Below are positions 1 to 64,000 of a stretch of DNA of 64,000 nt, piece by piece (within the stretch, counting starts at the first letter, position 1; every line of letters starts with the position of its first letter). The translations under genes and the position numbers were made by a program. This stretch comes from Shinella sp. PSBB067 (GTDB lineage Bacteria; Pseudomonadota; Alphaproteobacteria; Rhizobiales; Rhizobiaceae): positions 1,922,001 through 1,986,000 of the forward strand of contig NZ_CP069303.1 in the NCBI RefSeq assembly GCF_016839145.1, written 5' to 3'. The notes below the pieces were generated by a model. That model saw nothing but the letters and a program-made list of their open reading frames with translations, was not told the DNA's origin and did not search any database.

Positions 1-926
1 TTCGCGGATCGGGCGCGCGGATTGACCGCGCTCTCCTCGTCGCTGGCCGCCACCATAGGGCGCCCGACTGGTGCGAAGGTTGCGGCCCTGTCGTGAACCT
101 CCGGCAGGTGGCGCGAGCCCGCCGCCTTGCCGGAGCGATCCTGGAAGAATTTCTTGACGATGCGGTCTTCAAGCGAATGGAAGCTGACGACCACCAGCCG
201 GCCGCCCGGCTTGAGGGCGCGCTCGGCGGCGATCAGCGCACGGGCAAGCTCGCCGAGCTCGTCGTTGACGAAGACGCGCAGCGCCTGGAAGACGCGCGTC
301 GCCGGATGGATCTTGTCCTTGGCCTTGCGCGGCGTCGTCAGTTCGATGAGGTTGGCGAGCTGGCGCGTCGTGGTGAAGGGCTCCTTCTCGCGCGCCTTCT
401 CGATGGCGCGCGCGATGCGGCCGGCCTGCTTCTCCTCGCCGAGGAAGCCGAAGATGCGGATGAGGTCGGAGACTTTCGCGCGGTTCACCACATCGGCCGC
501 CGAAACGCCGGACGCGGACATGCGCATGTCGAGCGGCCCGTTCTTCTGGAAGGAGAAGCCGCGCTCGGCCTCGTCGATCTGCATGGAGGAAACGCCGATA
601 TCGAGCACGACGCCGTCGAGCCCGCCCGCGGGCGCATAACGCGCAAGATCGGAAAAGCGCGAATGGATGAGCGTGAGCCGGCCGCCGGAGGCCTCTGCCA
701 GCCCCTGCCCGGCGGCAATGGCCGTCGGATCGCGGTCGAGGCCGATGACGTTGGCCCCCTCGGCAAGGATCGCGGAGGTGTAGCCGCCTGCCCCAAAAGT
801 GCCGTCGAGGACGACCTGACCGGGCTTGGGTGCGAGTGCCTCGATGACCTCGGAGAGAAGAACCGGAATGTGACGGACCGATCCGCCATCGGCATCAGAA
901 GAACCTCCGCCAAGATCCGCCGCCAT
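1..926 (-). CDS. rsmH: 16S rRNA (cytosine1402-N4)-methyltransferase RsmH, C-terminus cut by window edge
   Basis: RsmH (MraW) uses SAM to methylate N4 of C1402 in the 16S rRNA decoding centre. The frame opens with ATG at 926, 14 bases after the mraZ stop, and stays open to base 1. The SAM-binding motif [10 protein letters not shown] is at residues 41-50, preceded by HIPVLLSEV, which is typical of the family. The last visible codons read NPRARSA, the conserved tail found shortly before the family C-terminus, so only a few dozen residues are missing. Order mraZ-rsmH is the normal start of the dcw cluster, and ftsL/ftsI would be expected beyond the left edge. Confidence 0.95.
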
Positions 927-940
927 TCCGATTCTCCGTC

Positions 941-1381
941 CTACCCCGAGCCCAGACCTCGCGTCCTGAACTCTTCCCGGGCCGCCGCCTGCGTGGCTTG
1001 AAATGTCTGCGGCGCCCAGAGCTGAAAATGATCCGCCCGACCGACAAAGGTCACCTCCGCGGTGATGCCCGTATAGTCCCGGATGAAATCCGTGACCGGC
1101 AGGCGCCCCTCCGAATCGAGCTTCATGAAGACGCCGCCCCCGTGAATGAGGAGCGACATCCGGTTGGCCATCGGCGAAAAGGCATCCTCGCTGGCGATCT
1201 GGCGCTCGAAACGATCGAGCAGATCCAGCCCGCCGACGCTGATCGCCGGAAACATGAAATCCTGGAAGCAGTAAAGTTCCCGGATGTCGCGCTGCGACAG
1301 GACGGTGCGGAACGCCGAAGGAACGGAAACCCTCCCCTTGGCATCCACCCTGTTCGTCGCATTCGACAGGAACCGGTTCAT
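941..1381 (-). CDS. mraZ: Transcriptional regulator MraZ
   Basis: MraZ is a double AbrB/SpoVT-fold DNA-binding protein that represses the division and cell-wall cluster that it heads. The 146-residue product carries the two family motifs, [13 protein letters not shown] at residues 13-25 and [13 protein letters not shown] near residue 95. I chose the ATG at 1381, which gives the usual [11 protein letters not shown] start; an upstream in-frame start at 1414 would add 11 residues without family support. It is followed directly by rsmH. A four-box operator matching the known MraZ target lies over a promoter 180-214 bases upstream, which implies autoregulation and a leader of about 170 bases. Confidence 0.95.
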
Positions 1382-1560
1382 GACGCGATACAGCCGCTTC
1401 CAAAGCCGGAGCACGGTGCATCCACCCCGGCGTTACCAACACAACACAACGCGCACGAACCGGCCATGATGCAGCGCATGCGCGCCGCACCGTCCCCAGC
1501 CGGTTTGCCTCAAAGCTTTGCGATGAACGGACGCTCATGCGTCCTCGTGCAGTGTGATTT

Positions 1561-1595
1561 TGGGATACCATGGGACCATATGGGCGTCAATGGGA
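1561..1595 (-). promoter_or_regulatory. MraZ operator array overlapping the mraZ promoter
   Basis: Four direct copies of TGGGN (TGGGA, TGGGA, TGGGC, TGGGA on the plus strand) begin at 1561, 1571, 1581 and 1591, an exact 10-base period. Three such boxes with 5-base spacers are the known MraZ target in E. coli. Reading towards mraZ, a -35-like TTGACG (1590-1585) and a -10-like TATCCC (1567-1562) are separated by 17 bases, so bound MraZ would cover the promoter. The boxes and period are visible; the promoter assignment is inferred. Confidence 0.75.
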
Positions 1596-1803
1596 AGAGA
1601 CCTCATTCCCCCTACTCAGACCGTCAAACGTTTATAAGGCGTTAAGTTTAACAAAAGGTTAGGAATGCCGCCGCAAGGCCTTGTATTTGCTGGCGCTGAA
1701 ACAGCGCCGGCGTGTATTCGCGCGCGTGACAAGGCATGCGCGAACCCCAGGGAATTCAATACCTTGGGCGAAGCGGGAAAAAATCGTCCCGGAAGGAGGG
1801 ATT
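1596..1803. other. Spacer between mraZ promoter and rnpB, no gene seen
   Basis: Together with 1382-1560 (the mraZ leader) this is a stretch of about 420 bases without a coding sequence. Frames that cross it have no family resemblance and overlap rnpB. On the minus strand just past the rnpB 3' end there is a T-run (plus-strand A-run near 1778-1783) flanked by CGGGA/TCCCG, a weak candidate terminator for rnpB. Confidence 0.4.
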
Positions 1804-1804
1804 T

Positions 1805-2202
1805 TGCCAGTTGGCCTGTAAGCCGGGTTCTGTATGGCTCCGGCTTTCGCCGGAACGTGGCAGCCATTCATCTGGGACCGGACTTGCGCCAGGCCTCGTG
1901 CAACCCACCCGGATGACCGGCCCGGAAACGGGCTGGACCGCTTGCGCGGCCCGCGTCATCCCTATTCGGTTTTGCTCCCGGTGGGGTTTACCGTGCCGGT
2001 CCTGTCGCCAGGACCGCGGTGGGCTCTTACCCCACCCTTTCACCCTTACCTTCCAAGGAAGGCGGTTTGCTTTCTGTGGCACTTTCCCTGGGGTCGCCCC
2101 CGCCGGACGTTATCCGGCACCGTGTTTCCGTGGAGCCCGGACTTTCCTCACCCTGCGGCCTTTCGACCCTTGCAAGGCGCGGCTGCCCGGCCAACTGGCA
2201 AG
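1805..2202 (-). ncRNA. rnpB: RNase P RNA (bacterial class A)
   Basis: Catalytic RNA of RNase P, which removes 5' leaders from pre-tRNA. On the minus strand the hallmarks occur in order: the 5' P1 strand GCCAGTTGGCC (2199-2189), the P4 block GAGGAAAGTCCGGGCTCC, the AGGGTGAAAGGGTG region, AGATGAATGGCTGCC, and the 3' block ACAGAACCCGGCTTA ending in GGCCAACTGGC (1816-1806), which pairs with the 5' strand. About 400 nt, as usual for rhizobia. Exact ends are estimated from the P1 helix. Its promoter must overlap the end of the neighbouring FAD gene. Confidence 0.96.
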
Positions 2203-2239
2203 GGCTGACTAGCCGATACCGGATGGAAACACCAGAGGC

Positions 2240-3421
2240 TCAGCGGAAATGAACGGCAAAATCCGTGGCATAGTCCGGCTCGTCCAGCCGGCCGCGAATC
2301 AGAAGGTCCGCGCCGATGCGGCCGATCTCGTCGGAACTCTTGGCCGCCGCCCCGTTGCCGCCGGTCAGGAGCGCGACGCGCTCGCCGCCGACGAAGCCTG
2401 CATAGGGATAGCCGTGCGCGGTGTAGGTCGTCACGCAGGGCGCGGACAAAAGGCGCACCGGGGCGAGCTGCGGAATGGAGCGGGCCAAAAGCCGCTTGAG
2501 ATGGGTAATGGCGTTCGCATCGCCCTGCCCGCGGAACCAGTCGACGATCGCCGGCTCCTCGGCGATTTCTATATCCGTCGGATCACCGCCGATCTTGAGA
2601 TAGGCATGCCCGTCCGGATAGACGATGGGCGGCAGGAAATAGAAGTGTTCGGCTGGATCGGCGCTTTCGTCGATCCAGGACGGCATTCCGGCAAAGGCCT
2701 TCGCCTGCTCCGGCGAAAGCTGCGCCAGCACGACAGTCCGCGCCTTGACGATCAGCGCCGGCACCCGGGGCAGCAGCCCCGGCGCTCGCGAAAACCCGCC
2801 GGTCGCGACCAGCACGCGCCCGCCCGTGACGGCTTCGCCCGACCGCAGCATCACCGACGCACGGCCGCCCTCTTCGGTCACGGAAATCGCATCGTCGGAA
2901 ATGCAAACGCCGCCCGCCTTCTCCATGCAGGCGACCTGCGCCGCGACCAGCTTGCGCGGGTCGATGTAGCCGGCGCCCTTCGCTTCGAAGACGCCCGCCG
3001 AACGCTCCGGCAGCGAGAACCATGGAAAATGCGCACGCAATTCGGCCCGGTCCAGCAGCGGCGCGTCGAGGCCGTGGCGCGCCGCGACCGCCGCAACGGA
3101 AGAGACGAACTCCCCATCCGCATGGCCGCTGATCAGGCACCCCGTCTCGCCATAGAAGGCGATGCCGCTCTCTTTCTCGATCTCGCGGTATCGGGCGATG
3201 GAGCGGTTGGCGAGCAGCGCCCAGTCGCGATCCTGGTCGATCGTGCGGGTGATGCGGCCGCTGTCGTAGTGGCTGGCGAAGACGCCGTCATGCGCCGTCC
3301 AGTCCGCCGGCTCGCCCCGGCCGACGAGCGCCACCGAGGCGCCCGTTTGCGAAAGGTGCCGCGCCGCGGCCGCCCCCATCATGCCCCTGCCCACCACGAC
3401 GAAATCGAAATGCCGAACCAT
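2240..3421 (-). CDS. FAD-dependent amine/amino-acid oxidase (DAO family)
   Basis: A 393-residue flavoprotein of the D-amino-acid oxidase/sarcosine-oxidase superfamily. The dinucleotide-binding motif GRGMMG is at residues 11-16 in a VVVGxGxxG strand-turn-helix, and a second FAD-contacting segment (RVLVATGGFSRAPG) lies mid-protein. The size fits monomeric N-methyl-amino-acid oxidases, which oxidise a secondary amine to imine and release H2O2. The start ATG has a good ribosome site (GAGGGTGAGGC). It stands alone between rnpB and a lytic transglycosylase, so the substrate cannot be inferred from context. Confidence 0.8.
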   Translation of the reverse strand: MVRHFDFVVVGRGMMGAAAARHLSQTGASVALVGRGEPADWTAHDGVFASHYDSGRITRTIDQDRDWALLANRSIARYREIEKESGIAFYGETGCLISGHADGEFVSSVAAVAARHGLDAPLLDRAELRAHFPWFSLPERSAGVFEAKGAGYIDPRKLVAAQVACMEKAGGVCISDDAISVTEEGGRASVMLRSGEAVTGGRVLVATGGFSRAPGLLPRVPALIVKARTVVLAQLSPEQAKAFAGMPSWIDESADPAEHFYFLPPIVYPDGHAYLKIGGDPTDIEIAEEPAIVDWFRGQGDANAITHLKRLLARSIPQLAPVRLLSAPCVTTYTAHGYPYAGFVGGERVALLTGGNGAAAKSSDEIGRIGADLLIRGRLDEPDYATDFAVHFR

Positions 3422-3495
3422 GCCTCACCCTCATCTTCGGCAATGGCATAGCATGGCGACGGCGCGATTCCAGCCGTGAAAAGTCGTCGCGGGCG

Positions 3496-4146
3496 TCAGT
3501 CGATGTAGCTCTGCACCTTGCCGCAGTAACGCTTGGAAACCGGGTTCATGCGCTTGGCGCCGTGGCCGGCATTGTACTTGAGGATGGTGCCGCAGGTCGT
3601 GCCGCCGCCGAGGTCATGCGCCATGGCGAGGTACTTCATGCCGAACTTGATGTTCGTCTCCGGATCGTAGAGCCCCTTTGCGCCGCCGCGATAGCCCATC
3701 ATGCGCGCCGTCGCCGGCTTGATCTGCATGAGGCCGATCTCGCCGGCGCTGCCGCGGGCCCGCGGATTGAAGTTGCTCTCGACGCGGACGACGGCATGGG
3801 CGAGATCGACCGGCACGCCGTAGGTCTTGGCATAGGTCTGGATGAGGCTGGAATAGCTCGCCGCCTGAACGCCGGTCTTCAGCGGGTTCTCCGCCTTGGG
3901 GTAGCCGGTCGTGCTCCTGAAGGTCTTCAACTGGCCGACGACGACGCCCTCCTTGTCGATGACGGTCGCGCGCTTGTTGCGCTTGCCCGACGCTTTCGCC
4001 GCCTTCCCCTTGCTCTCGGCCTTCGCCGTCGTGGCCGGCTTCGCCGCGGGGCCGCGGTAGTCGCCGGATGCGGCATGCGCCATGCCGGCGGAAAAAACGG
4101 ACGCGCAAAGGCAGGCCGCGCTGATGGCAGCAAGAAGTCTTCTCAT
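3496..4146 (-). CDS. Secreted lytic transglycosylase (SLT domain)
   Basis: A 216-residue periplasmic peptidoglycan lytic transglycosylase. The N-terminus is a signal peptide (about residues 1-25, ending AGMAHA), followed by a Lys/Ala-rich linker (35-62) and a C-terminal SLT lysozyme-like domain (about 110-216). The catalytic Glu is E123 in RVESNFNP, followed by the family's GLMQIKPATA motif. It has no peptidoglycan-binding domain. It lies upstream of the amidase at 4371-5135 on the same strand but with a 224-base gap, so it probably has its own transcript. Confidence 0.88.
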   Translation of the reverse strand: MRRLLAAISAACLCASVFSAGMAHAASGDYRGPAAKPATTAKAESKGKAAKASGKRNKRATVIDKEGVVVGQLKTFRSTTGYPKAENPLKTGVQAASYSSLIQTYAKTYGVPVDLAHAVVRVESNFNPRARGSAGEIGLMQIKPATARMMGYRGGAKGLYDPETNIKFGMKYLAMAHDLGGGTTCGTILKYNAGHGAKRMNPVSKRYCGKVQSYID

Positions 4147-4370
4147 CTATTTCCAGTCTCCAAAAGGCGCAAAGGCAGTGCCTTGGCGGCGGCTACGGAG
4201 GCCGCGCGCCTTGCGCAAACGTCTCGATCCTTGTTGATAGCGACCAGGCCCTGACCGCTTGCTGCGCTGCAGTGAACGCAGCCGGAAAGAACATCCCCAA
4301 TCGGGTCAGGATGTGGCGAAGCGGTAAACTTCTGTTACAGCCTGCAATATTCGAATATAAGAACGGGCTT

Positions 4371-5135
4371 TCAGGCCGCCAGCCGCGGCAAAGCCGACAG
4401 CAGCCGGTGCAGCGTGTCGATGGTCGAAAAGTCGGCGATGCCGTCGACCCGCTCCGGCCGGAAATGACGCTGGAAGGCGGCCACCGCTCCCTCCGTCTTT
4501 TCCGTGTAAATCCCGTCGATTTCAGTGCCATAGCCGTAGAGCGACAGCATGGATTGCAGCGCCTCAACCGGCTGGCCCGCATCCCCCCTCTGGAAGAAGC
4601 GTCCGCCGGCGATCGGCGTCGGCTCGACCCAGTGCCCCACGCCCGCGGCATGAAGGGCCCCCCACGGGAACTTTTCACCCGGATCGACCTTGCGAATCGG
4701 CGCCACGTCGCTGTGCGCGAGCACCCGCTCGGGGGCAATTCCCCACCTTCTGCCACAATCGAGACAAAGTTCGACGACCGCCCGGATCTGTGCGTCCGGA
4801 AAATCCGGCAGCCCGCCGGGGTGCCCGGCATTGGCGATCTCGATGCCGATGGAGGCCGAGTTGATGTCGCTCTCGCCCTTCCAGAAGCTCTTGCCGGCGT
4901 GCCAGGCACGGTCCGCCTCGCGCACGAGCTGCTCGACGCGGCCGTCCTCGTGCACGAAGTAATGACAGGAAACCTCGCTTTCCGGCGCGCAAAGCCATGT
5001 CAGCGCGCCTTCGGCCGTTTCCATGCCGGTATAGTGCAGGAGGATGATGTCGGGAGAGCGCCCGCCCGCCCGCGCGCCGAAATTCGGCGACGGCGCGGCC
5101 GAGGCGCCGGAATAGTCACATGTGAATGCGCTCAT
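4371..5135 (-). CDS. N-acetylmuramoyl-L-alanine amidase with peptidoglycan-binding domain (AmiD-like)
   Basis: A 254-residue zinc amidase of the AmpD/AmiD (Amidase_2) family, cleaving the MurNAc-L-Ala bond. Expected Zn ligands are H34 (LLHYTG), H141 (AHSDVAP) and the Asp of DPG (D151). A PG_binding_1 module spans about 184-226. There is no obvious signal peptide, so it could act on recycled anhydro-muropeptides in the cytoplasm, although the binding module argues for a wall substrate. Its ATG overlaps the stop of the upstream DnaJ-type gene (ATGA at 5135-5132), so the two are translationally coupled. Confidence 0.88.
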   Translation of the reverse strand: MSAFTCDYSGASAAPSPNFGARAGGRSPDIILLHYTGMETAEGALTWLCAPESEVSCHYFVHEDGRVEQLVREADRAWHAGKSFWKGESDINSASIGIEIANAGHPGGLPDFPDAQIRAVVELCLDCGRRWGIAPERVLAHSDVAPIRKVDPGEKFPWGALHAAGVGHWVEPTPIAGGRFFQRGDAGQPVEALQSMLSLYGYGTEIDGIYTEKTEGAVAAFQRHFRPERVDGIADFSTIDTLHRLLSALPRLAA

Positions 5136-5872
5136 GCAGCGCAGCGTTCCTTCTCGATCGCCTCATAGGCAGCGTTGAGCGCGGCCATGCGGTCGTTCGC
5201 GATCTGATGGAACTCGGCCGGCACGCCACGCGCCACCAGCCTATCAGGATGGTTCTCGGAGGCAAGCACCCGGTAGCGCTTGCGGATCTCGGAAAAATCG
5301 TCGCTGGGCTTGACGCCGAGCACCTTGTAGGGGTCGCGGCCGCTGATATGGACATGGCGCGCCGTGATCTGCTCGAAGCGCTCCTCGGCCATGCCGAAGA
5401 TTTCCGCGACGCGCAGCAGGAAGGCCATCTCGTTTTCGTGGATCAGCCCGTCCGCCTTGGCGATGTGGAACAGGCCGTCGACGATGTCCTCGAGGATCGG
5501 GCAGTTCTTCTCGCAGGAGACGCACAGCGCCTTCATCTTCTCCGCATAGGCCTCGTAGCCCGCGACATCCTGCCGCGCGAGGTTGTAGAGCCGGGCGACA
5601 TTGGCCGCCTGGTTGTCGGGATACTTGAAGATGTCCTTGAAGGCATCGACCTCCGCGGTCGTCACGATGCCGTCCGCCTTCGCCATCTTGGCGGAAAGCG
5701 CGATCATCGCGACGGAGAAGGCCACCTGCCGGCGCGTTTCCGGGTCGCCCTCGAAGAGCGTGCGCACGGCCTCGACCACGCCGGACAGCGCATTGCTGGC
5801 GGCATCGGAAACCATGCCGACGAGGCGATCCCATACGGCACTGATGAAGCAAGTCGGCGAATTCTGGAACAT
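5132..5872 (-). CDS. DjlA-like co-chaperone (TerB plus J domain)
   Basis: A 246-residue cytosolic protein. A TerB-like helical domain covers about residues 45-165 and a C-terminal J domain about 180-245 with the diagnostic HPD at 208-210, which stimulates DnaK ATPase. I chose the ATG at 5872; a longer frame back to 6016 adds a stretch without family resemblance. It is the first gene of a two-gene unit with the amidase (4-base overlap), an arrangement common in rhizobia. A Cys-rich segment (CVSCEKNC, about 117-124) sits in the TerB domain. Confidence 0.85.
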   Translation of the reverse strand: MFQNSPTCFISAVWDRLVGMVSDAASNALSGVVEAVRTLFEGDPETRRQVAFSVAMIALSAKMAKADGIVTTAEVDAFKDIFKYPDNQAANVARLYNLARQDVAGYEAYAEKMKALCVSCEKNCPILEDIVDGLFHIAKADGLIHENEMAFLLRVAEIFGMAEERFEQITARHVHISGRDPYKVLGVKPSDDFSEIRKRYRVLASENHPDRLVARGVPAEFHQIANDRMAALNAAYEAIEKERCAA

Positions 5873-6068
5873 AAGGTGATCTTGAGCAGACAATTGCAGG
5901 GAAAGCAAGGCAGGAGGCACGAGGATGACAAAATTTTGATGCCCCTCATTAAGTGGATGCATCCAATTTTCGCCGAGCGGATTCCAGCCTGTCCGGTACG
6001 AGGGACAATCCGTCACAGAGCGCGGATAAGTTCGCCGCGCCGTTTCCCTTGAGGGGATTCTGCGCTAG

Positions 6069-6112
6069 GAGCAACACCAGCAAAAGTGCGAAGCGGTTTT
6101 GCCGGAGTTTCG
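6069..6112 (+). repeat. Palindromic intergenic repeat, family 3 (copy 1)
   Basis: The block GAGCAACACCAGCAAAAGTG followed by CGAAGCGGTTTTGCCGGAG closely matches the reverse complement of 55752-55799. Both share the skeleton GAGCAA..CCAGCAAAAGTG.GAAG.GG.TTTGC..CCGGA. It lies in the 5' region of pfp, 47 bases before its ATG. Elements of this type occur widely between genes in rhizobia. Confidence 0.6.
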
Positions 6113-6158
6113 GGACCGGACGCGCACTTTCCAGACGTGCTGAAGCCGAGGAGGAAAC

Positions 6159-7373
6159 ATGGCCAAGCAGAAAGTCGCAATGCTGACAGCCGGCGGGCTC
6201 GCGCCCTGCCTGTCGTCCGCCGTCGGAGGCCTGATCGAGCGCTACAGCGACATCGCACCGGACATCGAGCTCGTCGCCTACCGCTCCGGCTACCAAGGCC
6301 TCCTGCTCGCCGACCGGATCGACGTCACGAAGGAGATGCGCGAGAAGGCGCCCCTCCTCCACCGCTACGGCGGCTCGCCCATCGGCAACAGCCGCGTGAA
6401 GCTGACGAACGCCGCCGACTGCGTGAAGCGCGGTCTCGTCAAGGAAGGCGACAACCCGCTGCGGGTCGCGGCCGAGCGCCTCGCCAAGGACGGCATCACG
6501 ATCCTGCACACGATCGGCGGCGACGACACCAACACGACGGCGGCCGACCTTGCCGCCTATCTCGGCGCCAACGGCTACGACCTGACCGTCGTCGGCCTGC
6601 CGAAGACGGTCGACAACGACGTCGTGCCGATCCGCCAGTCGCTCGGCGCCTGGACGGCGGCCGAGGTCGGCGCCGGCTTCTTCGACCACGTCAGCAACGA
6701 GCAGAGCGCAGCGCCCCGCACCCTCGTCGTGCACGAGGTGATGGGCCGCCACTGCGGCTGGCTCACCGCCGCCACGGCCCGCGCCTATATCCAGAAGACC
6801 AGCGGCAACGAATATGTCGAGGGCTTCATGATGAACACGCAACTGAAGAACATCGACGGCCTCTACCTGCCCGAGATGGAGTTCAACCTCCAGGCCGAGG
6901 CCGAGCGCCTGAAGGCGGTCATGGACCGCACCGGCTTCGTCACGCTCTTCGTCTCGGAAGGCGCCTGCCTCGACGCCATCGTCGCCGAGCGGGAAGCATC
7001 CGGCGAAACCGTCAAGCGCGACGCCTTCGGCCACGTGAAGATCGACACGATCAATGTCGGCAACTGGTTCTCCAAGCAGTTCGCCGCCCTGCTCGGCGCC
7101 GAGCGCGCCATGGTGCAGAAGTCCGGCTACTACGCCCGCTCCGCCCCGGCCAACCGCGACGACCTGCGCCTCATCCAGAGCATGACCGACCTTGCCGTCG
7201 AGAGCGCGCTCAACAAGGTCTCGGGCGTCACCGGGCACGACGAGGGCCAGGGCGGCAAGCTGCGCACCATCGAGTTCCCGCGCATCAAGGGCGGCAAGCA
7301 CTTCGACACCTCCGCGAAGTGGTTCGGCGAGGTGATGGACGCGATCGGCCAGAAGTGGCGCGCGTCGGCCTGA
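6159..7373 (+). CDS. pfp: Pyrophosphate-dependent 6-phosphofructokinase
   Basis: A 404-residue cytosolic enzyme that reversibly phosphorylates fructose 6-phosphate using PPi. Key motifs are GGDDT (120-124), in which the second Asp replaces the Gly of ATP-dependent enzymes and marks PPi use, PKTVDND (148-154) containing the catalytic Asp, and MGRHCGW near 195-201. The ribosome site AGGAGG is 4 bases before the ATG. It stands alone; a terminator-like hairpin follows at 7412-7444. Confidence 0.93.
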   Translation: MAKQKVAMLTAGGLAPCLSSAVGGLIERYSDIAPDIELVAYRSGYQGLLLADRIDVTKEMREKAPLLHRYGGSPIGNSRVKLTNAADCVKRGLVKEGDNPLRVAAERLAKDGITILHTIGGDDTNTTAADLAAYLGANGYDLTVVGLPKTVDNDVVPIRQSLGAWTAAEVGAGFFDHVSNEQSAAPRTLVVHEVMGRHCGWLTAATARAYIQKTSGNEYVEGFMMNTQLKNIDGLYLPEMEFNLQAEAERLKAVMDRTGFVTLFVSEGACLDAIVAEREASGETVKRDAFGHVKIDTINVGNWFSKQFAALLGAERAMVQKSGYYARSAPANRDDLRLIQSMTDLAVESALNKVSGVTGHDEGQGGKLRTIEFPRIKGGKHFDTSAKWFGEVMDAIGQKWRASA

Positions 7374-7411
7374 TCGCACAGGGCTTGACGCCGAAAATTT
7401 GCAATGGCTTG

Positions 7412-7444
7412 CTCCCCGGATCGACCGCCGCTCCGGGGAGTTTT
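7412..7444 (+). terminator. Terminator-like hairpin whose 3' arm is the next gene's Shine-Dalgarno
   Basis: CTCCCCGG (7412-7419) pairs with CCGGGGAG (7433-7440) and is followed by TTTT, so it can terminate pfp transcription. The 3' arm GGGGAG is also the only ribosome site for the LysE gene whose ATG is at 7446, so folding would hide it. Confidence 0.65.
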
Positions 7445-7445
7445 C

Positions 7446-8075
7446 ATGTCCTTCGACCACTGGCTGGCCTTTGCCGCCGCATCCGCCGTCATGCTCGCCA
7501 TTCCGGGGCCGACGATCCTCCTCGTGATCTCCTATGCGCTCGGCCACGGCCGGCGGACCGCAGGCGCGACGGTCGCGGGCGTCGCACTCGGCGACTTCAC
7601 CGCCATGACCGCCTCCATGCTCGGCCTCGGCGCCCTGCTCGCCGCCTCGGCGTCGATCTTCACCGTCCTGAAATGGGTGGGCGCGGCCTATCTCGTCTGG
7701 CTCGGCATCAAGCTCTGGCGCGCGCCCGTCGCGGCAAGCGCGGAGGGCGAGGCCCCGGCGGAGGAGAGGCCCGCGCGCATCTTCGCCCACGCCTATGTCG
7801 TCACGGCGCTGAACCCCAAGAGCATCGTCTTCTTCGTCGCCTTCCTGCCGCAGTTTCTTGACCTCTCGCAGCCGGTCCTGCCGCAGATGGTGATCTTCGA
7901 GGCGACCTTCCTCGTCCTCGCGACGCTGAACGCCTTTTCCTATGCGCTGCTCGCCTCCGCCGCCCGCAAGACGATCCGCAAACCCTCGGTCCAGAAGGTC
8001 GTCAACCGCACCGGCGGAACGCTTCTGATAAGCGCCGGACTGCTCACGGCGGGCCTGCGCAGGGCGGCAGCCTGA
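7446..8075 (+). CDS. LysE/RhtB-family exporter
   Basis: A 209-residue inner-membrane protein of the LysE translocator family, which exports amino acids or small related metabolites. It begins MSFDHWLAF and has the family N-terminal pattern with the PGP motif (AIPGPTILLV, about residues 17-26), and about six hydrophobic segments. I chose ATG 7446 because an upstream ATG at 7404 would translate through the terminator hairpin. The ribosome site GGGGAG lies in that hairpin. A perfect 7-bp stem (CCTGACG/CGTCAGG, 8071-8087) spans its stop codon. Confidence 0.85.
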   Translation: MSFDHWLAFAAASAVMLAIPGPTILLVISYALGHGRRTAGATVAGVALGDFTAMTASMLGLGALLAASASIFTVLKWVGAAYLVWLGIKLWRAPVAASAEGEAPAEERPARIFAHAYVVTALNPKSIVFFVAFLPQFLDLSQPVLPQMVIFEATFLVLATLNAFSYALLASAARKTIRKPSVQKVVNRTGGTLLISAGLLTAGLRRAAA

Positions 8076-8297
8076 CGCATCGTCAGGCCTGCGGGTTGCC
8101 GCTCGGCGCCTGATCGGCTATGAGCGGGGCACGGCCACGGCCGATTGATTTGCAAAAGCCGTCCTGCGAGCGCGCACCCCTGGGAGCGCCGCATGGCGGA
8201 TACGAGAAGTGGCAGCGCCCTTCGCGCGTCCTCACGGGCGCCGGCGCTGTGGGGCGTTCCGGCGCCCGCACACCCCGGCAAACCGAGAGCGACGACC

Positions 8298-9239
8298 ATG
8301 GCTGATACCCCCGTTTCCCGTCCGGCACGCATTGCCACGCTTGCCTGCGCAGGCCTTCTTGCAACGCTTGCCGGCTGCGCCAGCGTGGCCGAGGACGCGG
8401 CGACGGCAAGGACCGTGACGCCCGCTTCGGCAACGCCGGCCACGACGGATATTGCCGCCGGCGACGAAACCACGACCGAAGTCGCCTATGCCGCCCTGCC
8501 GGTGGCAAAGCCCGGCACCGAGAGCACGCCGCAAGCCCTGCCGGCACCGGTCGCCGTCGCGGCAAACGCCGCCGAGGCGGCCGTTCCGGTCTCCGCGCTC
8601 GCCGAGGCAAGGCCCGTGACGGGCGCCGCGGCCGCCACAGCCGCGCTGGTCTCCAATACCGGCGGCGGGGCCGCCCCGGCCGGCGAAATGCCGCAGAGCT
8701 TCGACACGGTCATCGGCGTCTCGGTCATGGAGCCGGGCTTCGACACCGGCGAGCCGGAAGGCCTCGAACAGCTCGTGGCCACCCGCAAGATCGTGCCGGT
8801 CGCAAAGCCCGCCCTGCTGAGCAACGCCGTCCTGACCACCGAGACCCGCCTCGTCGTGCCGCGAGCCGAGCAGCCGTTCCAGAAATCCGGTACGCCCATC
8901 GATGGCCTCATCAGCAAATATGCCGCGCTCTACGGCATTCCGGAATCGCTGCTCCACCGCGTCGTCAAGCGCGAAAGCCGCTATGATCCGAAGGCCTTCA
9001 ACCGCGGCCACTACGGCCTGATGCAGATCAAGTATGCGACGGCGCGGAGCATGGGCTTCGAAGGCCCGGCCGAAGGCCTGTTCGACGCCGAAACGAACAT
9101 CAAATATGCCGGCAAGTACCTGCGCGGCGCCTGGCTCGTCGCCGACGACAAGAACGACGGCGCCGTGCGCCTCTACGCGGCCGGCTACTACTATCACGCC
9201 AAGCGCAAGGGCCTGCTAGACGAGACGGGCCTGCGATAA
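8298..9239 (+). CDS. Lipoprotein lytic transglycosylase (SLT domain)
   Basis: A 313-residue envelope lipoprotein. The signal ends in the lipobox LAGC with C27 as lipidation site. An Ala/Pro/Thr-rich low-complexity region (about 30-195) tethers a C-terminal SLT domain with catalytic Glu near 225 in KRESRYDP, followed by YGLMQIKYATA. The short C-terminal domain and lipid anchor suggest membrane-attached peptidoglycan cleavage. The ATG at 8298 gives a proper lipoprotein signal; a longer frame from 8145 does not. Confidence 0.86.
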   Translation: MADTPVSRPARIATLACAGLLATLAGCASVAEDAATARTVTPASATPATTDIAAGDETTTEVAYAALPVAKPGTESTPQALPAPVAVAANAAEAAVPVSALAEARPVTGAAAATAALVSNTGGGAAPAGEMPQSFDTVIGVSVMEPGFDTGEPEGLEQLVATRKIVPVAKPALLSNAVLTTETRLVVPRAEQPFQKSGTPIDGLISKYAALYGIPESLLHRVVKRESRYDPKAFNRGHYGLMQIKYATARSMGFEGPAEGLFDAETNIKYAGKYLRGAWLVADDKNDGAVRLYAAGYYYHAKRKGLLDETGLR

Positions 9240-9253
9240 GCCGAGACGGCAGC

Positions 9254-9415
9254 GGCCCTCATCCCGCTGCCGCGATCTTCTCCCCGCAGGCGGGGAGAAG
9301 CGGCATGTGGCTATGCCTGGCATCCCACCCGCGTCGATATTTCAGGAAACCGGACCGGCACGGCCGTTCGCCCGGCTTGCGGGGGAGAAGGTCGCGACAG
9401 CGGGTTGAGGGGGCC
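9254..9415. repeat. RIME-like mosaic intergenic repeat
   Basis: Contains CCCTCATCC, then CTTCTCCCCGCAGGCGGGGA (9278-9297) and, further on, CGGCTTGCGGGGGAGAAGG and a GGTTGAGGGGG end. These blocks recur at 20268-20665 and 38043-38185 and resemble the Rhizobium-specific intergenic mosaic elements (RIME). The palindromic core CCCCGCAGGCGGGG can form a stem-loop. It fills almost the whole gap between two convergent genes. Confidence 0.65.
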
Positions 9416-10003
9416 TTACCGCGCCGCCTTCAGCCAGAACGACATCGGCTTTTCAGTCTCCTGCGCCTCGCCGATATCCTGCCACGACAGCATCGTGGCA
9501 AGATCGGCGCGACGGGTATAGCCGCGCCTGCCCCAGAAGTCGTCGAGCGGCGCGTAATCGGCCGGGCGCAGCGGATGGTCCTTCGGGCGCTCCACCGCAC
9601 AGAAGGCGCACCAGTCGAACCGGCCGAGGCGGCGCGCATAGGCCTCCCGCTCCTCGAAGAAGCGCACGCCGAGCCCCCTGCCCCGGTAGCCCGGCAGCAG
9701 CACGGATTCCCCGAAATAGAAGACCGTGGCCGGATCGATGCCGGCGGCGGCGAAGGGCGCCCTGAATTCCTCCGACGCATCCGTCATCGGCACGCCCGTC
9801 GAGGCGCCGACGATCCGCTCCCCGTCGAGCGCCAGCACGAAAAGGCTCTCGGGCGACTGCGCATAGGTCTGGAGATAGGCGGCCTCGTAATCCTCGCTTC
9901 CCGCATAGAGATACGGGAAGGCGTGGAACACGGCGATGCGAAGGCGCGCCAGATCGCCGACATGGGGCGCGACGGCTTTGCCGTGGACGATCTCGATCTG
10001 CAT
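9416..10003 (-). CDS. GNAT-family N-acetyltransferase
   Basis: A 195-residue GCN5-related acetyltransferase. The acetyl-CoA pyrophosphate loop is GYRGRGLG (about residue 110), preceded by the beta-4 strand FYFGESVLL. The target substrate is unknown. The chosen ATG at 10003 has GAGG just upstream; an in-frame TTG at 10012 is less likely. It is divergent from the SnoaL-like gene at 10087, sharing an 83-base promoter region. Confidence 0.82.
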   Translation of the reverse strand: MQIEIVHGKAVAPHVGDLARLRIAVFHAFPYLYAGSEDYEAAYLQTYAQSPESLFVLALDGERIVGASTGVPMTDASEEFRAPFAAAGIDPATVFYFGESVLLPGYRGRGLGVRFFEEREAYARRLGRFDWCAFCAVERPKDHPLRPADYAPLDDFWGRRGYTRRADLATMLSWQDIGEAQETEKPMSFWLKAAR

Positions 10004-10086
10004 GATCCTCAAATGTTCCCAAAGGCTTGAACAATGCTATAAGGCGGGCCGGGCCCTGCCCGGAAGATAACGACATGAGGGATGAC

Positions 10087-10488
10087 ATGCCAGCAAAAGA
10101 GACGATCCGCGCCTATTACGACGCTTTCAACAAGCAGGACATGGAGGCCTTCTTCGATCTCTTGCATGACGACGTCGTCCACGACATCAACCAGGGCGGC
10201 CGCCAGGCCGGCAAGGACGCCTTCCGCGACTTCATGGCCCACATGAACCGCTGCTACCGCGAGACGCTGACGGACATCGTCATCATGTCGAACGACGACG
10301 GCACGCGCGGGGCGGCCGAATTCGTCGTCAACGGCCAGTACCTCGTCACGGACGAGGGCCTGCCGGAAGCCAACGGCCAGACATACGTGCTGCCCGCCGG
10401 CGCCTTCTTCGAGATCCGCGACGGCAAGGTCGCGCGCATCTCCAACACCTACAATCTCAACGACTGGATCGCTCAGGTCGGTGCCTGA
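10087..10488 (+). CDS. SnoaL/NTF2-like small protein
   Basis: A 133-residue cone-shaped NTF2-like (SnoaL) fold protein, with the typical start ETIRAYYDAFNKQDMEAFFD, a mid-protein GKDAFRDF motif and the closing strand FFEIRDGKVARISNTYN. Members include ketosteroid-isomerase-like enzymes and ligand-binding proteins, so the function is not assignable. The ATG at 10087 follows AGGGATGAC; other in-frame starts are at 10027 and 10075. Its 3' end overlaps the convergent hydrolase gene by 16 bases. Confidence 0.75.
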   Translation: MPAKETIRAYYDAFNKQDMEAFFDLLHDDVVHDINQGGRQAGKDAFRDFMAHMNRCYRETLTDIVIMSNDDGTRGAAEFVVNGQYLVTDEGLPEANGQTYVLPAGAFFEIRDGKVARISNTYNLNDWIAQVGA

Positions 10489-11879
10489 CCGGCCTCAAGC
10501 TTCGACGCCTCCAGCGCGTCGAGGATCTGCCTGACCAGCGGCTGGGGCCGGTAGCCGAGTTTCGACGGCGTCAGCCCCATCCGCACCACGGCAAGCCCGC
10601 GCGAGGGCACGACCGCCACCGACTGGCCGTCATGCCCGAGCATCCAGAACGTATCCTCCGGCAGGCCGTAATCCGTGTCGCGCTTTTCGCCGGGCCCGCG
10701 CGTCCAGGTCTGCACGCGGCTGTAGACGCCGCCGGAGGCGGCGGTCGGGGTGGCCATCGCCGCGACGAGACCGTCCGGCAGCAGCCGGTTCGCCTTCCAC
10801 ACGCCGTTATTCAGGAGCAGCAGCGAGAACCGCGCCCAGTCGCGCGCCGTCGCATACATGTAGGACGAGCCAACGAAGATGCCGGTCTCGTCAGGCTCCA
10901 TGACGGCACTCGCCATGCCGAGCGGGGCGAAAAGCCCCCTGGACGGGAAGGACAGCGCCTGCACCCGCCCGCCGAGCGCGCCCATCCACAGGCGGGACAG
11001 CAGAACCGCCGTGCCGCTGGAATAGTTGAACGCCTCGCCCGGATTGGCTTCGAGCGGCAGGGAGACGGCAAAGCGCGTCATGTCGGGTTCAAGGAACAGC
11101 ATGCGCGTGACATCGGTCACGGCGCCGTAGTCCTCGTTGAAGGCGAGGCCGCTCTCCATGGCGAGGAGCTGCCCGAGCGTGATCGCCGAGCGCGCATCGC
11201 CCCGCCATTCGGGAAAGAGGTCGCTCGTTTCGGGCGAAAGCGCACCGGCCTGCATCAGCCGGCCGACGAGGGCGGCGTTGACCGTCTTGGTCATCGACCA
11301 GCCAAGCAGCGGCGTGGCCTGCGAGAAGCCGTCGCCATAGGCCTCGGCGACGATGCGGCCGGCATGCACCACGACAACGGCCCGCATGCCCGGTCCCGCC
11401 AGGGCCGGATCGGCAAGCAGCGCGGCAAGGCGCGCATCCGGCGTCACCGCCTCCCCGTCGGGCCAGGCGACGGCGGGATCGCCGGGCGGAATGACCGGCA
11501 GGGGAACGTCCGACACCGCCTGCTGCGCCGCGCGGAAGTCGCCGTCCGGCACGCCGGCGCAGCCGAAGCCCTCGTGCCAGACCGCATAGCCCGGCGCGAA
11601 CAGGCCGAGCAGGCGGGTCGTCACCGTCTTTCCCTCGAAATCGACGTCCTGCCGCATGAATTTCAGCAGCGGATGGCCAGGCGCCTGCACGTCCTCGGCC
11701 AGCACCCGGGCGGGATCGCGCCCGGCGATGAAGACATTGGAGCAGACGATCTTCGCGGCGTAGCCGGACCCGACGCTCAGGAGTGCCGGCGGCGACACGA
11801 TGAGCCAGCTCGCCGCCACCACGACGGCAAGGGCAAGGGCAGAAAGCGTCCAGGCGGCCAGCCTCTGCAGTCGTCTCAT
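10473..11879 (-). CDS. Class C beta-lactamase-related serine hydrolase
   Basis: A 468-residue membrane-anchored serine hydrolase of the beta-lactamase/DD-peptidase superfamily. One N-terminal transmembrane segment (about 10-30) precedes a long region and the catalytic domain. The nucleophile motif SMTK is at 195-198, the second motif is YSS near 285, and the third is an HDG-type strand motif (MLGHDGQ). It resembles 6-aminohexanoate-dimer hydrolase/EstB-type proteins rather than true AmpC. GGAGAGG precedes the ATG. Confidence 0.82.
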   Translation of the reverse strand: MRRLQRLAAWTLSALALAVVVAASWLIVSPPALLSVGSGYAAKIVCSNVFIAGRDPARVLAEDVQAPGHPLLKFMRQDVDFEGKTVTTRLLGLFAPGYAVWHEGFGCAGVPDGDFRAAQQAVSDVPLPVIPPGDPAVAWPDGEAVTPDARLAALLADPALAGPGMRAVVVVHAGRIVAEAYGDGFSQATPLLGWSMTKTVNAALVGRLMQAGALSPETSDLFPEWRGDARSAITLGQLLAMESGLAFNEDYGAVTDVTRMLFLEPDMTRFAVSLPLEANPGEAFNYSSGTAVLLSRLWMGALGGRVQALSFPSRGLFAPLGMASAVMEPDETGIFVGSSYMYATARDWARFSLLLLNNGVWKANRLLPDGLVAAMATPTAASGGVYSRVQTWTRGPGEKRDTDYGLPEDTFWMLGHDGQSVAVVPSRGLAVVRMGLTPSKLGYRPQPLVRQILDALEASKLEAGQAPT

Positions 11880-11945
11880 CGCAGCCTCTCCTTCGAGAGC
11901 GGAGACAAGCAGGATTCCCTCGCCATGAAAAGGCTTTTCGGAGCG

Positions 11946-13508
11946 TCAGGCAGAAAGCCGGTCCTCCGGCGGCCGGAAGAAGCGCGTCACCTCGCCCGCC
12001 GCCACCGGCGCCGAGATCAGGTAGCCCTGCGCCTCCGACGCGCCGCGCTGGCGGATGAAGTCGAGCTGGCCTTCCGTCTCGATTCCCTCCACTGTCGTCG
12101 TGACCTGGAAGGTCTGGCCGAGCTTCAGGATGATATCGACGAGATCGGCGTCGCGCTTGCTCTCCATCATCGCCCGCGCGAAGGAGCGGTCGATCTTCAT
12201 CTGGTCGATCGGAAAGGCGCGCAGGTTGTTGATAGAGGAGAAGCCGATGCCGAAATCGTCGAGCGCGACGCGCACGCCGTGGCGGCGCAATTCGTTGAGG
12301 CTCTCGCGAATCACCGTCTCGTCGACCGAGAAGACGGATTCCGTCACTTCGACGGTGAGACGGCCGGGGGCAAGCCCGGTTTCGGCAAGGCACGCCTTCA
12401 CATAGTCGACGAAAGCCCGGTCCTTGAACTGGTCGCCGACGACGTTGACGGCAATGCCGGTCGGCGCCGGCCACTTCGCCGCTTCCCGGCACGCTTCGCG
12501 CACCACCCAGTTGCCGAGCGCCAGGATCAGCCCGGTCTTCTCGGCGGCCGGGATGAAGACATCGGGCATGATCAGCCCCTTTTCCGGGTGCCGCCAGCGC
12601 AGCAGCGCCTCGAAGGCGCGCACCGACCGGCTCTCGACGCCGACGATCGGCTGGTATTCGAGGAAGAGTTCGTCGCTCGCGATCGCCTTGGCGAGATCGT
12701 GCTCGATGGCCGCCCGCGCCTGGACGTCGGCGGCAAGCGCCGCGTCGAAGAAGCGGAAGCCGCTGCCGTGGGCCTCCTTGGCCTCGTAGAGCGCGACGTC
12801 GGCCCGCTTCAGGAGTTCGGACATGGAAGCGTCGCCGGCCTCCATGAAGGTGACGCCGATGCTGCACCCGCTCGCCACGCGGTGGCGCTTGAGGTCGAAC
12901 GGCGTCTCGAAAGCCTCGCAGAGCGTGCGGCAGACGTCCTCGATCTTGCCCTGCGAGGGCCGCCCCGCGATCGTCACGACGAATTCGTCGCCGCCGAGCC
13001 GGTAGACCTTCGCCGTTGCGCAGAGCACGCCCGCGAGCCGCCGGGCAATGGCCGCCAGAAGCTGGTCGCCCACATCGTGGCCGAGGCTGTCGTTGACGAA
13101 CTTGAAGCGGTCGAGGTCGAGGAGCAGCAAGGCCGGGCGGTTGTCCTGCCCGCCCGCATCCACCAGCGCCTGGATGTCCCGTTCCAGGCAGAACCGGTTG
13201 GCAAGCCCCGTCAGGCGGTCGTGATAGGCGTCATGCGTCAGGCGCTGCTCGGTCTGCCGGCGCTGGCAGAGCTCGGCGATCAGCTGCGCCTTCGACCGGC
13301 CGATCTGGTAGAAGCCGACGCCGAAGAAGACGGGCATGAGGGCAAGCGCGGTCGCCGTGGGCATGGAGAAGCCGAAAAGGCTTTCCTGCGCCGGGTCGCG
13401 CATGATCTGGTCGGCGGCAAGGCAGATGCCGGGAAGGAAAGCTCCGAAGACCGATCCCGCCAGCGCGTAGCGCTGCTCGATCCTCGGCAAGAAGGTTTTC
13501 AACATCAT
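11946..13508 (-). CDS. Membrane GGDEF-EAL protein (c-di-GMP turnover)
   Basis: A 520-residue protein with two N-terminal hydrophobic segments (about 14-32 and 47-67), a GGDEF domain with intact GGDEF at about 172-176, and an EAL domain beginning FEALLRWRH near 299. EAL catalytic positions look preserved: TES (VEVTES), DDFGIG, KIDRSF and VEGIE. It could therefore both make and degrade c-di-GMP. No PAS, HAMP or other sensor domain is visible beyond the membrane segments. It stands alone. Confidence 0.92.
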   Translation of the reverse strand: MMLKTFLPRIEQRYALAGSVFGAFLPGICLAADQIMRDPAQESLFGFSMPTATALALMPVFFGVGFYQIGRSKAQLIAELCQRRQTEQRLTHDAYHDRLTGLANRFCLERDIQALVDAGGQDNRPALLLLDLDRFKFVNDSLGHDVGDQLLAAIARRLAGVLCATAKVYRLGGDEFVVTIAGRPSQGKIEDVCRTLCEAFETPFDLKRHRVASGCSIGVTFMEAGDASMSELLKRADVALYEAKEAHGSGFRFFDAALAADVQARAAIEHDLAKAIASDELFLEYQPIVGVESRSVRAFEALLRWRHPEKGLIMPDVFIPAAEKTGLILALGNWVVREACREAAKWPAPTGIAVNVVGDQFKDRAFVDYVKACLAETGLAPGRLTVEVTESVFSVDETVIRESLNELRRHGVRVALDDFGIGFSSINNLRAFPIDQMKIDRSFARAMMESKRDADLVDIILKLGQTFQVTTTVEGIETEGQLDFIRQRGASEAQGYLISAPVAAGEVTRFFRPPEDRLSA

Positions 13509-13735
13509 GTAACCCTAAACCGTTGTTATCATGACAACAGGGTGCAGCCCGGCCATATGGCCTGCCCGATGTTCTAGCCGACAAAGAATGACAGAGTGTT
13601 AAGGGGGCGTTCGCGTTTGCCCCCCCAGATTCGAGGGGTTATTTTTTGGGAACCTCGGCGCCTTTCGCGCGTTGGGAGGGTTGTTGTCATTCGTGCGTGG
13701 GGCTCGCGCGTCTAACGAGTGGGAAGGACCATCAC

Positions 13736-14398
13736 ATGAAATCCATGATCATCGGTGCCGCCGGCATCCTGGTAACTGCGGGTACGCTGCCGGCTTTCGC
13801 AGCCGATATGACCGTCGCCGAACCGCCGGTGGAAACACCGATCACCGAGGTGGCGGGCGTCTACGACTGGGGCGGCTTCTATGTCGGCTTGAATACGGGC
13901 TATGCCTGGACGGACGGCGACTATACCGGCGGGTTGCCGGGCAGCCACAGCATGGACGGCTGGGCCGTCGGTGCCTATGCTGGCTATAATTTCTTCAACA
14001 ATGGCTGGGTCTACGGTGTCGAAGCCGACGTCAAGCGCGACTTCAACGACGAGCGCTTCACGAGCGGGGGGCTTCCCTTCGAATATGAGACGACCTGGGG
14101 CGGCTCCGTTCGCGCCCGCCTCGGCTACGCCATCGACCGGACGCTGATCTACGGCACCGGCGGCTATGCCTTCACCAACGCCAAGCTGACGGATGTCACT
14201 ACCGGCGCGAGGGAAAAGGAAACCTTCCACGGCTGGACCATCGGCGCGGGTGTCGAGCACGCCTTCACCGACAACGTGGCGGGACGTATCGAATATCGCT
14301 ATTCGGACTACAACAAGTCCGACATCTTCGGCGTTGCCGGCTCGGATGGCGACATCGATTCGCATTCCATCATGCTCGGCGTGAGCATGAAGTTCTGA
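13736..14398 (+). CDS. Outer-membrane beta-barrel porin-like protein (Omp25/RopB family)
   Basis: A 220-residue outer-membrane protein. The signal peptide is cleaved after LPAFA (about residue 22). The mature part has the rhizobial/Brucella 8-strand barrel pattern, with YDWGGFYVGLNTGYAW near the N-terminus, repeated Gly-aromatic strands, RIEYRYSDY near the end and a C-terminal Phe (SMKF). Such proteins bind lipids and LPS and stabilise the envelope. The ATG at 13736 follows GGAAGGACC. A terminator hairpin follows directly. Confidence 0.88.
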   Translation: MKSMIIGAAGILVTAGTLPAFAADMTVAEPPVETPITEVAGVYDWGGFYVGLNTGYAWTDGDYTGGLPGSHSMDGWAVGAYAGYNFFNNGWVYGVEADVKRDFNDERFTSGGLPFEYETTWGGSVRARLGYAIDRTLIYGTGGYAFTNAKLTDVTTGAREKETFHGWTIGAGVEHAFTDNVAGRIEYRYSDYNKSDIFGVAGSDGDIDSHSIMLGVSMKF

Positions 14399-14405
14399 CG
14401 TTCAG

Positions 14406-14433
14406 GCCGGGGCGCGCACATCGCCCCGGCTTA
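14406..14433 (+). terminator. Terminator hairpin after the Omp gene
   Basis: GCCGGGGCG (14406-14414) pairs with CGCCCCGGC (14422-14430) around a 7-base loop, followed by a weak TTAA tail, 8 bases after the stop codon. Confidence 0.6.
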
Positions 14434-14555
14434 ACGTCCCGCTAACCGTAATTTTACCAAAATGCGCGATAGGTCGAGGACCCGTCTCGCGCGCTCCCCT
14501 TTACGGCCCGGTCCATTCGAGGCAGGATTGGTAAACGCGCAACAACGGGACTTCC

Positions 14556-15335
14556 ATGCGTCGGTTCATTCTGGCCCTCCTGCCCCTCGCCCTCCTCGCC
14601 ACGTCCTGCTCCACCACCGATTACGACCTCGTGTCCACCGCGTCCGTGCCCCCGCGCTTCGCGGACAAGGACCCGCAGGATTTCGGCGCGCGCAATCCCC
14701 ATCGCCACGAGGTGCACGGCATCGACGTGTCCAAGTGGAACGGCGACATCGACTGGCCGGCGGTGAGGAAAGGCGGCGTCGCCTTCGCCTTCCTGAAGGC
14801 GACCGAGGGAACCGACCGCATCGACAACCGCTTCGCCGATTACTGGCGCGGCGCAAAGGCGGCCGGAGTCGCCCATGCGCCCTACCATTTCTATTATTTC
14901 TGCTCGACGGCGGATGCGCAGGCCGACTGGTTCATCGCCAACGTGCCGAAGGAAGCCGTGCAGCTTCCGCCGGTGCTGGACGCCGAATGGAACCCCGCCT
15001 CTCCCACCTGCAAGATCCGCCCGCCGGCAGGCGAGGTGCGCACAGCCCTGCAGCGTTTCATGGACCGCCTCGAAGCCCACTACGGCAAGCGGCCGATCAT
15101 CTACACCACGGTCGACTTCCACCGCGATAACCTCGTCGGGCATTTCGAAGGCTATCACTTCTGGCTGCGCTCGGTCGCCAACCACCCGGAGAATATCTAC
15201 CCGGCACGCAAATGGGCCTTCTGGCAATATACCTCGACGGGCGTCGTCCCCGGCATCTCGACGAACACGGACATCAACGTCTTCGCCGGCTCGGCCAGGA
15301 ACTGGAACAAGTGGATGGCCTCGGTCTCCCGCTGA
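14556..15335 (+). CDS. GH25 lysozyme-like lipoprotein
   Basis: A 259-residue glycoside hydrolase family 25 (N,O-diacetylmuramidase type). The lipobox LATSC puts the lipidated Cys at 18. The TIM-barrel domain starts at about 52 with VHGIDVSKWNG (D57), and the catalytic pair DAE is at 142-144. The C-terminal part contains the typical FWQY motif. Its domain is clearly paralogous to the second GH25 lipoprotein at 56665-57690 in this window. The ribosome site is weak. Confidence 0.88.
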   Translation: MRRFILALLPLALLATSCSTTDYDLVSTASVPPRFADKDPQDFGARNPHRHEVHGIDVSKWNGDIDWPAVRKGGVAFAFLKATEGTDRIDNRFADYWRGAKAAGVAHAPYHFYYFCSTADAQADWFIANVPKEAVQLPPVLDAEWNPASPTCKIRPPAGEVRTALQRFMDRLEAHYGKRPIIYTTVDFHRDNLVGHFEGYHFWLRSVANHPENIYPARKWAFWQYTSTGVVPGISTNTDINVFAGSARNWNKWMASVSR

Positions 15336-15452
15336 CGGCTGCAACACAGGCGCGAGAAAGAGCGGCAGCACGCCGCGCTTGCCTTTTTCTTCTTGCTTCC
15401 GTCACATTCATCTGAGACAGCCGGGCCCAGCAACGGATCAAGGAGCATTGTG

Positions 15453-16649
15453 ATGCGGCAGAACCTGAAGACGACACTTTCGGCAGGCCTTGCAGCCATT
15501 CTTCTGGCCGGCAGCGCGCACGCCCAGACGGCCCCCGCCTGCGGCGGCGATCTCGCGGCCTTCCTGGAAGGCGTGAAGGCCGAGGCGCAGGGGCGCGGCG
15601 TTTCCGCCGAGGTCGCCGACCGTGCGCTTGCCGGCGCCGCCATCGACCAGAAGGTGCTGTCGCGCGACCGGGCACAGGGCGTCTTCCGCCAGACCTTCCT
15701 CGAATTCTCCAAGCGCACGGTCAGCCAGTCCCGCCTCGACATCGGCCGCAAGAAGCTGAAGGACCTCGCCGACGTCTTCGCGCGCGCCGAGCAGGAATTC
15801 GGCGTCCCCGGCCCGATCATCGCGGCTTTCTGGGCCATGGAGACCGATTTCGGCGCCGTGCAGGGCGATTTCAACACCCGCAACGCGCTCGTGACGCTCT
15901 CCCACGATTGCCGCCGCCCCGAGATCTTCCGTCCGCAGCTTCTCGCCGCCATCGAAATGGTCGGCCACGGCGACCTCGATCCGAACGGCACGACGGGCGC
16001 CTGGGCTGGCGAGATCGGCCAGGTGCAGATGCTGCCGAAGGACATCATCGAGTTCGGCGTCGACGGCGACAATAACGGCCATATCGACGTCAAGAAGAGC
16101 GCGCCGGACGCAATCCTCACGGCGGCCAAGTTCATCCAGCATCTCGGCTTCGTGAAGGGCCAGCCGTGGATCCAGGAAGTCTCCGTGCCCGAGGTCCTGC
16201 CCTTCGAGAAGACCGGCCTGCAGCCGGGCATGAAGGCCGGCGACTGGTTCGCGCTCGGCGTCGCGCCGCGCGACGGCGACACCTCCTTCGGCAACCTGGA
16301 GGCCTCGCTGGTGCTGCCGCAGGGCCGCAAGGGCCCCGCCTTCATCACCTATCCGAATTTCAACATCTATCTTTCATGGAACCAGTCCTTCATCTACACG
16401 ACGTCGGCCGCCTATTTCGCGACCCGTCTTGCCGGCGCCCCGCCCTATGAGCACGGCAACCCGGAGGAAGGCCTTTCCGAAGACGGCATGAAGCAGCTCC
16501 AGACCAAGCTGCAGGGCCTCGGCCATGACGTCGGCAAGATCGACGGCATCCTCGGCTCCGGCACCCGCGCGGCGATCCAGAAGGAGCAGCTCCGCCTCGG
16601 CCTGCCGGCCGACGGCTGGGCGACCCAGGCCCTCCTCTCCGCCCTCTGA
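15453..16649 (+). CDS. MltB-type lytic murein transglycosylase with peptidoglycan-binding domain
   Basis: A 398-residue periplasmic enzyme (SLT_2 family). The signal peptide ends near AHA (residue 24). The catalytic Glu is about E130 in FWAMETDFGAVQG, followed by EIGQVQMLPKDI. A C-terminal PG_binding_1 module occupies about 335-398 (LQTKLQGLGHDVGKIDGILG). There is no lipobox, unlike E. coli MltB. AGGAG lies 8 bases before the ATG at 15453. It immediately follows the GH25 gene on the same strand. A 7-bp stem (16658-16664 with 16670-16676) follows the stop. Confidence 0.9.
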   Translation: MRQNLKTTLSAGLAAILLAGSAHAQTAPACGGDLAAFLEGVKAEAQGRGVSAEVADRALAGAAIDQKVLSRDRAQGVFRQTFLEFSKRTVSQSRLDIGRKKLKDLADVFARAEQEFGVPGPIIAAFWAMETDFGAVQGDFNTRNALVTLSHDCRRPEIFRPQLLAAIEMVGHGDLDPNGTTGAWAGEIGQVQMLPKDIIEFGVDGDNNGHIDVKKSAPDAILTAAKFIQHLGFVKGQPWIQEVSVPEVLPFEKTGLQPGMKAGDWFALGVAPRDGDTSFGNLEASLVLPQGRKGPAFITYPNFNIYLSWNQSFIYTTSAAYFATRLAGAPPYEHGNPEEGLSEDGMKQLQTKLQGLGHDVGKIDGILGSGTRAAIQKEQLRLGLPADGWATQALLSAL

Positions 16650-16785
16650 CAGGAATCGGGTGGCAAGCCGCCACCCGCTGCGATAGGACGTTCATGACCT
16701 GAGCGGCGCATGCCCGGTCGAAGCCGGACGGCGCCGCTCTTCTTGTCTTTCCGCATCCGCCTGCCGGATGTCTCCGGGGGAAACG

Positions 16786-17715
16786 ATGCAGCAATCGGCC
16801 ATGGCAACCCGCATGAACGCCCGGACCTGGGGCCTGCTGGCGCTTCTCGGCATGATCTGGGGCGGCTCGTTCTTCTTCGCCCGAATCGCGGTCGCCCATG
16901 TGCCGCCGGCAACGCTGGTGCTGCTGCGCGTCGGCATCGCGGCGGTCGCCCTGCATGTCTACATCGCGGGCCGTTTCGACATCTACGCGACGCTCCGCGC
17001 CCGCTGGCGCGAGTTCCTGCTGCTCGGCCTCGTCAACAATGCCGTGCCGCACATGCTGATCTTCCTCGGCCAGACGCAGATCGGCGCGGGCCTCGCCTCC
17101 ATCCTCAACGCCACCACACCGATCTTCACCGTGCTCATCGCCAACCGCATGACGGCGGACGAGAAGCTCTCCCCGGAAAAGATCGCCGGCTGCCTGATCG
17201 GCTTCCTCGGCACCGCCGTGCTGATCGGCCCGCGTGCGCTCGCGCCCTTTGCCGGCGACGGCGGCCCGCCGCTCTGGGCGCTCGTCCTGCCCGTGCTCGC
17301 CGCGGCCTCCTACGGCCTTGCGGCGACCTACGGCAAGCGGTTCCGCGGCGTCGCACCGCCCGTCATCGCCGCCGGCCAGCTCAGCGCCTCGACGCTGTTG
17401 ATGCTGCCCGTGTCGCTCATGCTCGATTCGCCCTGGCAGCTTGCCCTGCCCCCGCTGTCGGCGATCCTCGCCGTGCTGGCGCTGGCGCTCCTGTCCACCG
17501 CCTACGGCTACATCCTGTTCTTCCGGATCATGGCGGCAGCCGGGGCGACCAACACCTCGCTGGTGACGCTGCTCGTGCCGCCGAGCGCGATTCTCTCCGG
17601 CATGCTCTTCCTCGGGGAACGGCTGACGCCGCTCGGCATCCTCGGCATGGTGCTCGTGCTTCTCGGCCTCGTGGTGCTGGACGGACGCGCCCTCGCCCGC
17701 CTGCGGCCCTCCTGA
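16786..17715 (+). CDS. EamA/DMT-family transporter
   Basis: A 309-residue inner-membrane protein with about ten transmembrane segments arranged as two EamA repeats (for example GLLALLGMIWGGSFFFARIA near the start). It belongs to the drug/metabolite transporter superfamily, and the substrate cannot be read from sequence. The ATG at 16786 follows GGGGGAAACG. A second EamA transporter occurs at 24361-25305. Confidence 0.85.
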   Translation: MQQSAMATRMNARTWGLLALLGMIWGGSFFFARIAVAHVPPATLVLLRVGIAAVALHVYIAGRFDIYATLRARWREFLLLGLVNNAVPHMLIFLGQTQIGAGLASILNATTPIFTVLIANRMTADEKLSPEKIAGCLIGFLGTAVLIGPRALAPFAGDGGPPLWALVLPVLAAASYGLAATYGKRFRGVAPPVIAAGQLSASTLLMLPVSLMLDSPWQLALPPLSAILAVLALALLSTAYGYILFFRIMAAAGATNTSLVTLLVPPSAILSGMLFLGERLTPLGILGMVLVLLGLVVLDGRALARLRPS

Positions 17716-17996
17716 GGGAGGCGGGAACAAAGCGCCCTTTGCGGCCTTTTCATGGGACTGGTGCCGATTGCCGACCCGATTTGCGCCACATTGGTAAATG
17801 CACTCTGTCGGCATTCGTCATTCGGTAGGGATTGTGAATTTTTTGTGGCGCGCATAATAAGTGAGGTAATTCAGAAGGTTAGCGTTGTGAATAACCGTCC
17901 GGCGCAGCCCGGATGTTGCAGTGCAGCAACAAAACACCTTTCCAACCCGCTTTTTTCGGTCGTAATATCGGACCGTAAACGCAAGGAGGTAAGCCG

Positions 17997-18074
17997 ATGG
18001 GACTCACACATTCCTTGAATGTTTTGATGATCAGTGCAGCGTTCCTCTTCATCGCGACGATGCTATTCATCTGA
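17997..18074 (+). CDS. 25-residue hydrophobic peptide with perfect Shine-Dalgarno
   Basis: The small frame is preceded by AAGGAGGT, a complete anti-SD match, with a 6-base spacer to the ATG. The peptide starts MGLTHSLN and its last 17 residues are almost entirely hydrophobic (LMISAAFLFIATMLFI), enough for one membrane segment. It sits in a locally AT-rich gap, with a TGTTGC/GCAACA stem-loop at 17924-17941 upstream. I do not recognise it. The ribosome site and composition argue for a real small membrane protein; there is no homology evidence from the sequence alone. Confidence 0.55.
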   Translation: MGLTHSLNVLMISAAFLFIATMLFI

Positions 18075-18168
18075 GGCGATAAGCGAGCAGAAGGGTCAGG
18101 GACAAAACGACAAGCCCTGCCGAAACCCATTCAAGAATATGCATGGCTCCGGAGACGGTGCCATGCAT
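18067..18168 (-). CDS. Possible 33-residue membrane peptide downstream of metF
   Basis: Starting 25 bases after the metF stop on the same strand, an ATG at 18168 opens a 33-residue frame whose C-terminal part (ILEWVSAGLVVLSLTLLLAY) would span a membrane and which ends in RLR. An internal ATG at 18144 gives 25 residues. Neither start has a strong ribosome site. Its end overlaps the end of the plus-strand 25-residue peptide. It could be a last cistron of the metF operon or chance. Confidence 0.28.
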   Translation of the reverse strand: MHGTVSGAMHILEWVSAGLVVLSLTLLLAYRLR

Positions 18169-18193
18169 TTTCGTTTCTGGCTGATGGTTCGCG

Positions 18194-19099
18194 TCAGGCC
18201 GCGGCGCCGGCCGCCCGGCTCCGGTCGATTCTGGCAAAGCCGACGCCGTCGCACACCTGCGAAACAAGGCTCGCCCTGTTCATCGTATAGAAGTGGAACT
18301 CGCCGATGCCGCGGGCAATGAGGTCCTCCACCTGGCGGATCGCCAGTTCCACCGCCACGGCGGCCCGCTCCTGCGGCCGGTCGTCGATCGGGCCGAGACG
18401 GTCCGCCAGCCAGCCGGGCACGGTGGCGCCGCAAAGGCCGGCGAACTTGCGGACCTGCGCCAGGTTGTGCACCGGCAGGATGCCCGGCAGGACCGGGATC
18501 GCTATGCCGGCCTTGCGCACGCGCTCGAGGTAACGCTCGAAATCGTCGTTCTCGAAGAAGAACTGGGTGAGCGCGCGCGTCGCGCCCGCATCCACCTTGC
18601 GCTTGAGCATGTCGATGTCGGCGGCGACGTCGGGACTTTGCGGATGCTTTTCCGGATAGGCGGAAACGGAAATCTCGAAATCGGCGATCCCGCGCAGGCC
18701 CGCGACCAGTTCGGCCGCATTGGCATAGCCGCCCGGATGCGGCTGGTAGGGCGCGCCGACGCCGCCCGGCGGATCGCCTCGAAGCGCGACGAAGTGCTTC
18801 ACGCCGACCGCCTGGAATTCCGCGACGACGGCATGCACCTCCTCCCTCGTCGCCCCGACGCAGGTCAGGTGCGAGGCGGCCGGCAGGCCCATCTTCAGGA
18901 GTTGGCGCACGGTCGCCAGCGTCGGCGCCTTGGTGGAACCGCCGGCGCCATAGGTGACCGACATGAAGCGCGGCGCATAAGCCGAGAGCTCGGCGGCCGT
19001 TTCCCAGAGCTGGCCTTCGGCCTCCGCCGTCTTGGGCGGGAAGAATTCGAAGGACAGACGGATATCCTTGCGGGCTGGGATGGCGGTCGCCGGCTTCAT
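18194..19099 (-). CDS. metF: 5,10-methylenetetrahydrofolate reductase
   Basis: A 301-residue flavoenzyme that reduces 5,10-CH2-THF to 5-CH3-THF, the methyl donor for methionine synthase. The N-terminal LSFEFFPPK carries the catalytic Glu (E18), MSVTYGAGGS follows, and RGDPP (LRGDPPGG) is the FAD/folate region. The ATG at 19099 is preceded by AGGAG and lies one base from the stop of the ArsR-methyltransferase regulator, so the pair forms one operon under its control. No metH is visible in the window. Confidence 0.95.
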   Translation of the reverse strand: MKPATAIPARKDIRLSFEFFPPKTAEAEGQLWETAAELSAYAPRFMSVTYGAGGSTKAPTLATVRQLLKMGLPAASHLTCVGATREEVHAVVAEFQAVGVKHFVALRGDPPGGVGAPYQPHPGGYANAAELVAGLRGIADFEISVSAYPEKHPQSPDVAADIDMLKRKVDAGATRALTQFFFENDDFERYLERVRKAGIAIPVLPGILPVHNLAQVRKFAGLCGATVPGWLADRLGPIDDRPQERAAVAVELAIRQVEDLIARGIGEFHFYTMNRASLVSQVCDGVGFARIDRSRAAGAAA

Positions 19100-19100
19100 G

Positions 19101-20108
19101 TCAACTCCTCCTGCGGATCGCGATGGGGTCGGCCGCCTGTTCGCGCTGGTCGCGGGCAAGCCATATGGTCACGGTGAGCGCATCGGCGGCCGAATGCGCG
19201 GGTTTCAGATCGACGACCGCTTCGACGGCAAGGCCCGCCTTCTCCAGCCATTCGGACATGGTCTGGTGCGAGAAGCCGAGGCGGATATGGGCGTGCTCGT
19301 CGCGCAGGTGCTCCAGCGCGTGCGGGGCAAGGTCGATGATGGCGAGCCGCCCGCCCGGCGCCAGCATGCGCGCGGCTTCCACCACCGCCGCATCCGGCTC
19401 GTCGAGGAAGTGCAGCACCTGGTGGATCGTCACGACGTCGAATTCGTCGCGCTCCAGCGGCAGGTTGAAGATGTCGCCGTGGCGGATCGAGGCCTTGGTG
19501 ATGCCGGCCCGGTCGAGATTGGCGCGGGCGACCGCCAGCATGTCGCGGCTGGCGTCGACGCCGACGCCGCGCCTGTACAGCCCTTCGAAGAGTTGCAGGA
19601 TGCGCCCCGTGCCGGTGCCGAGGTCGAGGAAGGCGTCGACCGGCTCCGTGCCGATCATCTCGGCAAGCTTCGCCTCGACTTCCGCCTCGCTGACATGCAG
19701 GCGCCGTACCGCGTCCCATTCGGCCGCGTTGCGGCTGAAATAGGCCTGCGCCTTGTCGGAGCGGACCTTTTTCAGTGCCCGCAGCCGCTCGTCGTCGCGG
19801 GCGAAGACCGCGTCCGCGGGATCGGTGGCGTCGAGAAGCCGGCGGGCAAGCGAGACGGCCTCCCCTGCCTGGCTCAGCCGGAAGAACGCCCAGGCGCCTT
19901 CCTGGTAGCGATCGACGAGCGCGGCCTCGGCAAGAAGCTTCAGGTGGCGCGAGATGCGCGGCTGCGACTGGCCGAGAATGTCGGTAAGGTCCGTCACCGT
20001 CAGGTCGCCGTGCGACAGCAGCGCAAGAAGGCGAAGGCGCGTCGGCTCGCCCGCCGCCTTCAGGATCTCCACGATGTCGTCCAGTCCGAGTTTCTGCGTG
20101 TCGCCCAT
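19101..20108 (-). CDS. ArsR-family regulator fused to a SAM-methyltransferase-like domain (SahR-like)
   Basis: A 335-residue protein. An N-terminal winged-helix ArsR domain covers about 12-85 (AAGEPTRLRLLALL, then SQPRISRHLKLL as recognition helix), and a class I methyltransferase fold covers about 150-290 with motif I LDLGTGTGR (161-169). There are no metal-binding Cys pairs. Directly upstream of metF, it fits SahR-type regulators of the SAM cycle, where S-adenosylhomocysteine is the effector and the methyltransferase fold would be the sensor. The ATG at 20108 is preferred to an in-frame TTG at 20123, which lies against the operator-like repeat. Confidence 0.85.
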   Translation of the reverse strand: MGDTQKLGLDDIVEILKAAGEPTRLRLLALLSHGDLTVTDLTDILGQSQPRISRHLKLLAEAALVDRYQEGAWAFFRLSQAGEAVSLARRLLDATDPADAVFARDDERLRALKKVRSDKAQAYFSRNAAEWDAVRRLHVSEAEVEAKLAEMIGTEPVDAFLDLGTGTGRILQLFEGLYRRGVGVDASRDMLAVARANLDRAGITKASIRHGDIFNLPLERDEFDVVTIHQVLHFLDEPDAAVVEAARMLAPGGRLAIIDLAPHALEHLRDEHAHIRLGFSHQTMSEWLEKAGLAVEAVVDLKPAHSAADALTVTIWLARDQREQAADPIAIRRRS

Positions 20109-20124
20109 GACATTCCCAATCAAG

Positions 20125-20144
20125 ACATAAAGATATGTTTATGT
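20125..20144. promoter_or_regulatory. Inverted repeat, candidate operator of the ArsR/metF operon
   Basis: ACATAAA (20125-20131) and TTTATGT (20138-20144) are perfect 7-base arms around a 6-base spacer, 17 bases upstream of the regulator's ATG. AT-rich inverted repeats with ATA...TAT character are typical ArsR-family operators. Its position suggests autorepression of the regulator-metF operon. Confidence 0.6.
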
Positions 20145-20206
20145 GATTAACTTGCATTGCGCAAGAGCCAATCCGTGTCGCCGATCTTCCCATCAACAGG
20201 CCCAAA

Positions 20207-20234
20207 GAAAAACCCCGGCGAACCGGGGTTTTCC
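20207..20234. terminator. Bidirectional intrinsic terminator
   Basis: AAAACCCCGG and CCGGGGTTTT are perfect arms around a short loop, with A and T runs on the two sides, so it can work in either direction. It separates the regulator-metF promoter from transcripts entering from the ettA side. Confidence 0.75.
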
Positions 20235-20267
20235 TACGGGCGTTGAGAGACATTGCAGGGCGGGGGC

Positions 20268-20665
20268 CCTCATCCCGCCGCCGCGGCCTTCTCCCTGCCT
20301 GCGGGGAGAGCGACTATCTTGAATTGCAAGACGGCAAGGGGCTTTGGAACGAGGCGTTTGTCGAGAGTTTCGCTGGCCCATTCTTGCGCATAGCAGGCCT
20401 GGTCCCCGGCCGGAGCCTGGCCCAAGCGACTGTACGGGCCTGGGACATCCTGGCAATCGTCCCACGCTCTCCCACGAACTTTAAGCTCTCGGAATTGTCG
20501 GGCTTGGTCGCCAATCTCCCCCGACCGGCCGGCCCGGGGAGAAAATTCCAGGTTCCAAGAGGAAGCAAGGCCGCGTTCTCCACCAGCAACGGCGCTGTGG
20601 GGAACCGGCCCGGCTTGTCCCGTCTCCCCGCCTGCGGGGAGACGGTGCCGGCAGGCGGATGAGGG
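20268..20665. repeat. RIME-like repeats flanking an unassigned 300-base stretch
   Basis: One end (about 20268-20310) reads CCCTCATCCCGCC ... CTTCTCCCTGCCTGCGGGGA; the other (about 20620-20665) reads CGTCTCCCCGCCTGCGGGGA ... GCCGGCAGGCGGATGAGGGG in opposite orientation. They are related to 9254-9415 and 38043-38185. The middle (about 20311-20615) contains no recognisable gene: an open frame through it crosses the repeats and resembles no family. It is a mosaic of repeat remnants or a possible small RNA. Confidence 0.55.
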
Positions 20666-20716
20666 GCATCGCCCGCCAAGGGGGCCCGCACGCCTTGTTC
20701 CGCGATGCCGCCCCGC

Positions 20717-22366
20717 TCAGCGGGTCAGGCGCTTGTAGGTCACGCGCTTCGGGTTGACCGAATCGGCGCCGAGGCGGCGGATCTTGTCCTGCTCGTAGTC
20801 CTCGAAGTTGCCCTCGAACCATTCCACATGGCTGTCGCCCTCGAAGGAGAGGATGTGGGTGGCGAGGCGGTCGAGGAACATGCGGTCGTGCGAGATGATG
20901 ACGGCGCAGCCGGCGAAGTTTTCCAGCGCGTCCTCGAGCGCGGCCAGCGTTTCCGTGTCGAGGTCGTTGGTCGGTTCGTCGAGCAGGAGGACGTTGTAGC
21001 CGCCCTTCAGCATCTTGGCGAGGTGCACGCGGTTGCGCTGGCCGCCCGAGAGCGTGCCGACCTTCTGCTGCTGGTCGCCGCCCTTGAAGTTGAAGGCGCC
21101 GCAATAGGCGCGGCTGTTGACCTCGTGCTTGCCGAGCTTGAGCACGTCGCTGCCGCCGGAGATCTCCTCCCAGACGGTCTTGTTGCCGTCGAGCGCGTCG
21201 CGGCTCTGGTCGACATAGCCCAGATCGACCGTCTCGCCGACGGTGATCGAGCCGGAATCCGGCTTTTCCTGGCCGGTGATCATGCGGAACAGCGTCGTCT
21301 TGCCGGCGCCGTTCGGGCCGATGACGCCGACGATGCCGCCGGGCGGCAGCTTGAAGGTGAGGTTCTCGATGAGCACGCGGTCGCCATAGGCCTTGGTAAG
21401 GTTTTCCGCCTCGATGACCGTGTTGCCGAGGCGCTCGCCGACCGGGATGACGATCTGCGCGTCGCCGGGGCGGCGGTCCGCGGCGGCCTTGACCAGTTCG
21501 TCATAGGCCCTGATACGCGCCTTGGACTTGGCCTGGCGGGCCTTCGGCGAGGAGGCGATCCATTCCTGCTCGCGCGACAGCGCCTTCTGGCGGCTGCCCT
21601 CCTCGCGCTCCTCCTGCGCCATGCGCTTGGCCTTGGCCTGGAGGTAGGCGGAATAGTTGCCCTCGTAGGGAATGCCGCGGCCGCGGTCGAGCTCGAGGAT
21701 CCAGCCCGTGACGTTGTCGAGGAAGTAGCGGTCGTGGGTGATCATCAGCACGGAGCCCGGATATTCGCGCAGGTGCTTTTCGAGCCAGGCGATCGTCTCG
21801 GCGTCGAGATGGTTGGTCGGTTCGTCGAGCAGCAGCAGGTCCGGCTGGGCGAGCAGCAGCTTGCAGAGCGCCACGCGGCGCTTTTCACCGCCCGACAGGC
21901 TTTCCACGCCAGAATCGCCCGGCGGGCAGCGCAGCGCATCCATCGCCATCTCGACCTGGCTGTCGAGGTCCCAGAGCTTCTGGCTGTCGATGATGTCCTG
22001 GAGCTTCGCGCCCTCGTCCGCCGTCTCGTCGGAATAGTTCATCATCAGTTCGTTGTAGCGGTCGAGGATCGCCTTCTTGGGGGCGACGCCCTCCATGACG
22101 TTCTCCAGCACGGTCTTCGAGGCATCGAGCTGCGGCTCCTGCGGCAGGTAGCCGAGCGTCGCGCCTTCGGCCAGCCACGCCTCACCCGTGAACTCCTTGT
22201 CGAGCCCGGCCATGATGCGCAGCACGGTCGACTTGCCCGCGCCGTTCGGGCCGAGGATGCCGATCTTGGCATCCGGGTAGAAGGACAGGTGGATGTTCTC
22301 GAGGATCTTCTTGTTGCCATAGGCCTTGTTGAGCCCAGACATGTGATAGATGAACTGACGTGCCAT
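20717..22366 (-). CDS. ettA: Energy-dependent translational throttle protein EttA (ABC-F)
   Basis: A 549-residue soluble ABC-F ATPase that binds the ribosomal E site and gates the first elongation step according to ATP/ADP. It has two ABC cassettes, each with Walker [10 protein letters not shown], signature LSGGEKRR or LSGGQRNR and Walker B [12 protein letters not shown], joined by the charged linker ([20 protein letters not shown]). The start [14 protein letters not shown] and the end VTYKRLTR match EttA. The ATG at 22366 follows GGAGCG. Confidence 0.95.
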
Positions 22367-22480
22367 GAAAACGCGCTCCGGATCGGACAAATTTGCCCGC
22401 TATGTAGGCGAATTCTCCGCCCGCGGCAATCTGCGAAAGCCGCGGGACCCGACACCGGCGGAAAGCCCGCCCCGTACCCG

Positions 22481-23232
22481 CTATCCCGCCTGCCCTGCCC
22501 CCGTGACCCCCTCGGTGCACCGCGATTTCGTCGGGGACGCGCCGCCGATGAGTTGCGAAAGCGGGCCCTCGCCGGCGGCAAGGCCGATGGTGAGGCCGAT
22601 GACGACGGTCCTGTCCCCGCCTTGCGGCAGGTAAGCCGCACGCGCTCGCCGGCACCGGGGCCGAAGGCCTTGTCGAAGGCGGCGCGGACTTCGGCGAGCG
22701 TTATCGCCCCGCCGGCCTTGCCGGCGAAGAGCGACGGCACCGGCGACGCGTTGAACTGGTCGAGCAGATCCAGCGAACGGCTGTAATAGGCTTCCGCCGA
22801 GGTGGTGACGCAGCTGCCGCTTCTCAGCCACTGCTGTCGGTCCATTCCGACGCGGGCGGCGGGCATGGCCGCAAGCAGGCGCTCCCGCGTGCCCGAAGCG
22901 AGCGTGATCTCGGGCAGGTCCGTCCACTTGCCCTTGCGGGCCTGCTGCCTGACGCCGTCCTCGATGCCGCAATAGCTCCGGCGTATCAGGAAACGGCTGT
23001 TGAGCGAGAACCGCTGCGCGGCCGCGGACGTGGCGGAGAAATCCGTGCAGCCCCGGCTCTTCGGCCGCGCGGCGCAATAGCCGGATTGCCAGCCGACGGA
23101 GAGCACCTCTTTTCCCCCGCCGCCCTCGGGCGCCGACTGGGCGGCGGCGAGGCCGCACGCCAGGAAAAAGGAGACACACGCAACGAGAAAGGCAGATGCG
23201 GCCTGGGAAAGCGAGGCGGTTTTCGTCTTCAT
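22481..23232 (-). pseudogene. RNase T2-family protein, frameshifted and lacking catalytic histidines
   Basis: A signal peptide (about 1-31, ending AAAQ) is followed by RNase T2 landmarks: VLSVGWQSGYC for the usual WQPxFC, FSLNSRF where FSLHGLW is expected, and MDRQQWLRSGSC where xRHEWxKHGTC is expected. Both catalytic His and the Glu are thus replaced. Near 22613-22626 the frame breaks: after LTCRK the family-like continuation (GGDRTVVIGLTIGL, ending GAGQAG) is one base out of register and stops at 22481, whereas the unbroken frame runs nonsensically into ettA. Either a pseudogene, or a sequencing error in an inactive homologue. Confidence 0.65.
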
Positions 23233-23404
23233 GACGGGCTCCCGAAAGAGAACAAAACAAGATCATATACAACCCAAAATCCATAAAACGCAACCATGAA
23301 TCATGAAAATCGCGAAATGCGGGTGCAAATGCAAAAATACACGCCGCATCCCATTGTCTTTGCATGGCAAATCGCGTTGACCTCTTGCAAACGGGAGGAG
23401 AGCC

Positions 23405-24364
23405 GTGTTTTCACAAGCGCAGACGCTGAAAAGCCCGAGCGGGGCGGCGCTGGCGGTTCGGCACGCGCCGGCGCGCGGCGAAGCGCGCGGCATCCTCCTT
23501 CTCAGTCACGGCCTTGCCGAGCACAGCGCGCGCTACGCGCCCTTCGCCGCCCGCATGGCGTCGGAAGGCTTCCATGTCTATGCCAACGACCATCGCGGCC
23601 ACGGCTTCACCACCGCCCCGGATGCGCCGCGCGGCCAGTTCGCGCCGCGGAACGGCATCGCCCCCGTCCTCACGGACATGCACGCCGTGCGTACGCATGC
23701 GGTCGACCGGCATCCCGGCCTGCCGGTCGTGCTCTTCGGCCATTCGATGGGCGGCCTCCTGGCGCTCGCCTTCGCCGAGGCGCACCCCGCCGACATCGAT
23801 GCGCTCGCCGTCTGGAATTCGAACCTCGAACCGGGGCCTGCCGGGCGGCTGGCGCAGGTGGTCCTGGCGGCCGAGCGCATGCTGAAGGGATCGGACGTGC
23901 CGAGCGCCCTCCTGCCGAGGCTCACCTTCGGCGCCTGGGGCAGGTCCATCCCCGGCCGGCGGACGGCATTCGACTGGCTGTCGCACGAGGCGGGCGAGGT
24001 CGACGCCTATGTCGCCGACCCGCTCTGCGGCTTCGACGCCAACGTCTCGCTCTGGATCGACATCTTCGCCGTCACCTTCTCCGGGGCCTCGTCCGAGGGA
24101 CTGGCGCGCCTGCCGAAGACACTTCCCATTCACCTTGCCGGCGGCGACGAGGATCCCGCGACCGACTACGGCCGGGCAACGCGCGCCTTTGCCGGACGGC
24201 TCAAGAAATCGCGGCTTGAGGACGTCACCGCGATCGTCTATCGCGGCATGCGTCACGAGACGCTGAACGAAAGCCCGGCGCTGCGCGATCCCGCCATCGA
24301 CGCCTTTGCCGGCTGGTGTCGCCGGGTTGTCGAGGAAAGGCGCCGGCTGCCGGAAAAAGCATGA
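23405..24364 (+). CDS. Alpha/beta hydrolase, monoacylglycerol-lipase/lysophospholipase type
   Basis: A 319-residue serine hydrolase. The nucleophile elbow GHSMGG puts Ser at 114; the oxyanion segment LLSHGLAEHS is at 33-41; the acid lies near GGDEDP and the catalytic His in GMRHETLNE. NDHRGHGFT is typical of the MAGL/PldB group. The start is GTG at 23405 behind GGAGGAGAGCC. The stop overlaps the ATG of the next transporter (ATGA), so the two are co-translated. Confidence 0.86.
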   Translation: MFSQAQTLKSPSGAALAVRHAPARGEARGILLLSHGLAEHSARYAPFAARMASEGFHVYANDHRGHGFTTAPDAPRGQFAPRNGIAPVLTDMHAVRTHAVDRHPGLPVVLFGHSMGGLLALAFAEAHPADIDALAVWNSNLEPGPAGRLAQVVLAAERMLKGSDVPSALLPRLTFGAWGRSIPGRRTAFDWLSHEAGEVDAYVADPLCGFDANVSLWIDIFAVTFSGASSEGLARLPKTLPIHLAGGDEDPATDYGRATRAFAGRLKKSRLEDVTAIVYRGMRHETLNESPALRDPAIDAFAGWCRRVVEERRRLPEKA

Positions 24365-25305
24365 CCACGACCGCCGCAACGCCGCTGCGCAACGAGGTGA
24401 GCCTCGGGCTCCTCCTCATGGTGCTCTCGGTGCTCGTCTCGCCGATCATCGACATCTTCGCCAAGCTCGCCGTCACCGCCGTGCCGGCGACGGAGATCAC
24501 CTTCGTGCGCCTGCTCTTCCAGATGACGGTGCTGGGTCCCATCTGCCTGATGCGCGGCTCGCTGTTCGACGTGAGCTGGAGCAAGATGGGCCTGCACGCC
24601 GCCCGCGGCCTGCTGATGGCCATCACCATGATCAGCTTCGTCACGCCGCTGGCGGTGATGGAGGTGGCGGACGCCATCGCCATCTTCTTCGTCGAGCCGA
24701 TCATCCTCACCATCCTCGGCTCCATCTTCCTCAAGGAGACGATCGGCTGGCGGCGCTATACGGCCTGCGCCGTCGGTTTCCTCGGCTCGCTGCTCGTCAT
24801 CCAGCCGAGCCTGCAGGAGGTTGGCCTCATCGCCCTCCTGCCTGTCGTCGCCGCCTTCTCGCTCGCGCTCTTTTTCCTTCTGACCCGGCTCGTCGCGCAG
24901 AAGGAGGACCCGTGGTCGATGCAGTTCTATGCCGGGTTATGGGGCGCCCTCTTTGCCGGCCTGCTGCTCGTCGTCGGCGGCAAGGCGGGCATCGCCATGC
25001 TCACGCCGGTCCTGCCCGACATGAAGCATACTTTCTATATCGCGGGCGCCGCCGTCGCCGCCACCATTGCCGGCGTGCTCGGCGTCTATGCCTATCGCGC
25101 CGCGCCCGCCTCCACGCTCGCGCCGCTGCAATATCTGGAGATCGTCTCGGCGACGATCCTCGGCTGGTGGGTGTTCGGCCATCTGCCGGACGCGGTGAAA
25201 TGGCTCGGCATCGCCATCATCATCGGTTCCGGCCTCTACGTCATCTGGCGCGAGCGCCGGCTCAACAAGACGGCGACGATCCCCACCGTCTCCACGCCGA
25301 TCTGA
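24361..25305 (+). CDS. EamA/DMT-family transporter
   Basis: A 314-residue inner-membrane protein with about ten transmembrane segments in two EamA repeats. Its ATG overlaps the hydrolase stop by 4 bases. The pairing suggests that the hydrolase product or substrate may be moved by this carrier, but the family gives no substrate. The C-terminal tail (RERRLNKTATIP) is cytosolic. Confidence 0.85.
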   Translation: MTTTAATPLRNEVSLGLLLMVLSVLVSPIIDIFAKLAVTAVPATEITFVRLLFQMTVLGPICLMRGSLFDVSWSKMGLHAARGLLMAITMISFVTPLAVMEVADAIAIFFVEPIILTILGSIFLKETIGWRRYTACAVGFLGSLLVIQPSLQEVGLIALLPVVAAFSLALFFLLTRLVAQKEDPWSMQFYAGLWGALFAGLLLVVGGKAGIAMLTPVLPDMKHTFYIAGAAVAATIAGVLGVYAYRAAPASTLAPLQYLEIVSATILGWWVFGHLPDAVKWLGIAIIIGSGLYVIWRERRLNKTATIPTVSTPI

Positions 25306-25469
25306 CGAAAGGAAAAGCCGGCGCGCATGGCAGGCATCAAGTCAGTCGAACCCGTCATGATGTCACCCGCGCCCGCCGCTATCCTGCCTTCCGGCTTTTT
25401 GTTATCCAAGGCAAAACGGGAAAAAGCCCGGCGGGCACCCTTGCATGCGTGCCGGGAAGGGAGTGCACG

Positions 25470-26666
25470 ATGGAAAAGTCGAACCTGCCGCTTGCCGGCA
25501 TAAGGGTCATCGAACTGGCGCGGGTTCTCGCCGGTCCCTGGGCCGGCCAGATGCTGGCGGACCTCGGCGCCGACGTCATCAAGATCGAAAACCCCGACGG
25601 CGGCGACGATACGCGCGCCTGGGGCCCGCCCTTCGTCACGGGCAAGGACGGCGAGAACCTCTCGGCCGCCTACTACCACTCCACCAACCGGGGAAAACGC
25701 TCCATCGCCGTCGATCTCAAGACGGAGGAAGGGCGCAAGACCGTCCACCGCCTCATCGCGACGGCCGACGTGGTGATCGAGAACTTCAAGGTCGGCGGCC
25801 TCACCAAATACGGTCTCGACTACGGGAGCCTTGCGGCAACGCACCCCAAGCTGGTCTATTGCTCCATCACAGGCTTCGGCCAGGACGGCCCCTATGCCGC
25901 CCGCGCCGGCTACGACTATATCGTGCAGGGCATGTCCGGCTTCATGTCCGTGACGGGCGCACCGGACGGCGAGCCGATGAAGGCGGGCGTCGCCATCGCC
26001 GATATCTTCACGGGCATCTATGCCGTCGCCGCCATCCAGGCCGCGCTCATCCACGTCATGAAGACCGGCAGGGGCCAGCATGTCGACATGGCGCTGCTCG
26101 ACGTGCAGTCCGCCGTCATGGCGAACCAGAACATGAACTTCCTCACCTCCGGCAAGGCGCCAGTGCGGCTCGGCAACGCGCATCCCAACATCTCGCCCTA
26201 CGAGGTCGTGCAGACGTCCGATGGACACATCATCCTCGCCGTCGGCAACGACGGCCAGTTCCGCAAGCTCTGCGGCATCCTGAAACTCGACGGCGTTGCC
26301 GACGACGAGCGCTTCGCCACCAACCGCGCCCGCGTCGCCAACCGCGAGGAGGTGCGCCGCCGCGTGACCGGCGCAACGGCGGCAATTCCCAAGGCGGAGC
26401 TGCTGGCGGCCTGCGAGCGCGAGGGCGTCCCGGCCGGGCCGATCAACTCCATCGCCGAGACCTTCGACGATCCGCAGGTCAAGGCCAGGGGCCTGCGCGT
26501 CGACTTGCCGGATGCCGACGGCAACCTCATTCCCGGCGTACGCACGCCCATCGTCTTCTCCGGCACCCCCCTCGTCTACGACCGCCCGAGCCCGCGGCTC
26601 GGCGAACACACCGACGCCGTGATGGCGGAGCTGCAATCCCTCGAAGCAGGAAAGAAAAGCGCATGA
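25470..26666 (+). CDS. Class III CoA-transferase (CaiB/BaiF family)
   Basis: A 398-residue enzyme transferring CoA between carboxylates through an aspartyl-CoA intermediate. The start LAGIRVIELARVLAGPWAGQ and the segment KIENPDGGDDTR are typical. The catalytic Asp is probably D178 in GVAIADIFTG. Its stop overlaps the ATG of the ThDP enzyme (ATGA at 26663), so the two are coupled. Formyl-CoA transferase with oxalyl-CoA decarboxylase is one known pairing of these families, but nothing here is specific for oxalate. Confidence 0.85.
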   Translation: MEKSNLPLAGIRVIELARVLAGPWAGQMLADLGADVIKIENPDGGDDTRAWGPPFVTGKDGENLSAAYYHSTNRGKRSIAVDLKTEEGRKTVHRLIATADVVIENFKVGGLTKYGLDYGSLAATHPKLVYCSITGFGQDGPYAARAGYDYIVQGMSGFMSVTGAPDGEPMKAGVAIADIFTGIYAVAAIQAALIHVMKTGRGQHVDMALLDVQSAVMANQNMNFLTSGKAPVRLGNAHPNISPYEVVQTSDGHIILAVGNDGQFRKLCGILKLDGVADDERFATNRARVANREEVRRRVTGATAAIPKAELLAACEREGVPAGPINSIAETFDDPQVKARGLRVDLPDADGNLIPGVRTPIVFSGTPLVYDRPSPRLGEHTDAVMAELQSLEAGKKSA

Positions 26667-28312
26667 AGACCGGCGGCCAGCTCATCGTCGACGCCCTCGT
26701 AGCCAACGGCGTCAGGCGCATCGCCTGCGTGCCGGGCGAAAGCTATCTCGCGGTGCTCGACGCGCTGCACGACACCGACATCGACGTGCTTGTCTGCCGC
26801 CAGGAAGGCGGCGCGGCGATGATGGCCGATTGCTGGGGCCGGCTTACCGGCCAGCCCGGCATCTGCATGGTCACGCGCGGCCCCGGCGCCACCAACGCCT
26901 CGGCGGGCCTGCACATCGCGCGGCAGGATTCGATCCCGATGATCCTCTTCATCGGCCAGGTGCAGCGCGACGCGCGCGAGCGCGAGGCGTTCCAGGAAGT
27001 GGAATACCGCCGCGCCTTCACCGAGATCGCCAAATGGGTGGCCGAGATCGACGATGCCCGCCGCATTCCCGAATTCGTCACCCGCGCCTTTGCCGTCGCC
27101 ACCTCCGGCCGCCCCGGCCCGGTCGTGCTGGCCCTGCCGGAGGACATGCTGACGGACGCGGTCGAGGCGGTCGAGGCGAAAGCCTATACGCCGGTGGAGG
27201 CCCATCCCGGCCGCAGGCAGGTGGAAGAACTCGTCGGCCTCCTCGAACAGGCCGAACGCCCTCTCGTCATCCTCGGCGGCACGCGCTGGTCGGACGGGAG
27301 CGTCGCGGCCTTCACGGCCTTTGCCGAGCGCTGGTCGCTGCCGGTCTCCTGCTCGTTCCGCCGCCAGATGCTGTTCGACCACCAGCATCCGAACTATGCC
27401 GGCGATTCCGGCATCGGCATCAACCCGGCGCTGGGCAAGGAAATCCGCGAGGCCGATCTCGTGCTGCTGCTCGGCGGCCGCTATTCCGAAATGCCGTCCG
27501 CGACCTACAGCCTGCTGCAGAGCCCCTACCCGCAGCAGAAGCTGGTGCACGTCTATCCCGATCCCTCCGAGCTCGGCCGCGTCTACCGCCCGGACCTTGC
27601 CATCTGCGCCGCGCCGGAGGATTTCGTCGCCGCCCTCGACGGCCTTGCGCCGAAGACAGCACCGCGCTGGGCCGCCCGCACCGCCGCCATGCATGAGAGC
27701 TACCTGAAATGGTCGACGCCGCCGACGGCCGGCCCGGGCGACGTGCAGATGGGCCCTATCATGTCCTGGCTGGAGGAGAACACCCCCGACGACACGATCT
27801 TCACCAACGGCGCCGGCAATTACGCCACCTGGGTGCACCGCTTCCATCGCTTCCGCCGCTTCGGCACGCAGGCCGCCCCGACCTCCGGCTCGATGGGCTA
27901 CGGCCTGCCGGCCGCGGTCGCGGCCAAGCAGCTCCATCCCGAGCGCGAGGTCATCTGCTTTGCCGGCGACGGCTGCTTCATGATGCACGGCCAGGAATTC
28001 GCGACCGCCGTGCGCTACAGGCTGCCGATCATCACCGTCGTCGTCAACAACGGCATCTACGGCACGATCCGCATGCACCAGGAGCGGGAATATCCCGGCC
28101 GCGTCAGCGCCACCGGCCTCACCAACCCGGATTTCGCGGCGCTTGCCGTCGCCTATGGCGGCCACGGCGAGACGGTCGAGAAGACGGAGGATTTCGCCGC
28201 CGCCTTCCTGCGCGCCCGCGCCAGCGGCAAGCCGGCGATCATCGAGGTGAAGCTCGATCCCGAGGCGATCACGCCGATGCGCACGCTGTCAGATATTCGT
28301 GAGGGGAAGTAA
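26663..28312 (+). CDS. Thiamine-diphosphate-dependent enzyme (acetolactate synthase-like)
   Basis: A 549-residue ThDP enzyme with the three-domain POX/AHAS architecture. The cofactor-activating Glu is E48 (CRQEGG), the central domain is about 190-330, and the ThDP/Mg motif GDGCFMMHGQE ... VVVNN is near 434-462. It has no FAD-domain hallmark sufficient to call acetolactate synthase; many relatives are decarboxylases or lyases of 2-oxo or acyl-CoA compounds. Translational coupling to a CoA-transferase suggests a CoA-linked substrate. Confidence 0.84.
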   Translation: MKTGGQLIVDALVANGVRRIACVPGESYLAVLDALHDTDIDVLVCRQEGGAAMMADCWGRLTGQPGICMVTRGPGATNASAGLHIARQDSIPMILFIGQVQRDAREREAFQEVEYRRAFTEIAKWVAEIDDARRIPEFVTRAFAVATSGRPGPVVLALPEDMLTDAVEAVEAKAYTPVEAHPGRRQVEELVGLLEQAERPLVILGGTRWSDGSVAAFTAFAERWSLPVSCSFRRQMLFDHQHPNYAGDSGIGINPALGKEIREADLVLLLGGRYSEMPSATYSLLQSPYPQQKLVHVYPDPSELGRVYRPDLAICAAPEDFVAALDGLAPKTAPRWAARTAAMHESYLKWSTPPTAGPGDVQMGPIMSWLEENTPDDTIFTNGAGNYATWVHRFHRFRRFGTQAAPTSGSMGYGLPAAVAAKQLHPEREVICFAGDGCFMMHGQEFATAVRYRLPIITVVVNNGIYGTIRMHQEREYPGRVSATGLTNPDFAALAVAYGGHGETVEKTEDFAAAFLRARASGKPAIIEVKLDPEAITPMRTLSDIREGK

Positions 28313-28390
28313 GGCTTGGGGCTGGAAAGCCCTTCACCACACCTCGGGCCGGTCCCGAGCATCTGCAATGTTTCGATCATTCGATGTGTG

Positions 28391-28422
28391 GGCAGATCCT
28401 CGGCACAAGGCCAAGGATGACG
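28391..28422. repeat. Intergenic palindromic repeat, family 2 (single arm)
   Basis: GGCAGATCCTCGGCACAAGG followed by CCAAGGATGACG is, reverse-complemented, nearly identical over 32 bases (about 30 matches) to 49586-49617. A related AGCATCTGCAA block lies just before, at about 28358. The element sits between convergent genes. Confidence 0.6.
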
Positions 28423-28477
28423 ACGGTGGGTGAAGCGAGGCTCCCAACGAACGACGCTGGCGAAACCTCTTCGCCTC

Positions 28478-28822
28478 TTACCCGCGAATGTGCCGCGTCT
28501 GCTCGTAGGTCTTCATCGAGCGCATGCCGGAGCGGCAGTAGCCGAGCATCGGGCGCGGCAGTTCGTCGAGCGCGTCGACCATGCCGTTCACCGCCTCCAC
28601 CGTCACGCCCATCGGGCCGACCGGCACATGGGCCGTCTCGATGCCCAGTTCCTTCGCGCGGGCGGCAATGGTGGAGAATTCCGGCTGGCCGGCCTCCTCG
28701 TGGTCCGGGCGATGGCATACGATGGACTTGAAGCCCATGGCGGCGATCGCGTCGAGGTCCTCGACGGTGATCTGGCCGGAGACGGAATACTCGTCGTTGA
28801 TCTCGCGGATATCCATGGACAT
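28478..28822 (-). CDS. DUF442/TIGR01244-family phosphatase-like protein (Blh domain)
   Basis: A 114-residue protein with a dual-specificity-phosphatase-like fold. The active-site loop is CRSGMRS (C96 to R101), the Cys-x5-Arg signature, and the N-terminus MDIREINDEYSVSGQI is characteristic of the family. Relatives are fused to or located beside persulfide dioxygenase-type hydrolases in sulfide-detoxification loci; here it stands alone. GGAAAGGAC precedes the ATG. Confidence 0.82.
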   Translation of the reverse strand: MSMDIREINDEYSVSGQITVEDLDAIAAMGFKSIVCHRPDHEEAGQPEFSTIAARAKELGIETAHVPVGPMGVTVEAVNGMVDALDELPRPMLGYCRSGMRSMKTYEQTRHIRG

Positions 28823-28871
28823 GTCCTTTCCGAAACAGGTGGCTACCGTTTAAGCCCGCGCCGCGGGGGCG

Positions 28872-29735
28872 TCAATCGTGCTGCCGCACCTCGAAGGAAA
28901 GCCCGTAGCCGACACTTCCGCCCGGCGGGAAATCGGGCGCCTCGCCGCAAGCGATCAGCTCCTCGCGCGGGGCGAGCCGGTGGGAGACCGGCTCGATGCC
29001 GAGCACGGCGCAGCCCGGCGACTGGTTCCGCCAGACCTGGAGATAGGGCAGCGTATCCGTGCGGAAGCGGATATGCACGCTGCGCCCGCCGAGGGCGGCG
29101 ATCGGCCCGACGGCGATCTCCGCCCAGCCGTGCTCGGCCGTTTCGGCCGCCGGCACGCAGAAGATCGTCATGTCGCCCTCGCCGAAGCGCCAGGGCAGGC
29201 TGCCGCCGGGCAGCATGGCGCCGGTCAGCCGCGTGGCCTCGTCGAAAAGGCCGGTGCCGAAATTGATGTGATACATGGCGAAGGGCGGCCAGGGCTCCTC
29301 GCCGATATTGGTGACCAGATCGTCGAGCGTGATATGCCCCGTCCGCCGGTCGGCCCGCCAGCGTCGCGCAAGATCGGCCGAGCCGCCATGCGCCAGCGAA
29401 ACGGAAACGCGCGCCTCGCAGACCACCTCGCCCTCGTCCTCCTCGATCAGGATGTTGCACGCCGGATGGGAGGAGAGCGAGCCGTGCAGCGGATAGCGCC
29501 GCCCGTCCGCCGCCCCCTCCACCGGCACCGGGTGGCGGATGTGATCGGGACCGCAGGTGAAGAGAAATCCCGGCAGCGCCCTGTCGATGCGCGGATCGCC
29601 GTCGGACGGAATGGCCGATCCCGGTGCGATGTCGACGCCGTGGAAGACGGCGCCCGCGACATCGAGCGCGGATTGCGGCGTCAGGTCGAGACGGAAGGAA
29701 TGGTCGGGCGTGTCTGCGCTGAGGGCAAGGGTCAT
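28872..29735 (-). CDS. DUF4432 family protein (aldose-1-epimerase-like fold)
   Basis: A 287-residue cytosolic protein of the galactose-mutarotase-like superfamily. Recognisable segments are GFLFTCGPDHIRHP, YPLHGSLSSHPA, MYHINFGTGLF and a late PVSHRLAPREEL. The conserved His pair (LHG and YHIN) fits sugar-epimerase relatives of the DUF4432 group. The physiological sugar is unknown. The ATG at 29735 follows GGAGCCCCGG. Confidence 0.72.
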   Translation of the reverse strand: MTLALSADTPDHSFRLDLTPQSALDVAGAVFHGVDIAPGSAIPSDGDPRIDRALPGFLFTCGPDHIRHPVPVEGAADGRRYPLHGSLSSHPACNILIEEDEGEVVCEARVSVSLAHGGSADLARRWRADRRTGHITLDDLVTNIGEEPWPPFAMYHINFGTGLFDEATRLTGAMLPGGSLPWRFGEGDMTIFCVPAAETAEHGWAEIAVGPIAALGGRSVHIRFRTDTLPYLQVWRNQSPGCAVLGIEPVSHRLAPREELIACGEAPDFPPGGSVGYGLSFEVRQHD

Positions 29736-29931
29736 CCGGGGCTCCGGCGGAAGGGATCGAAGGACGCAATGCTAGGATCAAACCCGGGGCCGCGCCACCG
29801 GATGCCGCATCTTTTCACGGAACCTGCACGCCCGATCACAAGTTTTTGCCATGAGCGTTGACCTTACGTTCACCATCGATTCAGTTTTTCCATATTAAGG
29901 TCCGAATTGAAGTGTTCCGTCCGCGCGACAT

Positions 29932-31380
29932 ATGCAACCTGGCAGGTCAACAGCCGTGAATTCGATATTCAAAACAAGCATTTCGCTCCTCGCAGCAGCA
30001 TCCGTCCTCGGATTCGCCGCCCTGCCTGCCCACGCCCAGCAGCACCAGATCTCCCGCGACACGGTCCTCGTCTCGCCGGAAGGCGACATTCTCGACTACA
30101 TTCCCAACGACGGCAGCGTGCGCTGGGCGCGCGACAGCCGCGGCCGCCGGGTGCTGGTCGATTCCTGGGGCGACATCGTCGCCACGGCCATGCCGGCCGA
30201 GCGCTATTACGGCCGCGGCGACACCGACAGCCCGCGGCGCGACCGCTATCGCCCGGTGCGAGGCTATTCCGAGACGAGCCCGGACTATTTTCCGCCGGCC
30301 CCGGATTCCGACTACGACAGCGGCCTGACGACGAGCTCGGTGCCGGAAATGCGCGAGGGGTTGCCGGGCAATGTCGAGCGGCAGGCCCTGCCGGATGCCG
30401 ATTTCGGCTCGTCGCAGCCCCTGCCCGATTTCTCCGACGGCTCCACCGACACCGCCTCGCTTCCCGAGACCATCGACCCGAACGCCGAGTTCGTGCCCGG
30501 CCCGAAATTCGAGCAGGCGAAGGCGCTCGGCAAGATGTCCTCCGCCGAGGTCACGGCACTGCAGGTGTTCCTCGACCGCGAAGGCTTCTCGCCGGGCGTG
30601 ATCGACGGCAGGAAGGGTTCCAACGTCACCAAGGCCATCGAGGCATGGCAGAACGCGACGGGCGAGACGCTCGACCCGAACAATGCCGAGGACATCCTGG
30701 AGCGCCTGCGCCTTTCCGGCGGCATGGCCTTCACCACCTACGAGATCACCGCCGCCGACGCGGCCGGCCCGTACGTCGCCGCGATCCCGGAAGACTACGC
30801 CCAGAAGGCCGCGCTGCCGCACATGTCCTTCACCTCGACCACCGAGATGCTGGCCGAGAAGTTCCACATGGACGAGGCCTACCTGAAGGAGATCAATCCC
30901 GGCGTCGACTTCACCATTCCCGGCACGATCGTCAAGGTGGTCGATACCGGCCGGGCGAAGACGGGCAAGGTCGCCAGGATCCTCGCCGACAAGGGCCGCA
31001 AGCAGGTCCTCGCCTATGACGCGGCCGGCACGCTGATCGCCGCCTATCCCGCCAGCATCGGCTCCTCCGACACGCCTTCGCCGTCGGGTACGGTGACGGT
31101 CGAGCGCGTCGCGCTCAATCCGGGCTACACCTACAATCCGAAGGTCAACTTCAAGCAGGGCGAGAACGACCGGATCCTCACCCTGCAACCCGGCCCGAAC
31201 GGTCCGGTCGGCACGGTCTGGATCGCCCTTTCAAAGCCGACCTACGGTATCCACGGCACGCCGGAACCCTCCAAGATCGGCAAGACCCAGAGCCACGGCT
31301 GCATCCGCCTGACCAACTGGGACGCCACCGAGCTCGCCAAGATGACGAGCCCGGGCGTGACCGTCGAATTCGTCGACTGA
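29932..31380 (+). CDS. L,D-transpeptidase (YkuD) with peptidoglycan-binding domain
   Basis: A 482-residue periplasmic enzyme forming 3-3 peptidoglycan cross-links or attaching proteins. It has a signal peptide ending PAHA, a Pro/Asp-rich region, a PG_binding-like segment (about 200-255, LQVFLDREGFSPGVIDGRKG), a LysM-like stretch (about 300-335) and a C-terminal YkuD domain with YGIHGTPEP and SHGCIRLTNWD (Cys 457 catalytic). The GTG at 29956, preceded by AGGT, would give a tidier 27-residue signal peptide than ATG 29932. A strong terminator follows. Confidence 0.9.
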   Translation: MQPGRSTAVNSIFKTSISLLAAASVLGFAALPAHAQQHQISRDTVLVSPEGDILDYIPNDGSVRWARDSRGRRVLVDSWGDIVATAMPAERYYGRGDTDSPRRDRYRPVRGYSETSPDYFPPAPDSDYDSGLTTSSVPEMREGLPGNVERQALPDADFGSSQPLPDFSDGSTDTASLPETIDPNAEFVPGPKFEQAKALGKMSSAEVTALQVFLDREGFSPGVIDGRKGSNVTKAIEAWQNATGETLDPNNAEDILERLRLSGGMAFTTYEITAADAAGPYVAAIPEDYAQKAALPHMSFTSTTEMLAEKFHMDEAYLKEINPGVDFTIPGTIVKVVDTGRAKTGKVARILADKGRKQVLAYDAAGTLIAAYPASIGSSDTPSPSGTVTVERVALNPGYTYNPKVNFKQGENDRILTLQPGPNGPVGTVWIALSKPTYGIHGTPEPSKIGKTQSHGCIRLTNWDATELAKMTSPGVTVEFVD

Positions 31381-31397
31381 CGCTTTCCGCGCAGGAG

Positions 31398-31419
31398 CCG
31401 GCCCTTTCGGGCCGGTTTT
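31398..31419 (+). terminator. Intrinsic terminator of the L,D-transpeptidase gene
   Basis: CCGGCCC and GGGCCGG form a 7-bp GC stem with a 4-base loop, followed by TTTT. Confidence 0.85.
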
Positions 31420-31517
31420 GCCTTGGGAACCCTGTTTAGCCATGGTGCGAACCGCAAATTGCCTCTTTTGCCGATGAAGGAGCGTAACCCTCATCGCCAT
31501 CAGCAGCACGGTATCCC

Positions 31518-32711
31518 ATGTTCGAAAAGCTTCGCCCCGCCCTCCTCTGCCTCACGCTCGCGGGCACGCTGCCATCGGCTGGCCTTGCCGCAGACCTCAT
31601 GACCTTCTGGGATGCCCCGCAGAAGGGCGGCAACAGCTTCAACGCGGCGGAACCCGACAAGGCCTACTTCGAGGCGCTGGCCGCGACCGGGGCGACATGG
31701 GTTCGCCTGACCTTCAGCAAGTGGAAGGGCGAAGGCCGGGATTTCCTCATCGGCAACGCCGACCGCTACGAGGGCCTGCCGCCCAAGGACATCGCAAGGC
31801 TGCGCAGCACGCTTGATGCAGCCCATGCCGCCGGCCTGAAGGTGGTGGTGGCGCCGCTGAGCCTGCCCGGCGCCCGGTGGAAACAGCAGAACGGCGGGAT
31901 ATTCGACGACCGGCTCTGGTCCGATCCCGCCTTCGCCGAACAGGCCGCGGCGTTCTGGCGCGACCTTGCCGGCGCGCTGAAGGATCATCCGTCCGTCGCC
32001 GCCTACAATCTCCTCAACGAGCCCGCGCCGGAAAAGACGACCGGCCTTGCCGAGAACGGCGCGATGGCCGATCTCCTCGCATGGCAGGAGGCCAATGCCG
32101 GCGGCCCACGCGACCTGCCGCAGCTCTACACGCGGATCATCGATGCGATTCGAGCCGTCGATCCCGTCACCCCGGTCATGGTCGATGGCGGCTATTATGC
32201 CAATCCGCGCGCGCTCGCATCATGGCCGAAGCGCCTTGCCGACGACAGGGTGCTCTACGCGTTCCACATGTACGAACCCTATGACGCGACCAGCGCGCCG
32301 AACATGAAGCGGGAAACGCCGCTGCGCTATCCCGGCGTGACGACCGACTATGCCGGCGGCAAGACGGAATGGGACCGCACGACCGTCGCCGACCATATCG
32401 GCGCGGCCTTCGACTGGGCGAAGGCGGAGGGCCTGCCGCCGACGCGCGTGGTCGCCGCCGAATTCGGCTGCATGCGCCTGTGGGCCGATTGTGGCGCCTA
32501 CCTCACCGACGTGATGGATGCGGTGGAGGACAGGGGCGGCCACTGGGCCTTCTATTCCTTCCGCGAAGACGAGTGGGAAGGCATGGACTACGAGCTTCCG
32601 GCCGGGGTGAAGCCCGGCCAGTTCTACTGGATGACGGAACAGGGCAAGGCGAACAGGCTGCCGCGCAACGGCAAGCTGATGGGCCTTCTGAAGGCCCGCA
32701 TGCAGAAATAG
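31518..32711 (+). CDS. Secreted glycoside hydrolase family 5
   Basis: A 397-residue secreted (beta/alpha)8 hydrolase. The signal peptide ends near AGLAAD (residue 25). The acid/base is E168 in YNLLNEP and the nucleophile Glu lies near 314 in VVAAEFGC, both GH5 signatures. WVRLTFSKWK near 61-70 is the usual beta-2 segment. The target is likely a beta-glucan or cellulose-like polymer. No neighbouring polysaccharide genes were seen. It shares a terminator with the convergent chemoreceptor gene. Confidence 0.84.
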   Translation: MFEKLRPALLCLTLAGTLPSAGLAADLMTFWDAPQKGGNSFNAAEPDKAYFEALAATGATWVRLTFSKWKGEGRDFLIGNADRYEGLPPKDIARLRSTLDAAHAAGLKVVVAPLSLPGARWKQQNGGIFDDRLWSDPAFAEQAAAFWRDLAGALKDHPSVAAYNLLNEPAPEKTTGLAENGAMADLLAWQEANAGGPRDLPQLYTRIIDAIRAVDPVTPVMVDGGYYANPRALASWPKRLADDRVLYAFHMYEPYDATSAPNMKRETPLRYPGVTTDYAGGKTEWDRTTVADHIGAAFDWAKAEGLPPTRVVAAEFGCMRLWADCGAYLTDVMDAVEDRGGHWAFYSFREDEWEGMDYELPAGVKPGQFYWMTEQGKANRLPRNGKLMGLLKARMQK

Positions 32712-32714
32712 AAG

Positions 32715-32745
32715 AAGGCCGGGAGCCTGCGCTGCCCGGCCTTTT
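32715..32745. terminator. Bidirectional terminator between GH5 and chemoreceptor genes
   Basis: AAGGCCGGG (32715-32723) pairs with CCCGGCCTT (32735-32743) and is followed by T residues; on the minus strand the A-rich left flank gives a T-run as well. Confidence 0.8.
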
Positions 32746-32761
32746 GCGCCCGCCAAGCCGC

Positions 32762-34282
32762 TCAGGCGGCGCGGCTGTAGCCGGAATTTTCGGCCGGCTG
32801 GGCGGTGCCACCGGTGCGGAAGGCGCTGAGCTGAGCGGCGATGGAAGCGGCCTCCGCCGTCAGCGCCTGGCTGGCGGCATTGGCCTGCTCGACCATCGCC
32901 GCATTCTGCTGGGTGATCTGGTCCATTGCGTTGACCGCCTGGTTGACCGCCTGGAGACCGGTCGCCTGCTCGGCCGTGCTGGCGCGGATCGTGTTGAAGA
33001 CGGAGCTCACCTCCACGACCTGCGAGACGATCTGGCGCAGCGACTGGGCGACCTCGCCCACCGAGCGCACGCCGTCCTCGACCTGGCCGTGCGACTTGGC
33101 GATGAGGTTCTGGATGTCCTTGGCGGCATCCGCGCAGCGCTGGGCGAGCGCGCGCACTTCCGAGGCGACGACCGCAAAGCCGCGGCCCGCCTCCCCGGCC
33201 CGCGCGGCCTCGATGCCGGCGTTGAGCGCCAGCAGGTTCGTCTGGAAGGCGATCTCGTCGATCACCTCGATGATGCTGGCGATCGCCGCGGAGGACGCCT
33301 GGATCTCGCCCATGGCGGTGATCGCCTCCTCCACCACCTCGCCGCTGCGCTGGGCATTGTCGCGCGCGGCCATGACGAGGGCATTGGCCTCGTTGGCGCT
33401 CTGCGCGGTCTGGCGGACCGTGGTCGTCACCTCCTCGACGGCGGCCGCCGTTTCCTCCAGGTTCGCCGCCTGCCGCTCGGTGCGCTTGGCAAGGTCGTCG
33501 GAAGCCGACGCGATCTCGCGCGCGCTGAGGTGGATGGAGCCTGCGCCGGCGCCGATATTGCCGATGGCCCCAGCCAGCGTCGAAATGGCATGGTTGAAGT
33601 CCTGCCGCAGCATCTCGTAGGCTTCCGGAAGCGGGCCGGTGATCCGCGCCGTCAGGTCGCCGTCGGAAACGCGCTTCAGCGCCGCGCCGAAACTGTCGCT
33701 GACGAGTTGGCGTTCCTCGGCGAGGACCTGCGCCTGCACCGCCTGCTGCTTGGCAACGTCGGACGTATCCATGTAGACGGAGATCGACAGGTCCATGTCG
33801 AGGAAGATCGCCTTGAGCAGGCTGGAGAAGCGCGCAGCGAATTCTTCCGCGCCGGTTTCCGGGCGAAAGAACAACCCCTGCTTCGGCCAGAGCGCCTTCA
33901 CCGCTTCCGTCAGGAGATGCTCGACGATCAGCGCGTAGCCGCCGATATACCAGCGCGGTTCCAGCCCGATGCGGGCGTGGACGTGGCCAATCGTCTGCAC
34001 CCTGGTGGCGTAATCGCCGGTGAAGTCGCCGGCGGCGATGTTCGCCCAGTGGCCGAGCTGCGCATTCTTGGCGCGCTGCATATGGGCATCGTTCGAGAAG
34101 AGATGGTTCACCTCCGGGCTCTGGCGCACGATGGCATAGAACTTGTCGAGCGCCGGGCCGAGCTCCTTCTCGATGAAGGGCTTCAGGCCGCGCAGCCGCT
34201 TCAGCGCGGCGGCATCGAGCCCGAGATAGTCGAGGCGGCGCACAATGTCATGGTTCTGGCCGACGGGCGGAGCTGTCTTCAT
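32762..34282 (-). CDS. Soluble chemoreceptor with protoglobin (globin-coupled sensor) domain
   Basis: A 506-residue cytoplasmic methyl-accepting protein without transmembrane segments. The N-terminal protoglobin domain (about 10-165) has the family signature [18 protein letters not shown], in which H102 is the probable proximal haem ligand. A HAMP-like segment (about 195-235) leads to the MCP signalling domain with the canonical hairpin tip ([20 protein letters not shown] and [17 protein letters not shown]). It is a HemAT-type O2 sensor. ATG 34282 is chosen over an in-frame start at 34300. Confidence 0.93.
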
Positions 34283-34524
34283 AGAGGGGTATCCTGGCAA
34301 ATCGAGAAAGGGAAAAAATACAGACGCTCCCTCGGGCAGGCGGCCCGCACGGCACGCCGACCCCGCGACCCTTCATGGATCCAGTTGAAGGCATGGCCTT
34401 CAGGGGATAACTTTCTGACGGTTTATCACTAGGTTCGGCGTGGTAAATTGTTCCTTACCGCCCTTGCGTTCCGTCATGAAAAAACGGTCGCAGCCGTTCC
34501 TGGCTTTCGTCAATTCGAAAGGCT

Positions 34525-35241
34525 TCACGCCGCGCGGCGGACGGTGCGGAAGAAACCGCCCTCGCCGGCCGGATGCCTGCGCGCCGGCACGAGGCGCAAC
34601 ACCTCCTCGGCAAAGAGGCGCGCATTCTCGCGTGCCTTGTCGAGATTGCTGATCCTGGCCGGATCCATCGAGGAGAGCGTTCCGCCGCAATCGAAGATGT
34701 CGCGGAAGGCCGTGCGCTCGCCGATCGGCGTGTCGAGGACGGTGACGCCGCGGGCGGCCAGCAGCGCCTTGATGGCCGCCATGGCGCGCGTCGTGACCAT
34801 GGCGTTCATGCGCGTCAGCACGACCGAATGGTTGATGCGGATACCGGCCTTCTCATCGAGCTGCCTGAGGAGTTCCAGGATCTGCGCCGCGCCGCGGGCA
34901 TCCATCGCACAGCCCTGCACCGGAATCATCACATGGTCGGAAAGCCCGATGGCCGTCGCAACGAGCGCATCGCGCGCGCCGGCAAGGTCGATGACGAAAT
35001 AATCGGTCTGAGCGCGGTTCTCGCGGATATGGCTCTGGAGCGACCCCATGGAGACTTCGGAAATGACGGCGATATTGCGCTGCCGGCCGGAGATTTCGTG
35101 CCAATGGCTGATCCAGCGCTGCGGGTCGGCATCGAGAATGGTGACGCGATGCCCCTGGCGCGCAAGCTCGGTGGCGAGAATGAGGGCCGCGGTGGTCTTG
35201 CCCGCGCCACCCTTGGCATTGGCGAACGTGATGACTGGCAT
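34525..35241 (-). CDS. Orphan ParA/MinD-family ATPase
   Basis: A 238-residue deviant-Walker ATPase. KGGAGKTT (10-17) contains the signature Lys, LDADPQRW follows the second strand, and FVIDLAGARD carries the Walker B region. It has no N-terminal DNA-binding domain and no ParB partner is adjacent, so it is not an obvious plasmid or chromosome partition pair; small ParAs of this kind position cytoplasmic cargo. The ATG at 35241 follows AGAGGAAAGAC. Confidence 0.88.
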   Translation of the reverse strand: MPVITFANAKGGAGKTTAALILATELARQGHRVTILDADPQRWISHWHEISGRQRNIAVISEVSMGSLQSHIRENRAQTDYFVIDLAGARDALVATAIGLSDHVMIPVQGCAMDARGAAQILELLRQLDEKAGIRINHSVVLTRMNAMVTTRAMAAIKALLAARGVTVLDTPIGERTAFRDIFDCGGTLSSMDPARISNLDKARENARLFAEEVLRLVPARRHPAGEGGFFRTVRRAA

Positions 35242-35405
35242 GTCTTTCCTCTTGAGGGCTGCGAGCGTCCTCATCGCTCTCGTCAGGCGCCGGTGAGTAT
35301 GGCGCCCGCTGAACGGAACCTTTCAAAACATGGTTAACGAAGAGGAAACATCCCCACCGCGAAGATTAACGGGGCCGGCATTGCAGATTTGCGTTTTGCA
35401 AGGAA

Positions 35406-35437
35406 AAGGCCCGGAAAACCCTTGTTTTCCGGGCCTT
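35406..35437 (-). terminator. Terminator of the TRAP/dehydrogenase operon
   Basis: AAGGCCCGGAAAA (35406-35418) and TTTTCCGGGCCTT (35425-35437) form a perfect 13-bp stem with a 6-base loop. Read on the minus strand it is followed by TTTTCC and lies 22 bases after the alcohol dehydrogenase stop. Confidence 0.88.
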
Positions 35438-35459
35438 GTCATTTGTTAACGATGAGAAA

Positions 35460-36605
35460 TCAGATGCACTCGACGAAGAGGCGCTTGGCCGCGTCGAGCG
35501 TCAGTTCCACCGGATTGCCGCCGGCCGTCGGATCGACGATGGCCATGGCGGCCATCTCGTCGATGCGGTCGGTGCCGACGCCGAGCGCGGCGAGCTTGTC
35601 CGGCACGCCGAGTTCCTCGCGCAGCCGCAGCACGTAGTCGAAGAAGCCGTCGAAGCCGCCGGCAATGCCGAGATAGGCGGCAGCGCTGGCGATCCTCGCC
35701 TCGATGGCCGGGCGGTTGAACGTCAGCACCGGCGGCATCACCACGGCGTTCGTCATGCCGTGGTGCGTGTTGTAGATCGCGCCGACCGGGTGCGACAGCG
35801 AGTGGATCGCGCCGAGGCCCTTCTGGAAGGCGACGGCGCCCATGGCGGCAGCCGACATCATGTTGGCGCGCGCCTCGATATCCATGCCGTCCCTGTAGGC
35901 GCGCGGCAGGTATTCCTTGACGAGGCGCATGCCTTCGAGCGCGATGCCCTGGCTCATCGGGTGGTAGAAGGGCGAGGAATAGGCTTCGAGGCAATGGGCG
36001 AAAGCGTCCATGCCGGTGCCGGCGGTGATGACCTTCGGCATGCCGACCGTCAGCTCCGGGTCGCAGATCGTCACCGAAGGCAGGAACTTCGGATGGAAGA
36101 TCACCTTCTTGGTATGCGTCTGCGAATTGGTGATGACCGAGGCGCGGCCGACTTCCGAGCCGGTGCCGGCCGTCGTCGGCACGGCGACGATGGGCGCGAT
36201 GCCGTCCGAATTGGCGCGGGTCCACCAGTCGCCGACATCCTCGAAGTCCCAGACCGGGCGCGTCTGGCCGGCCATGAAGGCGACGGCCTTGCCGAGGTCG
36301 AGGCCGGAACCGCCGCCGAAGGCGACAACGCCGTCATGGCCGCCGGCCTTGAAGGCCTTCACGCCGGCTTCGAGGTTCCTGTCGGTCGGGTTCGGATCGA
36401 CCTCGGCGAACATCGCCCGGCCGAGGCCGGCGGCCTCCAGGATGTCGAGCGCGTTCTGCGTGATCGCCATGGTCGACAGGCCCCGGTCGGTGACGAGCAG
36501 CGGCTTCTTCATGCCGACCGCCTTGCAGTGGTCGGCCAGTTCCTTGATCCGGCCCGCGCCGAACTTGATCGCGGTCGGATAGCTCCAGTTGGCGGTGATG
36601 GTCAT
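35460..36605 (-). CDS. Iron-containing alcohol dehydrogenase
   Basis: A 380-residue group III metal-dependent NAD(P)+ alcohol dehydrogenase. AFGGGSGLDLGK is the nucleotide-binding Gly motif; Fe ligands lie in DAFAHCLEAY and HSLSHPVGAIYNTHHG. The ATG at 36605 follows the aldehyde dehydrogenase stop by 5 bases. It is the last gene of the minus-strand unit, with a strong terminator after it. In context it may oxidise the hydroxyl of a gamma-glutamylated amino alcohol, an inference from the neighbours. Confidence 0.9.
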   Translation of the reverse strand: MTITANWSYPTAIKFGAGRIKELADHCKAVGMKKPLLVTDRGLSTMAITQNALDILEAAGLGRAMFAEVDPNPTDRNLEAGVKAFKAGGHDGVVAFGGGSGLDLGKAVAFMAGQTRPVWDFEDVGDWWTRANSDGIAPIVAVPTTAGTGSEVGRASVITNSQTHTKKVIFHPKFLPSVTICDPELTVGMPKVITAGTGMDAFAHCLEAYSSPFYHPMSQGIALEGMRLVKEYLPRAYRDGMDIEARANMMSAAAMGAVAFQKGLGAIHSLSHPVGAIYNTHHGMTNAVVMPPVLTFNRPAIEARIASAAAYLGIAGGFDGFFDYVLRLREELGVPDKLAALGVGTDRIDEMAAMAIVDPTAGGNPVELTLDAAKRLFVECI

Positions 36606-36610
36606 GCTGT

Positions 36611-37990
36611 TCAAGCTTTCCTGAAGTGGTAGGATTTCGGACGGGTAAGGTTGTGGAAGCCGATGACGGAGAGCGAGCCGCCGCGGCCCGTTTCCTTGAC
36701 GCCCGTCCAGCACAGCGCCGGGTCGAGATAGTCGGCGCGGTTCATGAAGACGGTGCCGGTTTCCAGATCCCGCGCGATATCGGCCGCGCGCGCGCTGTCC
36801 TTCGTCCAGAGCGAGACGGTGAGGCCGTACTTGCAGTCGTTCATCAGCGCGAGCGCTTCCGCGTCGCTCTTCACCTTCATGATGCCGACGGCCGGGCCGA
36901 AGGTCTCTTCCGTCATGAACTCCATCGAATGGTCGACATCGACGAGGATCTGCGGGGCGACATAGGCCCCGCCGTCATCGGCCGGGAACAGCTTCGGATC
37001 GACCAGCGCCTTCGCACCCCTCGAAACGGCGTCGGCGATCTGCGCGCGCACGGTGGCGGCGAAGCGCTTGTGCGCCATCGGCCCGAGCGTCGTTTCCGGA
37101 TCGAGCGGGTTGCCGAGCTTGTAGTTGGAGACCCAGGCGACGGACTTTTCCACGAAGGCGTCGTAGAGCTTCTCGTTGACATAGATGCGCTCGATGCCGC
37201 AGCAGCACTGGCCCGAATTGTAGGTCGCGCCGTCCATCAGCGTGTCGACGGCGGCGTCGAGGTCCGCGTCCTCCATGACATAGCCCGGGTCCTTGCCGCC
37301 GAGCTCGAGGCCGACCGGCGTGAAGGTGCCGGCGGCCGCGCGCTCGATGGACCGGCCGCCCTCCACCGAACCGGTGAAGTTGATGAAGTCGAACGAATTG
37401 GCGGCGATCAGCGCCGAGGTCGTGTCATGGTCGAGGAAGACGTTCTGGAAGACGTCCTCCGGCACGCCCGCCTCGTTGAAGGCGCGCACCATCCGCTCAC
37501 CGACGAGCAGCGTCTGCGCCGCGTGCTTGATGATGACCGTGTTGCCGGCCATCAGCGCGGGCGCGATGGTGTTGATCGCCGTCATGTAGGGATAGTTCCA
37601 CGGCGCGATGACGAAGACGACGCCGTGCGGCTCGCGTTCGATGCGGCGCTCGAAGCGCTCGGAATTCTCGATGACGATCGGCGCGAGCGACGAGCCGGCG
37701 ATCTCCGCGACATAGTTGGAGCGCTCGTTGAAGCCCTTGAACTCGCCGCCGTAGCGGACCGGGCGGCCCATCTGCCAGGCGATTTCCGGCACCACCTCGT
37801 CCACCATCTCGTTGAGGCGGGCGACGCCCTTCAGGACGAGCTGGATACGGTCCTCCAGCGGGCGCTTCGCCCAGGCTTTCTGCGCCTTCTTCGCACGGGC
37901 CACGGCGGCCTGCGCGGCCGCAAGCGGCATCGCCTCGCGCTCGGCATAGACCGAGCCGTCCACGGGGGATATGCATTTGATCACAGTCAT
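36611..37990 (-). CDS. NAD(P)-dependent aldehyde dehydrogenase
   Basis: A 459-residue ALDH. The Glu general base is E229 (LELGGKDPG) and the catalytic Cys is in NSGQCCCG (262-264, most likely C263). The APWNYP segment (129-134) is the usual cofactor region. It is directly coupled to the downstream alcohol dehydrogenase (5-base gap), giving an alcohol-to-acid two-step oxidation module. The ribosome site lies just upstream of ATG 37990, after the repeat-rich gap that follows the glutamine-synthetase-like gene. Confidence 0.92.
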   Translation of the reverse strand: MTVIKCISPVDGSVYAEREAMPLAAAQAAVARAKKAQKAWAKRPLEDRIQLVLKGVARLNEMVDEVVPEIAWQMGRPVRYGGEFKGFNERSNYVAEIAGSSLAPIVIENSERFERRIEREPHGVVFVIAPWNYPYMTAINTIAPALMAGNTVIIKHAAQTLLVGERMVRAFNEAGVPEDVFQNVFLDHDTTSALIAANSFDFINFTGSVEGGRSIERAAAGTFTPVGLELGGKDPGYVMEDADLDAAVDTLMDGATYNSGQCCCGIERIYVNEKLYDAFVEKSVAWVSNYKLGNPLDPETTLGPMAHKRFAATVRAQIADAVSRGAKALVDPKLFPADDGGAYVAPQILVDVDHSMEFMTEETFGPAVGIMKVKSDAEALALMNDCKYGLTVSLWTKDSARAADIARDLETGTVFMNRADYLDPALCWTGVKETGRGGSLSVIGFHNLTRPKSYHFRKA

Positions 37991-38042
37991 GATCGAGTTC
38001 CTGTTGGTTCTATCGGAATTTCAGTCTCTGGCGCTCCGGTCG

Positions 38043-38185
38043 CCCCTCATCCGCCTGCCGGCACCTTCTCCCCGCAGGCGCGGAGAAGGGATATGCCGCA
38101 CGGCCTTCCCCGACCAAACCCTTTCGCAGGGCCGGCCCCTCTCCCCGCTTGCGGCGAGAGGGTTGGGGTGAGGGACGATTCCGAA
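38043..38185. repeat. RIME-like mosaic repeat inside an operon
   Basis: CCCCTCATCCGCCTGCCGGC, then ACCTTCTCCCCGCAGGCGCG (38065 onward), then CCCCTCTCCCCGCTTGCGGC and GAGAGGGTTGGGGTGAGGGA. These are the same modules as at 9254-9415 and 20268-20665. It separates the glutamine-synthetase-like gene from the aldehyde dehydrogenase gene of one apparent transcription unit and can form two stem-loops. Confidence 0.65.
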
Positions 38186-38191
38186 ACGCTT

Positions 38192-39562
38192 CTACGCCCT
38201 CTCGAAGCCGCGCGCCACCTCCCAGTCGGTGATGCGGCGATCGTACTCCTCCTGCTCCCATTCGGCGGCGCGGACATAGTGGTCGACCACATCGTCGCCG
38301 AAGGCCTCGCGCAGCATGTCGGATGTCTTCAGGGCCTCGGCGGCGCCGCGCAGCGTGCGCGGAATCTCGCGGATATCCTTGCCGCCATAGGCGTCGCCCT
38401 CGAAGGGCGCCTCCAGCTCGAACCTGCCCTCGATGCCGGCGATGCCGGCGGCGAGCAGCGCCGCCATGGCGAGATAGGGGTTGAGGTCCGAGCCGCCGAC
38501 GCGGCATTCGATGCGGATGCCCTTGGTCCCCTCCCCGCACAGGCGATAGCCGGCGGTGCGGTTGTCCTTGCTCCAGATCGCCTTGGTCGGCGCGAAGGTG
38601 CCGGCGACGAAGCGCTTGTAGGAATTGATGTAGGGCGCGAGGAAATAGGTGATCTCGCTGGCATGGGCGAGCAGGCCCGCCACATACATGCGCATCATCT
38701 CCGACATGCCGTACTTCGCGTCCTTGTCGAAGAACTTCGCTTCCCTGCCGTCGAGGCTCCAGAGCGACTGGTGGATGTGCGAGGAGGAGCCGGCGGCGTT
38801 GTAGTTCCACTTGGCGAGGAACGTCACGGCCTTGCCGCGCTGCCAGGCGATCTCCTTGGTGGCGTTCTTGATGATCGAGTGCCGGTCCGCCATCGCCAGC
38901 GCCTCGGCATAGCGCACGTTGATCTCCTCCTGGCCGGGCGAAGCCTCGCCCTTGGAGTTCTCGACGGGAATGCCCGCGCCCTGCAGGCCGTTGCGCAGCG
39001 CCCGCATGACATCCTCCTCCTTGGTGGTCTGGAAGATGTGGTAATCCTCGTTGTAGCCGCTGACGGGCTGCAGGTCGCGATAGCCGCTCTCGCGGGCATG
39101 GTCGTAGGTCTGGTCGAACAGGTAGAATTCCAGCTCGCTCGCCATGAAGGGCTTGAGGCCCATCGCCTCCAGGCGCTTGACCTGTTTCTTCAGGATCGCG
39201 CGCGGCGAATGCGGCACTTCCTCGTGGGTGTGATGGTCGAGCACATCGCAGAGCACCAGCGCGGTGCCTTCGAGCCACGGCAGCTTGCGCAGCGTCGCAA
39301 GGTCCGGCTTCATCGTGTAGTCGCCGTAGCCGGCCGCCCAGCTCGTCGACTTGTAGCCCGGCACCGTCTCCATCTCCATGTCGGTCGCCAGCAGGTAGTT
39401 GCAGCTATGCGTCTCCTCATAGGCGCCCTCGACGAAATACTGCGCGTGGAAACGCTTGCCCATCAGGCGCCCCTGCATGTCCACGAGGCATGCCAGGACG
39501 GTGTCGATGCGGCCCTCGGCCACATCCTTCTTCAGGTCGTCAAATGTATAGGTCACGGTCAT
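38192..39562 (-). CDS. Glutamine-synthetase-family ligase (gamma-glutamyl-amine synthetase, PuuA-like)
   Basis: A 456-residue member of the GS catalytic family. ATP/metal motifs include FMASELEFYLF, ASPGQEEINVRYAEAL, the NAAGSSSHIHQSLW histidine motif and GEGTKGIRIECRVGGSDLNPY. It lacks the adenylylation-loop Tyr context of GlnA and sits with amine or alcohol catabolic genes, which fits PuuA/IpuC-type enzymes that ligate glutamate to an amine using ATP. Upstream is the TRAP transporter and downstream the two dehydrogenases. Confidence 0.88.
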   Translation of the reverse strand: MTVTYTFDDLKKDVAEGRIDTVLACLVDMQGRLMGKRFHAQYFVEGAYEETHSCNYLLATDMEMETVPGYKSTSWAAGYGDYTMKPDLATLRKLPWLEGTALVLCDVLDHHTHEEVPHSPRAILKKQVKRLEAMGLKPFMASELEFYLFDQTYDHARESGYRDLQPVSGYNEDYHIFQTTKEEDVMRALRNGLQGAGIPVENSKGEASPGQEEINVRYAEALAMADRHSIIKNATKEIAWQRGKAVTFLAKWNYNAAGSSSHIHQSLWSLDGREAKFFDKDAKYGMSEMMRMYVAGLLAHASEITYFLAPYINSYKRFVAGTFAPTKAIWSKDNRTAGYRLCGEGTKGIRIECRVGGSDLNPYLAMAALLAAGIAGIEGRFELEAPFEGDAYGGKDIREIPRTLRGAAEALKTSDMLREAFGDDVVDHYVRAAEWEQEEYDRRITDWEVARGFERA

Positions 39563-39634
39563 CGGGGCGGTCCTGCGGGGTTATGGCGTCGTGCCGGATC
39601 GGGCGACGGGGCCCGGTCCGGCGGTCTCGTGGCA

Positions 39635-40690
39635 TCAGCCGTTCACATAGGGCGGGCCGGCCTTGTTGATGATGGCATTGTAGTCCTCGAAGATCTTGAC
39701 GACCTTGGCGGCCGTCTCGCCCTGTTCGGCGATCTCCTTCCAGAACACCTTCGCCGCATCCTCGACGACCTTCCATTCCTCCGCCGGGATGCTGGTGAGC
39801 TTGAGCTTCGTGCCTTCGGCGCGCAGCTTCGCCTCGCCGCCCCAGTACCACTGGTCGCGGTAGTTGTTGCCGGATTCGATGGCCGTCATGACCAGCTTCT
39901 TCAGGTGGTCCGGCAATTCCGCCCACTTCTTCTCGTTGACGAAGAAGGAGCCGATCCAGGCGCCCGAGATGTTGTTGGTCAGGAAGTGGTCCGTCACGTC
40001 GGCCCAGCCGACCGTGTAGTCCTCGGTGATGCCCGACCAGGCCATGCCGTCGAGCTCGCCCGTCTGCACGGCGACCTGCGCGTCCTCGTAGGGGATCGTG
40101 ACGGGCACGACGCCGAACTGGGTGAGGAAGCGGCCGGCCGTCGGGAAGGTGTAGAGGCGCAGCCCCTCCAGGTCCTTCACCGAGGTGATGGCCTTCTTGG
40201 TGTTGAAGTGGCACGGGTCCTGGCCGGAGGACGAGAGCCAGACGACACCGCCGACCTTCTCGTAGGACGACTTCCAGATATCGGCGAGGCCGTACTGCTT
40301 GAAGAGAACGGGTACGTCGAGGATCTGCTTGGTGGCGAGCGGGAAATAGCCGCCGAAGGTGGCGACGTCGGCGGGCGAGGCCATCGAATCGTCGTCCGAA
40401 TGCACGGCGTCGATGGTGCCGGCCTGGAGCGCGCGGAACAGTTCGCCCGTCGGCACGATCTGGTCGGCGAAGTAGAGCTCGATCTCCAGCTCGCCCTTGG
40501 CGGCGGCGTTGATCGCGTCGACGATGGGCTTGGTGACATGCTCGCCGAGCGCGGCGCCCGCATAGGTCTGGAAACGCCACTTGATGGCCGTCTGGGCCTT
40601 CACGATGGCCGGAGCGGAAAGCGTTGCGGCACCGGCCGCTCCAATCGTGACCGCCCCCGCCCTGGTGAGAAACTGCCGTCTGTTCGTCAT
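39635..40690 (-). CDS. TRAP transporter substrate-binding protein (DctP family)
   Basis: A 351-residue periplasmic binding protein. The N-terminus NRRQFLTRAG followed by a hydrophobic stretch ending APAIVKAQ is a twin-arginine signal. The mature part has the DctP pattern, with WRFQTYAGAALGE at the start and GELDGMAWSGITEDYTVGWA in the middle. Substrates of this family are usually organic acids or related anions. It is encoded after its two membrane subunits. The ATG at 40690 is preceded by AGAGGGATAGAG. Confidence 0.9.
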   Translation of the reverse strand: MTNRRQFLTRAGAVTIGAAGAATLSAPAIVKAQTAIKWRFQTYAGAALGEHVTKPIVDAINAAAKGELEIELYFADQIVPTGELFRALQAGTIDAVHSDDDSMASPADVATFGGYFPLATKQILDVPVLFKQYGLADIWKSSYEKVGGVVWLSSSGQDPCHFNTKKAITSVKDLEGLRLYTFPTAGRFLTQFGVVPVTIPYEDAQVAVQTGELDGMAWSGITEDYTVGWADVTDHFLTNNISGAWIGSFFVNEKKWAELPDHLKKLVMTAIESGNNYRDQWYWGGEAKLRAEGTKLKLTSIPAEEWKVVEDAAKVFWKEIAEQGETAAKVVKIFEDYNAIINKAGPPYVNG

Positions 40691-40791
40691 ATCTCTATCC
40701 CTCTGGTTATGAAGTCTCGCTTTTGCCGGGAACGGCCGTTCATCCCGGTCGGTCAATCGTCTTTTCTTCTGCCGGCCCATTGCTTCCTGAA

Positions 40792-40813
40792 GCCGGCGGC
40801 GCCCGCCGCCGGC
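40792..40813 (-). other. Strong GC hairpin between TRAP permease and binding-protein genes
   Basis: GCCGGCGGC (40792-40800) pairs with GCCGCCGGC (40805-40813) around a 4-base loop, without a T-run. It lies just downstream of the large permease gene and upstream of the binding-protein gene, so it may set their relative mRNA levels. Confidence 0.55.
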
Positions 40814-40820
40814 CCGTCCG

Positions 40821-42143
40821 TCACTTGCTGTAGTAGTTGTTCGGCAGCCACGTCGCGATCTCGGGGAACACGCCGATGATGATCAGGCTGGCCAGCATGA
40901 TGCCGACGAACGGCCAGATCGACTTGTAGATGTCCCGCATGCCGATCTCCGGCGGCGCCATGGCGCGCATCATGAAGAGGTTGTAGCCGAAGGGCGGAGT
41001 GATGTAGGCGATCTGGCAGGTGATCGTGTAGAGCACGCCGTACCAGACGAGGTCGAAGCCCAGCTTCTGCACCAGCGGAATGTAGAGCGGTGCCACGATG
41101 ACGAGCATCGCCGTGTCGTCGAGGAACATCCCCATGATCAGGAACGAGAGCTGCATCAGCACCAGCACCTGCCAGGGCTCCAGGCCGAGGTCGCCGAGGA
41201 AGAAGCGCTCGATCGACTTGACCGCCCCCAGACCGTCGAAGACGGCGCCGAAGCAGAGCGAGGCGATCAGGATCCACATGAACATGCAGGTGATGCCGAG
41301 CGTCTTCTGCAGCACGTCGTTCCACAGCGGCCAGCTCAGCCGGCCGCGCCACCAGGCGACGAGCGCCGAGCAGATCGCGCCGACCGCCGAGCTTTCGACG
41401 AGGCTGGCGATGCCGCTGAGGAACAGCCACATCATCAGCACGAAGATGCCGAGCGGCACAATGCCGGCCGAAAGCAGCCGTACCTTCTCGCCGAACGGCA
41501 CGTTGCGTTCCGAGACCGGCAAGGCAGGGCCGAGCGAAGGGTTGATGCGGCAGCGGACATAGACGTAGATCGCCATGAGCGCGGCCATCAGGAGGCCCGG
41601 CAGCACGCCGGCGAGCCAGAGCTGGCCGACCGGCACGCGGGCGATCATGCCGTAGAGCACGAGCACGACGCTCGGCGGCAGCAGGATGCCGAGCGTCGAA
41701 CCGCCCTGCACCACGCCCGTCATCATCACCTTGTCGTAGCCGCGGCGCAGAAGCTCCGGCAGCGCGATGGTGGCGCCGATCGCCATGCCGGCGACCGAAA
41801 GGCCGTTCATGGCGGAGATGATCACCATGAGGCCGACCGTGCCGAGCGCAAGGCCGCCGTTGATCGGCCCCATCCAGACATGGATCGCCTTGTACATGTC
41901 CTCGGCGATGCCCGATTCCGAGAGCATGTAGCCCATGAAGACGAACATCGGCACCGTCAGCATCGGATACCATTTGACGAGCTTCATGGCGGAAGCGAAG
42001 CCCATTTCCGAGCCGCCCGTGCCCCACAGCATGAAGGCCGCGACGACGCCGACGAAGCCGATGACGGCAAAGACGCGCTGCCCGGTGAGCAGCAGCACCA
42101 TCATGCCGGCGAACATCGTGATTGCGATGAATTCATAGCTCAT
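40821..42143 (-). CDS. TRAP transporter large permease (DctM family)
   Basis: A 440-residue inner-membrane protein with about twelve transmembrane segments. Typical landmarks are VPMFVFMGYMLSESGIAEDM, PPSVVLVLYGMIA and ITPPFGYNLFMM near the C-terminus. It drives Na+-coupled uptake together with the small permease. Its ATG overlaps the small-permease stop (ATGA at 42143-42140). Confidence 0.93.
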   Translation of the reverse strand: MSYEFIAITMFAGMMVLLLTGQRVFAVIGFVGVVAAFMLWGTGGSEMGFASAMKLVKWYPMLTVPMFVFMGYMLSESGIAEDMYKAIHVWMGPINGGLALGTVGLMVIISAMNGLSVAGMAIGATIALPELLRRGYDKVMMTGVVQGGSTLGILLPPSVVLVLYGMIARVPVGQLWLAGVLPGLLMAALMAIYVYVRCRINPSLGPALPVSERNVPFGEKVRLLSAGIVPLGIFVLMMWLFLSGIASLVESSAVGAICSALVAWWRGRLSWPLWNDVLQKTLGITCMFMWILIASLCFGAVFDGLGAVKSIERFFLGDLGLEPWQVLVLMQLSFLIMGMFLDDTAMLVIVAPLYIPLVQKLGFDLVWYGVLYTITCQIAYITPPFGYNLFMMRAMAPPEIGMRDIYKSIWPFVGIMLASLIIIGVFPEIATWLPNNYYSK

Positions 42144-42649
42144 TCGATGGGCCTTCCCCGCAACTCGGCGATATCCTTGAAGAGCGAGGAGGTGGCCTGC
42201 GCCAGCATCATCACGATACCGAAGGTCATGACGATCTTGATCGGCGCCATGTAGGGCGCCCAGGCGGTAAAGCTCTTTTCCTTGAACTGGATGGCATAGG
42301 TCGTGCTGGCGATGCCGCCATAGAGCATGAAGCCGAGGAACACGATCAGCGCCACGGCCGTGACCGTGTCGAAGGCCGCCCGCTTCCTTGCCGACCAGGT
42401 GCCGTAGAAGAGGTCCATGCGGACGTGGTCGCCGGTCTGCATGGCGAAGGCGCCGCCCAGCATGTAATAGGCGGCCATGGTGAACTGCGCCGATTCCAGC
42501 GTCCAGTTCGCCGGCAGGTGGAAGGCCTTCGAAAGCGACGAATAAAGCAGGATCGCGAACATCGCGAAAATCAGGTACATCGCAAAAATGCCGACACGCC
42601 GGTTGAACGTGTCGACGACGCGCACATAGGTCTTGATGAAATCAGGCAT
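42140..42649 (-). CDS. TRAP transporter small permease (DctQ family)
   Basis: A 169-residue four-helix membrane subunit. Helices start at about residue 20 (VGIFAMYLIFAMFAILLYSS), with the family's LESAQFTMAAYYMLGGAFAM segment and the GDHVRMDL motif. ATG 42649 follows GGGGAGGCAGGGCCG; an in-frame start at 42715 is less likely. It is coupled to the large permease by a 4-base overlap. Confidence 0.9.
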   Translation of the reverse strand: MPDFIKTYVRVVDTFNRRVGIFAMYLIFAMFAILLYSSLSKAFHLPANWTLESAQFTMAAYYMLGGAFAMQTGDHVRMDLFYGTWSARKRAAFDTVTAVALIVFLGFMLYGGIASTTYAIQFKEKSFTAWAPYMAPIKIVMTFGIVMMLAQATSSLFKDIAELRGRPIE

Positions 42650-42781
42650 CGGCCCTGCCTCCCCTGGCAGCGGCGGCGTTCTCAGCCGGGCCGGACCTCC
42701 GATATAAAAACGCAAGCATTCGCCTGGCCTCTCCAGTTCGTGTTCATTTCCGTCTCCACGGACATTCCGTTCCCCGGGTCG

Positions 42782-43546
42782 TTATTGTTCTGTTGCGGAA
42801 AGCCCCGCGCGGAGCAGTCCCGTCAGATAGCCGGCCACGACCCTCTGGCCGGCTTCGTCTCGGATGAGGTCGTTGCGGACCTCGATCATCACATTGGCAA
42901 GGCCGTTGGAAAGGCCGTGCTCCTTCAATGTATGCGTCACGCCGTCTTCCGGCCCGTAGGGCTCGTTGCGGCGCGTGTCGAAGCGCCCGTCCGCGGCCGC
43001 CGCCGCCAGCATGGCATCGGCAAGGCGCGGATCGGCATCGTGCAGGATGCCGATCTCGACGGCGCGTTGCCGGCCGAAATAGACCGGCGTGAAACTGTGG
43101 ACGGTCACGATGACCGGCGCCCGGCCGTCCGCGATGCGTTCCCTGACGAGCCGGGCGAGCTTGTCGCGGAACGGCAGGTAGAGCGCCGCGGTGCGGGCCT
43201 CGCGCGCCGCCCGGTCGAGCCCGGCATTGCCGGGAACGTCGAACACCTCGCTCTTCTCCGGCATGGCGGCGGGCGAGTCCGGCGGGCGGTTGCAATCGTA
43301 GACGAGGCGGGAGAAGCGCTGGTAGAAGAGCGTCGCATCGAGGCTTTCGGCCATGAGGCGCGAGACGGCGAGCGCACCGGGATCCCAGGCGATGTGGCTG
43401 GCCAGCGCTTCGTCGGTCAGGCCGAGCGAACCGACGGATTTCGGCAGGAGGCATGATGCGTGCTCGCAGACCAGGATGACCTTGCCGCGGGCAACAGCAT
43501 TCTCCAGGGCGACCGGGTCGCCCTCCTCCACACTCAGAATTCCCAT
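42782..43546 (-). CDS. N-formylglutamate amidohydrolase-family hydrolase
   Basis: A 254-residue zinc-dependent amidohydrolase (PF05013 type). VCEHASCLLP (metal His), HIAWDPGA, YDCNRPPDSP, VHSFTP and EVRNDLIRD are the expected conserved stretches. In histidine catabolism the family hydrolyses N-formyl-glutamate, but no hut genes adjoin it. As first gene of a unit encoding a TRAP importer, a gamma-glutamyl ligase and two dehydrogenases, it may instead hydrolyse a gamma-glutamyl or N-acyl amide. It is divergent from the RpiR regulator. Confidence 0.85.
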   Translation of the reverse strand: MGILSVEEGDPVALENAVARGKVILVCEHASCLLPKSVGSLGLTDEALASHIAWDPGALAVSRLMAESLDATLFYQRFSRLVYDCNRPPDSPAAMPEKSEVFDVPGNAGLDRAAREARTAALYLPFRDKLARLVRERIADGRAPVIVTVHSFTPVYFGRQRAVEIGILHDADPRLADAMLAAAAADGRFDTRRNEPYGPEDGVTHTLKEHGLSNGLANVMIEVRNDLIRDEAGQRVVAGYLTGLLRAGLSATEQ

Positions 43547-43580
43547 GAGCCTGATCCCCTCGACCGGCTTTTATCGTTAC

Positions 43581-43596
43581 TGAAGAGAATTCTTCA
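43581..43596. promoter_or_regulatory. Inverted-repeat operator candidate 1 (RpiR type)
   Basis: TGAAGA-GAAT-TCTTCA is a perfect 6-base inverted repeat in the divergent promoter region. It matches copy 2 at 43623-43638 in the outer half-sites and repeats at a 42-base offset, about four helical turns. Confidence 0.65.
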
Positions 43597-43622
43597 CAGT
43601 TTTGCCGCTGTCAACCGAACTT

Positions 43623-43638
43623 TGAAAAAATCTCTTCA
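43623..43638. promoter_or_regulatory. Inverted-repeat operator candidate 2 (RpiR type)
   Basis: TGAAAAAATCTCTTCA shares TGAA...TCTTCA and length with copy 1, and is extended by one more palindromic base on each side (TTGAA/TTCAA). It lies 81 bases before the regulator's start codon. Confidence 0.6.
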
Positions 43639-43718
43639 AAAAATCATTTGACTCGAATTGTGACAGCGATGTTTAATTTTCGAAACTCCGGCAGAAGACC
43701 GGAGCGCAGGGGAATAAC

Positions 43719-44618
43719 TTGACGCCCAACACAGCATCCATGACGGTGTCGGATGTGATCAATGCCCACTTCGATGCGCTGACGCGTGCCGAAAGGCAGC
43801 TGGCCACATCGCTGCTCGACAATTATCCCGTCTCCGGCCTCGGCTCGATCACGACGGTCGCGGAAAACGCCGGCGTGTCGACGCCGACGGTCGCGCGCAT
43901 GGTGCAGAAGCTCGGTTTCCGCGGCTTTCCGGACTTCCAGTCGCGCCTGCATCACGAGCTGGAAGCCACGCTGACCAGCCCGATCACCAAGCACGACCGC
44001 TGGGCGGCGAAAGCACCGGGCACCCATATCCTCAACCGCTTCGCCGACGCGATCATGACCAACCTGCGCCAGACGCTCGCGCATGTGGAGACCGCCGAAT
44101 TCGACGGCGCCAGCGCCCTTCTCGCCGACCGCCAGCGCAGCATCTACATCATCGGCGGCCGCATCACGAAGGCGCTCGCCGACTATCTCTTCACCCATCT
44201 CCAGGTCATCCGCCCGAACGTCACCCAGATCGCCTCCAATCCGAGTTCCTGGCCGCATTACGTGCTGAACATGAAGGCCGGCGACGTGCTCGTCATCTTC
44301 GACATCCGCCGCTACGAGCAGGAGATGGAGACGCTCGGGCGCGTGGCCCGCGAGCGCGGCGTGCAGATCGTGCTGTTCACCGACCAGTGGGCCTCGCCCG
44401 TCGCCAAGGTCGCGGCGAAGGTGTTCCGGGTCCATATCGAGGCGCCGTCGGCCTGGGACTCGTCCGTCGTGACGCTGTTCATCGTCGAGGCGCTGATCGA
44501 AGCCGTCCAGAGTTCGGGCTGGGAGGAAACCAGCGACCGAATGAAGACGCTGGAGGGTCTTTTCGAGGCCAGCCGGCTTTTTCGCAAGCCCCGGCCGGAA
44601 TTTCCCGGCAAGACCTGA
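43719..44618 (+). CDS. MurR/RpiR-family transcriptional regulator
   Basis: A 299-residue regulator with an N-terminal HTH_6 domain (about 10-85; TTVAENAGVSTPTVARMVQK is the helix-turn-helix) and a C-terminal SIS domain (about 125-265; IIGGRITKALADYLF and the VLVIFDIRRYEQE strand). The SIS domain usually binds a phosphosugar or related ligand. The best start is TTG at 43719, since AGGGGAATAAC precedes it; the next ATG at 43740 has no ribosome site. It lies between the TRAP cluster and an ABC importer and probably controls one or both. Confidence 0.9.
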   Translation: MTPNTASMTVSDVINAHFDALTRAERQLATSLLDNYPVSGLGSITTVAENAGVSTPTVARMVQKLGFRGFPDFQSRLHHELEATLTSPITKHDRWAAKAPGTHILNRFADAIMTNLRQTLAHVETAEFDGASALLADRQRSIYIIGGRITKALADYLFTHLQVIRPNVTQIASNPSSWPHYVLNMKAGDVLVIFDIRRYEQEMETLGRVARERGVQIVLFTDQWASPVAKVAAKVFRVHIEAPSAWDSSVVTLFIVEALIEAVQSSGWEETSDRMKTLEGLFEASRLFRKPRPEFPGKT

Positions 44619-44719
44619 CCGACATACGAAAAAACCGAAACAAAACTGTCACATAAGCTTCATACGCCGTAAGTATCACCTCGCCGCAGTTGCCTGACAC
44701 ACAAAAGGAGAACCCCGTG

Positions 44720-45823
44720 ATGTCACATACGAGACGCCTGCTTTCGCTCTCCACCGCCCTGGTGGTCGCGTCCACCTCGCTCGCCTTCGCCGAGCCGAGC
44801 GCGGAACTCATCGAAGCCGCAAAGAAGGAAGGCATGCTCACGACGGTCGCCCTTCCGCACGACTGGTGCGGCTACGGCGACGTCATCGCCGCCTTCAAGG
44901 CGAAATATCCGGAAATCCAGGTCAACGAACTGAACCCCGACGCCGGCTCCGCCGACGAGATCGAGGCCATCAAGGCCAACAAGGACAACAAGGGCCCGCA
45001 GTCGCCCGACGTGATCGACGTCGGCCTCGCCTTCGGCCCCTCCGCCAAGGAAGAAGGCCTGCTGCAGCCCTACAAGGTTTCCACCTGGGACGAGATCCCG
45101 GACACCATCAAGGATGCCGAAGGCTACTGGTACGGCGACTATTACGGCGTGATGGCCTTCCTCGTGAACAAGGACCTCGTCGCCAATTCGCCGAAGGACT
45201 GGGCCGACCTCCTGAAGCCGGAATATTCCGGCCAGGTGGCGCTTGCCGGCGACCCGCGCGCATCGAACCAGGCCATCCTCGGCGTTCTCGCCGCCGGCCT
45301 CGGCAAGGGCGCGAAGGCCGGCAAGGAAGCCGGCGAAGCTGGCCTTGCCTATTTCGCCGAGATGAACAAGGCCGGCAACTTCGTTCCGGTCATCGGCAAG
45401 TCCGGCACGCTCGCCCAGGGCTCGACCCCGATCGTCGTCGCCTGGGACTACAACGCGCTGAGCTGGGCCAAGACGCTCAACGGCAACCCGCCGACGGAAG
45501 TCATCGTTCCGGAATCGGGCGTTCTGGCCGGCGTCTACGTCCAGGGCATCTCGGCCTATGCGCCGCACCCGAACGCCGCCAAGCTGTGGATGGAGCATCT
45601 CTATTCCGACGAAGGCCAGCTCGGCTGGCTGAAGGGCTATTGCCATCCGGCACGCTTCAACGCCATGGTCAAGGCCGGCAAGGTTCCGCAGGACCTGATC
45701 GACGCCCTGCCGCCGGCGGCTTCCTATGAGAAGGCCTACTTCCCGACGCTCGAGGAAGTGGATGCCAACAAGGCCGCCGTCACCGGCGCATGGGACAGCG
45801 TCGTCGGCGCGAACGTGCAGTAA
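44720..45823 (+). CDS. ABC transporter substrate-binding protein (extracellular family 1)
   Basis: A 367-residue periplasmic binding protein with a Sec signal ending SLAFA (about residue 24). The mature N-terminus EPSAELIEAAKKEGMLTTVA and DPRASNQAILGVL resemble the AfuA/PotD-like cluster that binds Fe(III), polyamines or phosphonates; the ligand is not evident. AAGGAG precedes either GTG 44717 or ATG 44720. It is the first gene of a binding protein-permease-permease-ATPase operon. Confidence 0.87.
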   Translation: MSHTRRLLSLSTALVVASTSLAFAEPSAELIEAAKKEGMLTTVALPHDWCGYGDVIAAFKAKYPEIQVNELNPDAGSADEIEAIKANKDNKGPQSPDVIDVGLAFGPSAKEEGLLQPYKVSTWDEIPDTIKDAEGYWYGDYYGVMAFLVNKDLVANSPKDWADLLKPEYSGQVALAGDPRASNQAILGVLAAGLGKGAKAGKEAGEAGLAYFAEMNKAGNFVPVIGKSGTLAQGSTPIVVAWDYNALSWAKTLNGNPPTEVIVPESGVLAGVYVQGISAYAPHPNAAKLWMEHLYSDEGQLGWLKGYCHPARFNAMVKAGKVPQDLIDALPPAASYEKAYFPTLEEVDANKAAVTGAWDSVVGANVQ

Positions 45824-45834
45824 GCCCCATCCCT

Positions 45835-45863
45835 CGTCGCCCCGGCTTCCGGCCGGGGCGACG
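45835..45863 (+). other. Perfect 12-bp hairpin after the binding-protein gene
   Basis: CGTCGCCCCGGC (45835-45846) pairs perfectly with GCCGGGGCGACG (45852-45863) around a 5-base loop, without a T-run, 11 bases after the stop. Such intra-operon stems usually stabilise the binding-protein transcript and reduce downstream expression. Confidence 0.7.
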
Positions 45864-45907
45864 ATCGCGGTCTGCCAATGACGGCAACCCCATCCGAGGT
45901 TTTCCTG

Positions 45908-46798
45908 ATGTCATCAGACAGTTCAGCCGCCAGCCAGCCGACGCGGGAGCCCTTCCGCCTCCCGCTGCATTGGCTCGGCGCGGCGCCGTTCGCCATCTTC
46001 GTCCTGCTGTTCCTGATCATGCCGACGATGCGCATCGTGATCGGCGCCTTCCAGACGCCGGACGGCAGCTTCACGCTGGACAATATCCGCGGGCTGTTCA
46101 CGACGTCGATCCTGTCGGCCTACTGGATCTCCATCAAGATCTCCATCGCCTCCGCCCTCCTCGGCTGCCTGGTCGGCTTTTCGGTCGCCGCCGCCGTGGT
46201 GCTCGGCGGCTTGCCGAAATGGATCCGCGGCCCGCTGCTGACCTTCTCCGGCGTCGCCTCCAACTTCGCGGGCGTCCCGCTCGCCTTCGCCTTCCTGGCG
46301 ACCCTCGGCCCGGTCGGCCTCGTCTCGATGTTCCTGAAGACCCAGGTCGGCATCGACCTGCGCGCGCTCGGTTTCAACATCCTGTCCTTCTGGGGCCTGA
46401 CGATCACCTACCTGTTCTTCCAGATCCCGCTGATGATCCTCATCATCACGCCCGCGCTCGACGGCCTGAAGCGCGAATGGCGGGAAGCCGCCCAGATCCT
46501 CGGCGCGACGAACGGCCAGTACTGGCGCCTGGTCGCCTTCCCGATCCTGCTGCCCTCCTTCCTCGGCACGCTTGCGCTCCTCTTCGCCAACGCCTTCGGC
46601 GCCGTCGCGACCGCCATCGCGCTGACGGGCTCCTCGCTCTCCATCGTGCCGATCCTGCTCTTCGCGCAAATCCGCGGCGACGTGCTCGGCAATCCCCATC
46701 TCGGCTATGCGCTGGCCTTCGGCATGATCGTCGTCACCGGCATCGCCAACACGATCTACATCTGGCTGCGCGCGCGCAGCGAAAGGTGGCTGAAATGA
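45908..46798 (+). CDS. ABC transporter permease 1 (polyamine/iron type)
   Basis: A 296-residue membrane subunit with about six helices and the BPD_transp_1 coupling motif EWREAAQILGATNGQYWRLVAFP (EAA loop, near residue 195). The start could also be ATG 45878; I prefer 45908, which has GAGG upstream. Its stop overlaps the next permease's ATG (ATGA). Confidence 0.88.
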   Translation: MSSDSSAASQPTREPFRLPLHWLGAAPFAIFVLLFLIMPTMRIVIGAFQTPDGSFTLDNIRGLFTTSILSAYWISIKISIASALLGCLVGFSVAAAVVLGGLPKWIRGPLLTFSGVASNFAGVPLAFAFLATLGPVGLVSMFLKTQVGIDLRALGFNILSFWGLTITYLFFQIPLMILIITPALDGLKREWREAAQILGATNGQYWRLVAFPILLPSFLGTLALLFANAFGAVATAIALTGSSLSIVPILLFAQIRGDVLGNPHLGYALAFGMIVVTGIANTIYIWLRARSERWLK

Positions 46799-47577
46799 AG
46801 AAGTTCTGGGCCTGGGGCGCCCTCATCGTCGGGCTGCTCTATTTCATCCTGCCGCTCCTCGGCATGACGAACTTCTCGCTGAAGATGCGCCGCGGCGTCT
46901 ATTCCTTCGATGCCTATGCGGTCGTCCTCAGCGACCCGCGCTTCCAGGAGACCTTCACCTATTCCGTCGTGATGGCGCTGTTCACCATCGCCTTCGGGGT
47001 GCTCCTCGTCGTGCCGACCGCCTACTGGGTTCGCCTCAAGCTGCCGGGCCTTCGGCCCTATGTCGAGTTCGTCACACTGCTGCCGCTGGTCATTCCCGCC
47101 ATCGTCATCGTCTTCGGCTATATCCGGCTCTACAACACCTCGAGCTGGCTGCCGCTGACGGGCTCGATCACCGGCACCAACATCCTCCTGATGTTCGGCT
47201 ATGCCACGCTGTCGCTGCCCTACATGTACCGCGCCGTGGACACGGGCCTTCGCTCCATCGACATCACCACGCTGACGGAGGCCGCCCAGAGTCTGGGCGC
47301 CGGCTGGACGACGATCCTCACGCGCATCATCCTGCCGAACGTGCTCGTCGCGGTCCTGTCGGGCGCCTTCCTGACCTTCGCCATCGTCATCGGCGAGTTC
47401 ACCATGGCCGCCCTCCTCAACCGCCCGGCCTTCGGCCCCTACATGCAGCTTCTCGGCGCCAACCGGGCCTATGAGCCGGCCGCGCTCGCCGTGATCGCCT
47501 TCGCCATCACCTGGGGCTGCCTCGGCCTGATCCAGCTTGTCTCCCGCTTCCAGAAGGGCGCGCAAAGCCCCGTCTAA
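46795..47577 (+). CDS. ABC transporter permease 2 (polyamine/iron type)
   Basis: A 260-residue membrane subunit with about six helices. The EAA coupling loop is LTEAAQSLGAGWTTILTRIILP (about 160-180). It is translated through a 4-base overlap with permease 1 and is followed 9 bases later by the ATPase gene. Confidence 0.88.
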   Translation: MKKFWAWGALIVGLLYFILPLLGMTNFSLKMRRGVYSFDAYAVVLSDPRFQETFTYSVVMALFTIAFGVLLVVPTAYWVRLKLPGLRPYVEFVTLLPLVIPAIVIVFGYIRLYNTSSWLPLTGSITGTNILLMFGYATLSLPYMYRAVDTGLRSIDITTLTEAAQSLGAGWTTILTRIILPNVLVAVLSGAFLTFAIVIGEFTMAALLNRPAFGPYMQLLGANRAYEPAALAVIAFAITWGCLGLIQLVSRFQKGAQSPV

Positions 47578-47586
47578 GGATTTTCC

Positions 47587-48648
47587 ATGAGTTTCCTCAC
47601 ACTCTCCAGCATCCAGAAGTCCTTCGGCCCGGTGCAGGTCGTCAAGGACTTCAACATGGCCATCGAGAAGGGCGAGTTCGTCTCCTTCCTCGGCCCGTCC
47701 GGCTGCGGCAAGACCACCATCCTGCGCATGATCGCCGGCTTCGAGACGCCTTCGGGCGGCACCATCACCATCGACGGCAAGAGCCAGGCGAACCTTCGCC
47801 CGAACCAGCGCAACATCGGCATGGTCTTCCAGGCCTATGCGCTCTTCCCGAACATGAACGTCGCGGAAAACGTCGCCTTCGGCCTCAAGGTCGCCGGCCG
47901 GCCGAAGGCCGAGATCGACGCCCGCGTCAAGGAGATGCTCGGCCTCATCAAGCTCGACCACCTCGCCGACCGCTACCCCTACCAGATGTCCGGCGGCCAG
48001 CAGCAGCGCGTGGCGCTCGCCCGCGCGCTCGCCCCCAAGCCCCAGGTCCTCCTCCTCGACGAACCGCTCTCGGCCCTCGACGCCAAGATCCGCGTGTCGC
48101 TGCGCGAGGAAATCCGCATGATCCAGCAGCAGCTCGGCATCACCACGGTCTTCGTCACGCATGACCAGGAAGAGGCATTGTCGATCTCCGACCGCATCGT
48201 CGTCATGAATGCCGGCAAGGCCGACCAGATCGGTACCCCGGCCGAGATCTACAACCGCCCCACCACCCGCTTCGTCGCCGGCTTCGTCGGCACGCTCAAC
48301 CTCATCGAGGCGAAGGTGGTGGACGCGGCCGCGAAGCGCGTCACCATCGGCGACCAGGGCGTCACCCTGCGCGAATCCGTCGGCAATGCGAAGGCCGGCG
48401 ACATGGTCTCGCTGGCGCTGCGCCCCGAAGCCGGCTCCATCGCTCCCGACGCCAAAGGCGATACGGCGCTGACGGGCGAAGTCGTCTCCTCCAACTTCCT
48501 CGGCTCGGTCATCCGCACCCGCATGAATGTCGGCGGCAGCGTCATCTCCTTCGACATGTTCAACAGCCCCGGCCTCGTGCCGCCGGCCGTCGGCGAAACG
48601 GTGACGCTGCGCTTCACCGCCGGCGACCTCCTGGTCATCCACGACTGA
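47587..48648 (+). CDS. ABC transporter ATP-binding protein (PotA/UgpC class)
   Basis: A 353-residue ATPase with Walker A GPSGCGKTT (39-47), signature MSGGQQQRVALARAL, Walker B VLLLDEPLSALD and the switch His in FVTHDQEEA. The C-terminal third is a TOBE/MOP regulatory domain (about 265-353). It completes the importer started at 44720 and is followed by an intrinsic terminator. Confidence 0.92.
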   Translation: MSFLTLSSIQKSFGPVQVVKDFNMAIEKGEFVSFLGPSGCGKTTILRMIAGFETPSGGTITIDGKSQANLRPNQRNIGMVFQAYALFPNMNVAENVAFGLKVAGRPKAEIDARVKEMLGLIKLDHLADRYPYQMSGGQQQRVALARALAPKPQVLLLDEPLSALDAKIRVSLREEIRMIQQQLGITTVFVTHDQEEALSISDRIVVMNAGKADQIGTPAEIYNRPTTRFVAGFVGTLNLIEAKVVDAAAKRVTIGDQGVTLRESVGNAKAGDMVSLALRPEAGSIAPDAKGDTALTGEVVSSNFLGSVIRTRMNVGGSVISFDMFNSPGLVPPAVGETVTLRFTAGDLLVIHD

Positions 48649-48655
48649 ACGCTCA

Positions 48656-48684
48656 TTCCACGCCTTGACGAAGGCGTGGAAAAA
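48656..48684 (+). terminator. Terminator of the ABC importer operon
   Basis: TTCCACGCCTT and AAGGCGTGGAA form an 11-bp stem with loop GACG, followed by an A/T-rich tail, 8 bases after the ATPase stop. Confidence 0.7.
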
Positions 48685-48747
48685 TCTGTCGTGAATCGTG
48701 GTTTTTGCGTCGCCCGCGGATTTGATCTGCGGGCGTTTGCCGTTTAG

Positions 48748-49464
<717 letters not shown>

Positions 49465-49582
49465 ATCGGTTTCTCAAGAAGCGGAATCGGCTCGTGAAGG
49501 CGAATCGATAAACCGTTGAAAAGACTCTGGAAGCCGGCATTGCGGCCGGGTCCAGCGTATTGAGAAACCTCGCTCCACTCGC

Positions 49583-49677
49583 TTCCGTCATCCTCGGCCT
49601 TGTGCCGGGGATCTGCCAACGCCTTGAAAAATAGCAACGTTTGCAGATGCTCGGGACAAGCCCGAGCATGACGGAAG
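49583..49677. repeat. Intergenic inverted repeat, family 2 (two-arm copy)
   Basis: Left arm 49583-49617 (TTCCGTCATCCTCGGCCTTG, then TGCCGGGGATCTGCC) and right arm 49643-49677 (GCAGATGCTCGGGACAAGCC, then CGAGCATGACGGAAG) are imperfect inverted copies about 35 bases long with a 25-base spacer. A single arm recurs at 28391-28422. It lies between convergent ribH and the LuxR-type gene and could act as a terminator. Confidence 0.7.
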
Positions 49678-49743
49678 AGAGGTTTGGGTACTTTATTAGC
49701 CGTCCGGGCCCGGCATTGCAGCCGAGCTTTCCCGCTCCTCCGT

Positions 49744-50541
49744 CTACGCCTGCAAGCTCTTCAGATAGATCGACAGCAACTGGATCTGCGACGAGATCCC
49801 CAGCTTGCGATAGACGTTCCGCCGGTGGACCTTCACCGTCCCCGTCGAAATATTCAGCTTGAGCCCGATCGATTCCGACGAATGCCCCTGCAGCACGAGC
49901 TCGATGATCGAGGCCTCGCGGTCGGTGAGGTTGAGCTTGCGCCAGACCTTGTCCGCCGCGCTCACCGGCTCGCTGCGCCGCCCGCGCCCCTGCCCCGCAA
50001 GCGCGAAGCGTTCCGCAAGGCCGCTCCAGGCCTGCCGCACGAAGGCGGCGACGAAGGGCTCGGCATCCGCCAGCAGCGCGAACTCGGCGGCCGGGAAGAC
50101 CCCCGTCTTCTCCCGCCGCATCAGCGAGACGACCACCGTCACGCCGTCGCCCGTGGGCGCGAAGAAGCCCAGTTCCTCGGCAAGCCGCGTCTGCGAGTAG
50201 TAGGTGCGGTAGTATTCGCTGGAGAAGAAGCGGTCCGGCGCGAGCTCCCGCATGCGGAAGACGCCGGCCCGGCCCGCCCGCGCCGTGTGATAGAACGGAT
50301 CGAGCAGGTACGGCCCCACCTGATAAAGCGTCACGAAGACGTGGTAATCGTCCGCATCGAAGGTGCTGAAGAGGTCGATCGGCCGGGCCTTGTCGCGATA
50401 GGCGAAGATGACCATGTCGTCGAAGCGCACGAGCGCCCGCGTCATCGCCAGCAGGGCTTCGCCAGCCTGCCCGTCGGAGCGTTCCGCCGCGTCCGTCCAG
50501 TCGGCGAGCGTGCGGAAGAGTGCCGTGAAATCGACCCGCAT
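49744..50541 (-). CDS. LuxR-type HTH transcriptional regulator
   Basis: A 265-residue regulator. The first 180 residues form an uncharacterised sensor region without an autoinducer-domain signature; the C-terminal LuxR-family HTH (about 200-262) reads LTDREASIIELVLQGHSSES, then IGLKLNISTGTVKVHRRNVY. It is divergent from the polyamine-type ABC importer at 50699, which it probably controls. Start ATG 50541 has GGGGGAG about 13 bases upstream. Confidence 0.85.
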   Translation of the reverse strand: MRVDFTALFRTLADWTDAAERSDGQAGEALLAMTRALVRFDDMVIFAYRDKARPIDLFSTFDADDYHVFVTLYQVGPYLLDPFYHTARAGRAGVFRMRELAPDRFFSSEYYRTYYSQTRLAEELGFFAPTGDGVTVVVSLMRREKTGVFPAAEFALLADAEPFVAAFVRQAWSGLAERFALAGQGRGRRSEPVSAADKVWRKLNLTDREASIIELVLQGHSSESIGLKLNISTGTVKVHRRNVYRKLGISSQIQLLSIYLKSLQA

Positions 50542-50640
50542 GGCGCTGATGCTCCCCCGATCCCCTTGCGGCGCGCGTTTTTCGCCGCGCCGGGATATAC
50601 TCCTTCCATAGCCGGTTTACGGATAAAATACCTCTCTCGG

Positions 50641-50650
50641 GGTATATACC
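50641..50650. promoter_or_regulatory. Short palindrome in the LuxR/ABC divergent region
   Basis: GGTATATACC is a perfect 10-base palindrome, and a related GGATATACTCC lies at about 50591. Both fall in the 157-base region between the regulator and the ABC operon and are possible half of an operator or promoter elements. Confidence 0.3.
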
Positions 50651-50698
50651 GCCCACCGGCGGCTGACTAGCATCCTCCCCGACGGTGGCTAAAGCGGC

Positions 50699-51817
50699 AT
50701 GAAGATCGCTTCGACGCAACAACCGCAGGGAACAGACGTGACATCCGCCTCCACGAACGACATCGAGTTCCGGTCGGTGACCAAGCGCTATGGCGCGGTG
50801 ACCGCGGTCTCCGACATAAACCTTTCCGTGCCGAAGGGTGCTTTCGTCGCGCTGCTCGGCCCGTCCGGCTGCGGCAAGACGACCTGCCTTCGCATGATCG
50901 GCGGCTTCGAGCAGCCGAGCGAGGGCGAGGTGCTGATATCAGGCACTATCGCCAACGGCGTGCCGGCCTATCGCCGCCCGGTCAACATGGTGTTCCAGCA
51001 ATATGCGCTCTTCCCGCATTTCGACGTGGAGAAGAACGTCGCCTACGGCCTGAAGCAGCTTCGCCCGAGGCTGCCGGCCGGGGAGATTTCCCGCCGCGTC
51101 GGCGAGGCGCTGGAGATGGTGCGCCTTTCCGGCTTCGCCAGGCGCCGCATCCATGAGATGTCCGGCGGTCAGCAGCAGCGCGTGGCGCTCGCCCGCGCGC
51201 TCGTCAACAAGCCCTCCGTGCTCCTCCTCGACGAGCCGCTCGCGGCCCTCGACAAGAAGCTGCGCACCGCCATGCAGATCGAGCTGCAGACGCTCCAGCG
51301 CGACCTCGGCATCACCTTCGTCCTCGTCACCCACGACCAGGAGGAGGCGCTGTCGATGAGCGACCTCGTCTGCGTCATGAGCGCCGGCCGCATCCGCCAG
51401 CTCGCGACGCCCCAGGAGGTCTACGACCGCCCGGCCGATCTCTTCGTCGCCGATTTCGTCGGCAAGACCAACCGTTTCGATGGCACGCTGGAGGCCGGCG
51501 GCACCATCCGCCTCGGCAATGGCACGGCCCTGCCCGCCCCGCGCGGCGATCTTCAGCCGGGCGCCGTCACCGTGGCGCTCCGACCCGAGGCGATCCGCCT
51601 TGCGCGCGGCGCGGCGGGCGCGACGACGCTGGAGGGCACCGTCACCCACCGCATCTTCCTCGGCTCGGCCGCCGAATATTCCATCGCCATCGACGGGCTG
51701 GGCGACCTCCTCGTCACCGCCGAACGCCATAACCAGTCGGAAAACGACCTCGTCGCGCCGGGCGAACGGGTCGCAATCAGCTTCGATCCCGGTACAGCGC
51801 ATATCTTTCCGGCCTGA
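50699..51817 (+). CDS. Polyamine-type ABC transporter ATP-binding protein (PotA-like)
   Basis: A 372-residue ATPase with Walker A GPSGCGKTT, signature MSGGQQQRVALARAL, Walker B VLLLDEPLAALD, switch His FVLVTHDQEEA and a C-terminal TOBE domain. ATG 50699 has no ribosome site, whereas an in-frame GTG at 50738 follows AGGGAACAGAC and would drop 13 residues, so GTG may be the true start. It is the first gene of an operon of ATPase, binding protein, two permeases and a dehydrogenase. Confidence 0.9.
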   Translation: MKIASTQQPQGTDVTSASTNDIEFRSVTKRYGAVTAVSDINLSVPKGAFVALLGPSGCGKTTCLRMIGGFEQPSEGEVLISGTIANGVPAYRRPVNMVFQQYALFPHFDVEKNVAYGLKQLRPRLPAGEISRRVGEALEMVRLSGFARRRIHEMSGGQQQRVALARALVNKPSVLLLDEPLAALDKKLRTAMQIELQTLQRDLGITFVLVTHDQEEALSMSDLVCVMSAGRIRQLATPQEVYDRPADLFVADFVGKTNRFDGTLEAGGTIRLGNGTALPAPRGDLQPGAVTVALRPEAIRLARGAAGATTLEGTVTHRIFLGSAAEYSIAIDGLGDLLVTAERHNQSENDLVAPGERVAISFDPGTAHIFPA

Positions 51818-51852
51818 GGGGAAACAGGCCCCAAACACAAGGGAACAGTGTG

Positions 51853-53019
51853 ATGTCGAAATGGTTCAGAGAGAATGCCCCGATCAGCGCCCATGAGCTG
51901 ACGGAAGAATTCATGCGCCTGAAGCGCGGCTCCGTCACGCGCCGCCACTTCCTCGGCGTCACCGGCCTCGGCCTTGCCGCCGCCGTGCTCGCCCGCCAGC
52001 CCGGCCTCTTCAATTCGGCCGCCTATGCGCAGCAGGAAGACCTCGGCTCGGCCATGTCCATCGCCACCTGGCCGAACTACCACGACCCCGCGACCTTCGA
52101 GGCCTTCACCGCCGAGACGGGCGTCGCCGTCGAGGTCAACGTCTTCGGCTCGAACGAGGAGATGCTGGCCAAGCTCCAGGCCGGCGGCACCGGCTGGGAC
52201 CTCTTCGTTCCCACCAACTACACGATCTCCACCTATGCCGGCCTCGGCCTGATCGACCCGCTCGACCTCTCCAGGGTGCCGAACTTCGACCAGAAGACCC
52301 AGAACACGCGCTTCACCAACGAGGGCACCGTCGACGGCAAGGTCTATGCGCTGCCGAAGAACTGGGGCACGACGGGCATCGCCGTCAATTCCGACAAGGT
52401 GAAGTCCAAGGTCACGAGCTGGAAGGAATTCTTCGAGATCGCCATGACCGAGGCGGACGGCCGCGCCATGGTGCACGACTACCAGCTCACCACCATCGGC
52501 AACGCCCTCGTCTCGCTCGGCTTCTCCTTCAACTCGGTCAAGCCCGCGGAGCTTGCCAAGGCCGAGGAGCTGCTGATCAAGGTCAAGCCGCACCTCTATG
52601 CCATCAACAGCGACTACCAGCCCTCCATGCGCGCCACCGACGCCTGGATGACCATGTGCTGGACAAACGACGGCGCGCAGCTCAACCGCGACATCCCGGA
52701 AATCCACTTCACGCTCGGCTCCGACGGCGGCGAGATCTGGTCGGACTTCTACGCCGTGCCGACGGCGGCCGCCAACAAGCCGGCCGGCTATGCGCTGCTC
52801 AACTACCTGATGGACCCGCAGCATGCGGTGAAGGAGCACATCGCCAACGGCGCGCCCACCACCGACAGCCGCGTCATCGCCCTGCTGCCGGCCGAGATCA
52901 CCGGCAACAAGATCGTCTATCCGGACGAGGCCGCGCTGACCCCGCTGGAATTCGGCGCCGCCGTGACGCTCACCGACCCGGCGCGCGCAGAGCTGATGGC
53001 ACGGTTCAAGTCGGCGTAA
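51853..53019 (+). CDS. Polyamine-type ABC substrate-binding protein, Tat signal
   Basis: A 388-residue periplasmic protein of the PotD/PotF family (spermidine/putrescine and related amines). The N-terminus is unusually long before the twin-arginine motif (SVTRRHFLGVTGLG, about residue 29), with the signal ending SAAYAQ. The mature part shows MSIATWPNYHDP, AGGTGWDLFVPTNYTIS and LPKNWGTTGIAVN, typical of PotD-like folds. A GTG lies immediately before the chosen ATG. It is followed by repeat hairpins before the permease genes. Confidence 0.87.
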   Translation: MSKWFRENAPISAHELTEEFMRLKRGSVTRRHFLGVTGLGLAAAVLARQPGLFNSAAYAQQEDLGSAMSIATWPNYHDPATFEAFTAETGVAVEVNVFGSNEEMLAKLQAGGTGWDLFVPTNYTISTYAGLGLIDPLDLSRVPNFDQKTQNTRFTNEGTVDGKVYALPKNWGTTGIAVNSDKVKSKVTSWKEFFEIAMTEADGRAMVHDYQLTTIGNALVSLGFSFNSVKPAELAKAEELLIKVKPHLYAINSDYQPSMRATDAWMTMCWTNDGAQLNRDIPEIHFTLGSDGGEIWSDFYAVPTAAANKPAGYALLNYLMDPQHAVKEHIANGAPTTDSRVIALLPAEITGNKIVYPDEAALTPLEFGAAVTLTDPARAELMARFKSA

Positions 53020-53024
53020 CGGAA

Positions 53025-53220
53025 AGGCCCCTCCCCACAAGGGAGAGGGGCTTACCGTGCCGCTCCGTTGGCATTCATTATGGAATGGTGAGCAAGCCTC
53101 CTCCTTCTCCCCCCTTGTGGGGGAGATGCCGGCAGGCAGAGGGGGTGGCCCCGCGAAGCCGGGGCGTTACGGCAAGCCCCCTCCCTAAATCCCTCCCCAC
53201 AAGGGGGAGGGATTTAACCA
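53025..53220. repeat. Cluster of GC-rich palindromic repeats inside the ABC operon
   Basis: Three stem-loop units occur: CCCCTCCCCACAAGGGAGAG near 53031-53051; TCTCCCCCCTTGTGGGGGAG near 53106-53127, followed by ATGCCGGCAGGCAGAGGGGG; and ATCCCTCCCCACAAGGGGGA near 53190-53214. The 267-base gap between binding protein and permease consists mostly of these. No gene is seen. They probably lower or stabilise parts of the polycistronic mRNA. Confidence 0.65.
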
Positions 53221-53286
53221 GCGGTACCCTCAGCATTCGATTTCGAACGGTAGGCAACCCTCGCAATTCGCAACAGGACCAACGCA

Positions 53287-54153
53287 ATGCCCCTGACGAC
53301 GACGGCGAAAAGACGGCTGGTGACGACGGCGCTGCTGGCGCCGGCCTCCCTCTGGCTGTTCGTCTTCCTGGTGCTGCCCTTCATCGCCATGGTGGTCTTC
53401 TCCGTGGGCGAGCGCGGACCTGCGGGCGGTTACCAGGCGGCCTTCACCTTTGCGCAATATGCCAACCTGCCGGCCCGTTCCGCCGCCTACTGGAACACGC
53501 TGATGCTGGCGCCGGTCGGCGCGTTCCTCTGCCTGCTGGTCGCCTATCCGACGGCCTATTACCTCGCCGTCAAGGCGAGCCCGCGCCACCGGCTGCTGCT
53601 GGTCTCGCTGGTCGTCGTGCCGTTCTGGACGAGCCTTCTGGTGCGCACCTATGCCTGGATGTACATTCTCGGCTCGCGCGGCATCCCGAACCTCCTCGAC
53701 ATGATCGGCATCGAGAACGTGCGCCTGCTCAACACGCCGGGCGCCGTGTTGCTCGGCATCGTCTACGGCTACCTGCCACTGATGATCATGCCGATCTATG
53801 TCAGCCTCGAAAAGCTCGACCGCCGGCTGCTGGAGGCTTCGGCCGATCTCGGCGCCAAGCCCGTCTCGACCTTCTTCTCCGTCACCCTGCCGCTCTCGCT
53901 GCCGGGCGTCATGACGGGCGTCGCGCTCGTCACCATCCTGCTGCTCGGCGAATATCTCATTCCGCAGCTTCTCGGCGGCGGCAAGGTCTTCTTCATCGGC
54001 AATGCGCTGGTCGACCTCTTCCTGCAATCGCGCAACTGGCCCTTCGGCTCGGCCATTGCCGTCACGCTGGTCGCCATCGTGGTCGTGGTGCTGATGGTCG
54101 CCATGCGCATCGCCTGGAAGATCTCCGGCACGAGACAGGTGGACCTCGTCTGA
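53287..54153 (+). CDS. Polyamine-type ABC permease (PotB-like)
   Basis: A 288-residue membrane subunit with about six helices and the EAA coupling loop LLEASADLGAKPVSTFFSVT (about 180-200). WTSLLVRTYAWMYILGSRG is characteristic of PotB/PotH. Its stop codon shares one base with the next permease's ATG (TGATG). Confidence 0.9.
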   Translation: MPLTTTAKRRLVTTALLAPASLWLFVFLVLPFIAMVVFSVGERGPAGGYQAAFTFAQYANLPARSAAYWNTLMLAPVGAFLCLLVAYPTAYYLAVKASPRHRLLLVSLVVVPFWTSLLVRTYAWMYILGSRGIPNLLDMIGIENVRLLNTPGAVLLGIVYGYLPLMIMPIYVSLEKLDRRLLEASADLGAKPVSTFFSVTLPLSLPGVMTGVALVTILLLGEYLIPQLLGGGKVFFIGNALVDLFLQSRNWPFGSAIAVTLVAIVVVVLMVAMRIAWKISGTRQVDLV

Positions 54154-54977
54154 TGCGCGCTCTGATAACCTCCGTCTATCTCTTCCTTTACGCGCCGATC
54201 GCGCTGGTCGTGCTGTTCTCTTTCAATGCGGGGCGCAATGCCAGCGAGTTCACCGGCTTCTCGACGCAATGGTACGGCAAGGCGCTCGCCAATCCGTTCC
54301 TCGTCGCCGCGTTGCAGAACAGCCTGATCATCGCGTTTACCAGCGCCACGCTCGCCGCCGTCTTCGGCACCATGGCCGCCCTCGGCCTGGAACGCCTCGG
54401 CGCGCGCACCCGCGCCCTCTTCGACGGCCTGCTCGCCGCCGCCATCGTCGTGCCGGGCGTCGTCATCGGCATCGCGACGCTGGTCGCGCTCGTCGCCGTC
54501 TTCGGCGTCGTCAACCCGGCCATCGCCTCGCTCTGGCCGGGTGAGAAACCGCCGCAGCTCGGCCTCGGCTACGGCTCGATCATCGCCGCGCACGGCCTCT
54601 TCACCATGGCGCTCGTGACGATGATCGTGAAGGCGCGCATCGCCACGCTCGGCCGCGACATCGTCGAGGCCTCAGCCGATCTCTACGCCACGCCCCTCAC
54701 CACCTTCCGCGATATCGTCCTGCCGCAGATCCTGCCCTCGGTGCTGGCCGGCTTCCTGCTCGCCTTCACCTTCTCCTTCGACGATTTCATCGTGGCCTTC
54801 TTCGTCGCCGGCTCCAAGACGACGCTGCCGATCTACGTCTTCGCCTCGATCCGCCGCGGCGTGACGCCGGAGGTCAACGCCATCGCAACGATGGTGCTGG
54901 TCGCCTCGCTCTTCCTCATCCTCGTCGCCCGCCTGCTCATGCGGGAAAAGAAAACGAAATCGCCTGCCGGAGAATAA
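54153..54977 (+). CDS. Polyamine-type ABC permease (PotC-like)
   Basis: A 274-residue membrane subunit with about six helices and the EAA loop IVEASADLYATPLTTFRDIV (about 168-190). FSFDDFIVAFFVAG near the C-terminus is the PotC/PotI signature. It is coupled to the PotB-like gene and followed 3 bases later by the dehydrogenase gene. Confidence 0.9.
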   Translation: MRALITSVYLFLYAPIALVVLFSFNAGRNASEFTGFSTQWYGKALANPFLVAALQNSLIIAFTSATLAAVFGTMAALGLERLGARTRALFDGLLAAAIVVPGVVIGIATLVALVAVFGVVNPAIASLWPGEKPPQLGLGYGSIIAAHGLFTMALVTMIVKARIATLGRDIVEASADLYATPLTTFRDIVLPQILPSVLAGFLLAFTFSFDDFIVAFFVAGSKTTLPIYVFASIRRGVTPEVNAIATMVLVASLFLILVARLLMREKKTKSPAGE

Positions 54978-54980
54978 CAG

Positions 54981-55742
54981 ATGATCCTGAAGAACCGCGT
55001 CGCCATCGTCACCGGGGCGGGCTCCGGCATCGGCCGGGCCGGCGCGTGCATCATGGCGCGCGAGGGCGCGACCGTCTGCGTCGCCGACCGCGACGAGACG
55101 CGGGCCGGCGAGACGGTCGATTTCATCCGCAGAGGGGGCGGCACGGCCGAGGCCGTCATCCTCGACGTCACCGACGACGTGGAGCTGAAGATGGCGATTG
55201 CCGGCGTGCTCTCGCGCCACGGCCGCATCGACATCCTGCACAACCATGCGGGCGCGCAGGTCGCCGGCGATCTCGAAAGCGTCCCGCTCGACGGGCTGGA
55301 TCTTTCCTGGAACCTCAACGTGCGCGCCCATCTCATGGCCGCCCGCCTCGTCATGCCGGCCATGAAAGCGCAGGGAAAAGGCGTCATCCTCAACACCTCC
55401 TCCTCGTCCGGCGTGCTCTACGACCGCGAGATGATCGCCTATACGACGACCAAGCACGCCGTCATCGCCATGACCAAGCAGATGGCCGGCGACTATGCCC
55501 GCCACGGCATCCGCGTCAACGCGCTCTGCCCCGGCTGGGTCGACACGCCCTTCAACGCCCCCTTCATCGACCAGATGGGCGGGCGCGGCGCCATCGAGGA
55601 CTATATAAGGGAAAAGGTGCCCATGGGCCGCTGGGCGAATGTCGAGGAGATCGCCGAACCGATCCTCTTCCTCGTCTCCGACCGGTCAAGCTACATGACC
55701 GGCCAGATTCTCGTGGTGGACGGCGGGGAGACCGTGGTCTAG
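54981..55742 (+). CDS. Short-chain dehydrogenase/reductase
   Basis: A 253-residue classical SDR with the NAD(P) motif TGAGSGIG (11-18), NHAG replacing the usual NNAG (88-91), and catalytic Ser near 141, Tyr154 and Lys158 (YTTTK). The C-terminal YMTGQILVVDGGE is standard. As last gene of the polyamine-type ABC operon it probably oxidises or reduces the imported compound. GGAGAATAACAG precedes the ATG. Confidence 0.9.
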   Translation: MILKNRVAIVTGAGSGIGRAGACIMAREGATVCVADRDETRAGETVDFIRRGGGTAEAVILDVTDDVELKMAIAGVLSRHGRIDILHNHAGAQVAGDLESVPLDGLDLSWNLNVRAHLMAARLVMPAMKAQGKGVILNTSSSSGVLYDREMIAYTTTKHAVIAMTKQMAGDYARHGIRVNALCPGWVDTPFNAPFIDQMGGRGAIEDYIREKVPMGRWANVEEIAEPILFLVSDRSSYMTGQILVVDGGETVV

Positions 55743-55751
55743 TTCCGCTTA

Positions 55752-55799
55752 GCGCAATTCCGGACGCAAAGCCACTTCACACTTTTGCTGGAATTGCTC
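55752..55799. repeat. Palindromic intergenic repeat, family 3 (copy 2)
   Basis: GCGCAATTCCGGACGCAAAG ... TTTTGCTGGAATTGCTC forms an imperfect stem-loop (GCAATTCC/GGAATTGC with GCAAA/TTTGC) and is the reverse-complement relative of 6069-6112. It lies between convergent genes and may terminate both. Confidence 0.7.
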
Positions 55800-56511
55800 A
55801 GACGGACCCCATCCCGCCCTGATAGACGACGATGCGCGCGTGATAGGGCACGCGCTTGTAGAGATCGAGCACATCCTGGTTGATGAGCCGCACGCAGCCC
55901 GAGGAGACGGCCTTGCCGATGGACTTCCATTCCGGCGAGCCGTGCAGGCGGTAGAGCGTGTCCTGCCCGTTCTGGAAGATATAGAGCGCGCGGGCGCCGA
56001 GCGGATTCTTGATGCCCGGGTCCATGCCGCCGTTCGCGACGGAATAGCGCGCAAGGCTCGGCTGGCGCCTGATCATGTCGTCCGGCACCTTCCAGCGCGG
56101 CCACGGCTGGCGCCACTGGATGACGCCCTCGCCTTCCCAGGCAAAGCCGTCGCGGCCGATGCCGACGCCGTAGCGCATCGCCGTGCCGCCGGGCTCGACG
56201 ACATAGAGGAAGCGCGCCGCCGTATCGACGACCACCGTGCCGGCCGGCTCGCCGGTCGGGTCCTTCACGCGCTGGCGGTAGTATCTCGGGTCGATTTCCT
56301 TGTAAGGGATCGCCGGGATGAGATGGCCGCCATCCTCGACGGCGGCGTAGCGCGCCGCCAGTTCCTCGTCCGTCGCCGGCACGATCGGATAGCTGACCTT
56401 CCGGGGGATCGGGGCATTCCTGACCGACGTCTCCGAGGTTGCGCATCCCGCAAGCGTCGCGGCAGCGCCCACGAAGAAGGCTCTTCGCGACATAAGACCG
56501 ATCTCAGACAT
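55798..56511 (-). CDS. L,D-transpeptidase (YkuD), Tat-type lipoprotein
   Basis: A 237-residue wall enzyme. The N-terminus carries SRRAFFVGAAATLAGC: a twin-arginine motif merged with a lipobox (C23). The YkuD domain spans about 90-237 with LHGSPEW and the catalytic motif SSGCVRLINQD (Cys206). It is shorter than the YkuD protein at 29932-31380 and has no peptidoglycan-binding domain. ATG 56511 was chosen over an in-frame TTG at 56532; ATG 56493 is also possible. Confidence 0.88.
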   Translation of the reverse strand: MSEIGLMSRRAFFVGAAATLAGCATSETSVRNAPIPRKVSYPIVPATDEELAARYAAVEDGGHLIPAIPYKEIDPRYYRQRVKDPTGEPAGTVVVDTAARFLYVVEPGGTAMRYGVGIGRDGFAWEGEGVIQWRQPWPRWKVPDDMIRRQPSLARYSVANGGMDPGIKNPLGARALYIFQNGQDTLYRLHGSPEWKSIGKAVSSGCVRLINQDVLDLYKRVPYHARIVVYQGGMGSV

Positions 56512-56664
56512 TCTCGACGTTAACTCCTGCAAGCCGAATATTCATGCAGGATGGCTTGCCAACGGGCCTGCCCGCTGGCAAGGCGCGGAGGGATCACATC
56601 TTCGGCACTGCACCATCTTCGCCGCACGCCGTTGCGCCGGCGACACGGCCGCGCCGATGGCCGC

Positions 56665-57690
56665 CTATGACGACTGCCCGGCGAGCCAGTTGTGCCAGTC
56701 GTTCTCGCTGCCGGCGAAGACGTTGAGGTCGATCTTGCCCGTCACGCCATGCGACAGGCCCGACCCGGAATACTGCCAGAACATCCAGCGGCGGTTCGGG
56801 TAGCGCTGCGAGGGATGCGCGGCGACCGAACGCAGCCAGAACGGATATTCGGTCAGTTCGCCGGAGAGATTGTCCGCATAGAAATCGGGCGCCGTGTAGA
56901 TGATCGGCCGCTTGCCGTAGTGCCGCTCCAGCATCTCGGCGAAGACGCGGATCTTCTCGACATATTTCGCGCGCGACAGGCGCTTCTTGCAGGCGGAGTC
57001 GCCATTGTATTCGGCATCGATGACCGGCGGAAGCGCGTCGGGGTCCTTCGGCACGTTGCGGATGAACCATTCGGCCTGCGAACTGGCGACGCGGCACCAG
57101 TAGAAGAAGTGGTAGGCGCCGCGGCGGATGCCGGCCTCCTTGGCCAGGCGCCAGTTCTTCTGGAACATCGGGTCGAGGTGGTCGCCGCCGTCGGTCGCCT
57201 TGATGAAGGCGAAGTTGGCGCCCTGCGTGCGCAGCTTCATCCAGTCGATGTCGCCCTGCCAGCGCGAAACGTCCACGCCATGCACCTGGTAGTGCTTCGG
57301 CGCGCGCTTGCCGAAATTGATGGGATGGGCATCGCGGAACTGCTGGCTGTAGACGCGCGACCGCTTGCCGAGGCGCAGCGTCGGCATCTCGGCCGTCGCC
57401 GCCGAGCCGGACGGGCGTTCGGCCGGAACGGCGCCCTGCTTCGTCACCGTCTCGAAGACGTGATTGTCCGGCACCGGACCCGCCCAGGCGAGCATTTCCT
57501 GCGCGCCGTCCGCCTTCACCTTGCTCTGGCCGACCGCGACTTCCGGCACCGGCCCGCCGCCCTTGGCGACGGAACTCGTCGTCTCGCGCGACGGCTTGAC
57601 GGCCAACACCGTTTCCGGGGTCACACTCGACGCACAGCCGGCCAGGGAGGCGCAGCCGAGGAGGATCGCTGTCAGGACCGAAAGACGCAT
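56665..57690 (-). CDS. GH25 lysozyme-like lipoprotein (second copy)
   Basis: A 341-residue glycoside hydrolase family 25 protein with lipobox LAGC (C19). About 120 residues of linker precede the catalytic domain, which begins VHGVDVSRWQGDIDW near 140 and has DAEY as catalytic pair and FWQYSGSG near the end. It is about half identical by eye to the GH25 domain at 14556-15335 but has a longer linker. ATG 57690 gives a proper lipoprotein signal. Confidence 0.88.
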   Translation of the reverse strand: MRLSVLTAILLGCASLAGCASSVTPETVLAVKPSRETTSSVAKGGGPVPEVAVGQSKVKADGAQEMLAWAGPVPDNHVFETVTKQGAVPAERPSGSAATAEMPTLRLGKRSRVYSQQFRDAHPINFGKRAPKHYQVHGVDVSRWQGDIDWMKLRTQGANFAFIKATDGGDHLDPMFQKNWRLAKEAGIRRGAYHFFYWCRVASSQAEWFIRNVPKDPDALPPVIDAEYNGDSACKKRLSRAKYVEKIRVFAEMLERHYGKRPIIYTAPDFYADNLSGELTEYPFWLRSVAAHPSQRYPNRRWMFWQYSGSGLSHGVTGKIDLNVFAGSENDWHNWLAGQSS

Positions 57691-57861
57691 AGGCACTCGC
57701 ACGCAAAACAAACCGAAGCCCCGTCCACGCGGACGGAATTGCTAACGGAAGATTACCGCGAAATGTTAAATGCAACGTTTACGGCCAACAGTGACATTTC
57801 AATCACTTAGATCGGAAACCTCGCACCGTTCCTGACAATTGCCATTAACGAATGCCGCCCT

Positions 57862-59520
57862 TCACGCCTTTATATGCCCGATGCCCTTCTTCCCGATCTC
57901 GTCGAAGGACTCCTCATAACCCGCATCCGCATAGCGGATGACGCCGAGCGAGGTGTCGTTGGTGAGCGCGTGTTCCAGCCGCTCCGCGCCGTCGGCCGTG
58001 CCGTCGGCGACGAGCGTGACGCCGCAGCTCGTCATGTAACCCGCATAGCCGCCGCCGCCGGAATGGACGACGACGAGATCGGCCATCGAGGAGCAGAGCA
58101 GCATCGCGTCGAGCAGCGGCCAGTCGGCAATGGCATCCGAACCGTCCTTCATGCGCTCCGTCATGATATTGGGATGCGCCATGGCGCCGGCATCGAGATG
58201 GTCGCGCGAAAAGGCGACCGGCCCTTTCAGTTCACCCGCCGCCACCAGCCGGTTGACGGCGAGCGCCAGCTCCGTGCGCTCGCCATGGCCGAGCCAGGCG
58301 ATGCGCGCCGGCAGCCCCTCGAAGGGAATGTTCTCGCGCGCAAGGCGGATCCAGTTGGTGACGATGCTGTTGTCGGGGAACATCTCCAGCACAAGGTCGT
58401 CGATGCGGGCGATGTCGCTCTCCTCGCCTGACAGCGCCATCCAGCGGAACGGCCCGATGGCCCGCGCAAAGAGCGGCCGCAGATAGGCTTCCGTGAAGAT
58501 CGGAATGTCGAAGGCATCGGCAACGCCTCCCTCCCGCGCCTGCGTGCGGATGAGGTTGCCGTTGTCGAAGACCTCGGAGCCTCGTTTCTGGAACTCCAGC
58601 ATCGCCGAGACATGCTCGACGATGGAGGCGCGGCTCGCCGCCATGAGCTGGCCCTGCCCGTCCTCGCGCAGGTCCTTCACCTGCTCCAGGCTCATGCCCT
58701 TCGGCACATAGCCATAGACGAGATCGTGCGCCGAGGTCTGGTCGGTGACGATGTCGGGCACGATGCCGCGCCGGGCGATCTCGGGATAGATTTCCGCCGC
58801 GTTGCCGACGAGGCCGATGGACGTCGCCCGCTTCTCCTTGACGGCCGTGTCGATCATCGCGAGCGCGGTGTCGATATCCGGCGCGACATGCTCCAGATAG
58901 CCGACCGCCTTGCGCTTGGCGGCCCGCTCCGGGTCGATGTCGACGCACAGGATCGCCGCGCCCGCCATGCGGCCGGCGAGCGGCTGCGCGCCGCCCATGC
59001 CGCCGAGGCCGGCGGTCAGGATGAAGCGCCCGGCAAGGCTGCCGCCGAAGCGCTTTTCCGCGATGCGCATGAAGATTTCATAGGTGCCCTGGATGACGCC
59101 CTGGCTGCCGATATACTGCCAGGCGCCCGCGGTCAGGCCGCCCCAGCAGATCAGCCCCTTGCGCTGCAGCTCGTAGAACACCTCCGCCTTCGCCCACTGC
59201 CCGACGATGTTGCAGTTCGCCATGATGACGAGCGGCGCCTTCGCATGGGTCCTGAGCAGGCCAACAGGCTTGCCGGACTGGATGACCAGCGTCTGGTCCT
59301 CCTCCATCTCGCTCAGCGCCTTGACGATGGCCTTGTGCGCCGCCCAGTTGCGCGCCGCCTTGCCGAGCGCGGCATAGACGATCAGGTTGTCCGGATCCTC
59401 GCCGACCGCCAGCACGTTTTCCAGAAGCCGCAGCAGCGCCTCCTGCCGCCAGCCCCTGGCGCGCAGCACGTTGCCGCTCGGGATAGGGTAATTCGGATGG
59501 CGCGGATTGGGTTTGGGCAT
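57862..59520 (-). CDS. Urocanase-family hydratase, candidate thiourocanate hydratase
   Basis: A 552-residue NAD+-dependent hydratase of the urocanase family. Conserved parts are QSGKPVGLLRTHAKAP (81-96), YIGSQGVIQGTYE (136-148) and the NAD site TAGLGGMGGAQPLAG (169-183). Two catalytic segments differ from HutU: RICW(V/L)G, which carries the active-site Cys (Cys410 in P. putida), reads RIAWLG (A408), and the HHGGGVGMG region reads HSGGGGYAGY (486-495). With a DUF917 desulfurase, hydantoinase and carbamoylase upstream in the same operon, thiourocanate is a better guess than urocanate as substrate. ATG 59520 follows AGAGGGACAAGCC. Confidence 0.82.
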   Translation of the reverse strand: MPKPNPRHPNYPIPSGNVLRARGWRQEALLRLLENVLAVGEDPDNLIVYAALGKAARNWAAHKAIVKALSEMEEDQTLVIQSGKPVGLLRTHAKAPLVIMANCNIVGQWAKAEVFYELQRKGLICWGGLTAGAWQYIGSQGVIQGTYEIFMRIAEKRFGGSLAGRFILTAGLGGMGGAQPLAGRMAGAAILCVDIDPERAAKRKAVGYLEHVAPDIDTALAMIDTAVKEKRATSIGLVGNAAEIYPEIARRGIVPDIVTDQTSAHDLVYGYVPKGMSLEQVKDLREDGQGQLMAASRASIVEHVSAMLEFQKRGSEVFDNGNLIRTQAREGGVADAFDIPIFTEAYLRPLFARAIGPFRWMALSGEESDIARIDDLVLEMFPDNSIVTNWIRLARENIPFEGLPARIAWLGHGERTELALAVNRLVAAGELKGPVAFSRDHLDAGAMAHPNIMTERMKDGSDAIADWPLLDAMLLCSSMADLVVVHSGGGGYAGYMTSCGVTLVADGTADGAERLEHALTNDTSLGVIRYADAGYEESFDEIGKKGIGHIKA

Positions 59521-59548
59521 GGCTTGTCCCTCTTGCGAATATGTCGTG

Positions 59549-59878
59549 TTACTTCGGCGGCAGCGTATCGACGAAGGCGATCGCCTCGCCAATCAGGCGG
59601 CGACGCAGGACCTCGTCCGAGCAGGCTTCGGGAGAGGCGCGAACCCAGCCCTCCATGGCCCGCTGCCCCATCCTCACGGGTCCGACGCCATCGATGGCGA
59701 GCGCAAAGGCATCATTGCCCTTGCCGAGGCGAACCATTAGGCCCTGCCTGCTTGCACCGCAAAGAAGGTGGCCGTCGAGCAGCCAGGCAAGCCCGCCGAA
59801 CATCGGCTTTTCCGAGAGCCCGGCGCGCAAGCCGAGATCGGCGCGGACGATGTCCTCCAGTTCCCTGTCCCGCGCCAT
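59549..59878 (-). CDS. TfoX N-terminal-domain protein inside the lyase/hydratase operon
   Basis: A 109-residue protein consisting only of a TfoX/Sxy N-terminal domain: KPMFGGLAWLLDGHLLCGAS and GLMVRLGKGNDAFAL are the family landmarks. TfoX in gamma-proteobacteria regulates competence, but single-domain relatives are mostly of unknown function. It is 13 bases downstream of the DUF917 gene and 28 bases upstream of the urocanase-like gene, so it is part of the operon. The second of two adjacent ATGs (59878) has better ribosome-site spacing. Confidence 0.8.
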   Translation of the reverse strand: MARDRELEDIVRADLGLRAGLSEKPMFGGLAWLLDGHLLCGASRQGLMVRLGKGNDAFALAIDGVGPVRMGQRAMEGWVRASPEACSDEVLRRRLIGEAIAFVDTLPPK

Positions 59879-59891
59879 CATCCGCCTCCGG

Positions 59892-60983
59892 TCACTTGGC
59901 CAGGGCGTAGCGGGCGAGCTCGATCCCCATCGCCTTCTCCACCGAGGGGTAGACGGTCGGGTCGAGGACGCTGGAGGCGAGCGGAATGATCGTCTTCGGC
60001 ACATGCAGCACGAAGACCTTCATGCCGACTTCGAGCTGGCCGACGCTGAGCGGCTCGCCCTCGGGCGAGAGCGTGGTGATCACATCGGGGAAGGTGGCAA
60101 GGCGCTTGCCCCCGGCAGACTCCACCGCCATGTACTCGTTCATCACATGCAGCACCGAAGCGCTGTCGCCCGTGCCGAGCGTCACGGTGCCGATGTCGAA
60201 GGCTTCCTTCGTGTAGACCACGGACTTGTCGGTGATCGTGCCCTCGGAAAGGATCGCGCCGCCCGTCGTCTTCACGATGGCGTCGATGACCGCCGAACCG
60301 CCCTTGGCTTCCGCCGCGATGATCGCCTCGCCGAGATCAAGCGCCAGCGAGATGCCGCCGAGTGCCGCGTTCTTGCGCACGTAGGAGGCGCGCAGCGGAT
60401 TGCGGCAGGATGCGATGAAGCCGCCGGACATGTCGGACGCCGTGCGCAGGATGGGCGAGACCTTCGCCGTCGCGCCCCGCACGACAAGCTCGATATAGCG
60501 GTTCTCCTCGCGGTTCCCGCCGACGGCCGTCTGGATCATCTCGTCGGGCGAACCGGCCATGCCGATGGAGCCCATATCGCCGGTCGGATGCGCGCGCATG
60601 TCGCCGACGGCATCCAGCACCTTCGTGCCGAGGATGGCCGAAGGCAGCCAGCCGTTCAGCGTCGAGGACCTGCCGTTCTGTCCCACCATCAGCGCCGCGA
60701 CCGTCTCGCCCAGCGCCTCCTGCAGGAGCTGCACCGCCTTCACATAGTCGACGCCGCGCATTTCCCAGGGCGTCGTCGAGGCCGGCGCGCCGATGGCCGC
60801 CGCCGTCGCCACCCAGTCGTCGTCGCAGAGCTCGTCGATGGACACCAGTTCCGGCTTGCCGATCGAGACCGCCGCATGGCCCAGCATGCGCCCGTGATCG
60901 GCCCAGCCGCCGCCGCCGGCGGCATAGACGGAGCCGCCCTTGACCGCCGCCTCGACGTCTTTTTCCTTTAAAATCCGGCCCAT
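59892..60983 (-). CDS. DUF917 (S-methyl-thiohydantoin desulfurase family) protein
   Basis: A 363-residue cytosolic protein of the DUF917 family. The N-terminal GGSVYAAGGGGWADHGRML and ELVSIDELCDDDWVATAAAIGAP are typical, and ILSEGTITDK and the VLHVMNEYMAVE segment lie in the C-terminal domain. The family is associated with removal of sulfur from thiohydantoin rings. Here the probable reaction is hydrolysis of 3-(5-oxo-2-thioxoimidazolidin-4-yl)propionate to hydantoin-5-propionate and H2S. The ATG shares one base with the upstream stop (TGATG). Confidence 0.82.
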   Translation of the reverse strand: MGRILKEKDVEAAVKGGSVYAAGGGGWADHGRMLGHAAVSIGKPELVSIDELCDDDWVATAAAIGAPASTTPWEMRGVDYVKAVQLLQEALGETVAALMVGQNGRSSTLNGWLPSAILGTKVLDAVGDMRAHPTGDMGSIGMAGSPDEMIQTAVGGNREENRYIELVVRGATAKVSPILRTASDMSGGFIASCRNPLRASYVRKNAALGGISLALDLGEAIIAAEAKGGSAVIDAIVKTTGGAILSEGTITDKSVVYTKEAFDIGTVTLGTGDSASVLHVMNEYMAVESAGGKRLATFPDVITTLSPEGEPLSVGQLEVGMKVFVLHVPKTIIPLASSVLDPTVYPSVEKAMGIELARYALAK

Positions 60984-62260
60984 CACACGCTCTCCTGAAT
61001 CACGTCCTGAAGTTTCTCGTCGAGTTGAATCACCGCGTTAAGAAGCACCGCCGCACCGAGCGCGATGTCGTCCGTTTCCGCGAATTCCTCCGGCGCATGG
61101 CTGCGCCCGCCAAGGCACGGCACGAAGATCATCGCCGCCCGCGTCACCTTCGCCATGAAGGCCGTGTCGTGCCCCGCGCCGGACGCCATGCGCCGATGGC
61201 TCGCCCCCGCCGCGACGCAGGCCGCGTCGAGAACGTCGAGCACCAGCGGATCGCCCGGCGTCGGCATGTTGTCCGAGATACGGCGCGGCGGCCCGATGAC
61301 GGTTCCCGTCTCGCGCGCGACGTTCGCTGCAAGCTGCTCGACGGAAGCCGCGAAGACCTCCATCGTCGTGCGCTCCTCCGCCCGCGCGTCGATCAGCAGC
61401 CGCACCCGCGACGGCACGACATTGGCCGCATTCGGCTCGATGGCGAATTCCCCAACCGTGGCCGTGAAATGCCCCGGCCCGGCCGCCAGCGACGTCGCCA
61501 GTGCTTCCACGCCCGTCACCAGACGCGCGGCGGCGGCGAGCGCATCGGCACGGCGGCCCATCGGCGTCGTGCCTGCATGGTCCGCCCGGCCCTCGACGAC
61601 GATCTCGATGCGTGTGATCCCGGCAATCGCCGTCACCACGCCGATGTCGAGCCTTTCGGTCTCCAGCACCGGCCCCTGTTCGATATGCAGTTCGAGGAAA
61701 GCCGCGATGTCCCTTCGTGCTTCTGCGGCAATGCGCGCCGGATCGCCGCCGGCATTGCGAATGCCCGCTTCCAGCGTCAGCCCGTCGCTCTGCCGCGACA
61801 GCCAGTCCTCCGGCAGCACGCCCGCCATGCCACGGCTGCCGATGCAGGAGACGCCGAAGATCGAGACCTCCTCGGCCAGGAAATCCACCACCTCCAGATC
61901 GTGGTCGAGCGCAATGCCCCGATCGGCCAGCGCCCGCGCCACCTCCAGCGCCACCGCGACGCCCGCGATGCCGTCATAGCGCCCGCCATCCGGCACCGTG
62001 TCGGAATGCGAGCCGAGCATGATCGTGCCGAGACCGGGCTTTTTGCCTGCCCGCCGCGCAACGAGGTTGCCCGCCGCATCGATGCGCGTCTCAAGACCTG
62101 CGGCCTTGAACTTCTTTTCGAGAAACGCCCGCCCCGCCGGGAAAAGGGCGGAGAAAGCCCGCCGCGTATAGGGCCGGTCTGGTTCGGTGATCAGGGCAAG
62201 CCCGTCGATCACATCCGCGATGCGGGCGGGATCGACCGGCAGGTTGGACGCGCGGGCCAT
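60983..62260 (-). CDS. M20-family N-carbamoyl-amino-acid hydrolase (allantoate amidohydrolase-like)
   Basis: A 425-residue di-zinc amidohydrolase. Metal-binding motifs are GSHSDTVPDGGRYDG (His and Asp), FLAEEVSIFG (Glu pair), LHIEQGPVLE (His) and the C-terminal GGRSHAPEE; RADHAGTTPM lies in the dimerisation lid. The family removes the carbamoyl group as CO2 and NH3. In this operon the likely substrate is N-carbamoyl-L-glutamate, giving L-glutamate. ATG 62260 overlaps the hydantoinase stop by one base. An in-frame extension to 62386 lies inside the upstream gene. Confidence 0.87.
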   Translation of the reverse strand: MARASNLPVDPARIADVIDGLALITEPDRPYTRRAFSALFPAGRAFLEKKFKAAGLETRIDAAGNLVARRAGKKPGLGTIMLGSHSDTVPDGGRYDGIAGVAVALEVARALADRGIALDHDLEVVDFLAEEVSIFGVSCIGSRGMAGVLPEDWLSRQSDGLTLEAGIRNAGGDPARIAAEARRDIAAFLELHIEQGPVLETERLDIGVVTAIAGITRIEIVVEGRADHAGTTPMGRRADALAAAARLVTGVEALATSLAAGPGHFTATVGEFAIEPNAANVVPSRVRLLIDARAEERTTMEVFAASVEQLAANVARETGTVIGPPRRISDNMPTPGDPLVLDVLDAACVAAGASHRRMASGAGHDTAFMAKVTRAAMIFVPCLGGRSHAPEEFAETDDIALGAAVLLNAVIQLDEKLQDVIQESV

Positions 62261-63639
62261 CAGACGGCGCCCGCAACGGCGAGCGTCGGCAGCGGCCGCA
62301 CGAAGGCGCCGGTGCCGGGTTCGGCGAGCACCGTCGTGCCGTCGAAGGCGAGCCTGCCGCGCAGCCAGGTGGCCGAGACGCGCCACGGCAGGCGGATGCC
62401 GTTATAGGGCGACCAGCCGACGACGTTGTGACCGCTCGCCGCCGCATCATAGGTGTAAGGCTCGGGCGTCAGCACGGTGATGTCGGCATCCTTGCCGGCT
62501 TCGAGCGCGCCCTTGGCATGGTCCAGCCGGAAATGCCGCGCCGGGTTCAGCGCCATCAGCCCGGCCGCGCGCGTCAGCGGGATGCCGCGCTCCAGCGCGC
62601 CCTTGATAAAGAGCGGCACCATGACCTCCAGCCCCGGCACGCCGGAGGCGTTGGCCAGCATGTCCGGATCGGTCTTGCGATCCTCCGACCAGCTCACATG
62701 GTCGGTGGACACCAGCGTGACATTGCCGGCAGCGACATGCCGCCAGAGCTTTTCCACCTCGGCGCGCGGGCGGATGGGCGGGTTGATCTTCGCCTTGCCG
62801 CCGAGCCGGGCGACGTCGTTCTCCTCGTCGAGCGTCAGGTAATGGATGCAGCACTCGATGGTCGCGCGGTGCCCCTGCGCCCGGTAGGCCGCCGCGATCT
62901 CGTAGCCGCGGCCGAGCGAGCAATGCACCACATGCGCCGGGCAGCCGGTCGCCGCCCCCGTCTCGTAGATCTGGTTGGAGGCGAGCAGTTCCGTCAGCGG
63001 CGGGCGCGACAGGCCATGGGCGCGATAATCGGTGATGCCGGCCGCCTTCACCTTGGCGATCGCCGCGCGCACCGCCTCGTCGTCCTCGTTGTGCACGCCG
63101 GCCGTCAGCCCGGTCGGCGCGATGGCGCGGAAGCAGTCCTCCAGCAGCGCGGCCGGAATGCGCGGAAAGCGCTTCGGATCCGTGCCGAAGGTGGAGAACT
63201 TGAAGGCCGCGACGCCCGCCTCCACCATCTCGCCGATCCGCGCCGGTCCCTCCTCGGGATCGACCGTGCCATAGAGCGCGAAATCCACCCGCGCCTGCGG
63301 CCCCGCATGGTCCACCTTGCGCTTCACGGCCTCGGCCGAGCAGACAAGGTTGCCCTCGTCATAGGGCATGTCGACGATGGTCGTGACGCCGCCGGCCGCC
63401 GCCGAGCGCGTCGACCAGATGAAATCCTCCTGGTTCTTCTGCGAGAGCGAATGCACCTGCGCATCGATGGCGCCGGGCAGGATCAGCGCGCCGGAAAGAT
63501 CGTGCCGCTCCTTCGCCGCGGGCATAGTGCCCTGGCCGACATGCACCACCTTGCCGTCGCGCACCGCCACATGCCCGCCGTCCACGATGCGGTCCGCGAG
63601 AACCACGGTGCCTTTCACAACGAGATCGAAATCGGCCAT
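62260..63639 (-). CDS. Cyclic amidohydrolase (hydantoinase/dihydroorotase family)
   Basis: A 459-residue ring-opening amidohydrolase. Metal-site elements are LPGAIDAQVH (QxH instead of the usual HxH), AAFKFSTFG (probable carboxylated Lys), GVHNEDD, HVVHCSLGRG and VSTDHVSWS (Asp). The first His-to-Gln change is seen in some dihydroorotase-like groups. It probably opens hydantoin-5-propionate to N-carbamoyl-glutamate here. GGAGACCCCG precedes the ATG, 11 bases after the lyase stop. Confidence 0.87.
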   Translation of the reverse strand: MADFDLVVKGTVVLADRIVDGGHVAVRDGKVVHVGQGTMPAAKERHDLSGALILPGAIDAQVHSLSQKNQEDFIWSTRSAAAGGVTTIVDMPYDEGNLVCSAEAVKRKVDHAGPQARVDFALYGTVDPEEGPARIGEMVEAGVAAFKFSTFGTDPKRFPRIPAALLEDCFRAIAPTGLTAGVHNEDDEAVRAAIAKVKAAGITDYRAHGLSRPPLTELLASNQIYETGAATGCPAHVVHCSLGRGYEIAAAYRAQGHRATIECCIHYLTLDEENDVARLGGKAKINPPIRPRAEVEKLWRHVAAGNVTLVSTDHVSWSEDRKTDPDMLANASGVPGLEVMVPLFIKGALERGIPLTRAAGLMALNPARHFRLDHAKGALEAGKDADITVLTPEPYTYDAAASGHNVVGWSPYNGIRLPWRVSATWLRGRLAFDGTTVLAEPGTGAFVRPLPTLAVAGAV

Positions 63640-63650
63640 CGGGGTCTCCG

Positions 63651-64000
63651 TCAGGGCTTGAGGGCAAAGAAGGCGTCGAAATCCGCCATGGGCGCGGCCT
63701 CGACGAAGGCGGCGAGCGCCTCGGGGCTGGCAAGGTCGCGGTCGAGCGCCTCGATCTCGGCGGAGAGCGGCCTGTCCTTGCGATAGAAGGGGCTGATCGC
63801 CCGCGTGCGCTGGTAGGCGATGGCCGCCACGCCCTCGACATTGTCGCCGGCAAGGTCCACCGCCTGGGCGGAGAGCATGGCCTCGAGCGCCGCGAGCTGG
63901 TGGAGGTCGCGCACCTGGCTTTCCATGCGCTCGACGATGAGCGGCAGGAAGGTCGCCTCCTCCTCCAGTCCGCCGGCAACGACGATGGACTGCGCCGAGA
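63651..64000 (-). CDS. Histidine-ammonia-lyase-family enzyme, C-terminal part (candidate ergothionase)
   Basis: About 115 C-terminal residues of an aromatic-amino-acid-lyase (HAL/PAL) family protein are visible; the rest lies beyond the right edge. SAQSIVVAGGLEEEATFLP corresponds to the family's SAN-QED region, and LHQLAALEAMLSAQAVDLAG and FYRKDRPLSAEIEAL to the usual helical end of HutH. The catalytic MIO Ala-Ser-Gly is not in view. It is the most upstream visible gene of the operon with hydantoinase, carbamoylase, DUF917 and urocanase-like genes, which points to a trimethylamine-releasing lyase acting on ergothioneine. Confidence 0.75.
   Translation of the reverse strand, partial: SAQSIVVAGGLEEEATFLPLIVERMESQVRDLHQLAALEAMLSAQAVDLAGDNVEGVAAIAYQRTRAISPFYRKDRPLSAEIEALDRDLASPEALAAFVEAAPMADFDAFFALKP

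Follow-up and report, generated by a model that had tools for sequence, protein, structure and literature searches.

An ergothioneine-to-glutamate operon predicted in Shinella, headed by a distinct lineage of MIO-less lyase

Ergothioneine is a fungal (mushroom) and actinobacterial antioxidant that reaches the soil. Its breakdown in Burkholderia sp. HME13 reportedly involves five enzymes, namely (i) an ergothionase, (ii) a thiourocanate hydratase, (iii) a thiohydantoin desulfhydrase, (iv) a hydantoin-propionate hydrolase, and (v) an N-carbamoyl-glutamate hydrolase. The route bears curated names in NCBIfam, whose release 20.0 (June 2026) supplied the equivalog models with curated cut-offs used here. 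For gut bacteria, an ergothionase, thiourocanic acid and a thiourocanate desulfhydrase are treated in the accessible part of PMC13405746, where a survey with the Burkholderia ergothionase as sole query is presented and only similarities to HAL, PAL and TAL are reported; by this design, as far as that part of the paper describes it, a lineage of only some 29% identity would likewise go unnoticed. A rhizobial ergothionase was absent from the matches listed in a literature search that covered open-licence papers and left subscription papers uncovered, which is weak evidence of absence.

The stretch of DNA analysed here (the window, 64,000 nucleotides of Shinella sp. PSBB067) carries a minus-strand operon of six genes, i.e., five predicted enzymes of the ergothioneine route and one TfoX-domain gene (Table 1), in which all five activities of the HME13 route are represented. 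By these predicted functions, the operon would serve ergothioneine catabolism, a reading to which a probability of about 0.83 is given, and it is as such a predicted variant of a route already known, with a distinct lyase lineage. The original prediction of a complete ergothioneine-to-glutamate route is supported by four family cut-offs passed, a lyase nearer to ergothionase than to histidine lyase, and HutH and HutU encoded elsewhere in the genome. Gene identities, family scores, synteny and the loss of the MIO triad, given below, were computed.

The substrates, products and regulation of the operon are those we infer as follows. The MIO-less lyase would remove trimethylamine from ergothioneine to give 2-thiourocanate, to which the thiourocanate hydratase would add water to form thiohydantoin propionate; the desulfurase, formerly DUF917, would then swap sulfur for oxygen, releasing H2S and leaving hydantoin-5-propionate, whose ring ErtD would open to N-carbamyl-glutamate, from which ErtE would take off the carbamyl group to yield glutamate, CO2 and NH3. 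Control of the operon probably falls to a divergently encoded LysR protein that has two HTH stretches. The families concerned could be used as markers for tracing the release of trimethylamine and H2S.

Table 1. Genes of the operon and of its neighbouring regulator, with predicted functions (window positions; those called window-equivalent lie beyond position 64000)
Predicted product	Position	Strand	Family evidence
Lyase, MIO-less, ergothionase-like, 512 aa	63651..64000 in window, start at window-equivalent 65189	-	Pfam Lyase_aromatic; solved relative 6s7j
ErtD, hydantoin-5-propionate amidohydrolase (ring opener), 459 aa	62260..63639	-	Pfam Amidohydro_1; NF058538
ErtE, N-carbamyl-L-glutamate amidohydrolase, M20 family	60983..62260	-	Pfam Peptidase_M20; NF058540
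Thiohydantoin desulfurase, former DUF917	59892..60983, or 60986 if GTG start	-	Pfam S-Me-THD_N/C; NF058529
TfoX N-terminal-domain protein	59549 to 59878 or 59881	-	PF04993 (TfoX_N), 39 bits
Thiourocanate hydratase, urocanase family, 552 aa	57862..59520	-	Pfam Urocanase; NF058530
LysR regulator, two HTH_1 stretches, 384 aa	window-equivalent 65365-66519	divergent from lyase	

From the lyase to the hydratase, the gaps computed from the gene coordinates are +11, -1, -1, +10 or +13, and +28 bases, the fourth varying with the choice between two adjacent ATGs as the TfoX start. The six tightly spaced minus-strand genes had been recognised beforehand, and the genes and four of the gaps stand as first described, whereas the gap between the lyase and the ring opener had been put at +8; the families then named for the six genes agree with their Pfam matches. 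The arrangement is not a matter of chance, since the five enzyme genes keep their order in 17 contigs from Shinella, Mycoplana and Rhizobium, on two plasmids and in two genomes of the same family (L059 and L061); in another genome of that family (L060), the lyase, desulfurase, TfoX and hydratase genes are present.

Scanning of species genomes gave 19 loci, i.e., 11 from Shinella, six of Mycoplana or Rhizobium type, and two of HutH type. Throughout the 17 Shinella, Mycoplana and Rhizobium-type loci, the lyases are 84-94% identical to that of the window and the order of the enzyme genes is unchanged. The nearest named loci are those of Shinella, in keeping with the rhizobial relative that had been proposed as the source. 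A desulfurase over the cut-off is found in 20 of 61 relatives, and in 17 of 21 genomes of the same genus, the window's own included. Ergothioneine degradation by the full route would thereby be placed as a common trait in Shinella and its relatives. In Rhizobium alarense (L021), the alignment of the lyase gene is split in two by about 100 additional bases. Five of the six Mycoplana or Rhizobium-type loci (L017, L018, L019, L020 and L022) carry, 2-3 kb past the hydratase gene, a gene for SBP56 (selenium-binding), which we take to be of the methanethiol-oxidase family; none was present downstream of the hydratase in the Shinella loci searched.

The TfoX gene is an accessory and sporadic member. 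It occupies the same slot at six of the 23 loci with a rhizobial lyase, namely the window, two of the 11 Shinella loci and the three genomes of the same family (L059-L061), and the slot measures 2 to 544 bases at the other 17, none of which held a convincing TfoX remnant; short and weak translated matches (best E 9e-5) occur in the slot of R. subbaraonis. Against the PDB, the TfoX protein gave no significant match (best E 0.12).

Four of the five pathway steps proposed in the original prediction are backed by NCBIfam equivalog models, the cut-offs being passed by the thiourocanate hydratase (1054 bits, cut-off 930), the thiohydantoin desulfurase (600 bits, cut-off 440), ErtD (802 bits, cut-off 600), and ErtE (594 bits, cut-off 520). 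The M20 protein also passes a general model of Zn-dependent hydrolases (NF009531; 659 bits, cut-off 486), on which it scores higher than on ErtE. The hydratase passes the general hutU model as well (691 bits, cut-off 375), so that the thio-specific cut-off is what separates it; in 398 Pseudomonadota genomes, this cut-off is exceeded in six only (1028-1061 bits), the next match reaching 720 bits. Its nearest solved structure, 7ned, is an entry titled urocanate hydratase (822 bits vs. 616 for the next). In Burkholderia arboris, the hydratase and the desulfurase are respectively 70 and 67% identical to those of the window.

The operon could instead be directed at S-methyl-ergothioneine or ergothioneine sulfonate, and a comparison is then offered by the S-methyl-thiourocanate type cluster of the Agrobacterium plasmid pAtAF1_95 (L072), which comprises the same five families, i.e., related urocanase, DUF917 protein, M20 hydrolase, amidohydrolase and lyase, and passes the S-methyl models NF058531 (976 bits, cut-off 880) and NF058532 (536 bits, cut-off 450); in the accessible part of PMC13405746, a paper on ergothioneine sulfonate catabolism is cited beside Agrobacterium radiobacter. 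The window hydratase and desulfurase, however, reach 744 and 289 bits, respectively, on these two models, missing both cut-offs while passing the thio ones, and the window operon is devoid of the molybdopterin S/N-oxide reductase that figures, together with a betaine-type transporter, among the extra genes of the Agrobacterium cluster. In the tree, the lyase of the latter is placed on the side of HutH. This reading is considered very unlikely. A lyase related to that of pAtAF1_95 (L111) was observed in genome G107, which has a window-type operon too.

The kinship of all these families with the hut enzymes, together with the passing of the general hutU cut-off by the hydratase, raises the alternative of an operon for histidine or methylated histidine. 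Canonical hutH and hutU share the HAL and urocanase superfamilies with the operon but are present in this genome as separate copies, close together and about 0.9 Mb away, with a true HutH at 722 bits, over its cut-off, and a HutU that scores 685 bits against the thiourocanate model, short of the cut-off of the latter. As a complete HutH and a HutU are encoded apart from it, as the operon includes a gene of the desulfurase family, and as the lyase is without the MIO triad and obtains 210 bits on the hutH model for a cut-off of 539, such an alternative is hardly credible. A canonical ergothionase set elsewhere in the genome, a possibility raised beforehand, gained no support: outside the operon, no protein was found to pass the cut-off for thiourocanate hydratase or that for thiohydantoin desulfurase, the second DUF917-type gene scoring 110 bits for a cut-off of 440. 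EgtD was searched for in the genome and not found, so that the cell probably makes no ergothioneine by the usual route. All 10 genome matches to TIGR03105 (named glutamine synthetase III), which we take to be a model of the GMAS kind, stay below the cut-off, a point that counts against the ergothioneine reading.

For the lyase, NCBIfam has no ergothionase model, and the lyases of B. arboris and Paracoccus denitrificans match HutH-type or aminomutase models only, below cut-off. The assignment was approached through structure, residues and phylogeny. The best solved relative is the ergothionase of Treponema denticola (6s7j, 8e-54), the best histidine lyase entry coming at 8.5e-40. The active site, which the original prediction had left to be read beyond position 64000, has GSMGCA-DIG vs. 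GSVGASGDL in HutH, i.e., the MIO-forming Ala-Ser-Gly is lost and the loop is shortened by one residue; this same shortening is found in the lyases of T. denticola, B. arboris, P. denitrificans and Deinococcus. In an alignment of 22 of the 23 rhizobial lyases (L021, in two pieces, being omitted), three lyases of the classical type and 12 HutH, 14 residues including Asn201 and Lys381 are fixed in the 22 rhizobial and three classical-type proteins and absent from the 12 HutH. Seven of the 14 occur also in the Deinococcus or Agrobacterium lyase, Asn201 and Lys381 not being among these. The position of Lys381 is presumably that of the catalytic lysine of the T. denticola ergothionase. Among the three classical-type proteins, that of T. 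denticola is solved and named as an ergothionase, and the other two are classed as ergothionases by gene context only.

Against the assignment, overall similarity is low on all sides, the window lyase being 28-29% identical to the three classical lyases (29% to both T. denticola and B. arboris) and 28% to the HutH of its own genome, with bit scores of 199 for T. denticola, 142 for B. arboris, 132 for P. denitrificans and 132 for the genome's own HutH. Compared with the T. denticola enzyme, the window lyase combines the shortened loop and the 14 shared residues with a deep split in the tree; compared with B. arboris, where the lyase gene is placed after that of the hydratase, the window lyase comes first in its operon and belongs to a clade of its own. 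A first tree, built from 27 rows, resolves the rhizobial lyases as one clade (100/100) whose branch measures 2.7 changes per column. With the set enlarged by five lyases, of which three have the MIO triad, the rhizobial and the classical lyases came together with 94/94, just under the star threshold and with long branches, and the rhizobial branch measured 2.3 changes per column. By topology tests, grouping of the classical lyases with HutH alone was rejected (p-AU 4e-5), and a topology with the Deinococcus lyase among the ergothionases was not (p-AU 0.19). The grouping with true HutH that would have spoken against the original prediction is not what appears, the lyase being nearer to ergothionase, without the MIO triad, and joined to the classical lyases at 94/94, a support just short of that threshold. 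It is predicted to be a separate branch of the ergothionases, and a second lyase lineage is hereby named that family models would label as histidine lyase, even the B. arboris lyase having no model of its own. An AlphaFold model of the lyase (19 rows; mean pLDDT 60) was set aside.

The depth of the rhizobial clade, with its branch of 2.3-2.7 changes per column, and the several otherwise fixed positions at which rhizobial lyases differ from both classical lyases and HutH could point to a different true substrate, be it a betaine or an amine, of the 2-thioimidazole or the selenoimidazole kind (e.g., selenoneine or a thiohistidine with fewer methyl groups), ergothioneine then being a side substrate. 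Retention of Lys381 and of other shared residues in the rhizobial lyases argues against it, and the loss of MIO fits a trimethylammonium leaving group, ergothionase being described as without MIO in the accessible part of PMC13405746; this option is regarded as improbable, and the lyase is read as a putative ergothionase.

Concerning regulation and uptake, the original prediction had called for a regulator and an importer, and the divergent LysR gene is a candidate for the former; no importer could be tied to the operon. In the window, 175 bases separate this gene from that of the lyase. Every one of the 17 named loci likewise has a divergent LysR gene beside the lyase gene, as does an Ochrobactrum plasmid; in Rhizobium SL42, it lies between the lyase gene and ertD, and none adjoining the operon was detected in L059-L061. 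Two HTH_1 stretches are present in all eight LysR proteins tested from thiourocanate clusters of Rhizobiaceae, Ochrobactrum, Paracoccus and Thalassospira, and the window LysR aligns over almost its full length with the other seven. Three of the eight, from Neorhizobium, Paracoccus aminophilus and Thalassospira, come from clusters without a lyase in the stretch read, the absence applying to these stretches rather than to other replicons of the strains, and the Neorhizobium stretch ending with its record. Since it also accompanies clusters where no lyase is seen, the LysR protein may sense thiourocanate or a later intermediate.

Lyase-free clusters were encountered among nine plasmid records with a desulfurase of at least 60% identity: a lyase is encoded nearby in four (rhizobial in two, classical in two), tblastn revealed none in the stretch examined of a further four, and a Microvirga record has none by annotation, the urocanase being likewise absent. 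In the draft genome G289 (estimated 100% complete), the sole Lyase_aromatic match is a HutH of the MIO type, and in its cluster (L062) the ertD, desulfurase and hydratase genes are preceded by those of an ABC importer whose binding protein is of family 3, ertE being undetected in this stretch. Bacteria with such clusters would take thiourocanate from outside, and cross-feeding on thiourocanate in soil thereby becomes testable. On plasmid pAMI4 of P. aminophilus (L068), the lyase-free thiourocanate cluster is located beside genes for a CoA transferase and two acyl-CoA dehydrogenases, near TRAP transporter genes; these neighbours might feed dihydrothiourocanate into the thiourocanate module. Tentatively, and with the odds slightly against it, thiourocanate breakdown could be pictured as a portable module (hydratase, desulfurase, ErtD, usually ErtE, and the two-HTH LysR) with interchangeable front ends, i.e., (i) the rhizobial MIO-less ergothionase of a second class, (ii) the classical ergothionase, as in B. 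arboris and P. denitrificans, or (iii) no lyase, with import of the thiourocanate of others or of its CoA-activated dihydro form.

As for the surroundings of the operon, a PotD-like ABC transporter encoded at 50699-54977, upstream within the window, was weighed as a possible importer and discarded, as nothing links it with the operon. Beyond the LysR gene, at window-equivalent 67500-75577, lies an operon for carnitine catabolism that includes a GbdR-like regulator and whose carnitine 3-dehydrogenase scores 896 bits for a cut-off of 592. The BKACE gene of this carnitine operon occurs close to the ergothioneine genes at 17 of the 23 rhizobial-lyase loci, namely the window, 11 from Shinella and five of Mycoplana or Rhizobium type; among the six without it, L021 has a flank of less than 2 kb. 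An IS110-type transposase gene is inserted within the carnitine operon.
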